Under the pieces are notes generated by a model, which worked only from the letters and a program-made list of their open reading frames with translations, made no database searches and was not told where the DNA came from. Made by a program: the position numbers and the translations under genes. From assembly GCA_027334565.1 (NCBI GenBank), contig DAHWUP010000006.1:1-46620 (forward strand): a stretch of DNA of 46,620 nucleotides. Direction: 5' to 3'. Shown piece by piece: positions 1-46,620 of the stretch; position 1 is the stretch's first letter; each line of letters opens with the position of its first letter. This stretch comes from Candidatus Levyibacteriota bacterium (GTDB lineage: Bacteria; Patescibacteriota; Microgenomatia; Levybacterales; UBA12049).

Positions 1-1
1 T

Positions 2-1237
2 ACAAAAAGCAACGAAGAAAACAAATCAAAACGCGGCAAAGCTGCCCAGGCGATAAAAAAGGGTCAAAACTTAAATAAAAATCTAAACCAGCAACAAAGC
101 CATAACCAACCCGAAAAACAATCGGTACAAGATAAGGCGCGCCAGGCCATGCAGAGGGCACAAAACGCCAGGCAGAATATCCAACGGGCAAAGCAAGCGG
201 CGCAAACGGCAAAAATGGGGGCACAAGCGGCGCGCGCCGGAGCACAACTGGCCATACAGGCCGCAAGCGCCGCGGTAGATTTGTTGGCCGCAACGGTTGA
301 GATCTGGGGGCCGATTCTGCTGGTAGCTATCGTGATTCTTTTGGCAATGTCGATATTTACAATACTCATAGGTGCTCCGCCCGAAGGAGAAGGCTTACAG
401 AACTCCTGTCCGGGCACTTGCGCCAGTTCGTGCGCACCCCCTTCGGTTGAAGATGCAACCTATAACCCAACCTGTACGTCGGGGGGTGTTTGCTGTGTCA
501 CTCCGGCACAAATAACCTGCCCCGATATCGGAGGCACTTGCGTAATAAAACCCAACTGTGTTGCGCCAAACCACATTGACATGTCGGTTGCATGCCCCCA
601 ACTTCCCATTCCCTCGCCACCCGCACCACCACCCCCTCCGGTAGTATGTTGCGTTCCGCCCTCTGGCCCGTACAACTTTAAGTTTTACTGCCAATATGAC
701 CATTCACATGATAGTAGCGCGTGTGATATTTCGGCCTATGGTTGTTCCCCTACATCAATCGCCATGGTGGCCGCTTCGTGGGGGTTACCGTGGAATCCCC
801 TGACGCTGGCCGAAGCGAATGGATACATCGGGTGCAGCACCGGAACTACCTATAACCAGAGCATGTCCGCCATTGCCAACACATTTCCCAAGCCGCCGTT
901 TTCCGTTATCTACGGCCTCGTCTCGCCGTCGACGCACCAGCTGAACGTATCTTTGGTTCAAGACCTTACCAGCAAGGGATATTTGGTCGTGGCAGGAGCT
1001 TGTATAACCTTTAAGGGTAACGAGCCTTATGGCGGCCATTCGTTTGTGATCCAATCGGTGAACCCCAACGGGACGCTTAAGGTTTATGACCCCACCTATT
1101 GTACCTCGGACACAAATTATTGGATCAGGGCCGTAAACCCGACCGTAAACGGTCCCGACATCAAGAGTTATGGTTTCTGTGGGAACGACGGGTGGGGATG
1201 GTACTATGCGGTTGCAATTAAAAAATTACAGCCGTAA
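2..1237 (+). CDS. C39-like cysteine peptidase, membrane anchored, 5' end outside window
   Basis: The frame is open to the left edge, so the first methionine in the ORF track (base 149) is probably internal. Counting from that Met, residues 1-50 are an Ala/Gln/Arg-rich helical stretch, about 52-75 a single membrane segment, and 87-168 a Cys-rich and then Pro-rich linker. A papain-like C39 domain follows. It contains YGCSPTSIAMV with the likely nucleophile Cys199, GGHSFV with the likely catalytic His297, and VYDPTY with Asp314. The fold is outside the membrane if the usual topology holds. The family (Peptidase_C39_2) cleaves peptides or peptide cross-links; the substrate here is unknown. At least ten cysteines before the catalytic domain suggest disulfides and an oxidising location. 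The next gene starts 11 bases downstream, so the two are probably co-transcribed. In other CPR genomes such proteins can lie near secretion genes, but nothing here shows that. Confidence 0.75.
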   Translation, partial: TKSNEENKSKRGKAAQAIKKGQNLNKNLNQQQSHNQPEKQSVQDKARQAMQRAQNARQNIQRAKQAAQTAKMGAQAARAGAQLAIQAASAAVDLLAATVEIWGPILLVAIVILLAMSIFTILIGAPPEGEGLQNSCPGTCASSCAPPSVEDATYNPTCTSGGVCCVTPAQITCPDIGGTCVIKPNCVAPNHIDMSVACPQLPIPSPPAPPPPPVVCCVPPSGPYNFKFYCQYDHSHDSSACDISAYGCSPTSIAMVAASWGLPWNPLTLAEANGYIGCSTGTTYNQSMSAIANTFPKPPFSVIYGLVSPSTHQLNVSLVQDLTSKGYLVVAGACITFKGNEPYGGHSFVIQSVNPNGTLKVYDPTYCTSDTNYWIRAVNPTVNGPDIKSYGFCGNDGWGWYYAVAIKKLQP

Positions 1238-1248
1238 AATAAACTAAA

Positions 1249-1659
1249 ATGCAAAACGCCAACTTGACTATTTTAAGCAAAAGGGTTCTGGTCATATTGA
1301 TTGTGGCGGGGGTAATTGTAACCTGTCTGCTTTTTATTTTCGGCCTGGGGGGAGGAAGAAACAATAAACCAACCTCAAGCAACATCATTCCGACCGGACC
1401 GGCCACATCAAACGATTTTAAAATCACGAACCAAGACAGGGAACAAATGAACAAACAGTATCTGGTGAGTTCTTTAATGAACAAGCTTCCATACAAAGGG
1501 GTCGATTTCAGTTTCGATTTTAATTATGATACGGGTAACTTTATTTTGGTTTTAAACAAAAACGCGGTTAATCAGGGGTATGCGGAGTTCAATACTTTTT
1601 TAAAACAAAACGGCGTACAAAGCTCTTGGATTTCCAACCTCAACACATATACCCAATAA
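1249..1659 (+). CDS. Small single-span membrane protein, function unknown
   Basis: This 136-residue protein has a hydrophobic segment at about residues 8-32 (VLVILIVAGVIVTCLLFIF) followed by a Gly/Asn/Ser-rich linker and a roughly 70-residue soluble domain. The domain is rich in Asn, Phe and Tyr and is probably extracytoplasmic. I do not recognise a family. It follows the C39-like gene by 11 bases on the same strand and may share its transcript. Its stop codon abuts the dnaN stop on the opposite strand with no intervening base, so the two genes converge without space for a terminator. Confidence 0.6.
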   Translation: MQNANLTILSKRVLVILIVAGVIVTCLLFIFGLGGGRNNKPTSSNIIPTGPATSNDFKITNQDREQMNKQYLVSSLMNKLPYKGVDFSFDFNYDTGNFILVLNKNAVNQGYAEFNTFLKQNGVQSSWISNLNTYTQ

Positions 1660-2766
1660 TTATCCCTGAAGCCTGATCGGCATAACCAGATGAAGGAAAG
1701 AGCTGTCGCCTTTTAACCTGAATATTCCGGGGTTTAAGGGGCCGTTCATTTCAAAAACCACCTCTTCTTCGTCAAGGGTTGAGAGTATATCCAATACGTA
1801 TTTTGCGTTAAAGGCGATTTCGTTGGTTTCGCCTAGGGTTTTTGCCTCTACCTCCACGGAGTCCTGTCCTACCGACGGGGAGTTTGCCGAAACGGTAATT
1901 TTGGCTTTCTCGATTGAAAACCTGATAATGTTTGCTGTCTCCCTGGCAAATACGGCAGCTATTCTAATTGCTTTTAACAGCTCTTCGCGGTTTGCCTCCG
2001 TCTTCGTGTTGAAGTCCTGGGGAATTATCTTTTGATATTCGGGGTATTCGGCCTCGATCAATCTTCCAACCAGGGTCGTGTCCTGCAAAAAAAACAGCGC
2101 TTGATTATTTTTTTCCGAAACGCTAATTTTAACCTCTCCCCCTTCTTTAATCAAAAAAAGTTCTCTGATAACCCGGGACGGTATTATAAGTGGCTTTTTA
2201 AGCCCCTGTCCGGTCGCAAAAACATTTTTTTGCAAAGAAAGCCGATAACTGTCTGTTGCCACCAACATTGCCTTACCATCGTCGTCGTCAACCAAAACCC
2301 CCGACAACGCCGGCCTTGTGGTCTCGGTCGAAGAGGCGGCAAAAACCACGCGCATAAAATATTTCTCCACATCTTCCTTTTTAAGCAAGATTTGTCCGCT
2401 TCCCTTGTCGTCGTACAGCTTGGGGAATTCGTCCTCGGGCATGGTCTGAAAAGACGCCCGAACCTTTTCTCCTTTTAGCTCAAGCGTGTCTCCTTGTTTT
2501 GTTAGCGTTATTTTTTGACTACCAAGGTTTGCTAAAAGTTCGGTAAAGTTTTTGGCCAAAACGGCAACCGCCCCCTCTCTTTCAACCTTGGCTACAATGG
2601 TAGAGGAAATTCCGATTTCAAGATCTGTTGCCATAATCGTTAGTTTTCCCGACCCTGCTTTCAAAAGAAAACAGGATAAAATAGGAAGTTGTCCGCGTAA
2701 AGAAACGGCGTGATTTAAGAAGAGCAGTTTCTCTTGAAGCTTGTCGGAAAGAAAAGAAACTTCCAT
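1660..2766 (-). CDS. dnaN: DNA polymerase III beta subunit (sliding clamp)
   Basis: The protein has the three-domain clamp pattern, with conserved stretches such as ATDLEIGI near the N-terminus, RPALSGVLVD in the middle and a C-terminus ending VMPIRLQG, close to the MP[MV]R ending typical of DnaN. The clamp encircles DNA and tethers the replicase and repair proteins. The ORF track begins at 2817, but the ATG at 2766 (MEVSFLSDKLQEKL) matches the usual DnaN start and gives 368 residues, the normal length. It lies directly downstream of dnaA on the same strand, the canonical origin arrangement, separated by a gap carrying DnaA boxes. A possible -10 (TACAAA) lies 8 bases upstream of this ATG. Confidence 0.95.
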   Translation of the reverse strand: MEVSFLSDKLQEKLLFLNHAVSLRGQLPILSCFLLKAGSGKLTIMATDLEIGISSTIVAKVEREGAVAVLAKNFTELLANLGSQKITLTKQGDTLELKGEKVRASFQTMPEDEFPKLYDDKGSGQILLKKEDVEKYFMRVVFAASSTETTRPALSGVLVDDDDGKAMLVATDSYRLSLQKNVFATGQGLKKPLIIPSRVIRELFLIKEGGEVKISVSEKNNQALFFLQDTTLVGRLIEAEYPEYQKIIPQDFNTKTEANREELLKAIRIAAVFARETANIIRFSIEKAKITVSANSPSVGQDSVEVEAKTLGETNEIAFNAKYVLDILSTLDEEEVVFEMNGPLNPGIFRLKGDSSFLHLVMPIRLQG

Positions 2767-2902
2767 AATATATATTTGTAGTTGTAGTAGTGTATATGGA
2801 AAAGTGGAAAAAAGCAAGAACCCGAGGCAAAAAACATGTGGATAATCGGTGGATAAAAAGGTGGATAAAAAGTTTATAAGGCCAAGGGGGCACTAATCCA
2901 CA
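2767..2902. other. Candidate oriC: DnaA-box cluster between dnaA and dnaN
   Basis: The dnaA-dnaN gap carries TGTGGATAA at 2837-2845, a perfect DnaA box in reverse orientation. Two 8/9 matches (GGTGGATAA) follow at 2848-2856 and 2860-2868, so three boxes lie in the same orientation at 11-12 base spacing, roughly one helical turn. A further 8/9 match, TAATCCACA, overlaps the end of dnaA at 2894-2902. The flank towards dnaN is AT-rich (2767-2800) and could unwind. The gene order rnpA-rpmH-dnaA-dnaN is the usual origin context. Strand-skew analysis of the full chromosome would confirm this. Confidence 0.7.
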
Positions 2903-4251
2903 CTTTGTTCAACAACGGGTTTGTTTATCCGCAAAATATCCTCCGGAATTAAGGAGTTTTCGATCATGTTTTCCACTTTTTCTACACCGTGCATTACGGT
3001 TGAGTGGTCTCTTCCGCCAAGCAGGTTCCCGATTTCAACAAAGGTTAGCCCCAACTCCTTTTTCAAAAGAAACATTGCCACCTGCCGCGGCTTAACCAAG
3101 AAGGCGTCTCTTTTAGCGCTTTTAACCTGGGTGGGTTTAACCCCGAAATAATCACAAACGTTTTTGATCAGCTCGTCGGGATGGAAGGAGTTGATGCTTT
3201 CGTCCTTGTTTGCGGATAGCACGGAGTTTGCCAGCGCTTCGGAGATATCCTCCCCACGACCTTCGGCAATGGTCATGACCCTCAACAGCAACCCCTCAAG
3301 TCCCCGGGCATCGGTTGTTTTTTGGGCGATTATTTTTGCCGCGTCGATGCTTAGTGTGGCGCCGTGCTTTTTTGCTTTGATTAATAAGATTGCGGTTCTT
3401 AGCTCAAAATCCGGCGGCTCGATGTCTACGGTAAGTCCGCCGGAGAACCTTGAAATTAGTCTTTTTTCAACCTGTTTGATTTCTTCCGGCCTTCGATCGG
3501 AAGAAAGAACGATTTGCGAACTTTTGTCTACCAGAATATTAAAGGTATGAAACAGCTCCTCTTGGACCTTTTCTTTTCCGGCTATGAATTGTATGTCGTC
3601 GATGATTAAAAGATCGAGACCCCTGAACCTTTTTTTCATATTGGTGGTGTTGTTGGTTCTGATCGCCTCAACCACCTCGTTGGTAAATTCCTCGCTGGTG
3701 GTATATAGGATTTTCCCTTCGGGTTTTTTGGCGTAAACCTCGTTGGCAATGGCTTGCATAAGGTGTGTTTTTCCAACCCCGGTCGGACCATAAATAAAAA
3801 GCGGGTTATAGGTTTCCCCGGGTTTTTTGGCGACCGTAGAGGCGCTGACAAAAGCTAATTGATTACTGGATGAAACTGCCATGTTTTCAAAAGTATAATC
3901 CGCTCTTACCCTGGGTAGGTGTCCAAAAGAAAGGGGCCCTTTTACCACTTCTGTATCAAAAAGAGTTCCCGATGGCGTTTGTTGCGTGTCGACAATTGAC
4001 ACGATAGTTTTTGGAACAAAAATAATTTTAGTCCCCTCCCCGATATGTCTGTCCGCGGAGCTTTTAATTACCTCATAAAAACGTCTTTGTAAAAGGTCGA
4101 TGATCATGGCCGAAGGCGCAGCAACGGTTACAACGCCGTTTTCAATCGAAACGATCTGGGTTTGCTTGAAGAGGGTTAGGAAATTGGCTCTTGAGACCTC
4201 GAGTTCTATCTCCGCCAGGATCTTATCCCAAAGTTCTTGATAATTTTGCAT
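2893..4251 (-). CDS. dnaA: Chromosomal replication initiator DnaA
   Basis: This is a 452-residue AAA+ initiator. It has domain I at the N-terminus (residues 1-80), Walker A GPTGVGKTHL at 155-164, Walker B IIDDIQF at 216-222, a sensor/arginine-finger region around RLISRFSGGL at 264-273, and the domain IV DnaA-box-binding signature GGRDHSTVMHGV at 412-423. It binds DnaA boxes and opens the origin. Domain II is short, and the overall length is near the family norm. The start ATG at 4251 lies 12 bases below a well-formed -10 whose promoter overlaps two DnaA boxes, which points to autoregulation. It diverges from the rpmH operon and is followed by dnaN. Confidence 0.97.
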   Translation of the reverse strand: MQNYQELWDKILAEIELEVSRANFLTLFKQTQIVSIENGVVTVAAPSAMIIDLLQRRFYEVIKSSADRHIGEGTKIIFVPKTIVSIVDTQQTPSGTLFDTEVVKGPLSFGHLPRVRADYTFENMAVSSSNQLAFVSASTVAKKPGETYNPLFIYGPTGVGKTHLMQAIANEVYAKKPEGKILYTTSEEFTNEVVEAIRTNNTTNMKKRFRGLDLLIIDDIQFIAGKEKVQEELFHTFNILVDKSSQIVLSSDRRPEEIKQVEKRLISRFSGGLTVDIEPPDFELRTAILLIKAKKHGATLSIDAAKIIAQKTTDARGLEGLLLRVMTIAEGRGEDISEALANSVLSANKDESINSFHPDELIKNVCDYFGVKPTQVKSAKRDAFLVKPRQVAMFLLKKELGLTFVEIGNLLGGRDHSTVMHGVEKVENMIENSLIPEDILRINKPVVEQSVD

Positions 4252-4257
4252 CGTGTG

Positions 4258-4292
4258 TTATGCACAATATAATGTGGATAACTTTTTGTCAA
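4258..4292 (-). promoter_or_regulatory. dnaA promoter with two embedded DnaA boxes
   Basis: On the minus strand a perfect -35 TTGACA (4287-4292) is separated by 17 bases from -10 TATTGT (4264-4269), 12 bases before the dnaA ATG. A perfect DnaA box TTATCCACA (4273-4281) fills the spacer. A second, TGTGCATAA (4258-4266, fitting TTATNCACA), overlaps the -10. DnaA binding to either would block polymerase, as in classical dnaA autorepression. The boxes may also belong to the origin. Confidence 0.75.
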
Positions 4293-4359
4293 GATAACGA
4301 AAATAGATAAAACTATATCGTTTGTTTAAGACGCGCTGCTTTTAAAATTTTCTAACTTT

Positions 4360-4368
4360 TGATATACT
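4360..4368 (+). promoter_or_regulatory. Extended -10 for the rpmH-rnpA-yidD-yidC-khpB operon
   Basis: TGATATACT is a TGn extended -10 ending 8 bases before the rpmH ATG, so the mRNA leader would be only one or two bases. No good -35 is visible 17 bases upstream. Confidence 0.6.
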
Positions 4369-4376
4369 TATCGTTA

Positions 4377-4511
4377 ATGGAAAAATTCAGAAAGCTAAAA
4401 AAAGCTAAACGGGCGAGAAAGCACGGCTTTTTGCAAAGGACAAAAACCCGCTCCGGCAAAAAAATTCTCAAAAGAAGAAAAGCGGTGAAAAGAAAAAAAC
4501 TGACCGTTTAG
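4377..4511 (+). CDS. rpmH: 50S ribosomal protein L34
   Basis: This gene was too short for the ORF track. It encodes 44 residues, very rich in Lys and Arg, with the L34 core RARKHGFLQRTKTRSGKKIL and the terminal RKKLTV. The N-terminus (MEKFRKLKK) departs from the usual TFQPS-type start of L34. The TAG stop is immediately followed by the rnpA ATG, so the two genes are translationally adjacent. L34 sits near the exit region of the large subunit. The position next to rnpA and divergent from dnaA is the standard bacterial arrangement. Confidence 0.95.
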   Translation: MEKFRKLKKAKRARKHGFLQRTKTRSGKKILKRRKAVKRKKLTV

Positions 4512-4841
4512 ATGTTAAAGAAATACAACCGTCTCGCGGGCTTAAAAATAAGGACAAAAGGCCAAAGCCTGGATACTCCCCTATTTAAGATAAAGGTGTT
4601 TGCAGGCAAAAATGATGAGTTAAAATTCGGTTTTGTTGTATCGAAGAAAATTGACAAAAGGGCAGTGATCAGGAATAGAACCAAGCGTGTTTTGAAAAAT
4701 GCGGCCAGAAGGTATTTGAAAAAAGCGATGGCCGGGCAAAGATTAATTATCTACGCAAAAAAGAGTCTGGATTTTTCCCAAGCGGATACAGTTTCCAAAG
4801 AGTTGGAACGCGTTTTGGAGGACAAAAGAAAAAATAAATGA
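4512..4841 (+). CDS. rnpA: Ribonuclease P protein component
   Basis: The 109-residue basic protein carries the RnpA signature: FGFVVSKKIDKRAVIRNRTKR spans the conserved RNR motif that contacts RNase P RNA, and KRVLKNAARR follows. Together with the catalytic RNA it matures tRNA 5' ends. It starts directly after the rpmH stop and overlaps yidD by 4 bases (ATGA), so translation of this operon is probably coupled. Its length matches the family. No rnpB RNA was seen in this window. Confidence 0.95.
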   Translation: MLKKYNRLAGLKIRTKGQSLDTPLFKIKVFAGKNDELKFGFVVSKKIDKRAVIRNRTKRVLKNAARRYLKKAMAGQRLIIYAKKSLDFSQADTVSKELERVLEDKRKNK

Positions 4842-5047
4842 AAAAATCAATCATATTATTTTTAAAAACTTATCAAAGGATTATCTCTCCCCTGTTACAC
4901 CAATTGCTGGGGATTAAAAGCGCCTGTCGCTTTTCACCGACCTGCTCCGAATATGCGATAACCGCTGTTTCACAAAAAGGCGCAATAAAAGGAACTTGCC
5001 TTTCGTTGGTAAGGCTCTTAAAATGCCAACCTTTTTACAATAATTAA
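4838..5047 (+). CDS. yidD: Membrane protein insertion efficiency factor YidD
   Basis: The 69-residue protein has the YidD hallmark CRFSPTCSEYA together with a final Cys in KCQPF, the usual three-cysteine pattern. An amphipathic N-terminal helix (SIILFLKTYQRIISPLL) is expected to attach it to the inner face of the membrane, where it helps YidC-dependent insertion. It overlaps rnpA by 4 bases and is followed by yidC after a 4-base gap. The length is typical. Confidence 0.93.
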   Translation: MKKSIILFLKTYQRIISPLLHQLLGIKSACRFSPTCSEYAITAVSQKGAIKGTCLSLVRLLKCQPFYNN

Positions 5048-5051
5048 TTTT

Positions 5052-5882
5052 ATGAATATCTTTAATACAATTATCGTTATTCCGATCACCAACGCCCTGT
5101 TGTTTGTATATTATTTCTTACATCTTATTGGGGTGCCGTTTGCGCTTGGTTTTTCGATCGTTGTCCTGACGGTAATTATCAGATTAGTTTTATACCCACT
5201 GACCTCATCGCAGATTACGGCCTCGAGGAAAATGATGGAACTTAGTCCCCATTTGAACAAATTGAAAGAAAAATACAAAAATGACGCTAAAACACTTCAG
5301 CAGGAAACAATGCGGCTTTATAAAGAACACGGAGTGAATCCGGCAGCGGGTTGTTTGCCGCTTTTGATCCAACTCCCGATCATCTGGGGTTTGTATTCGG
5401 TTTTGAACAAGATAATTAACGTCAGCACAAATAATTTGTCGCAAATCAATAACACCGCATACGTTGATTTTATAAAATTATCAAAAGCTTGGGATGTGAA
5501 TTTTTTCGGAGTTTCGCTGGCGCAGAATCCTTCACATTTGATTTCAATCGTTGGCCCGTTGGTGCTTTTGATACCGTTATTAACGGGTGTATTCCAGTTT
5601 ATTCAGTCGAAAATGATGGTGGTTGTTCCTCAGCAAGCCGGTGATAAAAAGTCGGATCTATCCAAAAAAGATGGTAAGAGTTCCGATGATTTCTCACAAG
5701 CGATGCAAACGCAAATGGTTTATTTGATGCCGGTAATGATCGGACTTTTTTCTTATAATTTTCCGGTTGGACTTTCGCTATACTGGAATACGTTCACAAT
5801 TTTTGGTATCATACAGCAGTATCAAATCTCGGGTTTAGGGGGTTTGAAGGAATGGATAGATAAAGTGCATGGCAAAGTATAA
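5052..5882 (+). CDS. yidC: Membrane protein insertase YidC/Oxa1 family
   Basis: The 276-residue protein has about five hydrophobic spans and the Oxa1 core. The first long helix pair contains VVLTVIIRLVLYPLTSSQ with the conserved hydrophilic-groove Arg, followed by the cytoplasmic hairpin (SPHLNKLKEKYKNDAKTL) and CLPLLIQLPIIWGLYSVL. There is no large periplasmic domain, so it resembles the short Gram-positive-type insertases. A charged Lys/Asp/Ser-rich loop (about residues 197-214) precedes the final spans, which contain PVGLSLYWNTFTIFGIIQQY. It inserts membrane proteins alone or with SecYEG. It overlaps khpB by 14 bases. Confidence 0.95.
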   Translation: MNIFNTIIVIPITNALLFVYYFLHLIGVPFALGFSIVVLTVIIRLVLYPLTSSQITASRKMMELSPHLNKLKEKYKNDAKTLQQETMRLYKEHGVNPAAGCLPLLIQLPIIWGLYSVLNKIINVSTNNLSQINNTAYVDFIKLSKAWDVNFFGVSLAQNPSHLISIVGPLVLLIPLLTGVFQFIQSKMMVVVPQQAGDKKSDLSKKDGKSSDDFSQAMQTQMVYLMPVMIGLFSYNFPVGLSLYWNTFTIFGIIQQYQISGLGGLKEWIDKVHGKV

Positions 5883-6312
5883 ATATATTAAGCAAATTGA
5901 AAAATTTTTTAACACTCTGGGAATTTCCACCGGTTTAAAGGTAACCGAGGATGAGGACTTGGTCTCGGTCGCGCTTGAGACGGAAGATACGGGGATTATT
6001 ATCGGCTACCACGGTGAAACCCTGGAAGCATTGCAAATAGTGCTTTCTTTGATCTTAGCAAAGGCGTCCGGAGAATTTAAGAGAGTATCAATAGAAGTCG
6101 GCGACTATAAAAAGAATCGGGAAGAGTGGTTGGAAAAACTTGCATATGATGCAAAAGAGAAAGCCCTCTTTAATAAAAAGGAAGTTTATCTTACCGATTT
6201 AAAAGCCTGGGAGAGAAGGGTCGTGCACATAGCTCTTCAAAATGACGAGGAAGTATCGACGGAGTCAAGCGGAGAGGGTAAAGAAAGAGTTTTAATCGTA
6301 AAGCCCAAATAA
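5869..6312 (+). CDS. khpB: KH-R3H RNA-binding protein KhpB/Jag
   Basis: The 147-residue protein has a KH domain with the GxxG-type loop IIGYHGETLEALQ (about residues 45-57) and a C-terminal R3H domain (ERRVVHIAL, an R-x3-H match). The N-terminal Jag_N domain of longer homologues is absent. KhpB proteins bind RNA and are normally encoded just downstream of yidC, as here, where the ATG lies inside the last codons of yidC. A role in post-transcriptional control of envelope or division genes is known in Firmicutes; here it is inferred. Confidence 0.92.
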   Translation: MAKYKYIKQIEKFFNTLGISTGLKVTEDEDLVSVALETEDTGIIIGYHGETLEALQIVLSLILAKASGEFKRVSIEVGDYKKNREEWLEKLAYDAKEKALFNKKEVYLTDLKAWERRVVHIALQNDEEVSTESSGEGKERVLIVKPK

Positions 6313-6386
6313 TCCACTACCCCATTTTACTACCCCTTAGAATTTTTAAAACTGATATTATAAAAGTAGCAATAACATTTTTAATT

Positions 6387-6815
6387 ATGGCGGAAATAAT
6401 TATTTACACCGATGGCGGTGCGAGGGGAAATCCCGGACCCGCGGCCTTGGGAGTGCATATTACCGACAGCCAGCATCAGGTCTTGGCAAGAATTGGAAAA
6501 TATTTGGGCTATGCCACAAACAACGTCGCCGAATATTCGGCAATTATCGAAGCCTTGAGCTGGTCGATTGAAAATAAGCAAAAAAGAGGGATCGATAAAA
6601 TCAATGTTTATATGGATTCACAACTTGCTTATTCCCAATTGGTAGGTTTATATAAAATAAAGAACGATAAAATAAGAGAACTGGTTTTTGAAATCAGAAA
6701 AAAAGAGCAGGAGCTTACGGTTCCGATTCTATATCACCACGTTCCGAGGGAAAGAAATAAACAAGCCGATGCGCTTGTTAACCTCGCGCTAGACAACGCG
6801 CAAAATAGAATTTAA
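6387..6815 (+). CDS. rnhA: Ribonuclease HI family protein
   Basis: The 142-residue single-domain RNase H has the four acidic catalytic positions visible as D9 (YTDGGARGNPGP), E49 (VAEYSAI), D77 (VYMDSQL) and D128 (KQADALVN). It degrades the RNA strand of RNA-DNA hybrids such as R-loops and primers. The basic handle region of E. coli RNase HI is not obvious, so it is closer to the short RVT_3-type enzymes. A -10-like TAACAT lies 8 bases upstream and a TGATATTAT sits further up. The next gene follows after 10 bases. Confidence 0.88.
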   Translation: MAEIIIYTDGGARGNPGPAALGVHITDSQHQVLARIGKYLGYATNNVAEYSAIIEALSWSIENKQKRGIDKINVYMDSQLAYSQLVGLYKIKNDKIRELVFEIRKKEQELTVPILYHHVPRERNKQADALVNLALDNAQNRI

Positions 6816-6825
6816 AATTAAGTTG

Positions 6826-8562
6826 ATGGAAGTCGTAAATTATTTTACCACCGAAAACAAGAACGAAAACCCGGTTTTGATAATTGACTCAAGAGGCGAT
6901 ATCGGCGAAAAATTGGCGAGTAAAATCGCTGACAAATTAACAGTTATTGTATTAAGTAATTTGAAATTTGCAGCTATGGATAACGTAATCCCACTACCGT
7001 TTGACAAAGGATTGTCTCAAATCCCCCACAACGTTTTTTCCCAAGTAATCGTGATTGACGAAAGACTCGAGCTTGGTGATAAGAACCTTGGGAAATTAGT
7101 TAAGATAACCCAAAAAAACAAAACGCCACTGTTTATTGCGGCTGGCCGCCAATTTGTTACAGACAGCTTTTTTATTAAAAATATTTCTGCCAACGTGAAC
7201 ATTAAGCTTGGAATATTAGGTGATGTTTTTGCTACGGACAGAATAATAGATAAAAATAGCGATGTCGGATTTATTTTAGCAGAAGTTAAAAAATATGGAA
7301 AAATAGACATACCGGGAAACGGAACCATCGAACTCTTTCCGGTCTTCTTGGAAGATGCGGTAGATGCAATAATGGAAATATGTTTTTCCGGACTCCCGGA
7401 AAAGACATATTACATCTCACCCAAAAATAAGATAAGTTTTTTATCTTTTGCACTAACCCTCAAAAAGGTATATCCAGAAATAAAGCTAGATTTTGTAGAA
7501 GAAGGAAAGCGACGCATCTTTCAACCCCCAACATTAAAAGGAAAATATATTTTAGGCGATGACTATGATTTGGTTAAAGCCTTGAAGCAAATAAATTTTC
7601 AAGCAATGGAGCATTTTAATAAGCCGGAGATCGTTAAGAAAAATAGTTCCAAAACCTCAATTTTTTTAACCAGCCTATTCTTCTTATTTCTGCTTTGTTT
7701 GCCGTTGGTTACTACCCTAACCTGTTTATTTGTTGGAGAAACGTTAATCAATTATTCAAAAGAGGATCTGGTGCGAAACGATAGCCTACAGGCTGAAAGC
7801 AAATCAATTGTATCTTATCGAGTGTTATCGTTAGCCAGCATTTCGATGGACATATTAAGGCAAGAAGTTTCAACGTTTGTTCAAGTGAGCTTAATCGAAA
7901 GGCTGAGCGATAGTGTAGACACAAATTATCGTTTAAGCAAGAACCTGGTGTATTTTTCCAGGTTTATAAATAAAATTAACGTTGTGCTGGCCGGAAAATC
8001 CGCAAATCCAAATATTGATTTAGACGATGCCACCATGGCTTTTAAAAATTCATACTTGATGTTTAATGAACTGACCCCGACAGTTTATCCCCAGGATATA
8101 TCTCAGAAAGCGTCGACAATATATGCATTTACGTCTGCCACCGAAAATTTTTGGCCCGAGTTTTTTGGCTTTTTCGGTACGAAAAAATATTTAATTTTAA
8201 TTGAAGACAATACTCAGAATGCTTCGGCAAGCGGTTCGGTAAATAATTACTTCATAATCGGTTTTGATAAGGGAAAAGTTACCAAATACGATTTTGGCTT
8301 CGCTTTGCCTAAAAATGCTACCGACTCAGCTATGCTGCAAGAAATAACTACACTCCAAAATTTTGACGGAATTATCAAAGTGACGGACGATAAGACAACA
8401 GGAAGCCTTATTAACGAAATATCAAAGTTTTCTGCAAAAGGAGAGAGTAAAATTACTTTAGATTCTTTATATCTTTTAATAAGCAGCCTAGAAAATCAGC
8501 AACTGAAATTAACAGTTGATGATCCAGCCGAACAAGCAGCGTTATCGGCGCTTTTAAGGTGA
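6826..8562 (+). CDS. Pseudo-epimerase/DUF4012 fusion, membrane protein
   Basis: The ORF track starts at a TTG; the adjacent ATG at 6826 is more likely, giving 578 residues. Residues 1-270 resemble a nucleotide-sugar epimerase/SDR Rossmann domain (VLIIDSRGDIGEKLASKIADKL; later VFLEDAVDAIMEI), but the glycine-rich loop is weak and no YxxxK pair is visible, so it may be non-catalytic. One membrane span follows at about 285-305 (FLTSLFFLFLLCLPLVTTLT). The outer part contains a helical region and then a stretch resembling DUF4012 (FFGTKKYLILIEDNTQNA...), but the usual RPTGGFIGS block is replaced. The protein ends soon after, so the DUF4012 part appears reduced. DUF4012 proteins are common in CPR and Actinobacteria and are of unknown function, often near glycan genes. 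The following 700 bases lack a clear gene. Confidence 0.6.
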   Translation: MEVVNYFTTENKNENPVLIIDSRGDIGEKLASKIADKLTVIVLSNLKFAAMDNVIPLPFDKGLSQIPHNVFSQVIVIDERLELGDKNLGKLVKITQKNKTPLFIAAGRQFVTDSFFIKNISANVNIKLGILGDVFATDRIIDKNSDVGFILAEVKKYGKIDIPGNGTIELFPVFLEDAVDAIMEICFSGLPEKTYYISPKNKISFLSFALTLKKVYPEIKLDFVEEGKRRIFQPPTLKGKYILGDDYDLVKALKQINFQAMEHFNKPEIVKKNSSKTSIFLTSLFFLFLLCLPLVTTLTCLFVGETLINYSKEDLVRNDSLQAESKSIVSYRVLSLASISMDILRQEVSTFVQVSLIERLSDSVDTNYRLSKNLVYFSRFINKINVVLAGKSANPNIDLDDATMAFKNSYLMFNELTPTVYPQDISQKASTIYAFTSATENFWPEFFGFFGTKKYLILIEDNTQNASASGSVNNYFIIGFDKGKVTKYDFGFALPKNATDSAMLQEITTLQNFDGIIKVTDDKTTGSLINEISKFSAKGESKITLDSLYLLISSLENQQLKLTVDDPAEQAALSALLR

Positions 8563-9271
8563 TATGAATCGATAGGTTTTAAGTTGCGTTTCGAATATTT
8601 TTTAACTTTTTAAAGCCTATGCCCCATTCAGATAGTCTTTTGAAGCATTTGAGAACAAAATAAAATTATTTTACGGATAGTTTCCTGAGATTAAAATTTA
8701 CACGCCTTTTTGTCTTGCATAAAAATGCATCAACAACGAAAGGGATAAAAACATCGCTTAAAAGCAAAATGTCTAAGATTTTAAAGGATTGTCCAACTAT
8801 ATTTACTGCCAAAAGAAATACAAACCAACCCTAAGTGAGCCTTTGTATTAACGCTGTCGTTAATGAATTATTAATTTGAATAGATTTCAATATTTTACTG
8901 AAAATTTGAAAACAATCGACTTGGCAGAATAACTCTACGCATAAATAAACAATAAATTTATAAGTATTATTTTCATGTGTCTTTTTAAACACTAATGTCG
9001 ATTTATCGGATAGAAAGTTAGTATTTGAGTTTATTGTATTGATCAGCATTCTAAATTATCTGCATTTTGGAAAAAAGCAACAAGAAATAACACATATAAT
9101 CCAAGGACAATACATTTATTTGTCCAAGATTATAATGATTTGTCCAACTTTAAATAAATAGTTGACAAAATTTTGTATCGGTATTTGTGGTTTTAAGGAT
9201 AAGGTTTTAAGAATGTTCAAATGTTAACACTAAACCTATTCTTATAATTTTCTGAGAACGGAGAGTAAATT
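8563..9271. other. AT-rich stretch without a convincing gene; short repeats
   Basis: This 709-base stretch holds no ORF with recognisable coding character. A 72-codon minus-strand frame (8831-9049) exists but its composition is low-complexity and I do not call it. Visible structure is as follows. A palindrome ATTAACG-ctgt-CGTTAAT lies at 8847-8864. TGTCCAA occurs at 8791, 9121 and 9141, and the last two are exactly 20 bases apart inside ATTTGTCCAA. A TTGACA at 9162-9167 has no good -10. A weak inverted repeat with a 27-base loop (8572-8582 with 8610-8620) follows the DUF4012 stop. It may be a regulatory region, an undetected RNA or eroded genes. Confidence 0.4.
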
Positions 9272-9496
9272 TTAAACCTCAATCGGTTTAGTTTTAATTA
9301 TTCTGGCCCCGGTTGTGCCAACCTTAATTTCTCCTCGAGGATCGTGTATAAAGATAGGAATTTCCTTTCCTTCCCTATCCATTATCCCGTGACCTTCGTT
9401 TAGGGCAATTCTTTCTCCCGGCGCAAGTGTAGCCGCCAACGGCTGTCGTTTTAATGCACCCCTCTTTTGGTATTGTTGTCCTTCAAGTGCTATCAT
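9272..9496 (-). CDS. Small hypothetical protein
   Basis: The 74-residue protein (MIALEGQQYQKRGALKRQPL...) is Gly-rich and mixed-charge with no membrane span. I do not recognise a family. The ORF is plausible because its ATG lies 8 bases below a -10-like TAAACT (9505-9510, minus strand), the spacing shared by many genes here, and because the residue composition is protein-like (FIHDPRGEIKVGTTGARII). It diverges from the regulator gene at 9612. There is no SD. Confidence 0.5.
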   Translation of the reverse strand: MIALEGQQYQKRGALKRQPLAATLAPGERIALNEGHGIMDREGKEIPIFIHDPRGEIKVGTTGARIIKTKPIEV

Positions 9497-9573
9497 ATTG
9501 AATTAGTTTAAAGTAGATCATCAAAACCAGCTTGACTATTCGCAGACTCGTTTTTGACAAAAACCTGACACCA

Positions 9574-9602
9574 TTGAATATCTTTCCTGTTCTTACTAAA
9601 AT
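9574..9602 (+). promoter_or_regulatory. Promoter of the STAND/OmpR-like regulator
   Basis: TTGAAT (9574-9579), a 17-base spacer and TAAAAT (9597-9602) form a good sigma-70 site. The -10 ends 9 bases before the ATG at 9612, so the leader would be about 2-3 bases. Confidence 0.65.
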
Positions 9603-9611
9603 AGACAGGTA

Positions 9612-10913
9612 ATGAATCAAAGTTCAATTCTTGGGAATCTCCCCTTAATTTTTAGATACGAGGACGCTAAAGAGTTGGGAAGCCACATAGTTAACCGTCG
9701 TTCAATAGTTCTGATCGGGATCAAAAGGGTCGGTATCGGGAGCTTCCTGAGTTTTTTTATCAACCGGAAGGACGTAATTAAGGCTTATATCCAGGATCCC
9801 GATGATTATCTATTTATTCCTGTTGATATGCACGACCTGATCGAATTAGAGGTTGCCCCTTTTTGGTCACTAACTTTAAAGAGAATTGTCGATGCGGTTG
9901 ACAGCTCAAGGGCAAGAGAAGAAACAAAAAAAGAAATTAGAGAGCTTTTCCTTGAAAGTATTCAGTTACAGAATCTATTCTTTACAATCGACAGCGTGCG
10001 CCGGTCGATTAAAAAAATTATCGATGAAGGCCTTATGCCAACTTTATTTTTCATAAGGTTTGACAGGCTTAAAAACTCGCTGACACCTGAGTTTTTTGCA
10101 AACCTTGAGGGATTAAGAGACTCTACTCATCAGCAACTTACGTATGTGTTTACCAGCTATTTGCCTTTTAGGAGGACGTTTCCTAATATTCTTACACAGG
10201 CCACCCTTTCGGTTTTAAATAAAAATGTATATTTGAAGCCCGCCAAGAAGGAGGACAGGGACTTAATTTTCAGATCGTATAAAAAAAGGTATGAAATAAA
10301 ACTTTCCAACGAGCTGGAAAAATATTTTTTAAATTTGGTCGACGGTCATTTCCAATACCTTCATTTGGGATTAATTTCTTTACATAATCCTCACCGGGAA
10401 ATAATAACGGAAGAAGATTTAAAAAAATATTTGCTTAACGATGAGGGTATCAAATTGCAGTCGGAGGAACTATGGGAATGTTTAAATCAAGATGAACAAA
10501 AAGCGCTGATTAAAATAGTTTCCGAAAAAAACATTGCCAGGGAAGAAAAATTCAAAACAATATATCTATGGAATGTCGGTTTCGTCAAAAGCGAAGGTAA
10601 AAAGTTAAAAATTTTTTCACCACTTTTTTCCTATTACGTTAAGGAGAGAATATTGGATAAATCAAAAGATAGCGGGGCGGAATTCAGCAAAAAGGAACTA
10701 ATATTTTTCGAATACCTTAAAAAAAATTTAAATGAAATTTGTGAAAGAGAAAGAATTATCGAGAATGTATGGTCCGAATCGTCCGAGTTGGGGATTTCCG
10801 ATTGGGCTATAGACAAGCTCGCGGCAAGGGTTAGAACGAAACTGAAAATGCAAAATAACCAATATGAACTTCAAACCGTTAAGACCAGAGGCTTCAAATT
10901 GACCGAGGTCTAG
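9612..10913 (+). CDS. STAND/AAA-like ATPase-derived regulator with OmpR-type winged helix
   Basis: The 433-residue protein has an N-terminal NTPase-like domain followed by a linker and a C-terminal winged helix. The presumed P-loop IGIKRVGIGSFLSFF aligns with GPRRVGKTSLL of archaeal-type/STAND ATPases, but the catalytic Lys-Thr pair is replaced by Ile-Gly. A hydrophobic strand ending in Asp (TLFFIRFDRL, near residue 155) could be the Walker B, and YVFTSYLPF resembles the following sensor strand. The last ~90 residues (FSKKELIFFEYLKKN ... VKTRGFKLTEV) match the Trans_reg_C/OmpR-PhoB winged helix ending in the RGxGY-like wing. It is probably a DNA-binding transcriptional regulator without normal ATPase activity. 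It has its own near-leaderless promoter and is separated from valS by a promoter. Its target is unknown. Confidence 0.65.
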   Translation: MNQSSILGNLPLIFRYEDAKELGSHIVNRRSIVLIGIKRVGIGSFLSFFINRKDVIKAYIQDPDDYLFIPVDMHDLIELEVAPFWSLTLKRIVDAVDSSRAREETKKEIRELFLESIQLQNLFFTIDSVRRSIKKIIDEGLMPTLFFIRFDRLKNSLTPEFFANLEGLRDSTHQQLTYVFTSYLPFRRTFPNILTQATLSVLNKNVYLKPAKKEDRDLIFRSYKKRYEIKLSNELEKYFLNLVDGHFQYLHLGLISLHNPHREIITEEDLKKYLLNDEGIKLQSEELWECLNQDEQKALIKIVSEKNIAREEKFKTIYLWNVGFVKSEGKKLKIFSPLFSYYVKERILDKSKDSGAEFSKKELIFFEYLKKNLNEICERERIIENVWSESSELGISDWAIDKLAARVRTKLKMQNNQYELQTVKTRGFKLTEV

Positions 10914-10943
10914 TTGGACGACCCTCGTGGCTTATGTTAGAAT
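10914..10943 (+). promoter_or_regulatory. valS promoter
   Basis: TTGGAC (10914-10919), an 18-base spacer and extended -10 TGTTAGAAT (10935-10943) lie upstream. The -10 ends 6 bases before the valS ATG, so transcription should start at the A of the start codon. It overlaps the last codons of the preceding gene. Confidence 0.7.
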
Positions 10944-10949
10944 AACTTC

Positions 10950-13127
10950 ATGGATAAGGTCTATAACCAAAAAGGGGTTGAGGAAAGAATTTATCGACAA
11001 TGGGAAGAAAGAGGGTATTTTTCACCCAATAAAGATAAAACCGGTAAGGAATATTCAATAATCTTACCACCAACCAACGCCAACGGAGCACTTCATTTCG
11101 GTCATGCGATGTATGTGGTTGAAGATATATTAATTCGTTTTCACCGAATGAAAGGGCTTAACGTCTTGTGGCTTCCCGGAACGGACCATGCCGGAATTGA
11201 AACCCAGTTTGTTTTCGAAAAAAAACTTAAAGAAATAGGAAAATCTAGATTCGATTTTGACAAAGACACTTTATACGAGATGATTAAGCAATATGTTGAT
11301 CAGAATCGTGGAGGGATCGAAAAGCAATTAAGAAGCCTGGGGTTTTCTCTGGACTGGACAAAAGAGAAATACACGCTCGATGAGGATATAGTTAAAATTG
11401 TTTATGATACTTTTAAAAAATTATTCGACGATGGATTGATTTACCGCGCAGAAAAATTGGTTAATTATTGTACTTTTGACGGAACCTCCTTCTCGGACCT
11501 AGAGGTAGTTTATGAGGAAAGGAAAGACCCGTTATATTATATAAAATACGGCCCTTTAGTTTTGGCAACAACCAGGCCCGAAACAAAATTTGGCGATACC
11601 GCTGTAGCCGTAAACCCCGATGATCAACGGTTCCGAAAATATATCGGAAAGGAAATCGAGATTGAAACGGTCTTGGGGAAGACCAACATGAAAGTGATCG
11701 CCGATAAAATGGTGGATATGGGATTTGGAACGGGGGTAGTAAAAATAACACCTGCCCATGATTTTGATGATTATGAAGTTTCTTTAAGACATAACCTGCC
11801 TATGGTGCGAGTCATAAATTATGACGGCACTATGAACGAAAAAGCGGGGAAGTTTAAAGGCATGTATGTTAAGCAAGCCAGAAAAGCAATTGTTGAGGAA
11901 ATGCAAAAAAAAGAGTTAATAGACCACATAGACGAAAACTATGTCCACCGGATCGGACTTTGTTATAAATGTAAAAATCCGATAGAGCCACTGCCATTAG
12001 AACAATGGTTTATAAATATGCAGCCATTAAAAAAAGATGCTGTCGGAGCGGTTAAGAAAGGTTTAATTAAAATTCATCCCAAAAAATTCGAAAAAACTTA
12101 TTACCAGATTATCGATAATTATAAGGATTGGAACATCTCAAGACAAATAGTCTGGGGAATAAAAATTCCCGCCTGGAAATGTAGAGAATGTCAGAAATGG
12201 ACCGTTACTAACGGAGAAGCTCCGGAAAAATGTGCGAACTGCGCATCCAAAAAAATTTTTCAAGATCCGGATACCTTTGACACCTGGTTTTCTTCAGGTC
12301 AGTGGCCCTATGCGACTTTAAAAACGACAAATAGTTTAAAATTTTATCCGACTTCGGTCATGGAGACCGGTTACGATATTTTGCGTGCTTGGGTTGTAAG
12401 GATGACAATGCTCGGTATCTATATTCAAAAGAGACTTGGCGTCGAGAATAAGGAAAAACAAATTCCTTTTCGGAATGTGGTTCTACACGGTTTGGTTAAT
12501 GATCCGTTTGGCAAGAAAATGAGTAAGTCCAAAGGTAATGTGATTAATCCCATTGATCTGGTGGACCAGTATGGAGCGGATGCTGTCAGGTTTGCGCTTG
12601 TTTACGGTACCGCCTTAGGAAACGACCAGTCGCTTTCTTACCCAAAGCTTGATGCAATGCGAAAATTTACCAACAAACTCTGGAACATGGCAAGACTAAT
12701 TGAATTGAAAAGGGCCCAAGCCAAATGGAGCTCAGCTAGCTTCTATGGGTTCGACGATTTAAGAAATCTTAAGCTGAATAAATCTGATAAAGAATGGATT
12801 GAAAAAGTGGAAGCTCTCTCCGAAAACGTAACGAAGCTTATTGATAAATATGATTTTAATCATGCATCACAAAATTTATATGAATTTACCTGGCACCAAT
12901 TTGCCGATATTTACCTTGAAGATGTAAAAAAAAGGATAAACGAAGAATTTAACGCAAGTATTGACCCTGCTTCGATGATTGTACTTGAATCGTTATATTT
13001 GGTCCTGCTTAAATTGTTACATCCGTTTGTGCCATTTGTCACAGAAGAAATTTATAAAAGGTTATGGGGAAAAGATGATTACCTTATTGTCAGTAAATGG
13101 CCTTATGATGAAAAAACCAAAGATTAA
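10950..13127 (+). CDS. valS: Valyl-tRNA synthetase
   Basis: This 725-residue class I synthetase charges tRNA-Val. The HIGH motif appears as HFGH (49-52) after PPTNANGAL, the ValRS-type GTDHAGIETQ follows, the CP1 editing domain has LATTRPETKFGDTAVAVNP, and KMSKS is intact (KKMSKSKGNVINP, about residue 525). Two Cys-rich knuckles are visible (LCYKCKNPIEPLP and WKCRECQKW...CANCASK), the second inserted before DTWFSSGQWP. At 725 residues it is clearly shorter than the E. coli enzyme (about 950) because the C-terminal coiled-coil tRNA-binding extension is absent; the anticodon-binding helical domain ends the protein. The downstream TPR gene overlaps the last 23 bases. Confidence 0.95.
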   Translation: MDKVYNQKGVEERIYRQWEERGYFSPNKDKTGKEYSIILPPTNANGALHFGHAMYVVEDILIRFHRMKGLNVLWLPGTDHAGIETQFVFEKKLKEIGKSRFDFDKDTLYEMIKQYVDQNRGGIEKQLRSLGFSLDWTKEKYTLDEDIVKIVYDTFKKLFDDGLIYRAEKLVNYCTFDGTSFSDLEVVYEERKDPLYYIKYGPLVLATTRPETKFGDTAVAVNPDDQRFRKYIGKEIEIETVLGKTNMKVIADKMVDMGFGTGVVKITPAHDFDDYEVSLRHNLPMVRVINYDGTMNEKAGKFKGMYVKQARKAIVEEMQKKELIDHIDENYVHRIGLCYKCKNPIEPLPLEQWFINMQPLKKDAVGAVKKGLIKIHPKKFEKTYYQIIDNYKDWNISRQIVWGIKIPAWKCRECQKWTVTNGEAPEKCANCASKKIFQDPDTFDTWFSSGQWPYATLKTTNSLKFYPTSVMETGYDILRAWVVRMTMLGIYIQKRLGVENKEKQIPFRNVVLHGLVNDPFGKKMSKSKGNVINPIDLVDQYGADAVRFALVYGTALGNDQSLSYPKLDAMRKFTNKLWNMARLIELKRAQAKWSSASFYGFDDLRNLKLNKSDKEWIEKVEALSENVTKLIDKYDFNHASQNLYEFTWHQFADIYLEDVKKRINEEFNASIDPASMIVLESLYLVLLKLLHPFVPFVTEEIYKRLWGKDDYLIVSKWPYDEKTKD

Positions 13128-13530
13128 TATTCAGGAATTCCCGAAGATATTCCGAACAATTCCCGAAAACAAATTGTTTAAAAAGGCGCTGAAATCCAAA
13201 ACGTTTAAATATTTGTCGCTGGGATTTATCTCGGTTTTGTGTATATTGCTGGCTTTATCGATAATAATCATTGGAACAGTAGTCTACAGAAATGTAAGTA
13301 TACTAATCCAAACTTCAAATCAAAGAAAGGAAATCAGAGACAAGATAGCTTTTTGGCAATCGGTCGTAGAAAAATACCCGGCGTATAAAGACGCCTATTT
13401 TCAAATAGCGGCTCTGGAGTATCGGCTTGGGGACTTTGAAAATGCAAGACAAGCTAACAATAAAGCATTGCTGCTTGACCCGAGTTTTAAAAATGCAGAG
13501 GAATTGGAGAGTTTGTTAAATGGCAATTAG
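13105..13530 (+). CDS. Membrane-anchored TPR-like protein
   Basis: The ORF-track start (12979) lies deep inside valS; the ATG ATG at 13105 is the likely start, giving 141 residues (MMKKPKINIQEFPK). A membrane span runs from about residue 36 to 62 (LSLGFISVLCILLALSIIIIGTVVY). A short tetratricopeptide-like helical pair follows (YKDAYFQIAALEYRLGDFENARQANNKALLLDPSFKNAEEL). The topology is uncertain. It is probably a scaffold; function unknown. It overlaps valS by 23 bases, so it is co-transcribed, and its stop overlaps the convergent rplY stop by 4 bases (TTAG). Confidence 0.75.
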   Translation: MMKKPKINIQEFPKIFRTIPENKLFKKALKSKTFKYLSLGFISVLCILLALSIIIIGTVVYRNVSILIQTSNQRKEIRDKIAFWQSVVEKYPAYKDAYFQIAALEYRLGDFENARQANNKALLLDPSFKNAEELESLLNGN

Positions 13531-14261
13531 GACTTTGCGGCGTCCACCGGTTGTTTAGAAGCTTCCGGCTGTGTTGCTGCACCTTCTGGCTGAGAAGCTT
13601 GCGCTTCGGTTGTTTCGCCTTCGGCACCTTCGACAGCCACTTCTCCGGCTTCAGCTTTGGCTGCTTCCGCTGCCTCTTTTTCCGCCGCTGCCTCTTCTTG
13701 AGCCTCCTTGGTTATCAGTTCGGCAATTTTTGAGACCACTTGCTCTTTATCGGTTAACACTTCAACCCCCGCAGGAACTTTAAGGTCGGCGACAGTTATT
13801 TGTTCGTCAATATTGGATAGACGTTCGACATTTACTTCTATTTTTTCCGGTAATTCCTCGGGAAGTGCTTCAACTTCAATTTCCGACAAGATGTTCATTA
13901 AAAGCCCTACTTTATCTATAACCGCTTTCGGTTCGCCTACGATTTCCAGGGGAACAGCCGCTTTAACTTTTTCTTTAAGATTAACGGCATAAAAGTCCGT
14001 ATGCAGAATTTGATTCCTGAAGTTTTTGTTTACGTTTTGGATTAGGACCGGAATGATTTGTTCCCCGATTGTTAAATCAACGAGTCCGGTTTCCCCGACC
14101 TCAGCGTAAACTTTTAAAAACTCGTCCTGTTTTGTTTGAACGGATTGTGACTTGATCGTTTTCCCATAGACGTTTCCGGGAATAATCCCCTCGCGCCTTA
14201 ATTTTTTAACTTTTTTGCCTAAAACCTTTCTTTTTTCCGCCAAAAGCTTGGTGTGTTTCAT
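13527..14261 (-). CDS. rplY: 50S ribosomal protein L25, CTC form
   Basis: The 244-residue protein has the N-terminal 5S rRNA-binding L25 domain (REGIIPGNVYGK, then ILHTDFYAVNL) and the longer CTC-type C-terminal beta domain (EALPEELPEKIEVNVERL). It ends in a ~55-residue Ala/Glu-rich tail (from about residue 188) that is low complexity and probably disordered. L25/CTC binds 5S rRNA in the large subunit. The gene converges on the TPR gene with overlapping stops and diverges from ruvC; the two divergent promoters lie side by side in a 55-base gap. Confidence 0.92.
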   Translation of the reverse strand: MKHTKLLAEKRKVLGKKVKKLRREGIIPGNVYGKTIKSQSVQTKQDEFLKVYAEVGETGLVDLTIGEQIIPVLIQNVNKNFRNQILHTDFYAVNLKEKVKAAVPLEIVGEPKAVIDKVGLLMNILSEIEVEALPEELPEKIEVNVERLSNIDEQITVADLKVPAGVEVLTDKEQVVSKIAELITKEAQEEAAAEKEAAEAAKAEAGEVAVEGAEGETTEAQASQPEGAATQPEASKQPVDAAKS

Positions 14262-14269
14262 AAGATGAT

Positions 14270-14298
14270 ATTTTATCCTAAAATGACTTTAAACTCAA
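14270..14298 (-). promoter_or_regulatory. rplY promoter
   Basis: On the minus strand TTGAGT (14293-14298), a 17-base spacer and TAAAAT (14270-14275) end 8 bases before the rplY ATG. The -35 lies only 6 bases from the ruvC -10 on the other strand, so the divergent promoters may interfere. Confidence 0.65.
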
Positions 14299-14301
14299 GT
14301 G

Positions 14302-14310
14302 TGATATTAT
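14302..14310 (+). promoter_or_regulatory. ruvC extended -10, leaderless
   Basis: TGATATTAT is a TGn extended -10 ending 6 bases before the ruvC ATG; the transcript should begin at the start codon. No clear -35 is seen. Confidence 0.6.
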
Positions 14311-14316
14311 TGGGAT

Positions 14317-14805
14317 ATGAAAATTTTAGGGATTGATCCGGGAATAGGAAGATGCGGATGGGGAATGGTCGAAAGCGAGAAGGGTAAGGCAAAGATAATA
14401 AATTGCGGTTGTATCGAAACGCCCAGCAAGTCTGAAATACCGCAAAGATTAATCACGGTTTACGAAGAGATATTAAAGATCATTGGAAATTATTCCCCTG
14501 ACGGTATGGCAATCGAAGAACTCTTTTTCAACACTAATGCCAAAACAGCTTTTGCGGTCGGTCAAGCAAGAGGGGTAGTATTGTTGGCGGCTGCGAAAAA
14601 TAAATTACCTATTTTTATTTATACGCCTCTTCAGGTAAAAATAGCACTTACCGGCTATGGTCGGGCGGAAAAAAATCAAGTGGGTCAGATGGTAAGAATT
14701 TTATTGAATTTAAAATCGGTACCCAAACCGGATGATGCCGCAGATGCCTTGGCAATTGCCTTAACCCATGTTTTTTCCAATAAATATAGGAAAATCGTTG
14801 ACTAG
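14317..14805 (+). CDS. ruvC: Holliday junction resolvase RuvC
   Basis: The 162-residue enzyme has the RNase H-fold acidic tetrad visible as D7 (GIDPGIGRCGWG), E67 (AIEELFFNTN), D140 and D143 (PKPDDAADALAIALTH). It cuts four-way junctions as a dimer. The length is normal. ruvA and ruvB follow on the same strand, giving a complete RuvABC set, although ruvA has its own extended -10 inside the 25-base gap. The gene diverges from rplY. Confidence 0.96.
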   Translation: MKILGIDPGIGRCGWGMVESEKGKAKIINCGCIETPSKSEIPQRLITVYEEILKIIGNYSPDGMAIEELFFNTNAKTAFAVGQARGVVLLAAAKNKLPIFIYTPLQVKIALTGYGRAEKNQVGQMVRILLNLKSVPKPDDAADALAIALTHVFSNKYRKIVD

Positions 14806-14810
14806 CTTTG

Positions 14811-14819
14811 TGCTATAAT
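14811..14819 (+). promoter_or_regulatory. ruvA extended -10
   Basis: TGCTATAAT is a perfect -10 with TGn extension, 11 bases before the ruvA ATG, so the predicted leader is about 4-5 bases. The -35 region is poor. It would allow ruvAB expression apart from ruvC. Confidence 0.65.
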
Positions 14820-14830
14820 CTAAGCACTTT

Positions 14831-15409
14831 ATGATCGGGTTTCTAAATGGCGAGATTGAGCTTTTGTTAAGACCGCATGTTATTGTTAACGTTGGAGGGA
14901 TAGGCTATAAGGTTCTCGTTCCTGAAAATGTATATTCCAATTTTAAGCCCGGAGATAAAGTGAAATTATTTATCTATACTTACGTCAGGGAAGATGAAAT
15001 TTCGCTTTTCGGTTTTATTAAACCTGAGGATTTAAGATTATTTGAGAATTTGTTACTTGTTTCTGGCATCGGACCCAAGACCGCACTAAATATTTTCTCA
15101 TTCGGCACGAGGGCGGATATTGAAAATGCGATTATCAAAGGTGATGTTACGTTTTTCACATCTGTCCCGCGCCTTGGGACGAAAAATGCGCAGAAGATAA
15201 TTATCGAATTAAAAAACAAAATGGGAGGCTTGGCTGCCCTGGATCTTTCCGGAAAGGACTTTGAGCAAAATAAAGAAGTGGTCGAAGCTTTGAAAGCCTT
15301 CGGGTTTTCGGCAAGCGAATCGCATAAAGCGCTTAGGGAAATTAAGCAACAGGATCTTTCAACGGAAGAAAAAATACGGTTAGCGTTAAAGTCGCTGGGT
15401 AAACAATGA
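14831..15409 (+). CDS. ruvA: Holliday junction DNA helicase subunit RuvA
   Basis: The 192-residue protein has the N-terminal OB-fold domain ([28 protein letters not shown]), central helix-hairpin-helix motifs ([16 protein letters not shown] and [20 protein letters not shown]) and the C-terminal three-helix domain that contacts RuvB ([20 protein letters not shown]). It binds the four-way junction as a tetramer and recruits RuvB. The end overlaps ruvB by 4 bases (ATGA), so translation is coupled. Confidence 0.96.
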
Positions 15410-16437
15410 ACAAGAAATCAAAAAATCCGGAGCTAGAAACAGAAACCCCCGAAGAGGAAGTATTATTCACCTCACTTAGAGTGACCGATTGGAATGAATT
15501 TTACGGTCAAAAAAATGTTAAAGAGTCTTTGAGGATTGCAATTGCCGCCGCCAAAAAAAGGAAAGAACCGATTGAACATATCCTGCTTTACGGACCACCG
15601 GGATTGGGCAAAACAACGCTTTCGCATCTTGTAGCTAAAGAAATGGGGGTTAATATCCGGGTAACCTCCGGGCCGGCAATCGAGAGGGCCGGAGATTTGG
15701 CGTCAATCCTTACTAACCTTGAAAAAGGTGACATTTTGTTTATCGACGAAATCCACCGTCTTAATAAAGTCGTCGAAGAGACTTTGTATCCTGCTATGGA
15801 AGATTTCGCTTTGGATATCGTTATCGGTAAGGGCCCAAGTGCCAGAACCGTTCGATTAGACCTGTCACCGTTTACGATTATCGGCGCAACCACTAGAATC
15901 GGATTATTGTCTGCGCCGCTTCGGGATAGATTCGGGGTTGTCCACAGATTATCTTTCTACGAACCGAAAGTGCTCGAGGAAATTTTGGAAAAGGCGGCAA
16001 TTAAACTAAAAGTCGGAGTTGATAAACCTTCAATTATAGAAATAGCCAAAAGAGCCAGGGGTACACCCAGAGTGGCACTAAAACTTTTAAAACGGACCAG
16101 AGATTTTGTTCAGGTTAAGGCAGACGGGAAGTTAAATAAAGAAGTCACCAAGCAGGCACTCAATTTGCTTGAGGTCGATGAGGTAGGGCTTGATTCGTCA
16201 GACATAAGATACCTTCGTGCAATTATTGAAAAGTATAACGGAGGACCGGTAGGCATAGAAACAATCGCTTCGACCATCGCCGAGGACATCGGTACAATCG
16301 AAGAAGTTATCGAGCCTTATTTGATGCAAATAGGTTTCATTAAAAAAACTACCAGGGGAAGGATGGTTACAACGTTTGCATATCTACATCTTGGGATAGA
16401 ACTCCCAAAATCTTCCTCACAAACAAAGCTTATTTAG
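15406..16437 (+). CDS. ruvB: Holliday junction DNA helicase RuvB
   Basis: The 343-residue AAA+ motor drives branch migration with RuvA. Walker A is [15 protein letters not shown] (about 64-78), Walker [12 protein letters not shown], sensor [19 protein letters not shown] including the arginine finger, and a C-terminal winged helix ([17 protein letters not shown]). A ~25-residue acidic N-terminal extension precedes the usual RP/FYGQ start (here [14 protein letters not shown]). It overlaps ruvA by 4 bases. Confidence 0.97.
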
Positions 16438-16439
16438 AT

Positions 16440-16468
16440 TTGACACAAAACAATTTTAATGGTAAGCT
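16440..16468 (+). promoter_or_regulatory. Promoter for the small membrane protein at 16477
   Basis: A consensus TTGACA (16440-16445), a 17-base spacer and a weak extended -10 TGGTAAGCT end 8 bases before the ATG at 16477. This favours that ATG over the upstream one at 16459, which would lie inside the promoter. Confidence 0.5.
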
Positions 16469-16476
16469 CTTCGCTT

Positions 16477-16857
16477 ATGGAAAGAAAATTAAATAGGTCA
16501 AGCTGGGCATATTTGGAAAAAAACGGAAATGTGACCTTGTTGCATGTAAAAAAAGGCGTTATAAGGGAAGAAGCATTACAAACAGGGCCTGTTGCAGCAG
16601 AGGAGGCTTTAAGGGCTCAAGAAAATGACGCGGACTTAAAACATTTAACCTTAAACCATGCAGTGGTGCCAACTTTACTATTGACGGCAGTGGGTGTTGC
16701 CGCGGGACATGTAGAAGGTTCAGGCAGAAATAAATTGGTCCGCGGAGCGGTAGGTTTGGCCGCAACCGGAGTTATATTTGCAGGAAGTAGATATTTTAAA
16801 GATAAAGTGGGCCAGATTGTTAATAAAAGAATGGCAATAGAAGAATTAACTACCTAA
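16477..16857 (+). CDS. Hypothetical membrane protein
   Basis: The start at 16477 (MERKLNRSSWAYLEK) is chosen because the ATG at 16459 falls between the likely -35 and -10. The product is 126 residues. After a charged N-terminal domain of ~60 residues come two moderately hydrophobic segments (VVPTLLLTAVGVAAG and LVRGAVGLAATGVIFAGSRYF), possibly a hairpin. I recognise no family. It follows ruvB but seems to have its own promoter. Its stop overlaps the convergent UPF0173 gene by 8 bases. Confidence 0.55.
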   Translation: MERKLNRSSWAYLEKNGNVTLLHVKKGVIREEALQTGPVAAEEALRAQENDADLKHLTLNHAVVPTLLLTAVGVAAGHVEGSGRNKLVRGAVGLAATGVIFAGSRYFKDKVGQIVNKRMAIEELTT

Positions 16858-17509
16858 GCTCTTCCATAATTACAACCTTTGAATTCGTAACGAGTTTTTT
16901 AAAGTTTTCTTCAACCTCCGGATACCTATCTCCGACATTCCTTCTGTAGTGCATTGGTACAGTTATTTTTGCACATATTTCGTTTGCAGCTCGAGCCGCT
17001 TCCGTCTCGTCCATGGTGTAATGGCCACCGATAGGAAGCATTGCGATATCCAGGTTTAAGCGTTTAAGACTTTTCATCTCATCGATAAAATCCGTATCGC
17101 CGGCATGATAAACCGTTTTACCATTCAGGTCGAAAATATACCCGACCCAATTATTTGTTTTGGGATGAAACGCGAGCCTTTCGGGACGGTTGTTGTAAGC
17201 AGGAACGGTGGAAAACCTAAAACCTTTAACTTCGTAACTTTTATCCGGTTCAGCGTTTACCCTCCTTCCTTCTTCAATGTCAATACCAGCCAGGATATCG
17301 GGTGGGGCTATAACGATGGTATCTTGTTTGATTAGTTCTTCGATATCTTGGGGAGAAAAATGGTCGGGATGCGCATGGGTAATAAAAATCAAATCCGCCT
17401 TATCCTTAGCCCTGTTTCGCAGTTGAAACGGGTCGATAAAATATATGCCGTTGCCGTTTTTATCGACAAAATAAAAACTTGCATGACCAAACCACTTAAT
17501 ATTTTCCAT
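16850..17509 (-). CDS. UPF0173-type metal-dependent hydrolase (metallo-beta-lactamase fold)
   Basis: The protein is 219 residues from the ATG at 17509 (MENIKWFGHASFYF). The metal site HAHPDH lies at 45-50, with further ligands in YHAGDTDFIDEM, PIGGHYTMD and VPMHYRR. This matches the short MBL-fold family UPF0173, related to UlaG lactonases; the substrate is unknown. An ATG 6 bases upstream (17515) abuts a perfect TATAAT, so it can hardly be transcribed and the second ATG is preferred. The product lacks a signal peptide and is probably cytoplasmic. Confidence 0.85.
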   Translation of the reverse strand: MENIKWFGHASFYFVDKNGNGIYFIDPFQLRNRAKDKADLIFITHAHPDHFSPQDIEELIKQDTIVIAPPDILAGIDIEEGRRVNAEPDKSYEVKGFRFSTVPAYNNRPERLAFHPKTNNWVGYIFDLNGKTVYHAGDTDFIDEMKSLKRLNLDIAMLPIGGHYTMDETEAARAANEICAKITVPMHYRRNVGDRYPEVEENFKKLVTNSKVVIMEELR

Positions 17510-17515
17510 AGACAT

Positions 17516-17524
17516 ATTATATCA
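17516..17524 (-). promoter_or_regulatory. Extended -10 placing the hydrolase start at +1
   Basis: On the minus strand TGATATAAT ends exactly 6 bases before the ATG at 17509. The perfect -10 with TGn extension should direct initiation at that ATG, a leaderless mRNA. It decides the start codon. Confidence 0.7.
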
Positions 17525-17563
17525 ATAACGTAAAGTGGGTCTGTAATCAGGTTAACAAAACCT

Positions 17564-17830
17564 CTAGGAACCAGGAGTTTTATCGATTTGAAAAATACCA
17601 TGATCGGTTACCAAATAAACACCCGGTTTTAGAAAAGGACGTCTTTCTTCGTGGAGAATCCGTTTGATTTCATCGGGCGCTGCTTCGCTTGTATATCCCC
17701 CGAATTGATTTGGTTGGGGCGTCGGAACAACATGCGATTTGGGGGCATATTTGGAGCCCGGAACTTGCCAGCCAAAAATTCTCTCTCGATGATCCAAACT
17801 ATCGTCCGATTCTCTGTCTCTCTCCGACAT
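17564..17830 (-). CDS. Small hypothetical protein
   Basis: The 88-residue protein (MSERDRESDDSLDHRERIFGWQVPG...) has a charged N-terminus and a Pro/Gln-rich middle and ends with KPGVYLVTDHGIFQIDKTPGS. I recognise no family. It is called because a strong promoter (TTGACA, 18 bases, TACACT) ends 8 bases before its ATG, the layout of many genes here. Its promoter overlaps the stop of the comM remnant. Opposite-strand ORFs here have poorer composition. Confidence 0.5.
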   Translation of the reverse strand: MSERDRESDDSLDHRERIFGWQVPGSKYAPKSHVVPTPQPNQFGGYTSEAAPDEIKRILHEERRPFLKPGVYLVTDHGIFQIDKTPGS

Positions 17831-17838
17831 TCAACCAC

Positions 17839-17868
17839 AGTGTAAAAATTTTTTATAGTAAATGTCAA
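17839..17868 (-). promoter_or_regulatory. Promoter of the 88-residue ORF
   Basis: On the minus strand TTGACA (17863-17868), an 18-base spacer and TACACT (17839-17844) end 8 bases before the ATG at 17830. Confidence 0.55.
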
Positions 17869-18743
17869 TAGGTAATATCGGTTTCGTGACGATACTGGAG
17901 GCTTTTGGCGATATGATTAGGTTTTATTTCTTGCGGCCCTTCCAAGTCGGCGATGATTCGGGATAATTTGATAACTCTAGTAAGATCTGGCGGAAAGCCG
18001 CATTCTTAACACCGCTGATTTTAAAAGAGTAAGACAGTCATCTGATAATTGGCAAAAGGTTTTAATATCCCTGTTGGTCATTTCGGTATTTGACTTAATC
18101 TCGGATTGCTTATATCTTTTGATTTGTATGCTTCGCGCCAGCTCCGTTCTTTTTCCAATTACTTGCAGACTTTCATTCCGATTGTTATCTCCTGCGGTAA
18201 GTTTTTCTACTTTAACAGCAGTAACGTCAAGATGTATATCGATCCTATCAAGCATCGGCCCGGAAACTCTTTTTTGATATCTAAGAATTTGAGCGGCGTT
18301 GCAACGGCATTCGTGTGTCGTATCGCCGAGATATCCGCAGGGACAGGGATTTCGAGCCGTAAATAAAATAAATTTTGAGGGAAAAATCAATTTTCCGTTG
18401 GCACGGGAAATTACCACAAACCCGTCTTTCATCGGTTGTCTTAAGGCTTCTGGGACATGTCTTGGGAATTCCGGGAATTCAACCAAAAATAAAACTCCGC
18501 GATGCGCTAATTAGACCTCTCCGGGCTTAGGGTTTGCGCCTTTGCCGATAAGACCGATATGTGAAGCATCATGATGCGGACTTCTAAACAACCTTTTGGT
18601 AAATACGGGTTTATTATCCAAAAGACCCGAGATGCTGTATATCCTGTTTACTTCGAAGGCTTCGTCCAAAGTTAGTTTTGGTACGATGGTTGGGAAGGTT
18701 CTAACCAGAAGTGTCTCATCGTCCACAGGTGATCCTTACATTT
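17865..18743 (-). pseudogene. comM: Broken comM (Mg-chelatase-like AAA+ protein, YifB family)
   Basis: Two ORFs and a further out-of-track frame together form a decayed ComM. The remnant begins right after the purB stop. The ~200-residue N-terminal Lon-like domain is missing. The Walker A region reads GSPVDDETLL where GSGKT is expected. LFRSPHHDASHIGLIGKG and PKPGEV follow, then an in-frame TAA (18511-18513) precedes LAHRGVLFLVEFPEF, where the Walker B Asp is Val. Typical ComM blocks continue (ARNPCPCGYLGD, SGPMLDRIDIHL). Near 17980 a frameshift leads into RVIKLSRIIADLEGPQEIK...SLQYR, the normal ComM C-terminus, ending at 17865. ComM is a branch-migration helicase used in natural transformation. 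With at least four lesions, sequencing error is unlikely. Confidence 0.88.
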
Positions 18744-20108
18744 TTAGCTTTTGCCAACTAGTTTCGGAGCAATCCCGACATACCGTTGTGGAGAGAGTTC
18801 AAGTAAGTTTTGTTTGTCGGTTTCGGGTATTTTTAGAGAATTAACGAGCTCCTTCCAATCTTTCTTATCGAATTTTTGGCCTTTGGAAATTAAAGCGACA
18901 ACTTCATAAGCATTATGAAAATTTTTACTCCTTAAAATTGTTTGTAATGCTTCCGATAAGATTGCCCAGTTCTCATATAACTTTTCATCAGTTTTTTGTG
19001 TATCTATGTCGATTTTTCTTATTCCCGATAAAACATTTTTATAAGACAGGAGACAATATGCCAAAGCCGTCCCCAGGTTTCTAATAATCGTACTGTTTGA
19101 AAGGTCTCGCTGTAGTCTCGAGACATATAGTTTGTCAATCATCGCCTGTGTCAATCCGTTAGCAATACACAAATTTCCTTCGGAATTTTCAAAATCTATC
19201 GGATTTAATTTTTGCGGCATTGTAGAGGAACCAACTTCCTTATCAGAGACTTTATATTTTAGCCAACCGTCGCTGATATATCTCCAAACATCTTGGTTAA
19301 AATCCAACAAAATCCCGTTTATCCTTTGCAAGATTTGAAACAAAGCAATTACGTCCTCATACGGATTTATTTGGGTGGTGATCAGGTTAGGAGTTAAGCC
19401 GAATGACGACACGAATTCTTTTGAAAACTTTATCCAATCCACTCCGGGATAAACGAAATGAACAGCATTAAAATTACCCACCGCACCGTTTAACTTTCCG
19501 GTTAATTTTTGTTTTGTTAAGTTTTTAAGCTCTTTCTTCAGCCTTGACGCAAATACCGCGAATTCCTTGCCAAAGGTTGTAGGTACCGCCGGCTGACCGT
19601 GAGTTCGCCCGAGGATCACGGTCCGTTTGTGTTTTTTAGAGAATTCATCAAGTTCATCTATGATAGCTTTAAGTATAGGAACCATAACTTCAGAAACAGA
19701 TTTTTTCAGCATCAACCTGTAAGCGATGTTATTAACGTCATCCGAGGTAAGACCGAAATGGTAAAATTCTAAAATGTCTTTTAGCGAGGTTTTTGATAGT
19801 TTTTTTCTGGTAAAAATTTCAAGAGATCTAACGTCGTTAACGATGTCTTCTTCGATTTTTTTCACTTTGATTGCGTTGGAAAGGCTAAAATCGGATGCAA
19901 GATCGAGCAGATACCCCTGTTCCACATTCGTTAAGGGCCTGGTAATCTTAGATTTGGAAAGAGCAGCAAGATAACTGATTTCGATCTTAAGCCTCAACTT
20001 AATTAAGGCAAATTCCGAGACGAATTCCGAAAGTTCCAGGACCTTCTGCTTGTACCTTCCGTCAATGGTGGTAATAGAGGTTAATTCTTCCCCGATATTG
20101 TGTTTCAT
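18744..20108 (-). CDS. purB: Adenylosuccinate lyase
   Basis: The 454-residue member of the fumarase/aspartase superfamily carries the signature SSTMPQKLNPIDFEN on its flexible loop and the helical block LGRTHGQPAVPTTFGKEF with the catalytic-site His. It cleaves adenylosuccinate to AMP (and SAICAR in de novo synthesis). purA lies immediately upstream on the same strand with a 1-base gap, so the pair converts IMP to AMP as an operon. No other purine-synthesis genes are in view, suggesting salvage use. The downstream neighbour is the comM remnant. Confidence 0.95.
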   Translation of the reverse strand: MKHNIGEELTSITTIDGRYKQKVLELSEFVSEFALIKLRLKIEISYLAALSKSKITRPLTNVEQGYLLDLASDFSLSNAIKVKKIEEDIVNDVRSLEIFTRKKLSKTSLKDILEFYHFGLTSDDVNNIAYRLMLKKSVSEVMVPILKAIIDELDEFSKKHKRTVILGRTHGQPAVPTTFGKEFAVFASRLKKELKNLTKQKLTGKLNGAVGNFNAVHFVYPGVDWIKFSKEFVSSFGLTPNLITTQINPYEDVIALFQILQRINGILLDFNQDVWRYISDGWLKYKVSDKEVGSSTMPQKLNPIDFENSEGNLCIANGLTQAMIDKLYVSRLQRDLSNSTIIRNLGTALAYCLLSYKNVLSGIRKIDIDTQKTDEKLYENWAILSEALQTILRSKNFHNAYEVVALISKGQKFDKKDWKELVNSLKIPETDKQNLLELSPQRYVGIAPKLVGKS

Positions 20109-20109
20109 T

Positions 20110-21393
<1,284 letters not shown>

Positions 21394-21431
21394 TTAAACA
21401 AAAAAATCGTTTAAAAGCAAGTTGTAAAAAG

Positions 21432-21440
21432 TGATACAAT
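21432..21440 (+). promoter_or_regulatory. dnaG extended -10
   Basis: TGATACAAT is a TGn extended -10 ending 9 bases before the dnaG ATG, with a predicted leader of 2-3 bases. No good -35. Confidence 0.6.
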
Positions 21441-21449
21441 ACCCTCGTT

Positions 21450-23129
21450 ATGGATGAGACACAGGAAATACGGGAAAAACTGGATCTGGTAAATTTTATT
21501 TCGGAGTATCTTCCGCTTAAAAAGGCGGGTCGTAATTTTAAGTCGAACTGCCCGTTCCATAACGAAAACACACCGTCGTTCGTTGTATCTCCGGAAAGAC
21601 AGATTTGGCATTGTTTCGGTTGCGGGAAAGGCGGAGATATATTCACGTTTTTGATGGAGTATGAAAGCATGGAATTCCCCGAGGCCTTAAGGGTCCTCGC
21701 GAAAAAAGCCGGAGTTACCCTAAGGGAATCGAGTTTTAAGCAGGGGCAATATTCGGAAAAAGAAAAGATATATTCGATTAACAGTCTGGCTTTAAAATTT
21801 TTTCATTATCTTTTAACCGAACATAAAGCCGGCCTATTTGCGCTTAAATATCTGACCGAGCAAAGAAAGGTCACCAAAGCTTCAATTAATACTTTTGAGA
21901 TAGGCTTTTCGCCAAATACCGGCACAGCTCTTTCCGACTTTTTAATTAAAAAAAAAGATTATACGAAACAAGATCTTATATTGGCAGGTATAGCCACGGA
22001 AAGGGGCGGACATGTATATGACTTTTTCAAAAACAGGCTGATGTTTCCCCTTTTTGATCACCGTGGGAACGTAACAGGATTTTCAGGACGAAGCCTGACC
22101 GACGATGACACACCAAAATATATCAATACCAAAGAAACTCCGGTGTATCATAAAGGAAGTATGTTTTTCGGGCTAAACAGTGCCAAAGACGAGATTAAAC
22201 AAAAACAGGATGTGATTATCGTTGAAGGAGAATTCGACGCGATCTCGCTTTTTCAAGAAAACATCAAAAACGTGGTGGCGATCAAGGGTACGGCGCTGAC
22301 CGAAAGTCAGGTTTCACTTCTAGCGAGGTTTACTTCCAAAGTGACCTTATGCCTGGATCAAGACACGGCGGGTTTTGAGGCAACAAGGAGAAGTCTCGAG
22401 ATTTTGGAAAAAAAGGGATTGACGTCGGACATTATTGTTTTAAATGAGGCCAAAGATCCGGATGAGGCAATCAAGGCAAATCCACAACAGTTTAAAAAAT
22501 CGGTTAAGGAAAAACACGGAGTATATGATTTTATGATTCAAAGGTTCGTCTCCTCAAATGACATTGACAGCGCACAGGGTAAAAAAGCAATTACCGACAA
22601 TCTGCTACCGCTATTTGCTAATATCCAAAACGAAATAATCAAGGAACATTATTTAAAACAATTGAGCAAAGTTTTGGACGTGACCTTTGACAGTTTAGCC
22701 AAGGAACTTGAAAAGCACCAAAATAAAGTTCAGGAAGAGAAAATAGTGGTTCCCCTTAAAAATAAAAGGGGTGAACGGGAAGTGATCGAAGAATTTACTC
22801 TGGCGTTGATTTTGCAAAGCAAGAATCCCAAGGAGATCATCGACGGATACAAAATTTTCTTTAAAAGTTATGTTTTTGAAACCGGTTCTTTGGGAAAATT
22901 ATTCAGAATGCTCATCGAATTTATTGAAACACAAACAAAATTTGACAGCAAGTTGTTTTCCAAGATCTTGCCAATCGAATTGATGCCTGCCTTTGACACT
23001 TGCAGTCTATATCCTTTATCCAAGTACGGTTTGGACGAGACAAACGAAGTGAAATATCGCCAGGAAATTACTAAAAAAATCGCCAGGCTTTCAGAGTATC
23101 ACCAAAAAGACCAGGCTAAAAAACAATAA
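21450..23129 (+). CDS. dnaG: DNA primase
   Basis: The 559-residue primase has an N-terminal CHC2 zinc domain (C34, H37, C55, C58 in CPFHNENTPSF...WHCFGCGKGGD), the catalytic core (GFSGRSLTDDDTPKYINTKETPVYHK) and a Toprim domain (IIVEGEFDAISLFQ; later LCLDQDTAGFEATRR). A C-terminal helical domain that would bind the DnaB helicase is present but divergent. It makes RNA primers for replication. rpoD follows after 49 bases with its own -10, reproducing the common dnaG-rpoD pairing. Length is slightly short of E. coli (581). Confidence 0.96.
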   Translation: MDETQEIREKLDLVNFISEYLPLKKAGRNFKSNCPFHNENTPSFVVSPERQIWHCFGCGKGGDIFTFLMEYESMEFPEALRVLAKKAGVTLRESSFKQGQYSEKEKIYSINSLALKFFHYLLTEHKAGLFALKYLTEQRKVTKASINTFEIGFSPNTGTALSDFLIKKKDYTKQDLILAGIATERGGHVYDFFKNRLMFPLFDHRGNVTGFSGRSLTDDDTPKYINTKETPVYHKGSMFFGLNSAKDEIKQKQDVIIVEGEFDAISLFQENIKNVVAIKGTALTESQVSLLARFTSKVTLCLDQDTAGFEATRRSLEILEKKGLTSDIIVLNEAKDPDEAIKANPQQFKKSVKEKHGVYDFMIQRFVSSNDIDSAQGKKAITDNLLPLFANIQNEIIKEHYLKQLSKVLDVTFDSLAKELEKHQNKVQEEKIVVPLKNKRGEREVIEEFTLALILQSKNPKEIIDGYKIFFKSYVFETGSLGKLFRMLIEFIETQTKFDSKLFSKILPIELMPAFDTCSLYPLSKYGLDETNEVKYRQEITKKIARLSEYHQKDQAKKQ

Positions 23130-23163
23130 ACAAGAGCGTAAGGTTTTATTTGATGGTAAATTC

Positions 23164-23172
23164 TGCTAAAAT
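23164..23172 (+). promoter_or_regulatory. rpoD extended -10, leaderless GTG start
   Basis: TGCTAAAAT ends 6 bases before the GTG at 23179, so the transcript should begin at the start codon. This supports GTG as the start. Confidence 0.6.
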
Positions 23173-23178
23173 TGTAGT

Positions 23179-24255
23179 GTGAAACAGCCCAACATTTTAA
23201 TCGAAATTGTTTCCGGTGCCAAAAAAAGAGGATACATCACCCAAGAGGAAATCCTTTCGATTTTTCCCCATCCCGAGGAACATATCAAAGAACTGGACCA
23301 GCTTTATGACAAGTTGATGCGTTCGGAAATCGATGTGTTCGAGTCGGTAGCGGCGGAGTCTGATGAAGAAAAACCGATTGAGGATTTGGAAAAAGAACTC
23401 GAAGCGCTGACGGTGTTAACCGAAGGGACGGTTTCCGATCCGGTGAGGATGTATTTGAAAGAAATCGGAAGGATCCCGCTTTTGACTTTTGACCAGGAAA
23501 TAAATCTTGCCAAAAAGGTCGAAAAAGGGGATAAGGCCTCAAAGCAAAAACTTATAAATTCTAATTTAAGACTGGTGGTCTCTATTGCCAAAAAATACGT
23601 CGGCAGGGGATTAACGCTTTTAGACCTGATCCAGGAAGGAAACCAGGGATTGATCAGGGCGGTTGAGAAGTATGACTGGAGAAGGGGCTATAAATTTTCA
23701 ACTTATGCCACATGGTGGATCAGGCAGTCCATCACCCGTGCCATCGCCGACCAAGCCAGAACCATCAGAATCCCGGTGCACATGGTCGAGAACATTAACC
23801 GTTTTTTGCGCGCTTCGAGAAAACTGATGCAGGAATTAGGCAGAGAACCCACCCCCGAAGAGGTTGCCAAAGCCTTAGGGATTGAGCCGGATAAAGCCTT
23901 GGAAATCATTAAGATCTCCCAGGAACCGGCCAGCCTTGAATCTCCCGTAGGGGATGAAGAAGATTCGCGTCTGGGTGATTTTATCCACGATACTTCCGCA
24001 CCGACTTTATTTGATACAGCGTCCAGGGAACTTTTAAAAGAGCAAATCGATCAAGTTTTATCAACCCTCTCCGATAGGGAAAAAAGGGTCTTGGAAGAAC
24101 GATTCGGACTTAAGGACGGAAGACCAAAGACCTTGGAAGAGGTTGGGAAAATGTTTGCCGTCACCAGGGAGCGCATCAGGCAAATCGAAGCAAAGGCTTT
24201 AAGAAAACTTCGCCATCCTTCTCGGGGCAATAAGCTTAAAGATTATTTGGGTTAA
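23179..24255 (+). CDS. rpoD: RNA polymerase primary sigma factor (sigma-70/RpoD)
   Basis: The 358-residue protein starts at GTG. It has a region 1.1-like N-terminus ([18 protein letters not shown]), region 1.2 ([17 protein letters not shown]), region 2 with the -10-binding block [21 protein letters not shown], region 3 ([18 protein letters not shown]), and region 4 with the -35-binding helix-turn-helix ([32 protein letters not shown]). It has no large non-conserved region between 1.2 and 2. As the primary sigma it reads the extended -10 promoters seen across this window. Confidence 0.97.
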
Positions 24256-24441
24256 GTTTTGGGACGTCAATTTCATACTCCGGTTTTACAAAATTATTAG
24301 AATACAAACAAAAAATTAATTTCACGAAGATAAAACTTAAAACGATTCAAGAACACAAAAGCAATACAAAACCCACGATATAACTTTAATCGGAGAGGTG
24401 TTTACTATTCCCTAATATGAGTAGTACTTGTGAGGATATTG
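24256..24441. other. AT-rich gap after rpoD
   Basis: No ORF, RNA gene or convincing hairpin with a T-run is visible in these 186 bases. Confidence 0.4.
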
Positions 24442-24798
24442 TCAATTGAAGGGTACTCCGCGTAGGTCGTTATCTCGGGCGTAAGCATCCGCAGCTTCCG
24501 CTTGAGCTTTATCCTTTTTAAATTCAAAGATAGCTGTTAGGCGTTTGTCTCTATCTCTAACATATTTTTCCCAATCCTCTGCAGATAAGGAAAATGGGGC
24601 AGGTTCAGGGGGCGGAGGCGGAGGCGGATGCAGCAAATCGACAATGGGATAAAGTGGTCGGGCCGGAATAGTCGATGATTGTTCTGTTGGAGCGTGTCCG
24701 GACACAACGCTTAAATGCTTTTTTCTAGCATCCGCAGTTTCGGAATGATTGCCAATAAGTTCTTTAGCAGCAACCGCCATAAAATAAAATCGATACAT
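24442..24798 (-). CDS. Hypothetical proline-rich protein
   Basis: About 118 residues if translation starts at the ATG at 24798; ATGs at 24813 and 24780 are alternatives. I favour 24798 because a TTGACA...TATCAA pair, although with a short 15-base spacer, places a -10 about 5 bases upstream. The middle contains a run of seven prolines (LHPPPPPPPEPAP), followed by a charged, probably helical C-terminus (EDWEKYVRDRDKRLTAIFEFKKDKAQAEAADAYARDN). No membrane span and no recognised family. It may be a soluble protein with a flexible linker. Confidence 0.5.
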   Translation of the reverse strand: MYRFYFMAVAAKELIGNHSETADARKKHLSVVSGHAPTEQSSTIPARPLYPIVDLLHPPPPPPPEPAPFSLSAEDWEKYVRDRDKRLTAIFEFKKDKAQAEAADAYARDNDLRGVPFN

Positions 24799-24889
24799 AT
24801 ATTTTGATACCATCTGTTCTTACTTGTCAAGTATTTGGATCATCGTTTTTACTAAGAAGGTGATGCTGGAATTATGATTTTTGGCATGA

Positions 24890-24895
24890 TAAAAT
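24890..24895 (+). promoter_or_regulatory. tRNA-Asn -10
   Basis: TAAAAT ends 9 bases before the tRNA 5' end, the expected distance for a short precursor leader. Confidence 0.5.
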
Positions 24896-24904
24896 CTTTA
24901 GTAT

Positions 24905-24976
24905 TCCGCGATAGCTCAATGGTAGAGCGGCTCCCTGTTAAGGAGAAGGTTCTAGGTCCGAGTCCTAGTCGCGGAG
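24905..24976 (+). tRNA. tRNA-Asn (anticodon GTT)
   Basis: A 72-base cloverleaf folds with a perfect 7-bp acceptor stem (TCCGCGA/TCGCGGA), D-stem GCTC/GAGC, anticodon stem GCTCC/GGAGA around CTGTTAA, and T-stem CTAGG/CCTAG. Anticodon GTT reads Asn codons; the discriminator is G. CCA is not encoded. Two oddities are a G-A mismatch at 27-43 and the T-loop TCCGAGT, which has C at position 55 where U/pseudouridine is nearly universal. Confidence 0.88.
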
Positions 24977-24991
24977 CACTTCACTAAAGTC

Positions 24992-25000
24992 TGCTATCAT
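24992..25000 (+). promoter_or_regulatory. Extended -10 for the membrane protein at 25007
   Basis: TGCTATCAT ends 6 bases before the ATG at 25007, another leaderless layout, placed 15 bases after the tRNA. Confidence 0.6.
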
Positions 25001-25006
25001 AAGCAT

Positions 25007-25471
25007 ATGAAGGCTCTCCCTTATGCTTTTTTAATTGGTGCTATTTTCTCCTTTTTTATATTTTTAACTAACGTTGTCTTTCCAAATAACGGACCCGATA
25101 ACGGAACAGCTGTCGGATTCACTTATTTAGTTTTATTTTCTCTTTTCGGTCTTGGTGGTTACATTAACAGCCGACAATCAAAGGATAAAATAAAAAGCGG
25201 AGCAGTGGGAGGAGCAATTACTGCCTTTATAGTTGTTGGACTGATTATGCTTACTTTTGCTTTTGTGGATAACGTTTTTTTAAGTACTGTTAGTAAGCAA
25301 GCTGATAAAATAGCAGGCTTTACTAATGCAAAGAACCAGTTTCATTCAATGCGAGATTATATAAATCACGGACTTTTGATGGGTTCAATTATCGTACTGC
25401 CGGTAGTAACAATTATTGGCGGTTTATTAGGAAGTATTGGGGCTTTTAGTAGAAGCGAGTTAAAGAAATAA
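25007..25471 (+). CDS. Four-span membrane protein, function unknown
   Basis: The 154-residue protein has four hydrophobic segments: YAFLIGAIFSFFIFLTNVVF, VGFTYLVLFSLFGLGGYI, GAITAFIVVGLIMLTFAFV and LLMGSIIVLPVVTIIGGLLGSIGAF. A polar loop (STVSKQADKIAGFTNAKNQF) sits between spans three and four. I recognise no family with confidence; the pattern recalls small DUF4199-like proteins. It lies directly behind the tRNA and has its own leaderless -10. It marks the start of a stretch of accessory genes. Confidence 0.65.
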   Translation: MKALPYAFLIGAIFSFFIFLTNVVFPNNGPDNGTAVGFTYLVLFSLFGLGGYINSRQSKDKIKSGAVGGAITAFIVVGLIMLTFAFVDNVFLSTVSKQADKIAGFTNAKNQFHSMRDYINHGLLMGSIIVLPVVTIIGGLLGSIGAFSRSELKK

Positions 25472-25574
25472 GTTCTGACGTCGTCCATTAGGCGGAGCAA
25501 CTTATATTTATAACCTCAGAGATTGATGGACAGCATCATATTATACCTTGCTACAAATTTATCTAATAAGCTTC

Positions 25575-25580
25575 TATAAT
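25575..25580 (+). promoter_or_regulatory. -10 of the first DUF1801 gene
   Basis: A perfect TATAAT ends 7 bases before the GTG at 25588 and supports that start. Confidence 0.6.
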
Positions 25581-25587
25581 TAAAGAA

Positions 25588-25983
25588 GTGAAAACTCCAT
25601 CTGAAGAAACAGATGACATAATCAAGAATATACCTGATTGGCGAGGTAAAAAGTTGGCACAGCTTCGCTTTATCATTACAAAGGCTGATTCAGAGCTGGT
25701 GGAAGAAGTGAAGTGGAAAAAACCTTCCAAACCCGAAGGAGTTCCTGTTTGGTCACATGAGGGCACACTTTGTATAGGTGAGGCACTCAAAAACGCTGTT
25801 CGTTTGACATTCCCCAAGGGAGCGAAGGTTAAAGATCCAAAGAAGCTTTTCAATACACGGCTGGATAGCAGCAGTGTTCGCGCAATTGACTTCTTTGAAG
25901 ATGGAATAATTGATGAAGCTGCATTGACAAAACTTATCCAAGAAGCTGTGAAGGTAAATATGCAAAAAACAAAATTAACATGA
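25588..25983 (+). CDS. DUF1801 protein, copy 1
   Basis: The 131-residue protein starts at GTG. The DUF1801 domain covers nearly all of it (DWRGKKLAQLRFIITKADSE, then EEVKWKKPSKPEGVPVWS). DUF1801 proteins have a frataxin-like fold and one member, YdhG, is described as an iron chaperone; the function here is not known. The product is closely similar to the gene at 28085, with long shared blocks. It overlaps the next membrane-protein gene by 4 bases, so the pair forms an operon. Confidence 0.85.
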   Translation: MKTPSEETDDIIKNIPDWRGKKLAQLRFIITKADSELVEEVKWKKPSKPEGVPVWSHEGTLCIGEALKNAVRLTFPKGAKVKDPKKLFNTRLDSSSVRAIDFFEDGIIDEAALTKLIQEAVKVNMQKTKLT

Positions 25984-26351
25984 AAAGACCAATCTTCCTA
26001 ACAATATGGCTTATGTTACTGTTTCTCTTTGCTGTGGCTCTCACAGCTGATTCTCTTACCTATCTTCCTATGATACGTCTTACGAAAAATTACATTAGTC
26101 TTTTGGGAATTGCTGCTGGATTTGTACAAATATGGGCGGTAGTTCAATTACTTAGATGGAAAAAGGTAGGAGTAACACTTTTAGTATCCTCAGCAATTGT
26201 CATACTGTTGGTAACAGCTATTAATGAATTTTACCTAGTGTTAAAGATAAACCAAATACTTATCAGCATGGCAATGGTTTTGTTGGTTAACTTCATTATG
26301 TTTGGGATTTTATATTTGGCAATACGCCCAGTCTGGAAAAACTTCAAGTAA
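25980..26351 (+). CDS. Four-span membrane protein, function unknown
   Basis: The 123-residue hydrophobic protein has about four spans: FLTIWLMLLFLFAVALTADSL, YISLLGIAAGFVQIWAVVQLL, VGVTLLVSSAIVILLVTAI and MAMVLLVNFIMFGILYLAI, with a short basic tail. No recognised family. The ATG overlaps the DUF1801 stop by 4 bases (ATGA), so the two are translationally coupled, but no functional link is known. Confidence 0.65.
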   Translation: MKRPIFLTIWLMLLFLFAVALTADSLTYLPMIRLTKNYISLLGIAAGFVQIWAVVQLLRWKKVGVTLLVSSAIVILLVTAINEFYLVLKINQILISMAMVLLVNFIMFGILYLAIRPVWKNFK

Positions 26352-26364
26352 ATAGTAAAAATTC

Positions 26365-26562
26365 CTAAATTGCTAGCGTTTTGGACCGTTGTAGCCTTTG
26401 AATTTCCTCCCACCTATGTTTCATCTCCCCAACATATCCAACATTAAACATTGGTTGTACTGCCGGTGCGTAATCTACTGGTATGAAGAAATGTGGCTCG
26501 GGGAGCAAATTATTCTTAATATAATCTCTATTTGTTGATTTATTCCCAAATTGTGAGATGAT
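26365..26562 (-). pseudogene. Remnant of an unknown gene, copy A
   Basis: An open frame of about 65 codons on the minus strand, without an ATG near its 5' end, reads ...LLPEPHFFIPVDYAPAV... and ends YVGEMKHRWEEIQRLQ plus seven residues. A second frame at 27320-27436 ends YIGELRERWEEIRKLQ plus seven residues. The shared C-termini suggest two eroded paralogues. The family is not recognised. It could instead be a short intact gene using TTG or ATG at MFNVGYVGE. Confidence 0.45.
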
Positions 26563-26568
26563 TTAACT

Positions 26569-27330
26569 GTGGAAGAACAAATTAAGCAAAAATATCCAAC
26601 AGTTCATAAATATTTATTCACCGTAACTACTTTTTCAAAACTTCTAGCCATGTTTTTATTTATTTTTTTTCCATTTGTAGGATTTTATTTGGGAATGATA
26701 TATGAACAAGGAATCACAATAAATACATCAATTGTCTCGCTACCACAAAAAAATATAAAAATATTACTAAGTCCAACTCCAATAGCATCTATCTCGGGAA
26801 CAATTTCATCAAACTCAACCCTAAATTGGAAAACCTATACGAGCTCAAAATATAATTTATCATTCAAATATCCTTCAAATTGGAAATCTTACACAGAAGG
26901 TAAAATAACTTTGGTGCCTTTAAATAAAGTGCAGTATTTAGACTATGTCTCAGCTCCTATACAAATTGAATTTCAACAAAATCCCAATAAATTAACTTTA
27001 GATAAGTGGCAACAAGAAGAAAATGCAAAACTTATGGGAATCCCATACAATTATTACAATTCTAAATCAACACAAAAAACCACAATTAACGGATACACCG
27101 CTTATATTAATAAGAAGTCGGAAGATTGCGAACCAGTATTTTGTTACGAAGAAATAATTATGGATAATGAAAACATATTTATTTTTAAAAATTTGGATTT
27201 ATCCGGAACATTTCCAATTGGGACTGCTAGCACAGGCGCAACTTGGAAACAGATTTATTCAGAGGGAGATATTCAAACAAATCAACAAATTTTTGAAACT
27301 TTACTTTCAACCCTAAAATTCACGCGATAA
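26569..27330 (+). CDS. Membrane-anchored PsbP-like exoprotein
   Basis: The 253-residue protein starts at GTG (MEEQIKQKYPTVHKYL). After a cytoplasmic N-terminus comes one span at about residues 28-48 (LAMFLFIFFPFVGFYLGMIY), a Ser/Thr/Pro linker, then an outer domain beginning WKTYTSSKYNLSFKYPSNWK. That opening is typical of PsbP-like/DUF-type beta-sandwich domains common in CPR exoproteins. Two cysteines in EDCEPVFCYEE may form a disulfide. A possible promoter is TTGATT (26535) with GATGAT (26557), the latter 6 bases before GTG. Function unknown. Confidence 0.6.
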   Translation: MEEQIKQKYPTVHKYLFTVTTFSKLLAMFLFIFFPFVGFYLGMIYEQGITINTSIVSLPQKNIKILLSPTPIASISGTISSNSTLNWKTYTSSKYNLSFKYPSNWKSYTEGKITLVPLNKVQYLDYVSAPIQIEFQQNPNKLTLDKWQQEENAKLMGIPYNYYNSKSTQKTTINGYTAYINKKSEDCEPVFCYEEIIMDNENIFIFKNLDLSGTFPIGTASTGATWKQIYSEGDIQTNQQIFETLLSTLKFTR

Positions 27331-27518
27331 GAGCATGATTTAACTGTAACTTCCTTATCTCTTCCCACCTTTCTCGTAATTCGCCAATATAGCTTAGATT
27401 TTGAAGTGAATTTATTACTTTTGCAGTTATAATAATCTAAGGACTGGGGAGCAAGCTTTTCTTCAAAAGCGTATACTTCTTTTAGGTTGTAAATCAACTT
27501 TTCAAAAGCATTCTGCAT
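27320..27518 (-). pseudogene. Remnant of an unknown gene, copy B, frameshifted
   Basis: The 78-codon ORF in the track changes frame relative to copy A. Its upstream part reads FEEKLAPQSLDYY, and a second frame (27320-27436) reads ITAKVINSLQNLSYIGEL followed by RERWEEIRKLQ, matching the C-terminus of copy A. This suggests a frameshift near 27437. It overlaps the 3' end of the PsbP-like gene and the 5' end of the split methyltransferase. Confidence 0.4.
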
Positions 27519-27956
27519 AACCTGGGCGTTGTGATAGTTGGGTTTATTTTTGCGTATATTGGTCTGGTGACAGATACATTACTAAAGATCCACGATTTTA
27601 GATTTGTTTATACATCCTTGATAGGCTTAATACTTTTAGTCATTGGGTTTTTAGTAAGGGTTTGGGCAACATACTATTTTTATAATAATTAAATGAAAGT
27701 TATTAAGCTTACGCCTCAAAATACCCTTATTACCGAAGGGCCTTTCCGTTATTCCAGAAATCCACTTTATCTCGGCGGGAATTTATTCATCTTTCTTGGA
27801 GCAGTTCTTGTTGTCGGTTCTCCGAGCTGTATCGTATTCACGTTTATTGAATTGGTATTAACAAATGTTATGATTAGCAGGGAAGAAAAACAACTAGAAC
27901 GAACCTTCGGGAGAGGATGGCTAGATTATAAAAAGCGAGTCCGCCGTTGGATATAA
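27486..27956 (+). pseudogene. Isoprenylcysteine-methyltransferase-like gene split by a stop codon
   Basis: The ORF track shows only the 87-residue 3' part (27693-27956), with the ICMT/PEMT signature EGPFRYSRNPLYLGG and the C-terminal SREEKQLERTFG...WLDYKKRVRRW. The same frame continues upstream as SILHNLGVVIVGFIFAY...GFLVRVWATYYFYNN, exactly the expected N-terminal membrane half, interrupted by one TAA (27690-27692). No ATG or good start is visible upstream (GTG at 27531 is possible). Such enzymes methylate small molecules or lipids at the membrane. Either it is a pseudogene with a single nonsense mutation, or the C-terminal half is made alone, which would lack membrane spans. Confidence 0.7.
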
Positions 27957-28084
27957 AAATAGGCATTAACGTAGTTCATCTCCCGGAACAACCCATGCTT
28001 AGATCTCTTCGGGCGGAAAAACAGTGTCTATAACCCCAAGATGAATGTTATAATGAACCTTATACGGACAACCTAAAGAAACAG

Positions 28085-28480
28085 ATGAACGCGAGTCAAG
28101 AAATAGATTCCATAATTAAAAAATCCAACGATTGGAGAGGCAAAAAATTGGCTCAACTGCGTATTGTAATCAAACAAGCAGACCAAGGGATAGTTGAAGA
28201 AGTGAAGTGGAAAAAACCGTCAAAACCTGAAGGGGTACCAGTTTGGTCGAGCAATGGCATACTCTGTGTTGCAGACATACTTAAAAACGCCGTGAGGTTG
28301 ACCTTTCCTAAGGGCGCACTTATGAAAGATCCAAAAAAACTTTTCAATACGAGGTTAGACAGTAAGACCGTTCGCGCCATCGATTTTTATGTAGATAATG
28401 TGCTAAATGAAGCTGCGCTTACAGAGCTCATTCACGAAGCAGTAATGATAAACGCTTTAAAATCAAGAAGCGATGAATGA
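28085..28480 (+). CDS. DUF1801 protein, copy 2
   Basis: The 131-residue protein is the same length as copy 1 and very similar (DWRGKKLAQLRIVIKQAD, EEVKWKKPSKPEGVPVWS, KDPKKLFNTRLDSKTVRAIDF). The differences are spread through the sequence, so the duplication is not recent. A TATAAT lies 30 bases upstream of the ATG, a longer leader than most genes here. Its neighbours are the split methyltransferase and a Nudix gene. The frataxin-like fold is known for the family; a role in metal handling is only a possibility. Confidence 0.85.
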   Translation: MNASQEIDSIIKKSNDWRGKKLAQLRIVIKQADQGIVEEVKWKKPSKPEGVPVWSSNGILCVADILKNAVRLTFPKGALMKDPKKLFNTRLDSKTVRAIDFYVDNVLNEAALTELIHEAVMINALKSRSDE

Positions 28481-28582
28481 GTTTCTGGCATTGATCATTT
28501 TTCGGTAATGTAAGGCGGCAGGAGAGACAACAAGAAATTATTTGAAAAAACACATTACGACACGAGATGTAGACAGGCTTAT

Positions 28583-29140
28583 ATGAAAACCACCGATCCT
28601 CAGAATGAAGTTTTTCCCATAGTTAATGAAAAAGATAAAGTCATAGGTAAAATAACCAGAAAAAAGGCACATCAAAACCACAATATTATTCATCGCGCCG
28701 TCCATGTTTTAATTTTTGATAATAAAGGAAGGCTGCTTATCCAAAAGAGGAGCCTAACAAAAGATACGGCGCCCGGTAGTTGGTGCGCGTCTTCCTCGGG
28801 TCATGTGGGATACCACGAAGATTATCTCCTTGGCGCAATTAGAGAAACAAAAGAGGAACTGGGAATAATTGTTAGGCCTGCCGAGCTTGAGTTGCTCGGG
28901 AAAATATTGGTGGTTGCCCCATGGGAGAAAGAGATGACTCAGGTATATAAGGTTATTCTCAGTAAAAAAGTTTCCATTAGTCCAAACCCGGAAGAAATCA
29001 CCAAGATACGATTTGTAGATTTAAAGACATTGCATATAATGCTAGAGCAGGAACTCTGGGCACCTTCTGATACACAAGTCTTGAATCGGTTCGTTTTGAA
29101 TCTAAATAATCTTGGCACGGATAGGAGATATAGCAGGTAA
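28583..29140 (+). CDS. Nudix hydrolase
   Basis: The 185-residue protein has a complete Nudix box, GHVGYHEDYLLGAIRETKEELGI, fitting G-x5-E-x7-REUxEExGU. The N-terminus (VNEKDKVIGKITRKKAH...HRAVHVLIFDNKGRLLIQKRS) resembles YfcD/IPP-isomerase-like Nudix proteins. It probably hydrolyses a nucleoside diphosphate derivative; the substrate cannot be read from sequence. The WCASSSGH stretch resembles that of IPP isomerases, but the protein lacks obvious extra isomerase-specific blocks. It lies between two DUF1801 genes. Confidence 0.85.
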   Translation: MKTTDPQNEVFPIVNEKDKVIGKITRKKAHQNHNIIHRAVHVLIFDNKGRLLIQKRSLTKDTAPGSWCASSSGHVGYHEDYLLGAIRETKEELGIIVRPAELELLGKILVVAPWEKEMTQVYKVILSKKVSISPNPEEITKIRFVDLKTLHIMLEQELWAPSDTQVLNRFVLNLNNLGTDRRYSR

Positions 29141-29182
29141 CATCGTTTATCTTCCAAATCCTGCCAGCTTTAAATACGCTTT

Positions 29183-29191
29183 TGATATAAT
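29183..29191 (+). promoter_or_regulatory. Extended -10 of the third DUF1801 gene, leaderless
   Basis: TTGATATAAT contains TGn plus a perfect -10, ending 6 bases before the ATG at 29198. Confidence 0.65.
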
Positions 29192-29197
29192 TTTGGT

Positions 29198-29581
29198 ATG
29201 AAAAAATATTCCTCGGTTGAAGAGTATATTAGAAGTTATCCGCCTGATGTCAGAAAGAAACTACAGGCACTCAGAATAGCGATAAAAGAGGTGGTTCCGC
29301 CGCAAGCCATAGAAAAAATAAGTTACCAGATTCCGACGTTTTATTTAAACCAAAACCTCGTACATTTTGCGGCGTTTAAAGATCATATCAGTTTTTTTCC
29401 GACCAGCTCAGGCGTTGCCAAATTTAAGGAACAGCTATCAAGATACAAGCTATCCAGGGGGACGATACAAATTTCCTTGAATGAGGAATTGCCGATATCG
29501 TTAATTAAAAAAATTGTGAGATTCAGGGTTGAAGAAGTGTTGAAAAGGAAAGAGCAAAAAGGTTTGCTAAAAGGGTCATAG
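29198..29581 (+). CDS. DUF1801 protein, YdhG-like, copy 3
   Basis: The 127-residue protein belongs to the other branch of DUF1801: VEEYIRSYPPDVRKKLQALR, EKISYQIPTFYLNQNLVHFAAFKDHISFFP, then FKEQLSRYKLSRGTIQ. This is the classic YdhG-type pattern, in which a member is described as a frataxin-like iron chaperone. It is only distantly related to copies 1 and 2. It has a perfect leaderless promoter and stands alone. Confidence 0.88.
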   Translation: MKKYSSVEEYIRSYPPDVRKKLQALRIAIKEVVPPQAIEKISYQIPTFYLNQNLVHFAAFKDHISFFPTSSGVAKFKEQLSRYKLSRGTIQISLNEELPISLIKKIVRFRVEEVLKRKEQKGLLKGS

Positions 29582-29648
29582 ATACTCTTTGAGCGGAACT
29601 TGTCCAATTTGTCGGCCCGGATTCTCAAACAACAAAAGTATAGGTTGC

Positions 29649-29897
29649 CTAGTTGTCTCCCGCTTCGCCTCCAACATTGACTCTGTACCCGGGATGTAAA
29701 ATCGGTACGGGGGTTGAGGTGGGCAACAAAGTTGGTGTGCCTGTCGGCAATGTTTGTTTAGTTGCCTGGTTAGCCGCGTTCACGCCACTGTTATTGATTT
29801 TATTCTTAGGTTGTAAATTCGTAATCGTCTGAAGGGAGCTCAATAGTACAATCAAAGCCAAAAAGATAAATAGGGCAATAATAAATTTATTATTCAT
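29649..29897 (-). CDS. Small membrane-anchored or secreted Thr/Pro-rich protein
   Basis: The 82-residue protein has one N-terminal hydrophobic segment (FIIALFIFLALIVLLSSL) followed by a polar region with a Thr/Pro-rich linker (PTGTPTLLPTSTPVPI) and a short tail. The linker resembles those of the transglycosylase and the FMN-binding protein nearby. An extended -10 lies 7 bases upstream. Located just downstream of the electron-transfer genes on the same strand, but with its own promoter. Function unknown. Confidence 0.6.
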   Translation of the reverse strand: MNNKFIIALFIFLALIVLLSSLQTITNLQPKNKINNSGVNAANQATKQTLPTGTPTLLPTSTPVPILHPGYRVNVGGEAGDN

Positions 29898-29904
29898 TCA
29901 TATA

Positions 29905-29913
29905 AGTATAGCA
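29905..29913 (-). promoter_or_regulatory. Extended -10 for the small exported protein
   Basis: On the minus strand TGCTATACT ends 7 bases before the ATG at 29897. It lies in the 26-base gap behind the reductase stop. Confidence 0.6.
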
Positions 29914-29923
29914 TAGCTTAAAA

Positions 29924-31444
29924 TTAGACATATCCGGGAAAGAAGTCTTTTTTTATTTGTGTTCGTGGAACTCCCATCTTTGAAAGAAGTTCTTCATATC
30001 CTGTTACCATCGGATGGGGACCAGAAAGATAGAAGATGCATTTCTTATGGTCCGGTATAATTTCGTTGATCATCTCGGATGTGACCCGGCCAATTTTCCC
30101 CGTCCATCCCTTGGGAGCCGCTTTTTCATCGGTAAGGGTTAAGACGGTTTTTACGCCAACTTTTTTTGCTTCTTCCAAAACGTCAAGGTATGCGATTTCG
30201 GATTGGATTTTATTGGCATAGAACAGGACGATTGGACGATTCTGACGCGTATCAAGGCAGTATTTAATCATACTTCTAAAAGGAGTTATCCCTATGCCCC
30301 CGGCTAAGAAAACAAGTTTAACTTCCCGATCGTTAGGTAATGTGAAGTCGCCCGCGAGGTTTCCCGCAACAATCGGAGTGTTCCCGTCAAGGTTTATCAG
30401 CGCTTTCTTGAAGCTACTGCCCTGAGGATTAAATTTTACACCCAGATGTATCGAATCTTCTGTCGGTGAAGAGGCTATCGTAAAAAAGCGTCTATTTCCC
30501 CTGCTGTCGGGATCGGTATGAGGTAGGGTCCATTCCATATATTGTCCGGGCGAGAAGGTGAATCTCCCCGATGACGGAGCGAAGATAAAGTCCACCACGT
30601 CAGAGCCATATTGTACTTTTTCTTTTAAATATAAAAACAGTTTTTGCTTCGGGCTTACGAGATAAGAGAAGATATTGCCCGTAACAAGGGCAAGTTCGGG
30701 GGTTGAATAAAGGGTTCCAAGGTGGACGTGTGGAGAAAATAAAAACCCGACCAAACCACCGTAAAATAACCGCAGGTCTCTTGTCGGAGGGGTTGTGAAC
30801 GGTTCGGTCAACATGATAAACGCAAAGAACAGCATAGATGAATGGAAAACAAGAGTGGTAAGTGTATTTAACATATTTCCTCCGAAATACAGGGTGAAAA
30901 AAGCTTCGGTGGCAAAAGCGACAAGGAAAAAAGATAATGCCATATCTTCGCGTCGGATTTTCCTGATTATCAAGATTCCGATAGCCAAGATAAAAGGCGT
31001 CATAGCCGTTGTGCCCAACCACCAGTTTGCGGAATCGCCTAACCAGAGAGCGGTCAAAGCTACCGCAATAGCTACGGGATTAAAAATGTGCTTGCGATTG
31101 ATCGCTAAAATATATTTTGACGACATCGCAAGAACGGGAGCCCAGAAAAGGATCAGAAGATCATTAATGCCTCTAAAGGGTGGAACAATAAGGACCAGGA
31201 TAAGGGCTGTTATATACGCGGACTCCACATTCGTCGGTGCGTTGAAAACAATTGAAAATATACCGTTGGTAACCATGGCTAAAAAAAGAATGAAAGCGGT
31301 AGAAAAAAGAATCGAGCCGGGAGAATAAGGCAAGATATTTAAAAATCCGAACAGTATGGCAATTAACACCAGCGCGATCAACCCATACAGTACCAACCGG
31401 TACATAGTGATGCGATCAAGGATATTATCTATAATCTTAGTCAT
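29924..31444 (-). CDS. RnfD/NqrB-like membrane domain fused to FAD/NAD(P) ferredoxin-type reductase
   Basis: Residues 1-270 form about nine membrane spans resembling RnfD/NqrB (SAYITALILVLIVPP, RKHIFNPVAIAVALTAL, MLTEPFTTPPT). Residues 275-506 form an FNR module: FAD-binding RRFFTIASSP (318-327), NAD(P)-binding FLAGGIGITPFRSM (379-392), FYLSGPHPM (471-479) and the terminal FFPGY. The RnfD flavinylation motif (SGAT type) is absent from the membrane part. The likely role is to take electrons from cytosolic NAD(P)H via FAD and pass them across the membrane. It is the second gene of an operon, starting 1 base after the stop of an extracytoplasmic FMN-binding protein, the probable acceptor. Fusions of this type are known in bacteria including CPR, but this pathway in CPR is poorly characterised. 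Confidence 0.85.
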   Translation of the reverse strand: MTKIIDNILDRITMYRLVLYGLIALVLIAILFGFLNILPYSPGSILFSTAFILFLAMVTNGIFSIVFNAPTNVESAYITALILVLIVPPFRGINDLLILFWAPVLAMSSKYILAINRKHIFNPVAIAVALTALWLGDSANWWLGTTAMTPFILAIGILIIRKIRREDMALSFFLVAFATEAFFTLYFGGNMLNTLTTLVFHSSMLFFAFIMLTEPFTTPPTRDLRLFYGGLVGFLFSPHVHLGTLYSTPELALVTGNIFSYLVSPKQKLFLYLKEKVQYGSDVVDFIFAPSSGRFTFSPGQYMEWTLPHTDPDSRGNRRFFTIASSPTEDSIHLGVKFNPQGSSFKKALINLDGNTPIVAGNLAGDFTLPNDREVKLVFLAGGIGITPFRSMIKYCLDTRQNRPIVLFYANKIQSEIAYLDVLEEAKKVGVKTVLTLTDEKAAPKGWTGKIGRVTSEMINEIIPDHKKCIFYLSGPHPMVTGYEELLSKMGVPRTQIKKDFFPGYV

Positions 31445-31445
31445 T

Positions 31446-31952
31446 TTAATGCGCTTGTGCCAGAGCCGAAGCGAGTGACGCCTGGAAGGCCTGGCTTGTA
31501 TCCGACGCTCCGGACACGATGTCCACTTGGGCAGATTGTGCCTGAATTGCTTCTTGTTTGAGATAGGGCATTGCCTGTGTATTTATTGCAATCGAAGTGC
31601 TTCTGTCATTGGGATATTGTAAAAAAACCACGTCCGTTATTCTCCCCCCGCCAATAACCACCTGTATTTGAACATTTCCGTAAAATGCATCCGCAACGCT
31701 CCCGGTATAAGTACCGTCTTTATATTGACCCTGCGAAGTCGGAGGCGTGGTTGATCCGCTCGCCTGGGTAGTTGTAGGAGTTGACTGTGAAGACGGATTT
31801 CCCAGACTGTTTTGCGTAGAGCCAGTAACCTGGTTATTTGCGTTCTGCGGCGGCGGAATAGTTAAGGGGGTGGAATTCGCCAACTCTTGCCTCAATAATC
31901 CGTTAACAATAAACAAGCCTATCACAAACGTGGAAAGTAGTAGTTTTTTCAT
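31446..31952 (-). CDS. Exported FMN-binding (flavinylated) electron-transfer protein
   Basis: The start is the ATG at 31952 (MKKLLLSTFVIGLF), preceded by a GAGG ribosome-binding site, giving 168 residues. An N-terminal signal/anchor is followed by a Ser/Thr/Pro/Gln-rich linker (to about residue 80) and an FMN-binding domain of the NqrC/RnfG type (KDGTYTGSVADAFYGNVQ). The flavinylation motif near the end reads DIVSGASDTS, so the residue that would carry FMN is Ser rather than the usual Thr of SGAT. ApbE transferase, which would attach FMN, is not in this window. With the RnfD-FNR fusion 1 base downstream it forms a transmembrane electron-export module; the final acceptor is unknown. Confidence 0.85.
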   Translation of the reverse strand: MKKLLLSTFVIGLFIVNGLLRQELANSTPLTIPPPQNANNQVTGSTQNSLGNPSSQSTPTTTQASGSTTPPTSQGQYKDGTYTGSVADAFYGNVQIQVVIGGGRITDVVFLQYPNDRSTSIAINTQAMPYLKQEAIQAQSAQVDIVSGASDTSQAFQASLASALAQAH

Positions 31953-32177
31953 ATAAAACCTCAGGATAAAAAATCTTTTATAAGTATACATTTTTTTAGC
32001 GACAATAACCATGTTTTAGGCCGTGAATATAAGTGAAATAAAATCTTATAAAAACCGATCTTTTCATGAATAGCCGGTTTATTGCGCAGGATCTATAAAA
32101 CGAAATACAAGGTTTTTAGCCCCAGCTTTGAATTATTGAAATATAGTGAGATAATAAAACCGGAGCGGAAAGTTTTT

Positions 32178-32831
32178 ATGAATAATCCAGTAAGTGGTGA
32201 AGCGGAAAAATTTCAATTAGGGCATCATATTTGTTCCATATTTAATACAAACGAGCAGCAGTTTTTGCCATTAATTTCTTTTTTCAACGAAGGTTTAACT
32301 TCCAAACAAAAATGTTTATATATTCTTGGCGCACAGACAGCATACGATGTTATTAACGAATTTGATTCAAGAGGGGTAAGGGTCAGGGATTATGCCGATT
32401 CCAAACAACTCGTATTCCTTACAAAAGACGAGACTTATCTAAGGGACGGATATTTCGAGGCGGATAAGATGATATCGATCATAAAAAAAATTGAAAATCA
32501 AAGTCTTTCTGAAGGCTATACGGGAGTCCGGGGCAGCGGTGATATGACATGGGCAATCGGTGACCCCTTGGTTAAAGAAAAAATGTTCAATTATGAAATT
32601 AAATTAAACCAATTATTATCCGAAGGGAAAATAGCAGCGTTCTGCCGTTATGATGAGCGTAAATTTCCAAAGGAATTACTAATTAAAGCAATCAGGACCC
32701 ATCCTTACCTAATAATCTACGGAAAATTTTATGAGAATAAATATTTCTATTCTCCACCCGAATACGTTTCTAATGAGGATTTACCGGACGAGTCTTACGA
32801 AACGATTATAAGCTTGATAACGGAAAACTGA
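32178..32831 (+). CDS. MEDS-domain (DcmR-like) sensory protein
   Basis: The ORF-track start (TTG 32082) is unlikely; ATG 32178 (MNNPVSGEAEKFQLGHHICSIF) fits MEDS-domain proteins and gives 217 residues. Conserved blocks are HHICSIFNTNEQQFLPLISFFNEGL, CLYILGAQTAYDVI, and GYTGVRGSGDMTWAIGD. The MEDS fold resembles KaiC/RecA-like domains and is found in DcmR of methylotrophs and in methanogen regulators, where it is thought to sense small organic molecules. Here it stands alone, without a DNA-binding or kinase domain. A partner encoded elsewhere is likely. Confidence 0.75.
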   Translation: MNNPVSGEAEKFQLGHHICSIFNTNEQQFLPLISFFNEGLTSKQKCLYILGAQTAYDVINEFDSRGVRVRDYADSKQLVFLTKDETYLRDGYFEADKMISIIKKIENQSLSEGYTGVRGSGDMTWAIGDPLVKEKMFNYEIKLNQLLSEGKIAAFCRYDERKFPKELLIKAIRTHPYLIIYGKFYENKYFYSPPEYVSNEDLPDESYETIISLITEN

Positions 32832-32899
32832 TTATTTTCAGTTAATCGATGCATTATCGGATTGAATATCCAAACCCCGAACAAATAAGAATGGCAGGC

Positions 32900-32928
32900 T
32901 TGATTAAAAAGTGCTTGTCTGCTATTGT
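32900..32928 (+). promoter_or_regulatory. Promoter of the exonuclease/GIY-YIG gene
   Basis: TTGATT (32900-32905), a 17-base spacer and extended -10 TGCTATTGT (32920-32928), ending 11 bases before ATG 32940. It argues against the upstream TTG start at 32925, which lies inside the -10. Confidence 0.6.
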
Positions 32929-32939
32929 ATCCTGTGCCT

Positions 32940-34367
32940 ATGTTCCCAAAGTCTATTTGTTTTGTAGACGTTGAAACCTCCGGTATCAGTCCCAGGTTTA
33001 ACCGGATCATCGAAATCGGGATAATAAAAGTCGTTAACGGTAAAGTGGTTAAAGAATTCAGCAGTCTTGTTAATCCGGGGTCGTTTGTCGATCCTTACAT
33101 AGAAGGATTAACCGGTATAAGCAGGGATGATCTTAAGAGAGCACCATTTTTTTATGAGGTCAAAGACGAACTTCTGGAAATGTTCGAGGATTCAGTTTTT
33201 GCGGCTCACAGCGTCCGGTTCGACTACGGTTTTGTCCGAAACGAATTCCGCAGACTTGGTGTTAATTTCACAGCTAAGCATCTTTGTACGGTCAAACTCG
33301 CCCGGTTATTATATCCAAACCTGAAGAAATTTAACCTGGACAGCATCATCGAAAATTTTGACATCGAATGCAAAAGAAGACACCGGGCTTTGGATGATGC
33401 AAAAGTGATTTACAAGTTTTACGAGCAATCAAAGGCGGGCATACAGAAAGATTTATTCAACAAGGCTGTTATGATGGTATTAAGGCGCCCAAGCGTTCCG
33501 ATCGGTATTAATTCAACTGACATTGATAATCTTCCGGAAGCCGCCGGAGTTTACATCTTTTACGGCGATAACGGTTCCATTCTTTATATCGGCAAGAGCA
33601 TAAATATTAGGGAGAGGGTGCTGTCACATTTTTCCAATGACCACCTTTCCTTGACCGACATGAAAATTTCCCAGCAGGCAAGGTCGGTCGAGGCAATCGA
33701 AACAGCAGGGGAATTGAGCGCGCTTTTATTGGAATCAACCTTAATCAAAAATCACCGGCCATTATATAACCGGATGTTAAGGGATGCCCAAAAAGTAGTG
33801 GTGCTTTTAAAAGGTGCAAATGCAAAAGGTTATTCCACGGGTTCGAAGAAGATTTTAGACAAAGTCCCGGCAGAGCAAGCAACGAGCATATTGGGAGTGT
33901 TCCGTTCGGAAAGACAGCTTAACGATTTCTTATATAATCTCGCCAAGGAAAATAAACTTTGTCCTAAACTGTTGGGCCTTGATAAAAGCACCAAGCATTG
34001 TTTTTATTATCATCTGGGGCAATGCAACGGCGCCTGCTGTCAAGAGGAATCTAGCTTAAAATACAACCTTCGTTTCGAACAAGCATTTTATAAAACCAAG
34101 CTTAGACACTGGATTTTTGACAGCCCCGTTTTGATAAAAGAAAAAGGCAATAAAGAAGAAATACACCTAGTCGATAAATGGTGTTATTTAGGAAGCGTCA
34201 AAAAAGGTGAGGAGGGCAATATTGATCTGAATAGGGAATACCGCTTCGACCTTGATACCTATAAAATCTTGGTAAAATATATGATGAACCCGCGAAACCA
34301 GAAAAATATTTCGCCTTTAAGACCAAGGATAGCCGGCAGGTTCTCAAAAGTAACCTTAAATGATTAA
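32940..34367 (+). CDS. DEDDh exonuclease fused to GIY-YIG (UvrC-like) endonuclease
   Basis: The ATG at 32940 (MFPKSICFVDVETSG) gives 475 residues. Residues 1-165 form a DnaQ-type 3'-5' exonuclease: ExoI FVDVETSG (DxE), ExoII AAHSVRFDYGFV, ExoIII HRALDDAKV (DEDDh His). From about 195 a GIY-YIG domain follows (AAGVYIFYGDNGSILYIGKSINIRERVLSHF; conserved Glu in ALLLESTLIKNHRPLYN). The C-terminal region contains a Cys-rich CFYYHLGQCNGACC block like UvrC, but no UvrB-binding or RNase H-like nuclease half. Such fusions are known in Actinobacteria and other groups and are linked to DNA repair. A single gene with its own promoter. Confidence 0.88.
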   Translation: MFPKSICFVDVETSGISPRFNRIIEIGIIKVVNGKVVKEFSSLVNPGSFVDPYIEGLTGISRDDLKRAPFFYEVKDELLEMFEDSVFAAHSVRFDYGFVRNEFRRLGVNFTAKHLCTVKLARLLYPNLKKFNLDSIIENFDIECKRRHRALDDAKVIYKFYEQSKAGIQKDLFNKAVMMVLRRPSVPIGINSTDIDNLPEAAGVYIFYGDNGSILYIGKSINIRERVLSHFSNDHLSLTDMKISQQARSVEAIETAGELSALLLESTLIKNHRPLYNRMLRDAQKVVVLLKGANAKGYSTGSKKILDKVPAEQATSILGVFRSERQLNDFLYNLAKENKLCPKLLGLDKSTKHCFYYHLGQCNGACCQEESSLKYNLRFEQAFYKTKLRHWIFDSPVLIKEKGNKEEIHLVDKWCYLGSVKKGEEGNIDLNREYRFDLDTYKILVKYMMNPRNQKNISPLRPRIAGRFSKVTLND

Positions 34368-34372
34368 ACTGT

Positions 34373-34648
34373 TTACTTTTGGTAAAGTTTTCTGAGTTCT
34401 GCCTTTGCCTGTTCGAGAATTCTTTTTTTCTCCGGCCTTAAATTTTTTCCCGCCCGATTGATATAAAAATTCAGCATGCTCATGGCCGATTGAAATGGGG
34501 GCGCCTTTCGCCTTGTGCTTTGTTCAGCCGAATTTTTCAAGCTTTCAGCGATTTTTTTAGGATTATTCCAAGTGAACACTCCTTCTTCAAGATCAAGAGC
34601 GATACTATGCTTTGTTACTCCGGAAGACCAGTTTTTCGCTATTGTCAT
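34373..34648 (-). CDS. DUF3175 protein
   Basis: The 91-residue basic protein matches DUF3175: NWSSGVTKHSIALDLEEGVFTW, NPKKIAESLKNSAEQSTRRK, PFQSAMSMLNFYINRAGKNL. The family is small, widespread and of unknown function. It is cytoplasmic by sequence. It converges on the exonuclease/GIY-YIG gene with 5 bases between stops. Confidence 0.88.
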   Translation of the reverse strand: MTIAKNWSSGVTKHSIALDLEEGVFTWNNPKKIAESLKNSAEQSTRRKAPPFQSAMSMLNFYINRAGKNLRPEKKRILEQAKAELRKLYQK

Positions 34649-34694
34649 ACATTAATTTAAGTATCGATTATAAACTTGGGCTCTTTTAAATTTA

Positions 34695-35204
34695 TCATCT
34701 TGAACAGTATGGCCAGGCGCTTTGTTCTCCCCTTGAGATTTTAAAGGCGGCGGTCTTTATCGATTCTTCGGGATCGTTGCGAAGGGTAAGGCTTGTATCC
34801 TGGCCCATTAAAGCCCGGCTGTTGATCCAGGCGCTGCTTGAGAATTGAAAAAGACCAACATAATCTCCATTTACCGCATTGGGATTGAATCCGGATTCAC
34901 AACCGGCAATTTTTACCAACAGATTCCTATCAACGCTATAGAGATTGGCATATTTGGTAAATAATTCGTCAAGTTCCGCCGAACTCAGTGGTATTGGGGA
35001 AGGGGTGGGAGTCGGTGTGGGTGTCGTTGACGGAGAAGGAGTCGGTGTGGGTGTTGATGTTGGTTGCGGGGTAGGAGTAGGGAAAGCAAACCCTTTTTTG
35101 GCCAGCGGAGATACTATGATACCGTTTTGTTGGTGGTAAGACAAAAGGAAAAGACCTGAAACCAGCAATATCATTACGAAGATAATACTTAACCCGAATT
35201 TCAT
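34695..35204 (-). CDS. Membrane-anchored lytic transglycosylase-like (SLT) protein
   Basis: The 169-residue protein has an N-terminal anchor (LSIIFVMILLVSGLFLLSY), a ~40-residue Thr/Pro/Ser linker (repeated TPTPTPSP-like units), and a C-terminal lysozyme-like SLT domain. The catalytic Glu sits in IAGCESGFNPNAVNGDYVGLFQFSSSAW. The domain is short but has the E-S and GLxQ(F) blocks. It should cleave peptidoglycan outside the membrane. A Cys pair (GCES and WPYCSR) may form a disulfide. Confidence 0.85.
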   Translation of the reverse strand: MKFGLSIIFVMILLVSGLFLLSYHQQNGIIVSPLAKKGFAFPTPTPQPTSTPTPTPSPSTTPTPTPTPSPIPLSSAELDELFTKYANLYSVDRNLLVKIAGCESGFNPNAVNGDYVGLFQFSSSAWINSRALMGQDTSLTLRNDPEESIKTAAFKISRGEQSAWPYCSR

Positions 35205-35260
35205 AGACAGGTTTTAATTGCGTTTAACGGCAGTTTTTGTTCGTATCTTTCAAACGGAAA

Positions 35261-35620
35261 TTAATCATTTGTTTGCGTTTGGGCTGCGGTCGAGATCTCA
35301 AGCATTTTTAGCCGGTCTCTTTTCTCAACCGTCTTGCTCCATTTTTCGGTTAGTTTGTTGTTTTTCTCTAAAGCTTGTTCGAAGACAGCGTTCTCGTCAA
35401 TCCGCTTATTTCTGAAATTCTTGAGTTTAGTAAAAACAGTTGCGTCGGATTTACCGGCTTTTGTTAAAAAATACACCCCAACACCGATTAAAGCAAGTGC
35501 CAAAAATAACAGTAAAATGCTGGTTCCTTTGTTCAAACCTTCGACATAAATATAGATCGTCTGAATTCCCAATGCGGATAATATTAGGCCTAAAGCCGTT
35601 CTTAACAATACCAATTTCAT
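35261..35620 (-). CDS. Two-span membrane protein, function unknown
   Basis: The 119-residue protein has two hydrophobic segments (VLLRTALGLILSALGIQTIYIYV and ILLLFLALALIGVGVYFLT) and a ~65-residue basic, helical tail that is probably cytoplasmic (FRNKRIDENAVFEQALEKNNKLTEKWSKTVEKRDRLK). No family recognised. It lies upstream of the transglycosylase on the same strand with a 56-base gap. A possible -10 TATGCT lies 8 bases before the ATG. Confidence 0.6.
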   Translation of the reverse strand: MKLVLLRTALGLILSALGIQTIYIYVEGLNKGTSILLLFLALALIGVGVYFLTKAGKSDATVFTKLKNFRNKRIDENAVFEQALEKNNKLTEKWSKTVEKRDRLKMLEISTAAQTQTND

Positions 35621-35668
35621 CTAATTTAAGCATAACCGATTGCTAAATAATCCGCAAGACAAATATCA

Positions 35669-35674
35669 TATAAT
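35669..35674 (+). promoter_or_regulatory. Orphan -10 upstream of the PLD remnant
   Basis: A perfect TATAAT ends 6 bases before an ATG at 35681, the leaderless layout of this genome, but that frame stops after five codons. It may be the surviving promoter of a deleted gene. Confidence 0.5.
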
Positions 35675-35868
35675 CACCCTATGTCCACGCAAGACTGATA
35701 CTGGTTGACGGTAATTATGTATATGTGGGGTTAGTTAACCTATCGACTCAAAGTTTGGATCAAAACCGTGAAATTGGAATAATGCTTTCGGGTAAGGAAG
35801 GGATTAAGTTGCTTTCGTCGACCTTTGAAAAGGACTGGAATTTGGCGATGGATTATAATTCAAACTAG
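35674..35868 (+). pseudogene. Phospholipase D-like gene remnant (C-terminal HKD half)
   Basis: A frame absent from the track reads VHARLILVDGNYVYVGLVNLSTQSLDQNREIGIML and ends LAMDYNSN. This is the second HKD motif (H-x-K-x4-D, here with Arg for Lys) and the following N...DNNRE block of phospholipase D/nuclease proteins. Only ~65 codons remain; the N-terminal half is missing and no in-frame start exists, since a TAA directly precedes it. It is interpreted as a deletion remnant. Confidence 0.75.
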
Positions 35869-35877
35869 GCGGTTAAT

Positions 35878-36018
35878 ATGGAAGAAATTAAAGTAAATAA
35901 CAAAAAGCTCAAGAAGTTACTGCAAAGCGGTGGCAGAAAAGGGGCACAGGAGGATTTCACTGAACTATTAAAACGGTCGGTCCGCTTCAGCAGACTTATG
36001 AAGAAAGGTAAGGACTAA
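35878..36018 (+). CDS. 46-residue basic protein
   Basis: Too short for the ORF track. ATG at 35878 opens MEEIKVNNKKLKKLLQSGG and continues RKGAQEDFTELLKRSVRFSRLMKKGKD. The product is basic and helical with protein-like composition. I do not recognise a named family. It begins 9 bases after the PLD remnant and overlaps the convergent transposase-like gene by 4 bases at the stops (CTAA). Confidence 0.55.
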   Translation: MEEIKVNNKKLKKLLQSGGRKGAQEDFTELLKRSVRFSRLMKKGKD

Positions 36019-36470
36019 CTTTTTCTTACCACCTTTAACTCAATGGTATTGAATATAACCCATTTACTTACCTGGGTATCATTTAAGAGATTCCCTTTAT
36101 TAAGCTGCATTAATTTATAAATGTTTTTTTGCATTCTCCAAGCGGTTTTGTAGGTGACTCCCAGTTCTTGCTGTAGCGTTTTTATAGAAACGTCGGCCCT
36201 TGTTTGGGTCATCAGGTATAAAGCATAAAACCAGGTCTTAAGCGGCGTAGTGGATTTTTCAAAAATCGTACCGACCAAGGGAAACGTTTGATTTCTGCAG
36301 AATTTACAGACATAAACAGGCCTTTTATGTAACTTATAATGTTTAGTGACCCTTTGACAGGTTTGGCAGACAATCCCTGAAGGGAATCTTCTTTTGACAA
36401 CTTCCTCCATACACGCTTCCTCGGAGGGAAACGTTCTTGTGAATCTGGCCAAAGTAAAATTTTTACTCAT
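36015..36470 (-). CDS. IS1595-type transposase head domain without catalytic domain
   Basis: The 151-residue protein has a zinc ribbon (CQTCQRVTKHYKLHKRPVYVCKFCRNQTFPLVGTIFEKS) and the following helix-turn-helix region (DVSIKTLQQELGVTYKTAWRMQKNIYKLM) of IS1595/ISSpo-type transposases. The DDE nuclease half expected in a ~300-residue transposase is missing and the protein ends ~30 residues later. No terminal inverted repeats are apparent nearby. It is either a truncated IS or a domesticated DNA-binding protein; the intact frame leaves both open. Confidence 0.75.
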   Translation of the reverse strand: MSKNFTLARFTRTFPSEEACMEEVVKRRFPSGIVCQTCQRVTKHYKLHKRPVYVCKFCRNQTFPLVGTIFEKSTTPLKTWFYALYLMTQTRADVSIKTLQQELGVTYKTAWRMQKNIYKLMQLNKGNLLNDTQVSKWVIFNTIELKVVRKS

Positions 36471-36529
36471 AATTTTAATATATTGAAGCTATCCACGTGT
36501 TGTCAAGGGATAATTTTTAAAATTGCCTA

Positions 36530-36558
36530 TTGACGGCTTTATAGCTTTCTGTTTTAAT
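36530..36558 (+). promoter_or_regulatory. Promoter of the O-antigen-ligase-like gene
   Basis: TTGACG (36530-36535), 17-base spacer, TTTAAT (36553-36558), 12 bases before ATG 36571. It lies inside the upstream extension of the ORF-track start and so supports 36571. Confidence 0.65.
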
Positions 36559-36570
36559 GGGTTTAACTTA

Positions 36571-38859
36571 ATGAAAAACACTGTCAGTTTTTATATCGAT
36601 AAAATTATCACATATTTACTCCTTGCGGTTGCAGTAATCACCCCATTACTATTTTTTAACCAAACCACAGAATTTTACGAAATGCCTAAAATGTTTTTCT
36701 TGGTGGTGGCAACCGTTGTCCTTGTAGGCCTTTGGATTTTTTCCTGGATTGTCAAGGGCAAGGTTATTATCAATAGAACGCCTTTGGATATTCCGTTGTT
36801 GGTTCTATTGGTTGTAGTTTTGCTATCCACCTATTTTAGTGCCAACATCTACCCGGCCATTTACGGGAGTTTGCCCAGGGTTCACGGGTCCGCTGTTTCA
36901 TGGGTAACTTATATTCTATTATATTTTGTGGCAGCCTCAAACCTGAAAGGCATAGCGGAAATTAAAAATTTCCTTTACGCCTTAATGGGGGGTGCGGTTG
37001 TCGTTGCCTTGGTGACGCTTGCCGCCTTCTTTAAATTATATTTGCCGTTTGATTTTGCCCAAGCCGTCAATTTCACTCCCACGGGATCGTCGTTTTCGAC
37101 CGCCGCGTTACTTCTAATGCTTTTACCCTTGCCGCTTCTGTCGCTGGCAAAACAAAATAAATATTTACCGATCCCCGTATCACTTTTTTTGACCATCCTT
37201 TTTTCGGCCGTAATTGCCTTAATTAGTTCCTTATGGGTTGATGTGCTCTTGGTCCTGGTTTATGCACTGACCGCTTTCGTTGCAAAACCGCACCAGGTAA
37301 AGAAGACTCTGGGCGTCTTCCTGGTGCCGGTTGCAACCACGGCCTTGGTGTTCATCCTAGCGTACGCGCCTTTCCCCGGTAACGTCGTGCAATCGCTTGA
37401 GGCAAATTTCCCCAAAGAGATACAATTGCCTTTAGAAGTTTCCTGGAAAATCAGCGCCTCCGCCTTTAGGGACGCACCCTTCATCGGCACCGGTCCATCA
37501 AGCTATCTATTCAACTTCACAGCCTATAAGCCGCTCGAGTTCAACCAGCTGAATGTATGGAGTTTCTCTTTTGATACCGCATTCAATGAATTCCTGCAGG
37601 TCTTGGGTACGCTTGGTTTCTTCGGATTCATGGGATTGTTGGTCCTATCACTGGTGGTTATCGCGCATGGCTGGAGATTACTCTCAGCCAATACCGCAAG
37701 CCAGGCGCAGGACGTATCAAGGATTCTAACTACCGGATTGGCAATCAGCGGATTGACGACGATCGCATTATTATTGGTACACGCGACAACACTCGTTTCC
37801 TTTGTAATAATGCTGTTTGTCCTGGCGTCATTTATGATGTCCCAGGACCACGTCAGGGAAAAAGTGCTGGAATTTTCAATCGGCATAAAAGCTTTGACCT
37901 CGGAGAATAAACAATTCGATTTATTCCCGATTGTTGTTTTTATAGTCTACTTAATACTGGCAGTACCGGTTTTATTTAAAACCGCCAGCGTGGCGATGGC
38001 GGATTACTATCATCGACAGGCCCTATCTCAGGCCAACAAGAACGGCACCTTGACCTATCAATACCTGCAAAAAGCAGAACAACTCGCCCCGGAAATGGAT
38101 CTGTACAGGGTAGATATGGCGCAGACGAACTTTGCTCTGGCAAACGCTTTGGCCTTGCAAAAAGGACCGACCAAAGACAATCCGCAGGGAACCTTAACAA
38201 ACAGCGACAAACAGACCATCCAAACCCTTTTGTCACAGGCTATCAATGAAGGCAGGGTAAGCGTTGTCTTAAGCCCGAGATCGGCAAGGAACTGGGAAGT
38301 GCTGGCATCAATTTATCAGAATATCACCGGAGTGGCCCAAAACGCACTCGCATTCGCCCTTGACGCATACAATGCGGCTATCCAAAGAGACCCGGTCAAT
38401 CCCGCCCTGAGGCTTAGCGTTGGAGGAATCTATTATGCTGTCAAAAATTATAACCTGGCGACCAGATTCTTTACCGACGCGATCAATCTAAAACCCGATT
38501 ACGCCAACGCCTATTATAATTTGGCTCTAGCAGACAGGGATAATAATGACCTTCAGGATGCAGCTTTGGTGTCCAACCAACTCGTGATACTGTTGCAGAA
38601 AAACAGTCCAAATAGCGCCAATCTTAAAGCAGCACAAACATTATATAACGATATAAAAAACCAGATAGCATCCAATAATCAAGCGGCACAAGAACAACAA
38701 GCGTCGAGCCAGAAAGCCCCTCTTCAGAACTCGAATATTTCGGGGGTGAATGTTTCCAACCTGCAAAATGCGCCTAAGGTAACGGTGCCGACCCCGGTTA
38801 AAAGTAATCCTAACGCTAACATTCCTCAATTGAGTCCGACCCCGACCCCTACGCCATAA
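36571..38859 (+). CDS. O-antigen-ligase/polymerase-like membrane protein with TPR domain
   Basis: The ATG at 36571 (MKNTVSFYIDKII) gives 762 residues. Residues 1-475 hold about eleven membrane spans with a Wzy/WaaL-like pattern, including LPRVHGSAVSWVTYILLYF and the loop FRDAPFIGTGPSSYLFNF that precedes an EF-rich segment (DTAFNEFLQVLGTLGFFGF), typical of O-antigen ligases. Residues ~500-660 are TPR-like helices (NPALRLSVGGIYYAVKNYNLATRFFTDAINLKPDYANAYYNLAL). The tail is Gln/Asn/Pro-rich and ends SPTPTPTP. Related proteins polymerise or attach glycans; in CPR they may glycosylate surface proteins. It converges on the metallopeptidase with 4 bases between stops. Confidence 0.8.
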   Translation: MKNTVSFYIDKIITYLLLAVAVITPLLFFNQTTEFYEMPKMFFLVVATVVLVGLWIFSWIVKGKVIINRTPLDIPLLVLLVVVLLSTYFSANIYPAIYGSLPRVHGSAVSWVTYILLYFVAASNLKGIAEIKNFLYALMGGAVVVALVTLAAFFKLYLPFDFAQAVNFTPTGSSFSTAALLLMLLPLPLLSLAKQNKYLPIPVSLFLTILFSAVIALISSLWVDVLLVLVYALTAFVAKPHQVKKTLGVFLVPVATTALVFILAYAPFPGNVVQSLEANFPKEIQLPLEVSWKISASAFRDAPFIGTGPSSYLFNFTAYKPLEFNQLNVWSFSFDTAFNEFLQVLGTLGFFGFMGLLVLSLVVIAHGWRLLSANTASQAQDVSRILTTGLAISGLTTIALLLVHATTLVSFVIMLFVLASFMMSQDHVREKVLEFSIGIKALTSENKQFDLFPIVVFIVYLILAVPVLFKTASVAMADYYHRQALSQANKNGTLTYQYLQKAEQLAPEMDLYRVDMAQTNFALANALALQKGPTKDNPQGTLTNSDKQTIQTLLSQAINEGRVSVVLSPRSARNWEVLASIYQNITGVAQNALAFALDAYNAAIQRDPVNPALRLSVGGIYYAVKNYNLATRFFTDAINLKPDYANAYYNLALADRDNNDLQDAALVSNQLVILLQKNSPNSANLKAAQTLYNDIKNQIASNNQAAQEQQASSQKAPLQNSNISGVNVSNLQNAPKVTVPTPVKSNPNANIPQLSPTPTPTP

Positions 38860-38863
38860 AAAG

Positions 38864-40507
38864 TTACTCCCCGGATGAGCTTATGAGTTCGCTTTCTTTT
38901 AAGGGTTTTCCTCCTATTTTGGACATTAGTATATTGGCATATTTTAACAGCTGCTTGTTGTCGGTTGCATATTGCAGCGTTTCAAACAGTATCACGTTAT
39001 CCTGATAAAAATTCTGGCCGTAAACCCTGTTCAGGGCGTTTTCAAGACCCTGCTCGTCTTTTCCGAAGTAATAATCTGCCAATTCCGACTCGGGAATCAT
39101 TTGCGTAATTTGTGAGATTATTTTTACATACACCGGATAACCGCCGTCGATGTTGACGTTTAAGCTATTCATAATGATTTTTCTGGCAAAATATTCGGTT
39201 AAGCCCTCTTCGAACAAGGCAACTGAAAGTGTTTTGCCGCTTTGCGCACTGCTTGCGTAATGCAGATATTCATGAGTGACCGTTTCGAAATAATCGGCAA
39301 TGCCATGCAAATTGCCGGTGTTTAGAACTATCTTTATTGAATCATCCGGTACGAAAAGGCCAAGCTCCAAAGGAATATCGACCTTTAGTGAATTGTTCAG
39401 CGTGCTTTCGTCATTAAGTACATTAACATATGCCTGGTAAACCTTCAGCAGTTTGCCGTTTTTGTTAAGTTCCTGCGTATAAAAATCGACCTTATCGCTT
39501 GCCGTTTGGATTGCCTGGTCGAATTTTTGCGCTTGAGTGTCGCAGTATGTCTTGGCATTGGTATGCACAAAAACCCCCGCCTGGTTATATTGTCCCTGGG
39601 CGATACACTGAATCTCGGCCTGGTCTCTTTGCGCGTAAGCCGATTCCACCAGGGTTTTGGATGCGGTAAGGTTGAATTGGTTTTCCTGGATTGCGGCGGC
39701 AGTTGAAGCGGTTAAACTTTTCGCTAGCTCAAGCTGTTGGTTTAAGCCCTTAAACTTTTTGGCGTAATCTTCGGTTCTGAATTTGGCATATTCAGCCTCG
39801 TTCATGATCGAAACCTTGGGGTAGTGCTTGATTTGTCGATTGGGAAAATAACTTTTGACGAATAAGTAAGCGACTACTGGTGTGATTTTTTCAAGATCTG
39901 CTTTATTGATGCTTGAAATAATCAAAGTTCTGTCAATTAAAATGGTCGAGCCGATTTTTCCGGTAGGCAGGACCGTAAAAGAGGGAATGGCCGGTAGAAT
40001 ATATTCGCCATAAAAGCTGTCGGTACCGGTGGTGGCTTGGGCGATGGCTAAAAGCTCCCTATAATGGTTGTTATCCGTGGCCGTTACAATCGGTGATAAA
40101 TCGAACTGCTTTAAAGAATTGGAGATATCATTGATGTTGGTTTGGATTCCCAAAAGGGCCGGGTTTAAGTTGATTATATAAGCTAAAGTATTTAATTCCG
40201 CATACGCCAGCAGTAGAAGCAGCAAGAAAGAAAGAAAAATTCCGGTGATAAATACGAATAGGCTTTGAGTTAAGCTAATCAATAGGTGATTCTTTTTGGG
40301 CTGAAGCCGCTCGATTCTTAGAGAACGGAGCATAAAAAAAGATACGATTACGAAACCGACCAGAAACAGAAAGAAATGCTCGCCCAAAAATCCGAGTGCG
40401 TTAAGAAAATAACCGTTGAAAAGAGTGTGATCGCTTCCTTGAGGAAGATTTAAAGTAAATGCGATCAGACCGAAAACGAAGGTGATAATAAGGACAACCC
40501 GACGCAT
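38864..40507 (-). CDS. Membrane-bound gluzincin-like metallopeptidase
   Basis: The 547-residue protein has three N-terminal spans (about 4-20, 38-60 and 77-102), then a large outer region. Positions 250-350 are helical with a coiled-coil look (QQLELAKSLTASTAAAIQENQ). The active-site motif HEYLH is at 412-416 (ETVTHEYLHYAS), followed 17 residues later by LFEEGLTEYFARK with the likely third zinc ligand Glu. This is the HExxH...E arrangement of gluzincins (peptidase MA clan). Close family not identified. Its -10 lies in the 14-base gap behind ppsA. Confidence 0.75.
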   Translation of the reverse strand: MRRVVLIITFVFGLIAFTLNLPQGSDHTLFNGYFLNALGFLGEHFFLFLVGFVIVSFFMLRSLRIERLQPKKNHLLISLTQSLFVFITGIFLSFLLLLLLAYAELNTLAYIINLNPALLGIQTNINDISNSLKQFDLSPIVTATDNNHYRELLAIAQATTGTDSFYGEYILPAIPSFTVLPTGKIGSTILIDRTLIISSINKADLEKITPVVAYLFVKSYFPNRQIKHYPKVSIMNEAEYAKFRTEDYAKKFKGLNQQLELAKSLTASTAAAIQENQFNLTASKTLVESAYAQRDQAEIQCIAQGQYNQAGVFVHTNAKTYCDTQAQKFDQAIQTASDKVDFYTQELNKNGKLLKVYQAYVNVLNDESTLNNSLKVDIPLELGLFVPDDSIKIVLNTGNLHGIADYFETVTHEYLHYASSAQSGKTLSVALFEEGLTEYFARKIIMNSLNVNIDGGYPVYVKIISQITQMIPESELADYYFGKDEQGLENALNRVYGQNFYQDNVILFETLQYATDNKQLLKYANILMSKIGGKPLKESELISSSGE

Positions 40508-40513
40508 GAAGTT

Positions 40514-40519
40514 ATTATA
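40514..40519 (-). promoter_or_regulatory. Leaderless -10 for the metallopeptidase
   Basis: On the minus strand a perfect TATAAT ends 6 bases before the ATG at 40507, within the 14-base gap behind the ppsA stop. Confidence 0.6.
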
Positions 40520-40521
40520 CG

Positions 40522-42981
40522 CTATTTCTTAAGGGTTGCCTCAAGCTCCTTGAGCTTAACGGAGGTTTTTAAAACGCTATCCGGTTGAAGACTGATTGAA
40601 TCTATGTCCTCGCTGACCAAAAACTCTGCGAAGTCGGGAAAATCCGAAGGGGCCTGGCCGCAGATTCCGACCGGCATATCATGTTGATGCGCTTCCCTAA
40701 TCAGAGATTTTACCAATTTTTTGACCGCGTCATTCTTTTCGTTTCCGACGTGGGCGACGAGTTTTGAATCCCGGTCAAGACCGAGCGTTAATTGCGTCAA
40801 GTCGTTGGAGCCGATAGAAAAGCCGTCGAAGAGTTTGCTAAACTCTTCTACCAGCAAAATGTTGGCCGGAATTTCCGCCATTACCCAGACTCTTAATTGT
40901 TCGTCAATCGTATCGCTTGCCGCTACGCGTCTTGGATGTTCATGTTTTTGATGGGGAAGTCCGTTTCTGTCCATTACCTCGAGTACTTTTTGTCCCTCTT
41001 CAACGGTCCGGCAGAATGGTATCATTACTTGAAGATTCAGCATCCCCATTTCCTCCCTGACTTTTTTTACAGCCCGGCATTCCAAAGCAAATGCCTGTTC
41101 AAAGTTAGGGTCGTAGTATCTGCTTGCGCCGCGCCAGCCAAGCATCGGATTTTCTTCCTTCGGTTCAAAATCCTGACCTCCCAAAAGCGAGGCGTATTCG
41201 TTGGTTTTAAAGTCCGAAAAACGTAGGATCACTTCGTGCGGGTAAAACGCGGCGGCAATAATGCTGATCCCGTAGGCAAGCTTTTGTACATAATAATCTA
41301 GCTTATTTTCGTAACCTCCGGTCAATTCGTTGATTTGTTTTTTGACCGCCTCATCGCTTAGATCGTCAAAATGAATCAGTGCGTTCGGGTGAATTTTGAT
41401 GAAGTTTGAGATTATAAATTCTTCGCGCGCCAGACCAACACCCTTGTTGGGAATAAAAGAATAAGCAAAAACCAGATCGGGGTCGGCGACGATCATTTTG
41501 ATTTTGGTCTTCGGCGGCTTAAAGTTCTTAAGATCCGTCTTTTGGATTTCGAATTTAAGAATTCCTTCGTACACTTTTCCCGCATCACCCTCGGCGCAGG
41601 AAACGGTGATTTCTTTTCCGGTTTCAACCGCTTTGGTCGCGTCACCGCAGCCTACCACCGCCGGGATGCCGAGTTCCCTGGAAACGATAGCCGCATGCGA
41701 GGTCCTGCCGCCGGAATTAGTGACTATCGCCGAAGCTTTTTTCATGATCGGTTCCCAGTCGGGGTCGGTAATCTCTGCCACCAGAATCTCTCCTTGTTGA
41801 AATTCGTCCAGTTGGTTGGGGTCTTTGATGAATCTGGCTTTTCCCTGGCCGATTTTCGCGCCCACCGAAGCACCTTGGGTTAACACCCTGCCGCTTTCCA
41901 GCAGTTTGTATTCCTCCAAAACCGTCAGGTCTTTTCTTGCCTGAACGGTCTCCGGCCTTGCCTGGACAACGAATAATTCATTACCGTCAAAAGCCCATTC
42001 CATATCCATCGGTTTTTGATAGTGTTCTTCGATGATCATTCCCCAACGGGCAAGCTGCAATATCTGTCCGTCATTGAGTACGAATTTTTTCCTGTCACCA
42101 TCATGCACCATCACTTCTTTGGTCGGCCTACTGCCTTCGTGTGAATAGATAAGCTTTTTCTCTTTGCTGCCCAAGCGCTTATTGATAATGGCGTTTTTGC
42201 CAAGAGCCAAAGTCGGCTTAAATACCATGTATTCGTCCGGAGTGACGATTCCTTTAACGATAAACTCACCCAAACCCCAGGAACCGTTGATAAGCACCAC
42301 ATTTCTAAACCCCGACTCGGTATCAAGCGTGAACATCACCCCCGAGCAACCCTTATCGCTTCTGACCATTTTCTGCACCGCGCAGGAAAGTGCGATTTTA
42401 AAATGATCGAAATGTTCGTCGACGCGATAAGAAATGGCACGGTTGGTAAAAAGTGAAGCAAAGGCAAGTTTGATGGCATTTAAGACGTTTGCGTTACCGT
42501 GGACGTTTAGATAGGATTCCTGCTGGCCGGCAAAGGAAGCGTTGGGAAGATCTTCGGCGGTAGCCGAACTTCTGACGGCAACGTCCAATTCCGAAACATC
42601 GATGTCCAGTTTCTCGGCTAGTTTTTTATATGCGTCGATTACCGCCTTCTCAATGTCCTTCGGGAATTGGGCGGACATGATTAAGTCGCGTACCTTTTCC
42701 CCGGCTTTCTCAAGCGCGTGGATATTGGAAGTATCCAAATCCTTTAAAACTTCGCCGATTTTGTCATCTAAACCGTTTTGTTTGAGAAAATAGCGGTAGG
42801 AATAGGCGGTAACGGCAAAACCGTAGGGAACTCTGATCTGTTCATCGGGGAAGGTTTTATTTTTGGCGTTGACCAAGGTCTGGTACATTTCTCCCAAGTT
42901 CGCGTTTTTGCCGCCGACTAGGGGAACGTCCTCTTTGGTGATTTCGTCAAACCATAAGATAAACTTTTTGCTTTTATCCAT
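40522..42981 (-). CDS. ppsA: Phosphoenolpyruvate synthase (pyruvate, water dikinase)
   Basis: The 819-residue enzyme starts MDKSKKFILWFDEITKEDVPLVGGKNANLGEM, the ATP-grasp N-terminus. The swivelling domain holds the phosphorylated His in GGRTSHAAIVSRELGIPAVVG (about residue 428), and the C-terminal TIM-barrel domain holds the catalytic MPVGICGQAPSDFPDF. It interconverts pyruvate plus ATP and PEP plus AMP plus phosphate. In CPR without a full TCA cycle it links lower glycolysis to gluconeogenesis or ATP formation. Length and motifs are standard. Confidence 0.96.
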   Translation of the reverse strand: MDKSKKFILWFDEITKEDVPLVGGKNANLGEMYQTLVNAKNKTFPDEQIRVPYGFAVTAYSYRYFLKQNGLDDKIGEVLKDLDTSNIHALEKAGEKVRDLIMSAQFPKDIEKAVIDAYKKLAEKLDIDVSELDVAVRSSATAEDLPNASFAGQQESYLNVHGNANVLNAIKLAFASLFTNRAISYRVDEHFDHFKIALSCAVQKMVRSDKGCSGVMFTLDTESGFRNVVLINGSWGLGEFIVKGIVTPDEYMVFKPTLALGKNAIINKRLGSKEKKLIYSHEGSRPTKEVMVHDGDRKKFVLNDGQILQLARWGMIIEEHYQKPMDMEWAFDGNELFVVQARPETVQARKDLTVLEEYKLLESGRVLTQGASVGAKIGQGKARFIKDPNQLDEFQQGEILVAEITDPDWEPIMKKASAIVTNSGGRTSHAAIVSRELGIPAVVGCGDATKAVETGKEITVSCAEGDAGKVYEGILKFEIQKTDLKNFKPPKTKIKMIVADPDLVFAYSFIPNKGVGLAREEFIISNFIKIHPNALIHFDDLSDEAVKKQINELTGGYENKLDYYVQKLAYGISIIAAAFYPHEVILRFSDFKTNEYASLLGGQDFEPKEENPMLGWRGASRYYDPNFEQAFALECRAVKKVREEMGMLNLQVMIPFCRTVEEGQKVLEVMDRNGLPHQKHEHPRRVAASDTIDEQLRVWVMAEIPANILLVEEFSKLFDGFSIGSNDLTQLTLGLDRDSKLVAHVGNEKNDAVKKLVKSLIREAHQHDMPVGICGQAPSDFPDFAEFLVSEDIDSISLQPDSVLKTSVKLKELEATLKK

Positions 42982-43026
42982 AGGGCAGTGTATTAAGCAT
43001 AACAGGTGCCGTTTATATATTCAAGA

Positions 43027-46000
43027 CTAATTAACGATCCACCAGTTAAGTTTTACGCTGTTTGCTACCGGCGCGTCAAGTTTGATCGTGAACGATTTGC
43101 CGGCCTGTTTATTTTGGGTCCAGTATCTTACCGCCGGGCTGTAATCGCCGTTGAAAGTGACATAGATAAGCGACTTGTCGGTAACCGCAGTCGTATTGAT
43201 AATTACGTTGTCACTGCCTTTATTTATAGTGGAAACACCGGCGGACGCGGACAAGGTTGCCGAAGATGAGGCGTTGGCGTTGGTGACGATGTTTAGTTTT
43301 TGGGTGTTGATTTCCGTGGCCGTTAAGCTGTTTTGGATGTTGACGTTGCCGTTTTTATCGACCACTACCTTTCCTGCCAGAATATCGATTCCGCCCAAAC
43401 CCTCGTTTTGTAGTTTAAGGTCGCCGGATAAGGTATTGATGCTGGCGGTGCCGTCGTCATTAAGTCCCTTAATGGTCAATACGCCGGCGGATATGTTTCC
43501 GGTTACTCCAAGGTCTGCGAGAGTTGTTCTTCCCAAGACAAACAGCGTCGAAGAGATTGTGGCGCTGTTAATATCCATATGGTCGAGCCCAAGCTCTTGC
43601 GAGGAAGCGGCGGTAAAGGTACTGCTTACACTTGTTAACGACTGTAAGGTTTTGAGGATCGCTTCTTCCGAGGCAACCTGAGCCGAAAGACTGCCGGTTA
43701 ACGCGGCATTTTCAGCCAGTTGGGCAGAGGTTGAAGCGATTTGCGCCGACGCGGAAGCCTGTGTTTGTTCAAGATTACCGACACGAAGGTCAAGACTGGT
43801 GAGTTTGGCATTGGACGCCAAAACGCTTTGTTCAACGCCGGCGATTTGTGTATCAACCGAGGTAAGATTTTGGGCGATTGCGGTTAAAGCGTTGGTCAGC
43901 GTACCGTTGACAACCTGTCCGTTGATGTTGATTCCCTGGGGCAGCGTTACCGAGTCGCTCGATACGTTGTTCGCTATCACATTTCCGTTTAGGTCGGTAT
44001 TGGTTACCGATAACGAGTTTGTCGGGTCGGCAAATCCGACATTGACGAACACCATGATCTTTCCGTAACCTTCGAGGTCGAAATCCTGCAAGGCTTTACC
44101 GATGACTTCTCCGGGTTTGGTCGCTTTCATCGCGACACCCGGAACCGATGACGAAGTCAGGAAGTCGCCTTTATGGATCACCCCGTTTTCGCTTGAGACG
44201 TTGACCGTCACCCTTCCGGTAAGCGCTACCGGTACCGCCTGATCGCCGCCGATTTGACCGTTAAGCTCCGATAACCTGAAACCCGGATTCTTAGAATAAA
44301 CGCCGATGATTGAATTATCGTACGGCCCATTTGATTTGACGATATGCCCGTCGTTATTGGTGTCAACAGCCACTACGTCGCCGGCCTGAAGGGTAGCGTC
44401 CTTGGTCGGATAGTCTTCGGCCAAGTCGTAATTTCCGGTAGTGGTGGTGAGCGTTCCCGAGATGGTGGCGTTTCCAAGTTGGTCGAGCGAGAAAATTTGC
44501 TGATGGTTGCTGTTGGTGATGTATAAATTGCCGGATGAGGTGCCGATCGCATAATTTCCCAGCGAAACCAGTTGAGCACTAACACTACTCGTTTGTATCA
44601 TATTGCTAGTTACTGTACCGAATGTAGCATTTGCAGATAATATACTAGAGAAGGCCTGGGTATTGGTATAGACGTTACCGGAATTATCAGTCAGATAGTA
44701 GTTGCTGGTAAGAGACGGATCGGAAGGATTGATGTTGCTTCCGCTTGAGATCTGTAATTGGCCGGCATAGTTGGTCAGGATTTCGGGAGTATTGTATGTA
44801 ACGTCGACCTTAACCATTACTTTCCCGACATAAACATACGGAGCCGTATAGGTTGAAGGTACGCCTGAAACGTTTTGCGTCGGGATAGCAAAGCAAGGAT
44901 TAGACGTATTTGAACCGTTGTCATACGGCCAGCTGTTGTTAGCATCATCCAGACTTTGGACAATCGTACAATTATTGGTATCCCAAGTTCCGACGGGTTC
45001 GATTACTTTCCCGACAGTCATTCCCGGTTGTGTTTGTTTCATGCCGACACCGGTTAAGATGCTTGAGGTGATCGGGTCGCCAGGTCCGACTGCACCGTTT
45101 AGGGAGGTGACCTTTACGGGTACGCGTCCGGTAAGAGCCACTAATGCGGCGTTACTACCGGCGGGAATACCTGCTCCTCCGATGATTTGGTTGGGACTGG
45201 TAGAGACGATTCCCATTAAGGTAGCGTCATTTGTCTGGGTTGATCTCATCACTCCGTTAGTAAGCGATGGGTCGGAAGTGAGCAAATCTCCCGGTTGGAG
45301 ACCGGTTTGGCTGGTCGGGTAGACTTCCGCAATATCCGAAGTGGTAACTTCCTGTAAGATTATATCCTGGCGGACAATGGTTGTGTTCGAAAGACTATAG
45401 CCGTTATCCGAACAGGTAGTATATTTAACGGTAGAGGCTCCTGCTCCCGGCGAATGAACATACGACCAGGAAATCACACCACTGACCCCCGAAGTAGATT
45501 CGGTGCCTACGGCGCTACCCAGCTCGTAATTGGTGGATGTGGTCGAATTGCAGGTAGGCGTATTCCCTTGGGTATTGGCCCAGATCTGTAAAGACATCTG
45601 TTTATTGGTACCGCTGGTGACACTGAAGTATACGGTACCCTGGATTAAAACAGAGTCTGTCGAGTTGACCAGCGTTACGGAAGGCGTGGCAGGCTGACTT
45701 CCTAACCACTGCCAATAATTTATCCCCAAGGTAGATGTAGCCGTTACACTGCCAAGGTCGGTGCTTGCGTTGATTGTTCTTGCGTTTGCGTCGCATTCGA
45801 AGCGCTTGGTCGTGCCGTTATAAACCAGTTTATAATTGGTATTCGTGCAGTCCGTAAGCCCTGCGCCGTCCACACCGTATACCGTGTCAAGATGAAGTGT
45901 TCCTGAGACGGTAGCGCCGTAAGTGGGATTGCCGATTTGAAGGGTACCGTTTGGATTCTGGATGCCGTTGGCATAAATATTGCCGCTATTATCGACTCTG

Positions 46001-46620
46001 AATTTGGTGGTTCCAGAGTAGGAAGCAGCGATCAAATCTCCGTTATTCAGTTGATTTAAGGTTAAAAGACTGTTTGCCCCATACCCCCCGGCAACGGTCA
46101 GAACAGATGTCGGGGTCAATCCGTTGGGTACGACACCGATACCGGTTAGGCCGCTATTTAAGGTGACAAAGTTCTGTTGGGTCTGTCCTGCGGATGCTCC
46201 TGCAAGTCTGGTAAAGATCCCTACATTCCCTGCTTGTGCCAGAACGGTTGCTCCTGAGCCTGCGGTATATTCACCGGTCCACTGGGTACCGTTATAGAAC
46301 ATATTGTCCGACAGATAAGCGGTATTACCTAAGAACCCTAATCTTCCGTAAGCTCCGTTTGCATCCGCTGCTCCCAGCACACTGGTGGTTGAGCCTGCGC
46401 CCGCTATTACGGTGAACCTTGGAGCACCGGATGAGGAGGCGGTGAAGAGGGCGCCTGAGCCGGAGTTATTGATTGCTAATGCCGCATAAGAGCTGTTGGC
46501 CGAAACCGCCGCCGCCGGATTTATACCGGCATTTATACTGCCGTAAGCGTGGAATCCTGCGGATGCAGTTGAGTTGCCTCCGACAAGAAGATCGGCTGTC
46601 GGGAAAATAGGAGAGATGGC
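43027..46620 (-). CDS. Giant fibrous surface protein with duplicated domains, 5' end outside window
   Basis: The reading frame stays open to the right edge, so the GTG at 46380 is not the true start; 1197 residues are in view. The sequence is Ser/Thr/Ala/Gly/Asn-rich with very few charged residues, as in phage-tail-fibre-like or beta-repeat adhesins (LLVGGNSTASAGF, ...GSGALFTASSSG). Two copies of a ~120-residue domain are visible: SDIAEVYPTSQTGLQPGD...VALTGRVPVKV...GDPITSS...GMKQTQPG (about 45345-44960) and YDLAEDYPTKDATLQAGD...VALTGRVTVNV...GDFLTSS...AMKATKPG (about 44430-44030). A coiled coil follows (43640-43910), then a GDLKL/NG-rich segment and a compact C-terminus ending NWWIVN. It is probably a trimeric cell-surface fibre. 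No sorting signal is visible at the C-terminus. Confidence 0.75.
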   Translation of the reverse strand, partial: AISPIFPTADLLVGGNSTASAGFHAYGSINAGINPAAAVSANSSYAALAINNSGSGALFTASSSGAPRFTVIAGAGSTTSVLGAADANGAYGRLGFLGNTAYLSDNMFYNGTQWTGEYTAGSGATVLAQAGNVGIFTRLAGASAGQTQQNFVTLNSGLTGIGVVPNGLTPTSVLTVAGGYGANSLLTLNQLNNGDLIAASYSGTTKFRVDNSGNIYANGIQNPNGTLQIGNPTYGATVSGTLHLDTVYGVDGAGLTDCTNTNYKLVYNGTTKRFECDANARTINASTDLGSVTATSTLGINYWQWLGSQPATPSVTLVNSTDSVLIQGTVYFSVTSGTNKQMSLQIWANTQGNTPTCNSTTSTNYELGSAVGTESTSGVSGVISWSYVHSPGAGASTVKYTTCSDNGYSLSNTTIVRQDIILQEVTTSDIAEVYPTSQTGLQPGDLLTSDPSLTNGVMRSTQTNDATLMGIVSTSPNQIIGGAGIPAGSNAALVALTGRVPVKVTSLNGAVGPGDPITSSILTGVGMKQTQPGMTVGKVIEPVGTWDTNNCTIVQSLDDANNSWPYDNGSNTSNPCFAIPTQNVSGVPSTYTAPYVYVGKVMVKVDVTYNTPEILTNYAGQLQISSGSNINPSDPSLTSNYYLTDNSGNVYTNTQAFSSILSANATFGTVTSNMIQTSSVSAQLVSLGNYAIGTSSGNLYITNSNHQQIFSLDQLGNATISGTLTTTTGNYDLAEDYPTKDATLQAGDVVAVDTNNDGHIVKSNGPYDNSIIGVYSKNPGFRLSELNGQIGGDQAVPVALTGRVTVNVSSENGVIHKGDFLTSSSVPGVAMKATKPGEVIGKALQDFDLEGYGKIMVFVNVGFADPTNSLSVTNTDLNGNVIANNVSSDSVTLPQGININGQVVNGTLTNALTAIAQNLTSVDTQIAGVEQSVLASNAKLTSLDLRVGNLEQTQASASAQIASTSAQLAENAALTGSLSAQVASEEAILKTLQSLTSVSSTFTAASSQELGLDHMDINSATISSTLFVLGRTTLADLGVTGNISAGVLTIKGLNDDGTASINTLSGDLKLQNEGLGGIDILAGKVVVDKNGNVNIQNSLTATEINTQKLNIVTNANASSSATLSASAGVSTINKGSDNVIINTTAVTDKSLIYVTFNGDYSPAVRYWTQNKQAGKSFTIKLDAPVANSVKLNWWIVN

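Follow-up and report, generated by a model that had tools for sequence, protein, structure and literature searches.

A two-subunit NQR/RNF-like flavin system in a Levyibacteriota genome and its predicted NAD(P)H-to-outside electron route

CPR bacteria are thought to be fermenters without a respiratory chain, and with a compact route from NAD(P)H to the outside they could shed electrons or maintain a reduced envelope. A pair of genes in the genome of a Candidatus Levyibacteriota bacterium raises the question of whether such a route is encoded there, how its outside carrier would acquire its flavin and what purpose the route would serve. The stretch of DNA analysed here, hereafter the window, is 46,620 nucleotides long and represents an entire contig (C34) of a genome of 902,291 bases that is 93.9% complete.

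An FMN_bind gene next to an RnfD-FNR fusion

The features of the locus, all on the minus strand, are:

31446..31952, minus strand: FMN_bind (NqrC/RnfG-like) protein, 168 aa (PF04205, E=1.9e-7, above cut-off)
31503..31523, minus strand: flavinylation motif DIVSGAS, residues 144-150 (from the sequence)
31503-31505, minus strand: codon of the predicted FMN acceptor, Ser150 (motif rule, PMC12052999)
29924..31444, minus strand: complete gene of the RnfD-FNR fusion (506 aa), separated by 1 base from the FMN_bind gene upstream of it
30656..31444, minus strand: NqrB/RnfD-like membrane domain, residues 1-263, ten helices (PF03116, E=3e-7, above cut-off)
29939..30640, minus strand: FAD/NAD(P)-binding reductase domain, residues 269-502, predicted to be cytosolic (PF00175, E=1.9e-18, above cut-off)
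29649..29897, minus strand: small third gene, 82 aa (conserved in position and strand among orthologous operons)

A reading made from the sequence alone had described an exported FMN_bind protein with the motif DIVSGAS, followed after 1 base by an RnfD-like domain fused to a reductase; its coordinates were right, and both Pfam domains match. In the FMN_bind protein, a Ser/Thr/Pro-rich linker connects a hydrophobic N-terminal anchor to the FMN_bind domain at residues 91-164, and the charge pattern around the hydrophobic N-terminus is, from the sequence, positive-inside. A longer reading frame starting at 32012 lacks support, as orthologues begin MKK(I/L)(L/F)LS and a GAGG lies 6 bases before the start at 31952. 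The best solved relative found by profile matching is 8p2a (E=8.9e-17), a crystallised domain from a family of covalent-FMN proteins. DIVSGAS lies inside the FMN_bind domain and follows the D-x-x-[ST]-G-A-[ST] pattern of ApbE substrates and, because the published rule puts the modification on the last residue of this motif (PMC12052999), Ser150 is the predicted FMN acceptor. S-G-A-S is invariant across all three FMN_bind paralogues of the genome. Among relatives, the tally of motifs (n = 97) comprises 61 SGAT, 27 SGAS, 8 TGAT and 1 TGAS, which makes SGAS ordinary in the family; we therefore discarded the idea of a special acceptor site, and with it the emphasis that the sequence-only reading had placed on this motif.

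The reductase half of the fusion protein is complete: NCBIfam FAD/NAD reductase models span residues 273-502, and this half carries RRFFT, GSSFKK, AGGIGITP and SGP signatures, with no match to the Pfam FAD-binding model. Its fold matches in the PDB include the reductase domains of NqrF and flavohaemoglobin, with E-values to 3e-17. The fold search of the fusion protein was dominated by the reductase half and gave the membrane half no separate support; when the latter was compared with solved chains using a 20-sequence profile, RnfD (8ahx_D) was the sole match (E=2e-4). Together with the match to PF03116, this agrees with the earlier assignment of the membrane domain to NqrB/RnfD. The AlphaFold model of the fusion, based on 80 sequences, has a mean pLDDT of 91 and ten membrane helices. 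Loops on one side contain 3 (N-terminus), 3 (113-122), 4 (164-165) and 4 (reductase) Lys/Arg residues, and those on the opposite side contain 0, 1, 0, 0 and 0, so that by the positive-inside rule the reductase domain is predicted to face the cytosol.

The [ST]GA[ST] motif is absent from the membrane part in 110 of 110 full-length RnfD-FNR relatives, which bears out the earlier remark that the RnfD flavin site is missing. A short outer loop with Trp 141-142, which may be where the flavin-bearing loop of RnfD would sit, comes after a conserved HIFNP motif, and both Trp residues are invariant in 80 sequences. The pair of FMN_bind and RnfD-FNR genes was found again in most of 80 named loci, so their adjacency is not a matter of chance.

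The small third gene starts 26 bases downstream of RnfD-FNR, and its product has one N-terminal hydrophobic helix, a linker and a C-terminal ...HPGYRVNVGGE... segment (HPGYRVNVGGEAGDN). It is found at the equivalent place and on the equivalent strand in the L042 and L043/L013 operons, and a diverged version occurs in L132 (HPQFRINRNFGDD). With pN of about 0.28-0.39 and pS of about 0.72-0.79 (silent sites being near saturation), silent differences outnumber amino-acid-changing ones, so we regard it as a real gene, and one that probably belongs to the operon.

Elsewhere in the window, a gene for a MEDS-domain (DcmR-type sensory) protein at 32082-32831, divergent from the FMN_bind gene, encodes a possible regulator, and the gene at 32925-34367 joins a DnaQ-like exonuclease to a GIY-YIG nuclease of the UvrC/Cho type. 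In several CPR loci (L003:1704-2123 and the neighbourhoods of L060, L064, L065 and L108), small exported proteins of the DUF5666 type are encoded no more than a few kb from RnfD-FNR operons, often together with MacA/MacB-like export genes.

Genome context and energy metabolism

An apbE gene somewhere in the genome, on which the earlier proposal had hinged, was found in one copy on contig C22, where the operon reads FMN_bind (DAVSGAS), FMN_bind (DLISGAS), ApbE and RnfD-FNR. The RnfD-FNR proteins of the window and of C22 are 47% identical and lie in separate clades of a FastTree tree, which identifies them as old paralogues or separate acquisitions and not as a recent duplication. The window protein groups with five entries (four distinct proteins) with a support of 100, and their operons are likewise without apbE; G057 and G015, with window-type operons, hold an ApbE and a second RnfD-FNR elsewhere, like the window genome. 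The earlier description of a two-gene module held in part: its route from NAD(P)H to the outside in two polypeptides is the one proposed in print for this architecture, whereas the unit needs ApbE from another operon and its small third gene is conserved as well.

COX1, cytochrome bd subunit I and NuoH had no match in the window genome, an absence that at 94% completeness is likely but not certain and that supports the earlier suggestion of a missing respiratory chain. Fermentation is indicated by a NiFe hydrogenase and a 2-oxoacid:ferredoxin oxidoreductase on contig C11, together with a ligase-reductase fusion. The hydrogenase small and large subunit genes and a probable maturation protease gene are located at L011:3001-5161, with a 223-aa reductase-like protein nearby (L011, G000:C11). 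The 958-aa fusion (L011:10416-13292, G000:C11), in which an ADP-forming acetyl-CoA ligase is extended at its C-terminus by an FAD/NAD reductase, adjoins the oxidoreductase, and reductase-bearing frames of similar length occur in the relatives G028 and G069.

A predicted route from NAD(P)H to outside FMN

On the basis of sequence, we consider it highly probable that the window operon moves electrons from NAD(P)H to an FMN outside the membrane. The cytosolic reductase domain would oxidise NAD(P)H and pass the electrons to FAD, from which they would reach a flavin held non-covalently in the RnfD-like membrane domain, then the covalent FMN on Ser150 of the anchored outside FMN_bind protein, and finally an acceptor outside the cell. 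The ApbE encoded on C22, being the only one in the genome, would attach FMN in trans to all three FMN_bind proteins. Flavinylation, the direction of the electrons, the non-covalent membrane flavin and the outside acceptor are what we infer here; the anatomy, homology, predicted topology, presence of ApbE and co-occurrence are shown by the analysis. Because the cell appears to be fermentative and a respiratory chain was not detected, the likeliest use is to dispose of excess reductant or to keep groups or metals of the cell wall reduced, and not ion pumping. Two observations count against the mechanism: most published ApbEs are periplasmic whereas the ApbE here lacks an export signal, and there are relatives with RnfD-FNR but no FMN_bind. 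Among neighbouring genes, none recurs tightly enough in the compared loci to be an acceptor candidate; ABC/RND export, two-component, sigma factor and MsrA/B genes were considered as such, and none is tightly linked.

The homology of the membrane domain to RnfD might also be explained by an Rnf/Nqr complex that is incomplete or vestigial and continues to pump ions with subunits encoded elsewhere. We hold this to be very improbable: the reductase and the RnfD-like domain form a direct fusion, neither copy in the window genome has another Rnf/Nqr gene beside it, the covalent-flavin motif is gone across the whole RnfD-FNR family, and the two- or three-gene unit stands alone in CPR, in Chloroflexota and on a Mesorhizobium plasmid. 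An inward flow, in which a donor outside the cell feeds electrons to the outside FMN protein and NAD(P)H is generated by the reductase, would be compatible with a reductase fold that is reversible in principle and with the attachment of many CPR to hosts, but published models propose the outward direction and no outside donor partner is encoded nearby, which makes it very unlikely.

Instead of being a sink for fermentation electrons, the system could also act as a maintenance reductase of the cell wall whose substrates there are disulphides, methionine sulphoxide or the ions of iron (ferric) or copper (cupric), a serious possibility that we place somewhat below an even chance. The Mesorhizobium operon has a gene of the VIT family (iron/manganese) in its vicinity, and VIT1 genes are reported in 6 published clusters (PMC8238504); MsrA/MsrB genes are found within several kb in some CPR loci, and an MsrA gene adjoins one RnfD-FNR copy without FMN_bind. 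However, none of these VIT and Msr genes recurs beside the clade of the window, and the associations vary from locus to locus and are not close.

Order of flavinylation and export

The outward NAD(P)H-to-FMN route would depend on ApbE, and the set assembled here contains 79 ApbEs from RnfD-FNR loci plus one on the Mesorhizobium plasmid, with the longest possible ORF taken for each. A hydropathy test found no hydrophobic segment within the first 45 residues in 77 of the 79 operon ApbEs, nearly all of which begin at the catalytic core (MKxTRxLMGMPITVEI). Their FMN_bind targets do have an N-terminal hydrophobic segment (89 of 96), with a mean charge of +2.1 before it and +0.1 after it, and neither RR nor a lipobox was seen in these N-termini. 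ApbE is typically a periplasmic lipoprotein, and a cytosolic form is known for a soluble cytosolic target (PMC12052999).

As the ApbE has no N-terminal export segment and its target has one, attachment of the flavin before export is suggested; either this is the case, or the export of ApbE is invisible to a simple hydropathy test. That the FMN_bind protein is flavinylated in the cytosol, ahead of its Sec export or in the course of it, seems to us close to an even bet, with a slight leaning against it. An ApbE working inside the cell would reverse the order usually accepted for these two steps and would make FAD outside the cell unnecessary. The missing export signal is not special to the RnfD-FNR family: among five plasmid ApbEs with other partners, a clear lipoprotein signal was seen in Parabacteroides only, and not in the other four (Rahnella, Xanthobacter, Pseudosulfitobacter and Celeribacter). 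Other ApbEs of Ktedonobacteria were set aside as a within-genome control for export, their ORF starts being uncertain and most having no clear signal. The mismatch in export between ApbE and its target goes beyond the published accounts that we found.

RnfD-FNR without FMN_bind or ApbE

Among 19 relatives with known context, ApbE is present in all 12 genomes with an FMN_bind operon and in none of the 7 with RnfD-FNR but no FMN_bind, counts that are not corrected for kinship. PF04205 overlooks divergent FMN_bind proteins, such as that of G042, which adjoins an ApbE; the counts of absent ApbE are unaffected by these misses. The state without FMN_bind requires at least 7 changes on the tree and so arose repeatedly. 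Full-length RnfD-FNR genes with no FMN_bind nearby are found in L122-L130 (G013, G056, G034, G037, G035, G020, G021, G049 and G063), and also in L053, L084, L095, L106 and L112. In nine of these genomes FMN_bind gave no match anywhere, ApbE is absent in 7 of 7 tested, and some near-complete relatives have RnfD-FNR with neither FMN_bind nor ApbE.

The neighbours of such copies vary and include cupredoxin (beside two of them), MsrA, Nramp, a copper ATPase and a CsoR-like protein. By profile, cupredoxin adjoins 2 of 16 RnfD-FNR copies without FMN_bind versus 1 of 76 others, which is suggestive only, and we did not adopt it as the replacement for the FMN_bind carrier. Some CPR lineages may have dropped both the flavinylated carrier and ApbE, with RnfD-FNR acting alone or with another outside carrier, for example cupredoxin, which raises the question of whether the outside FMN protein is always needed. 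The occurrence of RnfD-FNR without FMN_bind and ApbE in relatives is a second point that goes beyond the published accounts found.

Beside longer ApbEs (about 290 aa), FMN_bind-like proteins carry a conserved (S/A)GSS in place of SGA(S/T), possibly a variant flavinylation motif:

L036:3972-4517, FMN_bind-like protein with (S/A)GSS
L041:93-617, FMN_bind-like protein with (S/A)GSS
L085:5534-6052, FMN_bind-like protein with (S/A)GSS
L117:5518-6069, FMN_bind-like protein with (S/A)GSS

Comparison with known systems

A 2021 survey defined NQR/RNF-like systems by the presence of PF03116 and PF00175 in one protein near a flavinylation gene, that is, within five genes of FMN_bind or ApbE, at least one of them with an export signal (SignalP); it reported 127 such clusters, chiefly from Actinobacteria and CPR, for which a one-way flow from NAD(P)H to the outside was put forward (PMC8238504). 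The complex of Ktedonobacter racemifer, whose loci L059 and L071 are among our matches, was modelled in 2024: it does not conserve the flavin site of the RnfD type, and in the model a non-covalent flavin site of the membrane subunit could be reached by the outside FMN (PMC10979944). By its sequence, the window pair belongs to this published two-subunit system. PF03116 and PF00175 occupy the N- and C-terminal parts of one protein, the FMN_bind gene 1 base away has a hydrophobic, positive-inside N-terminus, and the motif and the genome-encoded ApbE predict covalent FMN on the FMN_bind protein. Earlier work had already described the architecture, reported it in CPR and noted that the RnfD flavin site is missing (PMC8238504; PMC10979944). 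The window shares with these systems the NqrC/RnfG-like FMN_bind protein and the NqrB/RnfD-like domain fused to a PF00175 reductase; it differs in that its copy has a small third gene and no apbE of its own, and in that the sole apbE of its genome sits in a second copy, alongside two FMN_bind genes. A complete FMN_bind-ApbE-RnfD/FNR operon on a plasmid of Mesorhizobium sp. B2-1-1 (L155:797-7705) indicates that the unit has spread outside CPR and Chloroflexota; this operon adjoins VIT-family, cytochrome b and two-component genes.

With Rnf (RnfABCDGE) and Na+-NQR, the window system has in common an RnfD/NqrB-like membrane domain, an RnfG/NqrC-like protein with a flavinylation motif and an NqrF-like reductase domain. 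Unlike them, it has a single transmembrane path where they have two, iron-sulphur subunits were seen in neither copy of the window genome, and its membrane subunit has no covalent flavin motif; for these reasons it probably does not pump. The six-subunit set with RnfA/E (NqrD/E) does not adjoin either copy, and the covalent FMN site of RnfD/NqrB is lacking in the 110 relatives.

A survey of acid-mine CPR detected FmnB (ApbE) in over half of the genomes and no EetA, EetB or PplA, and left this unexplained (PMC12153355). RnfD-FNR operons are a likely reason for this pattern, because their ApbE would be counted as FmnB. As in the Gram-positive Ndh2-DMK-EetAB-PplA-FmnB route, electrons in the window system are predicted to end on an FMN-bearing exported protein, and there is a weak NCBIfam match to PplA (E=5.7e-4); unlike in that route, the reductase and the membrane carrier form one polypeptide, and a quinone step would be unneeded.
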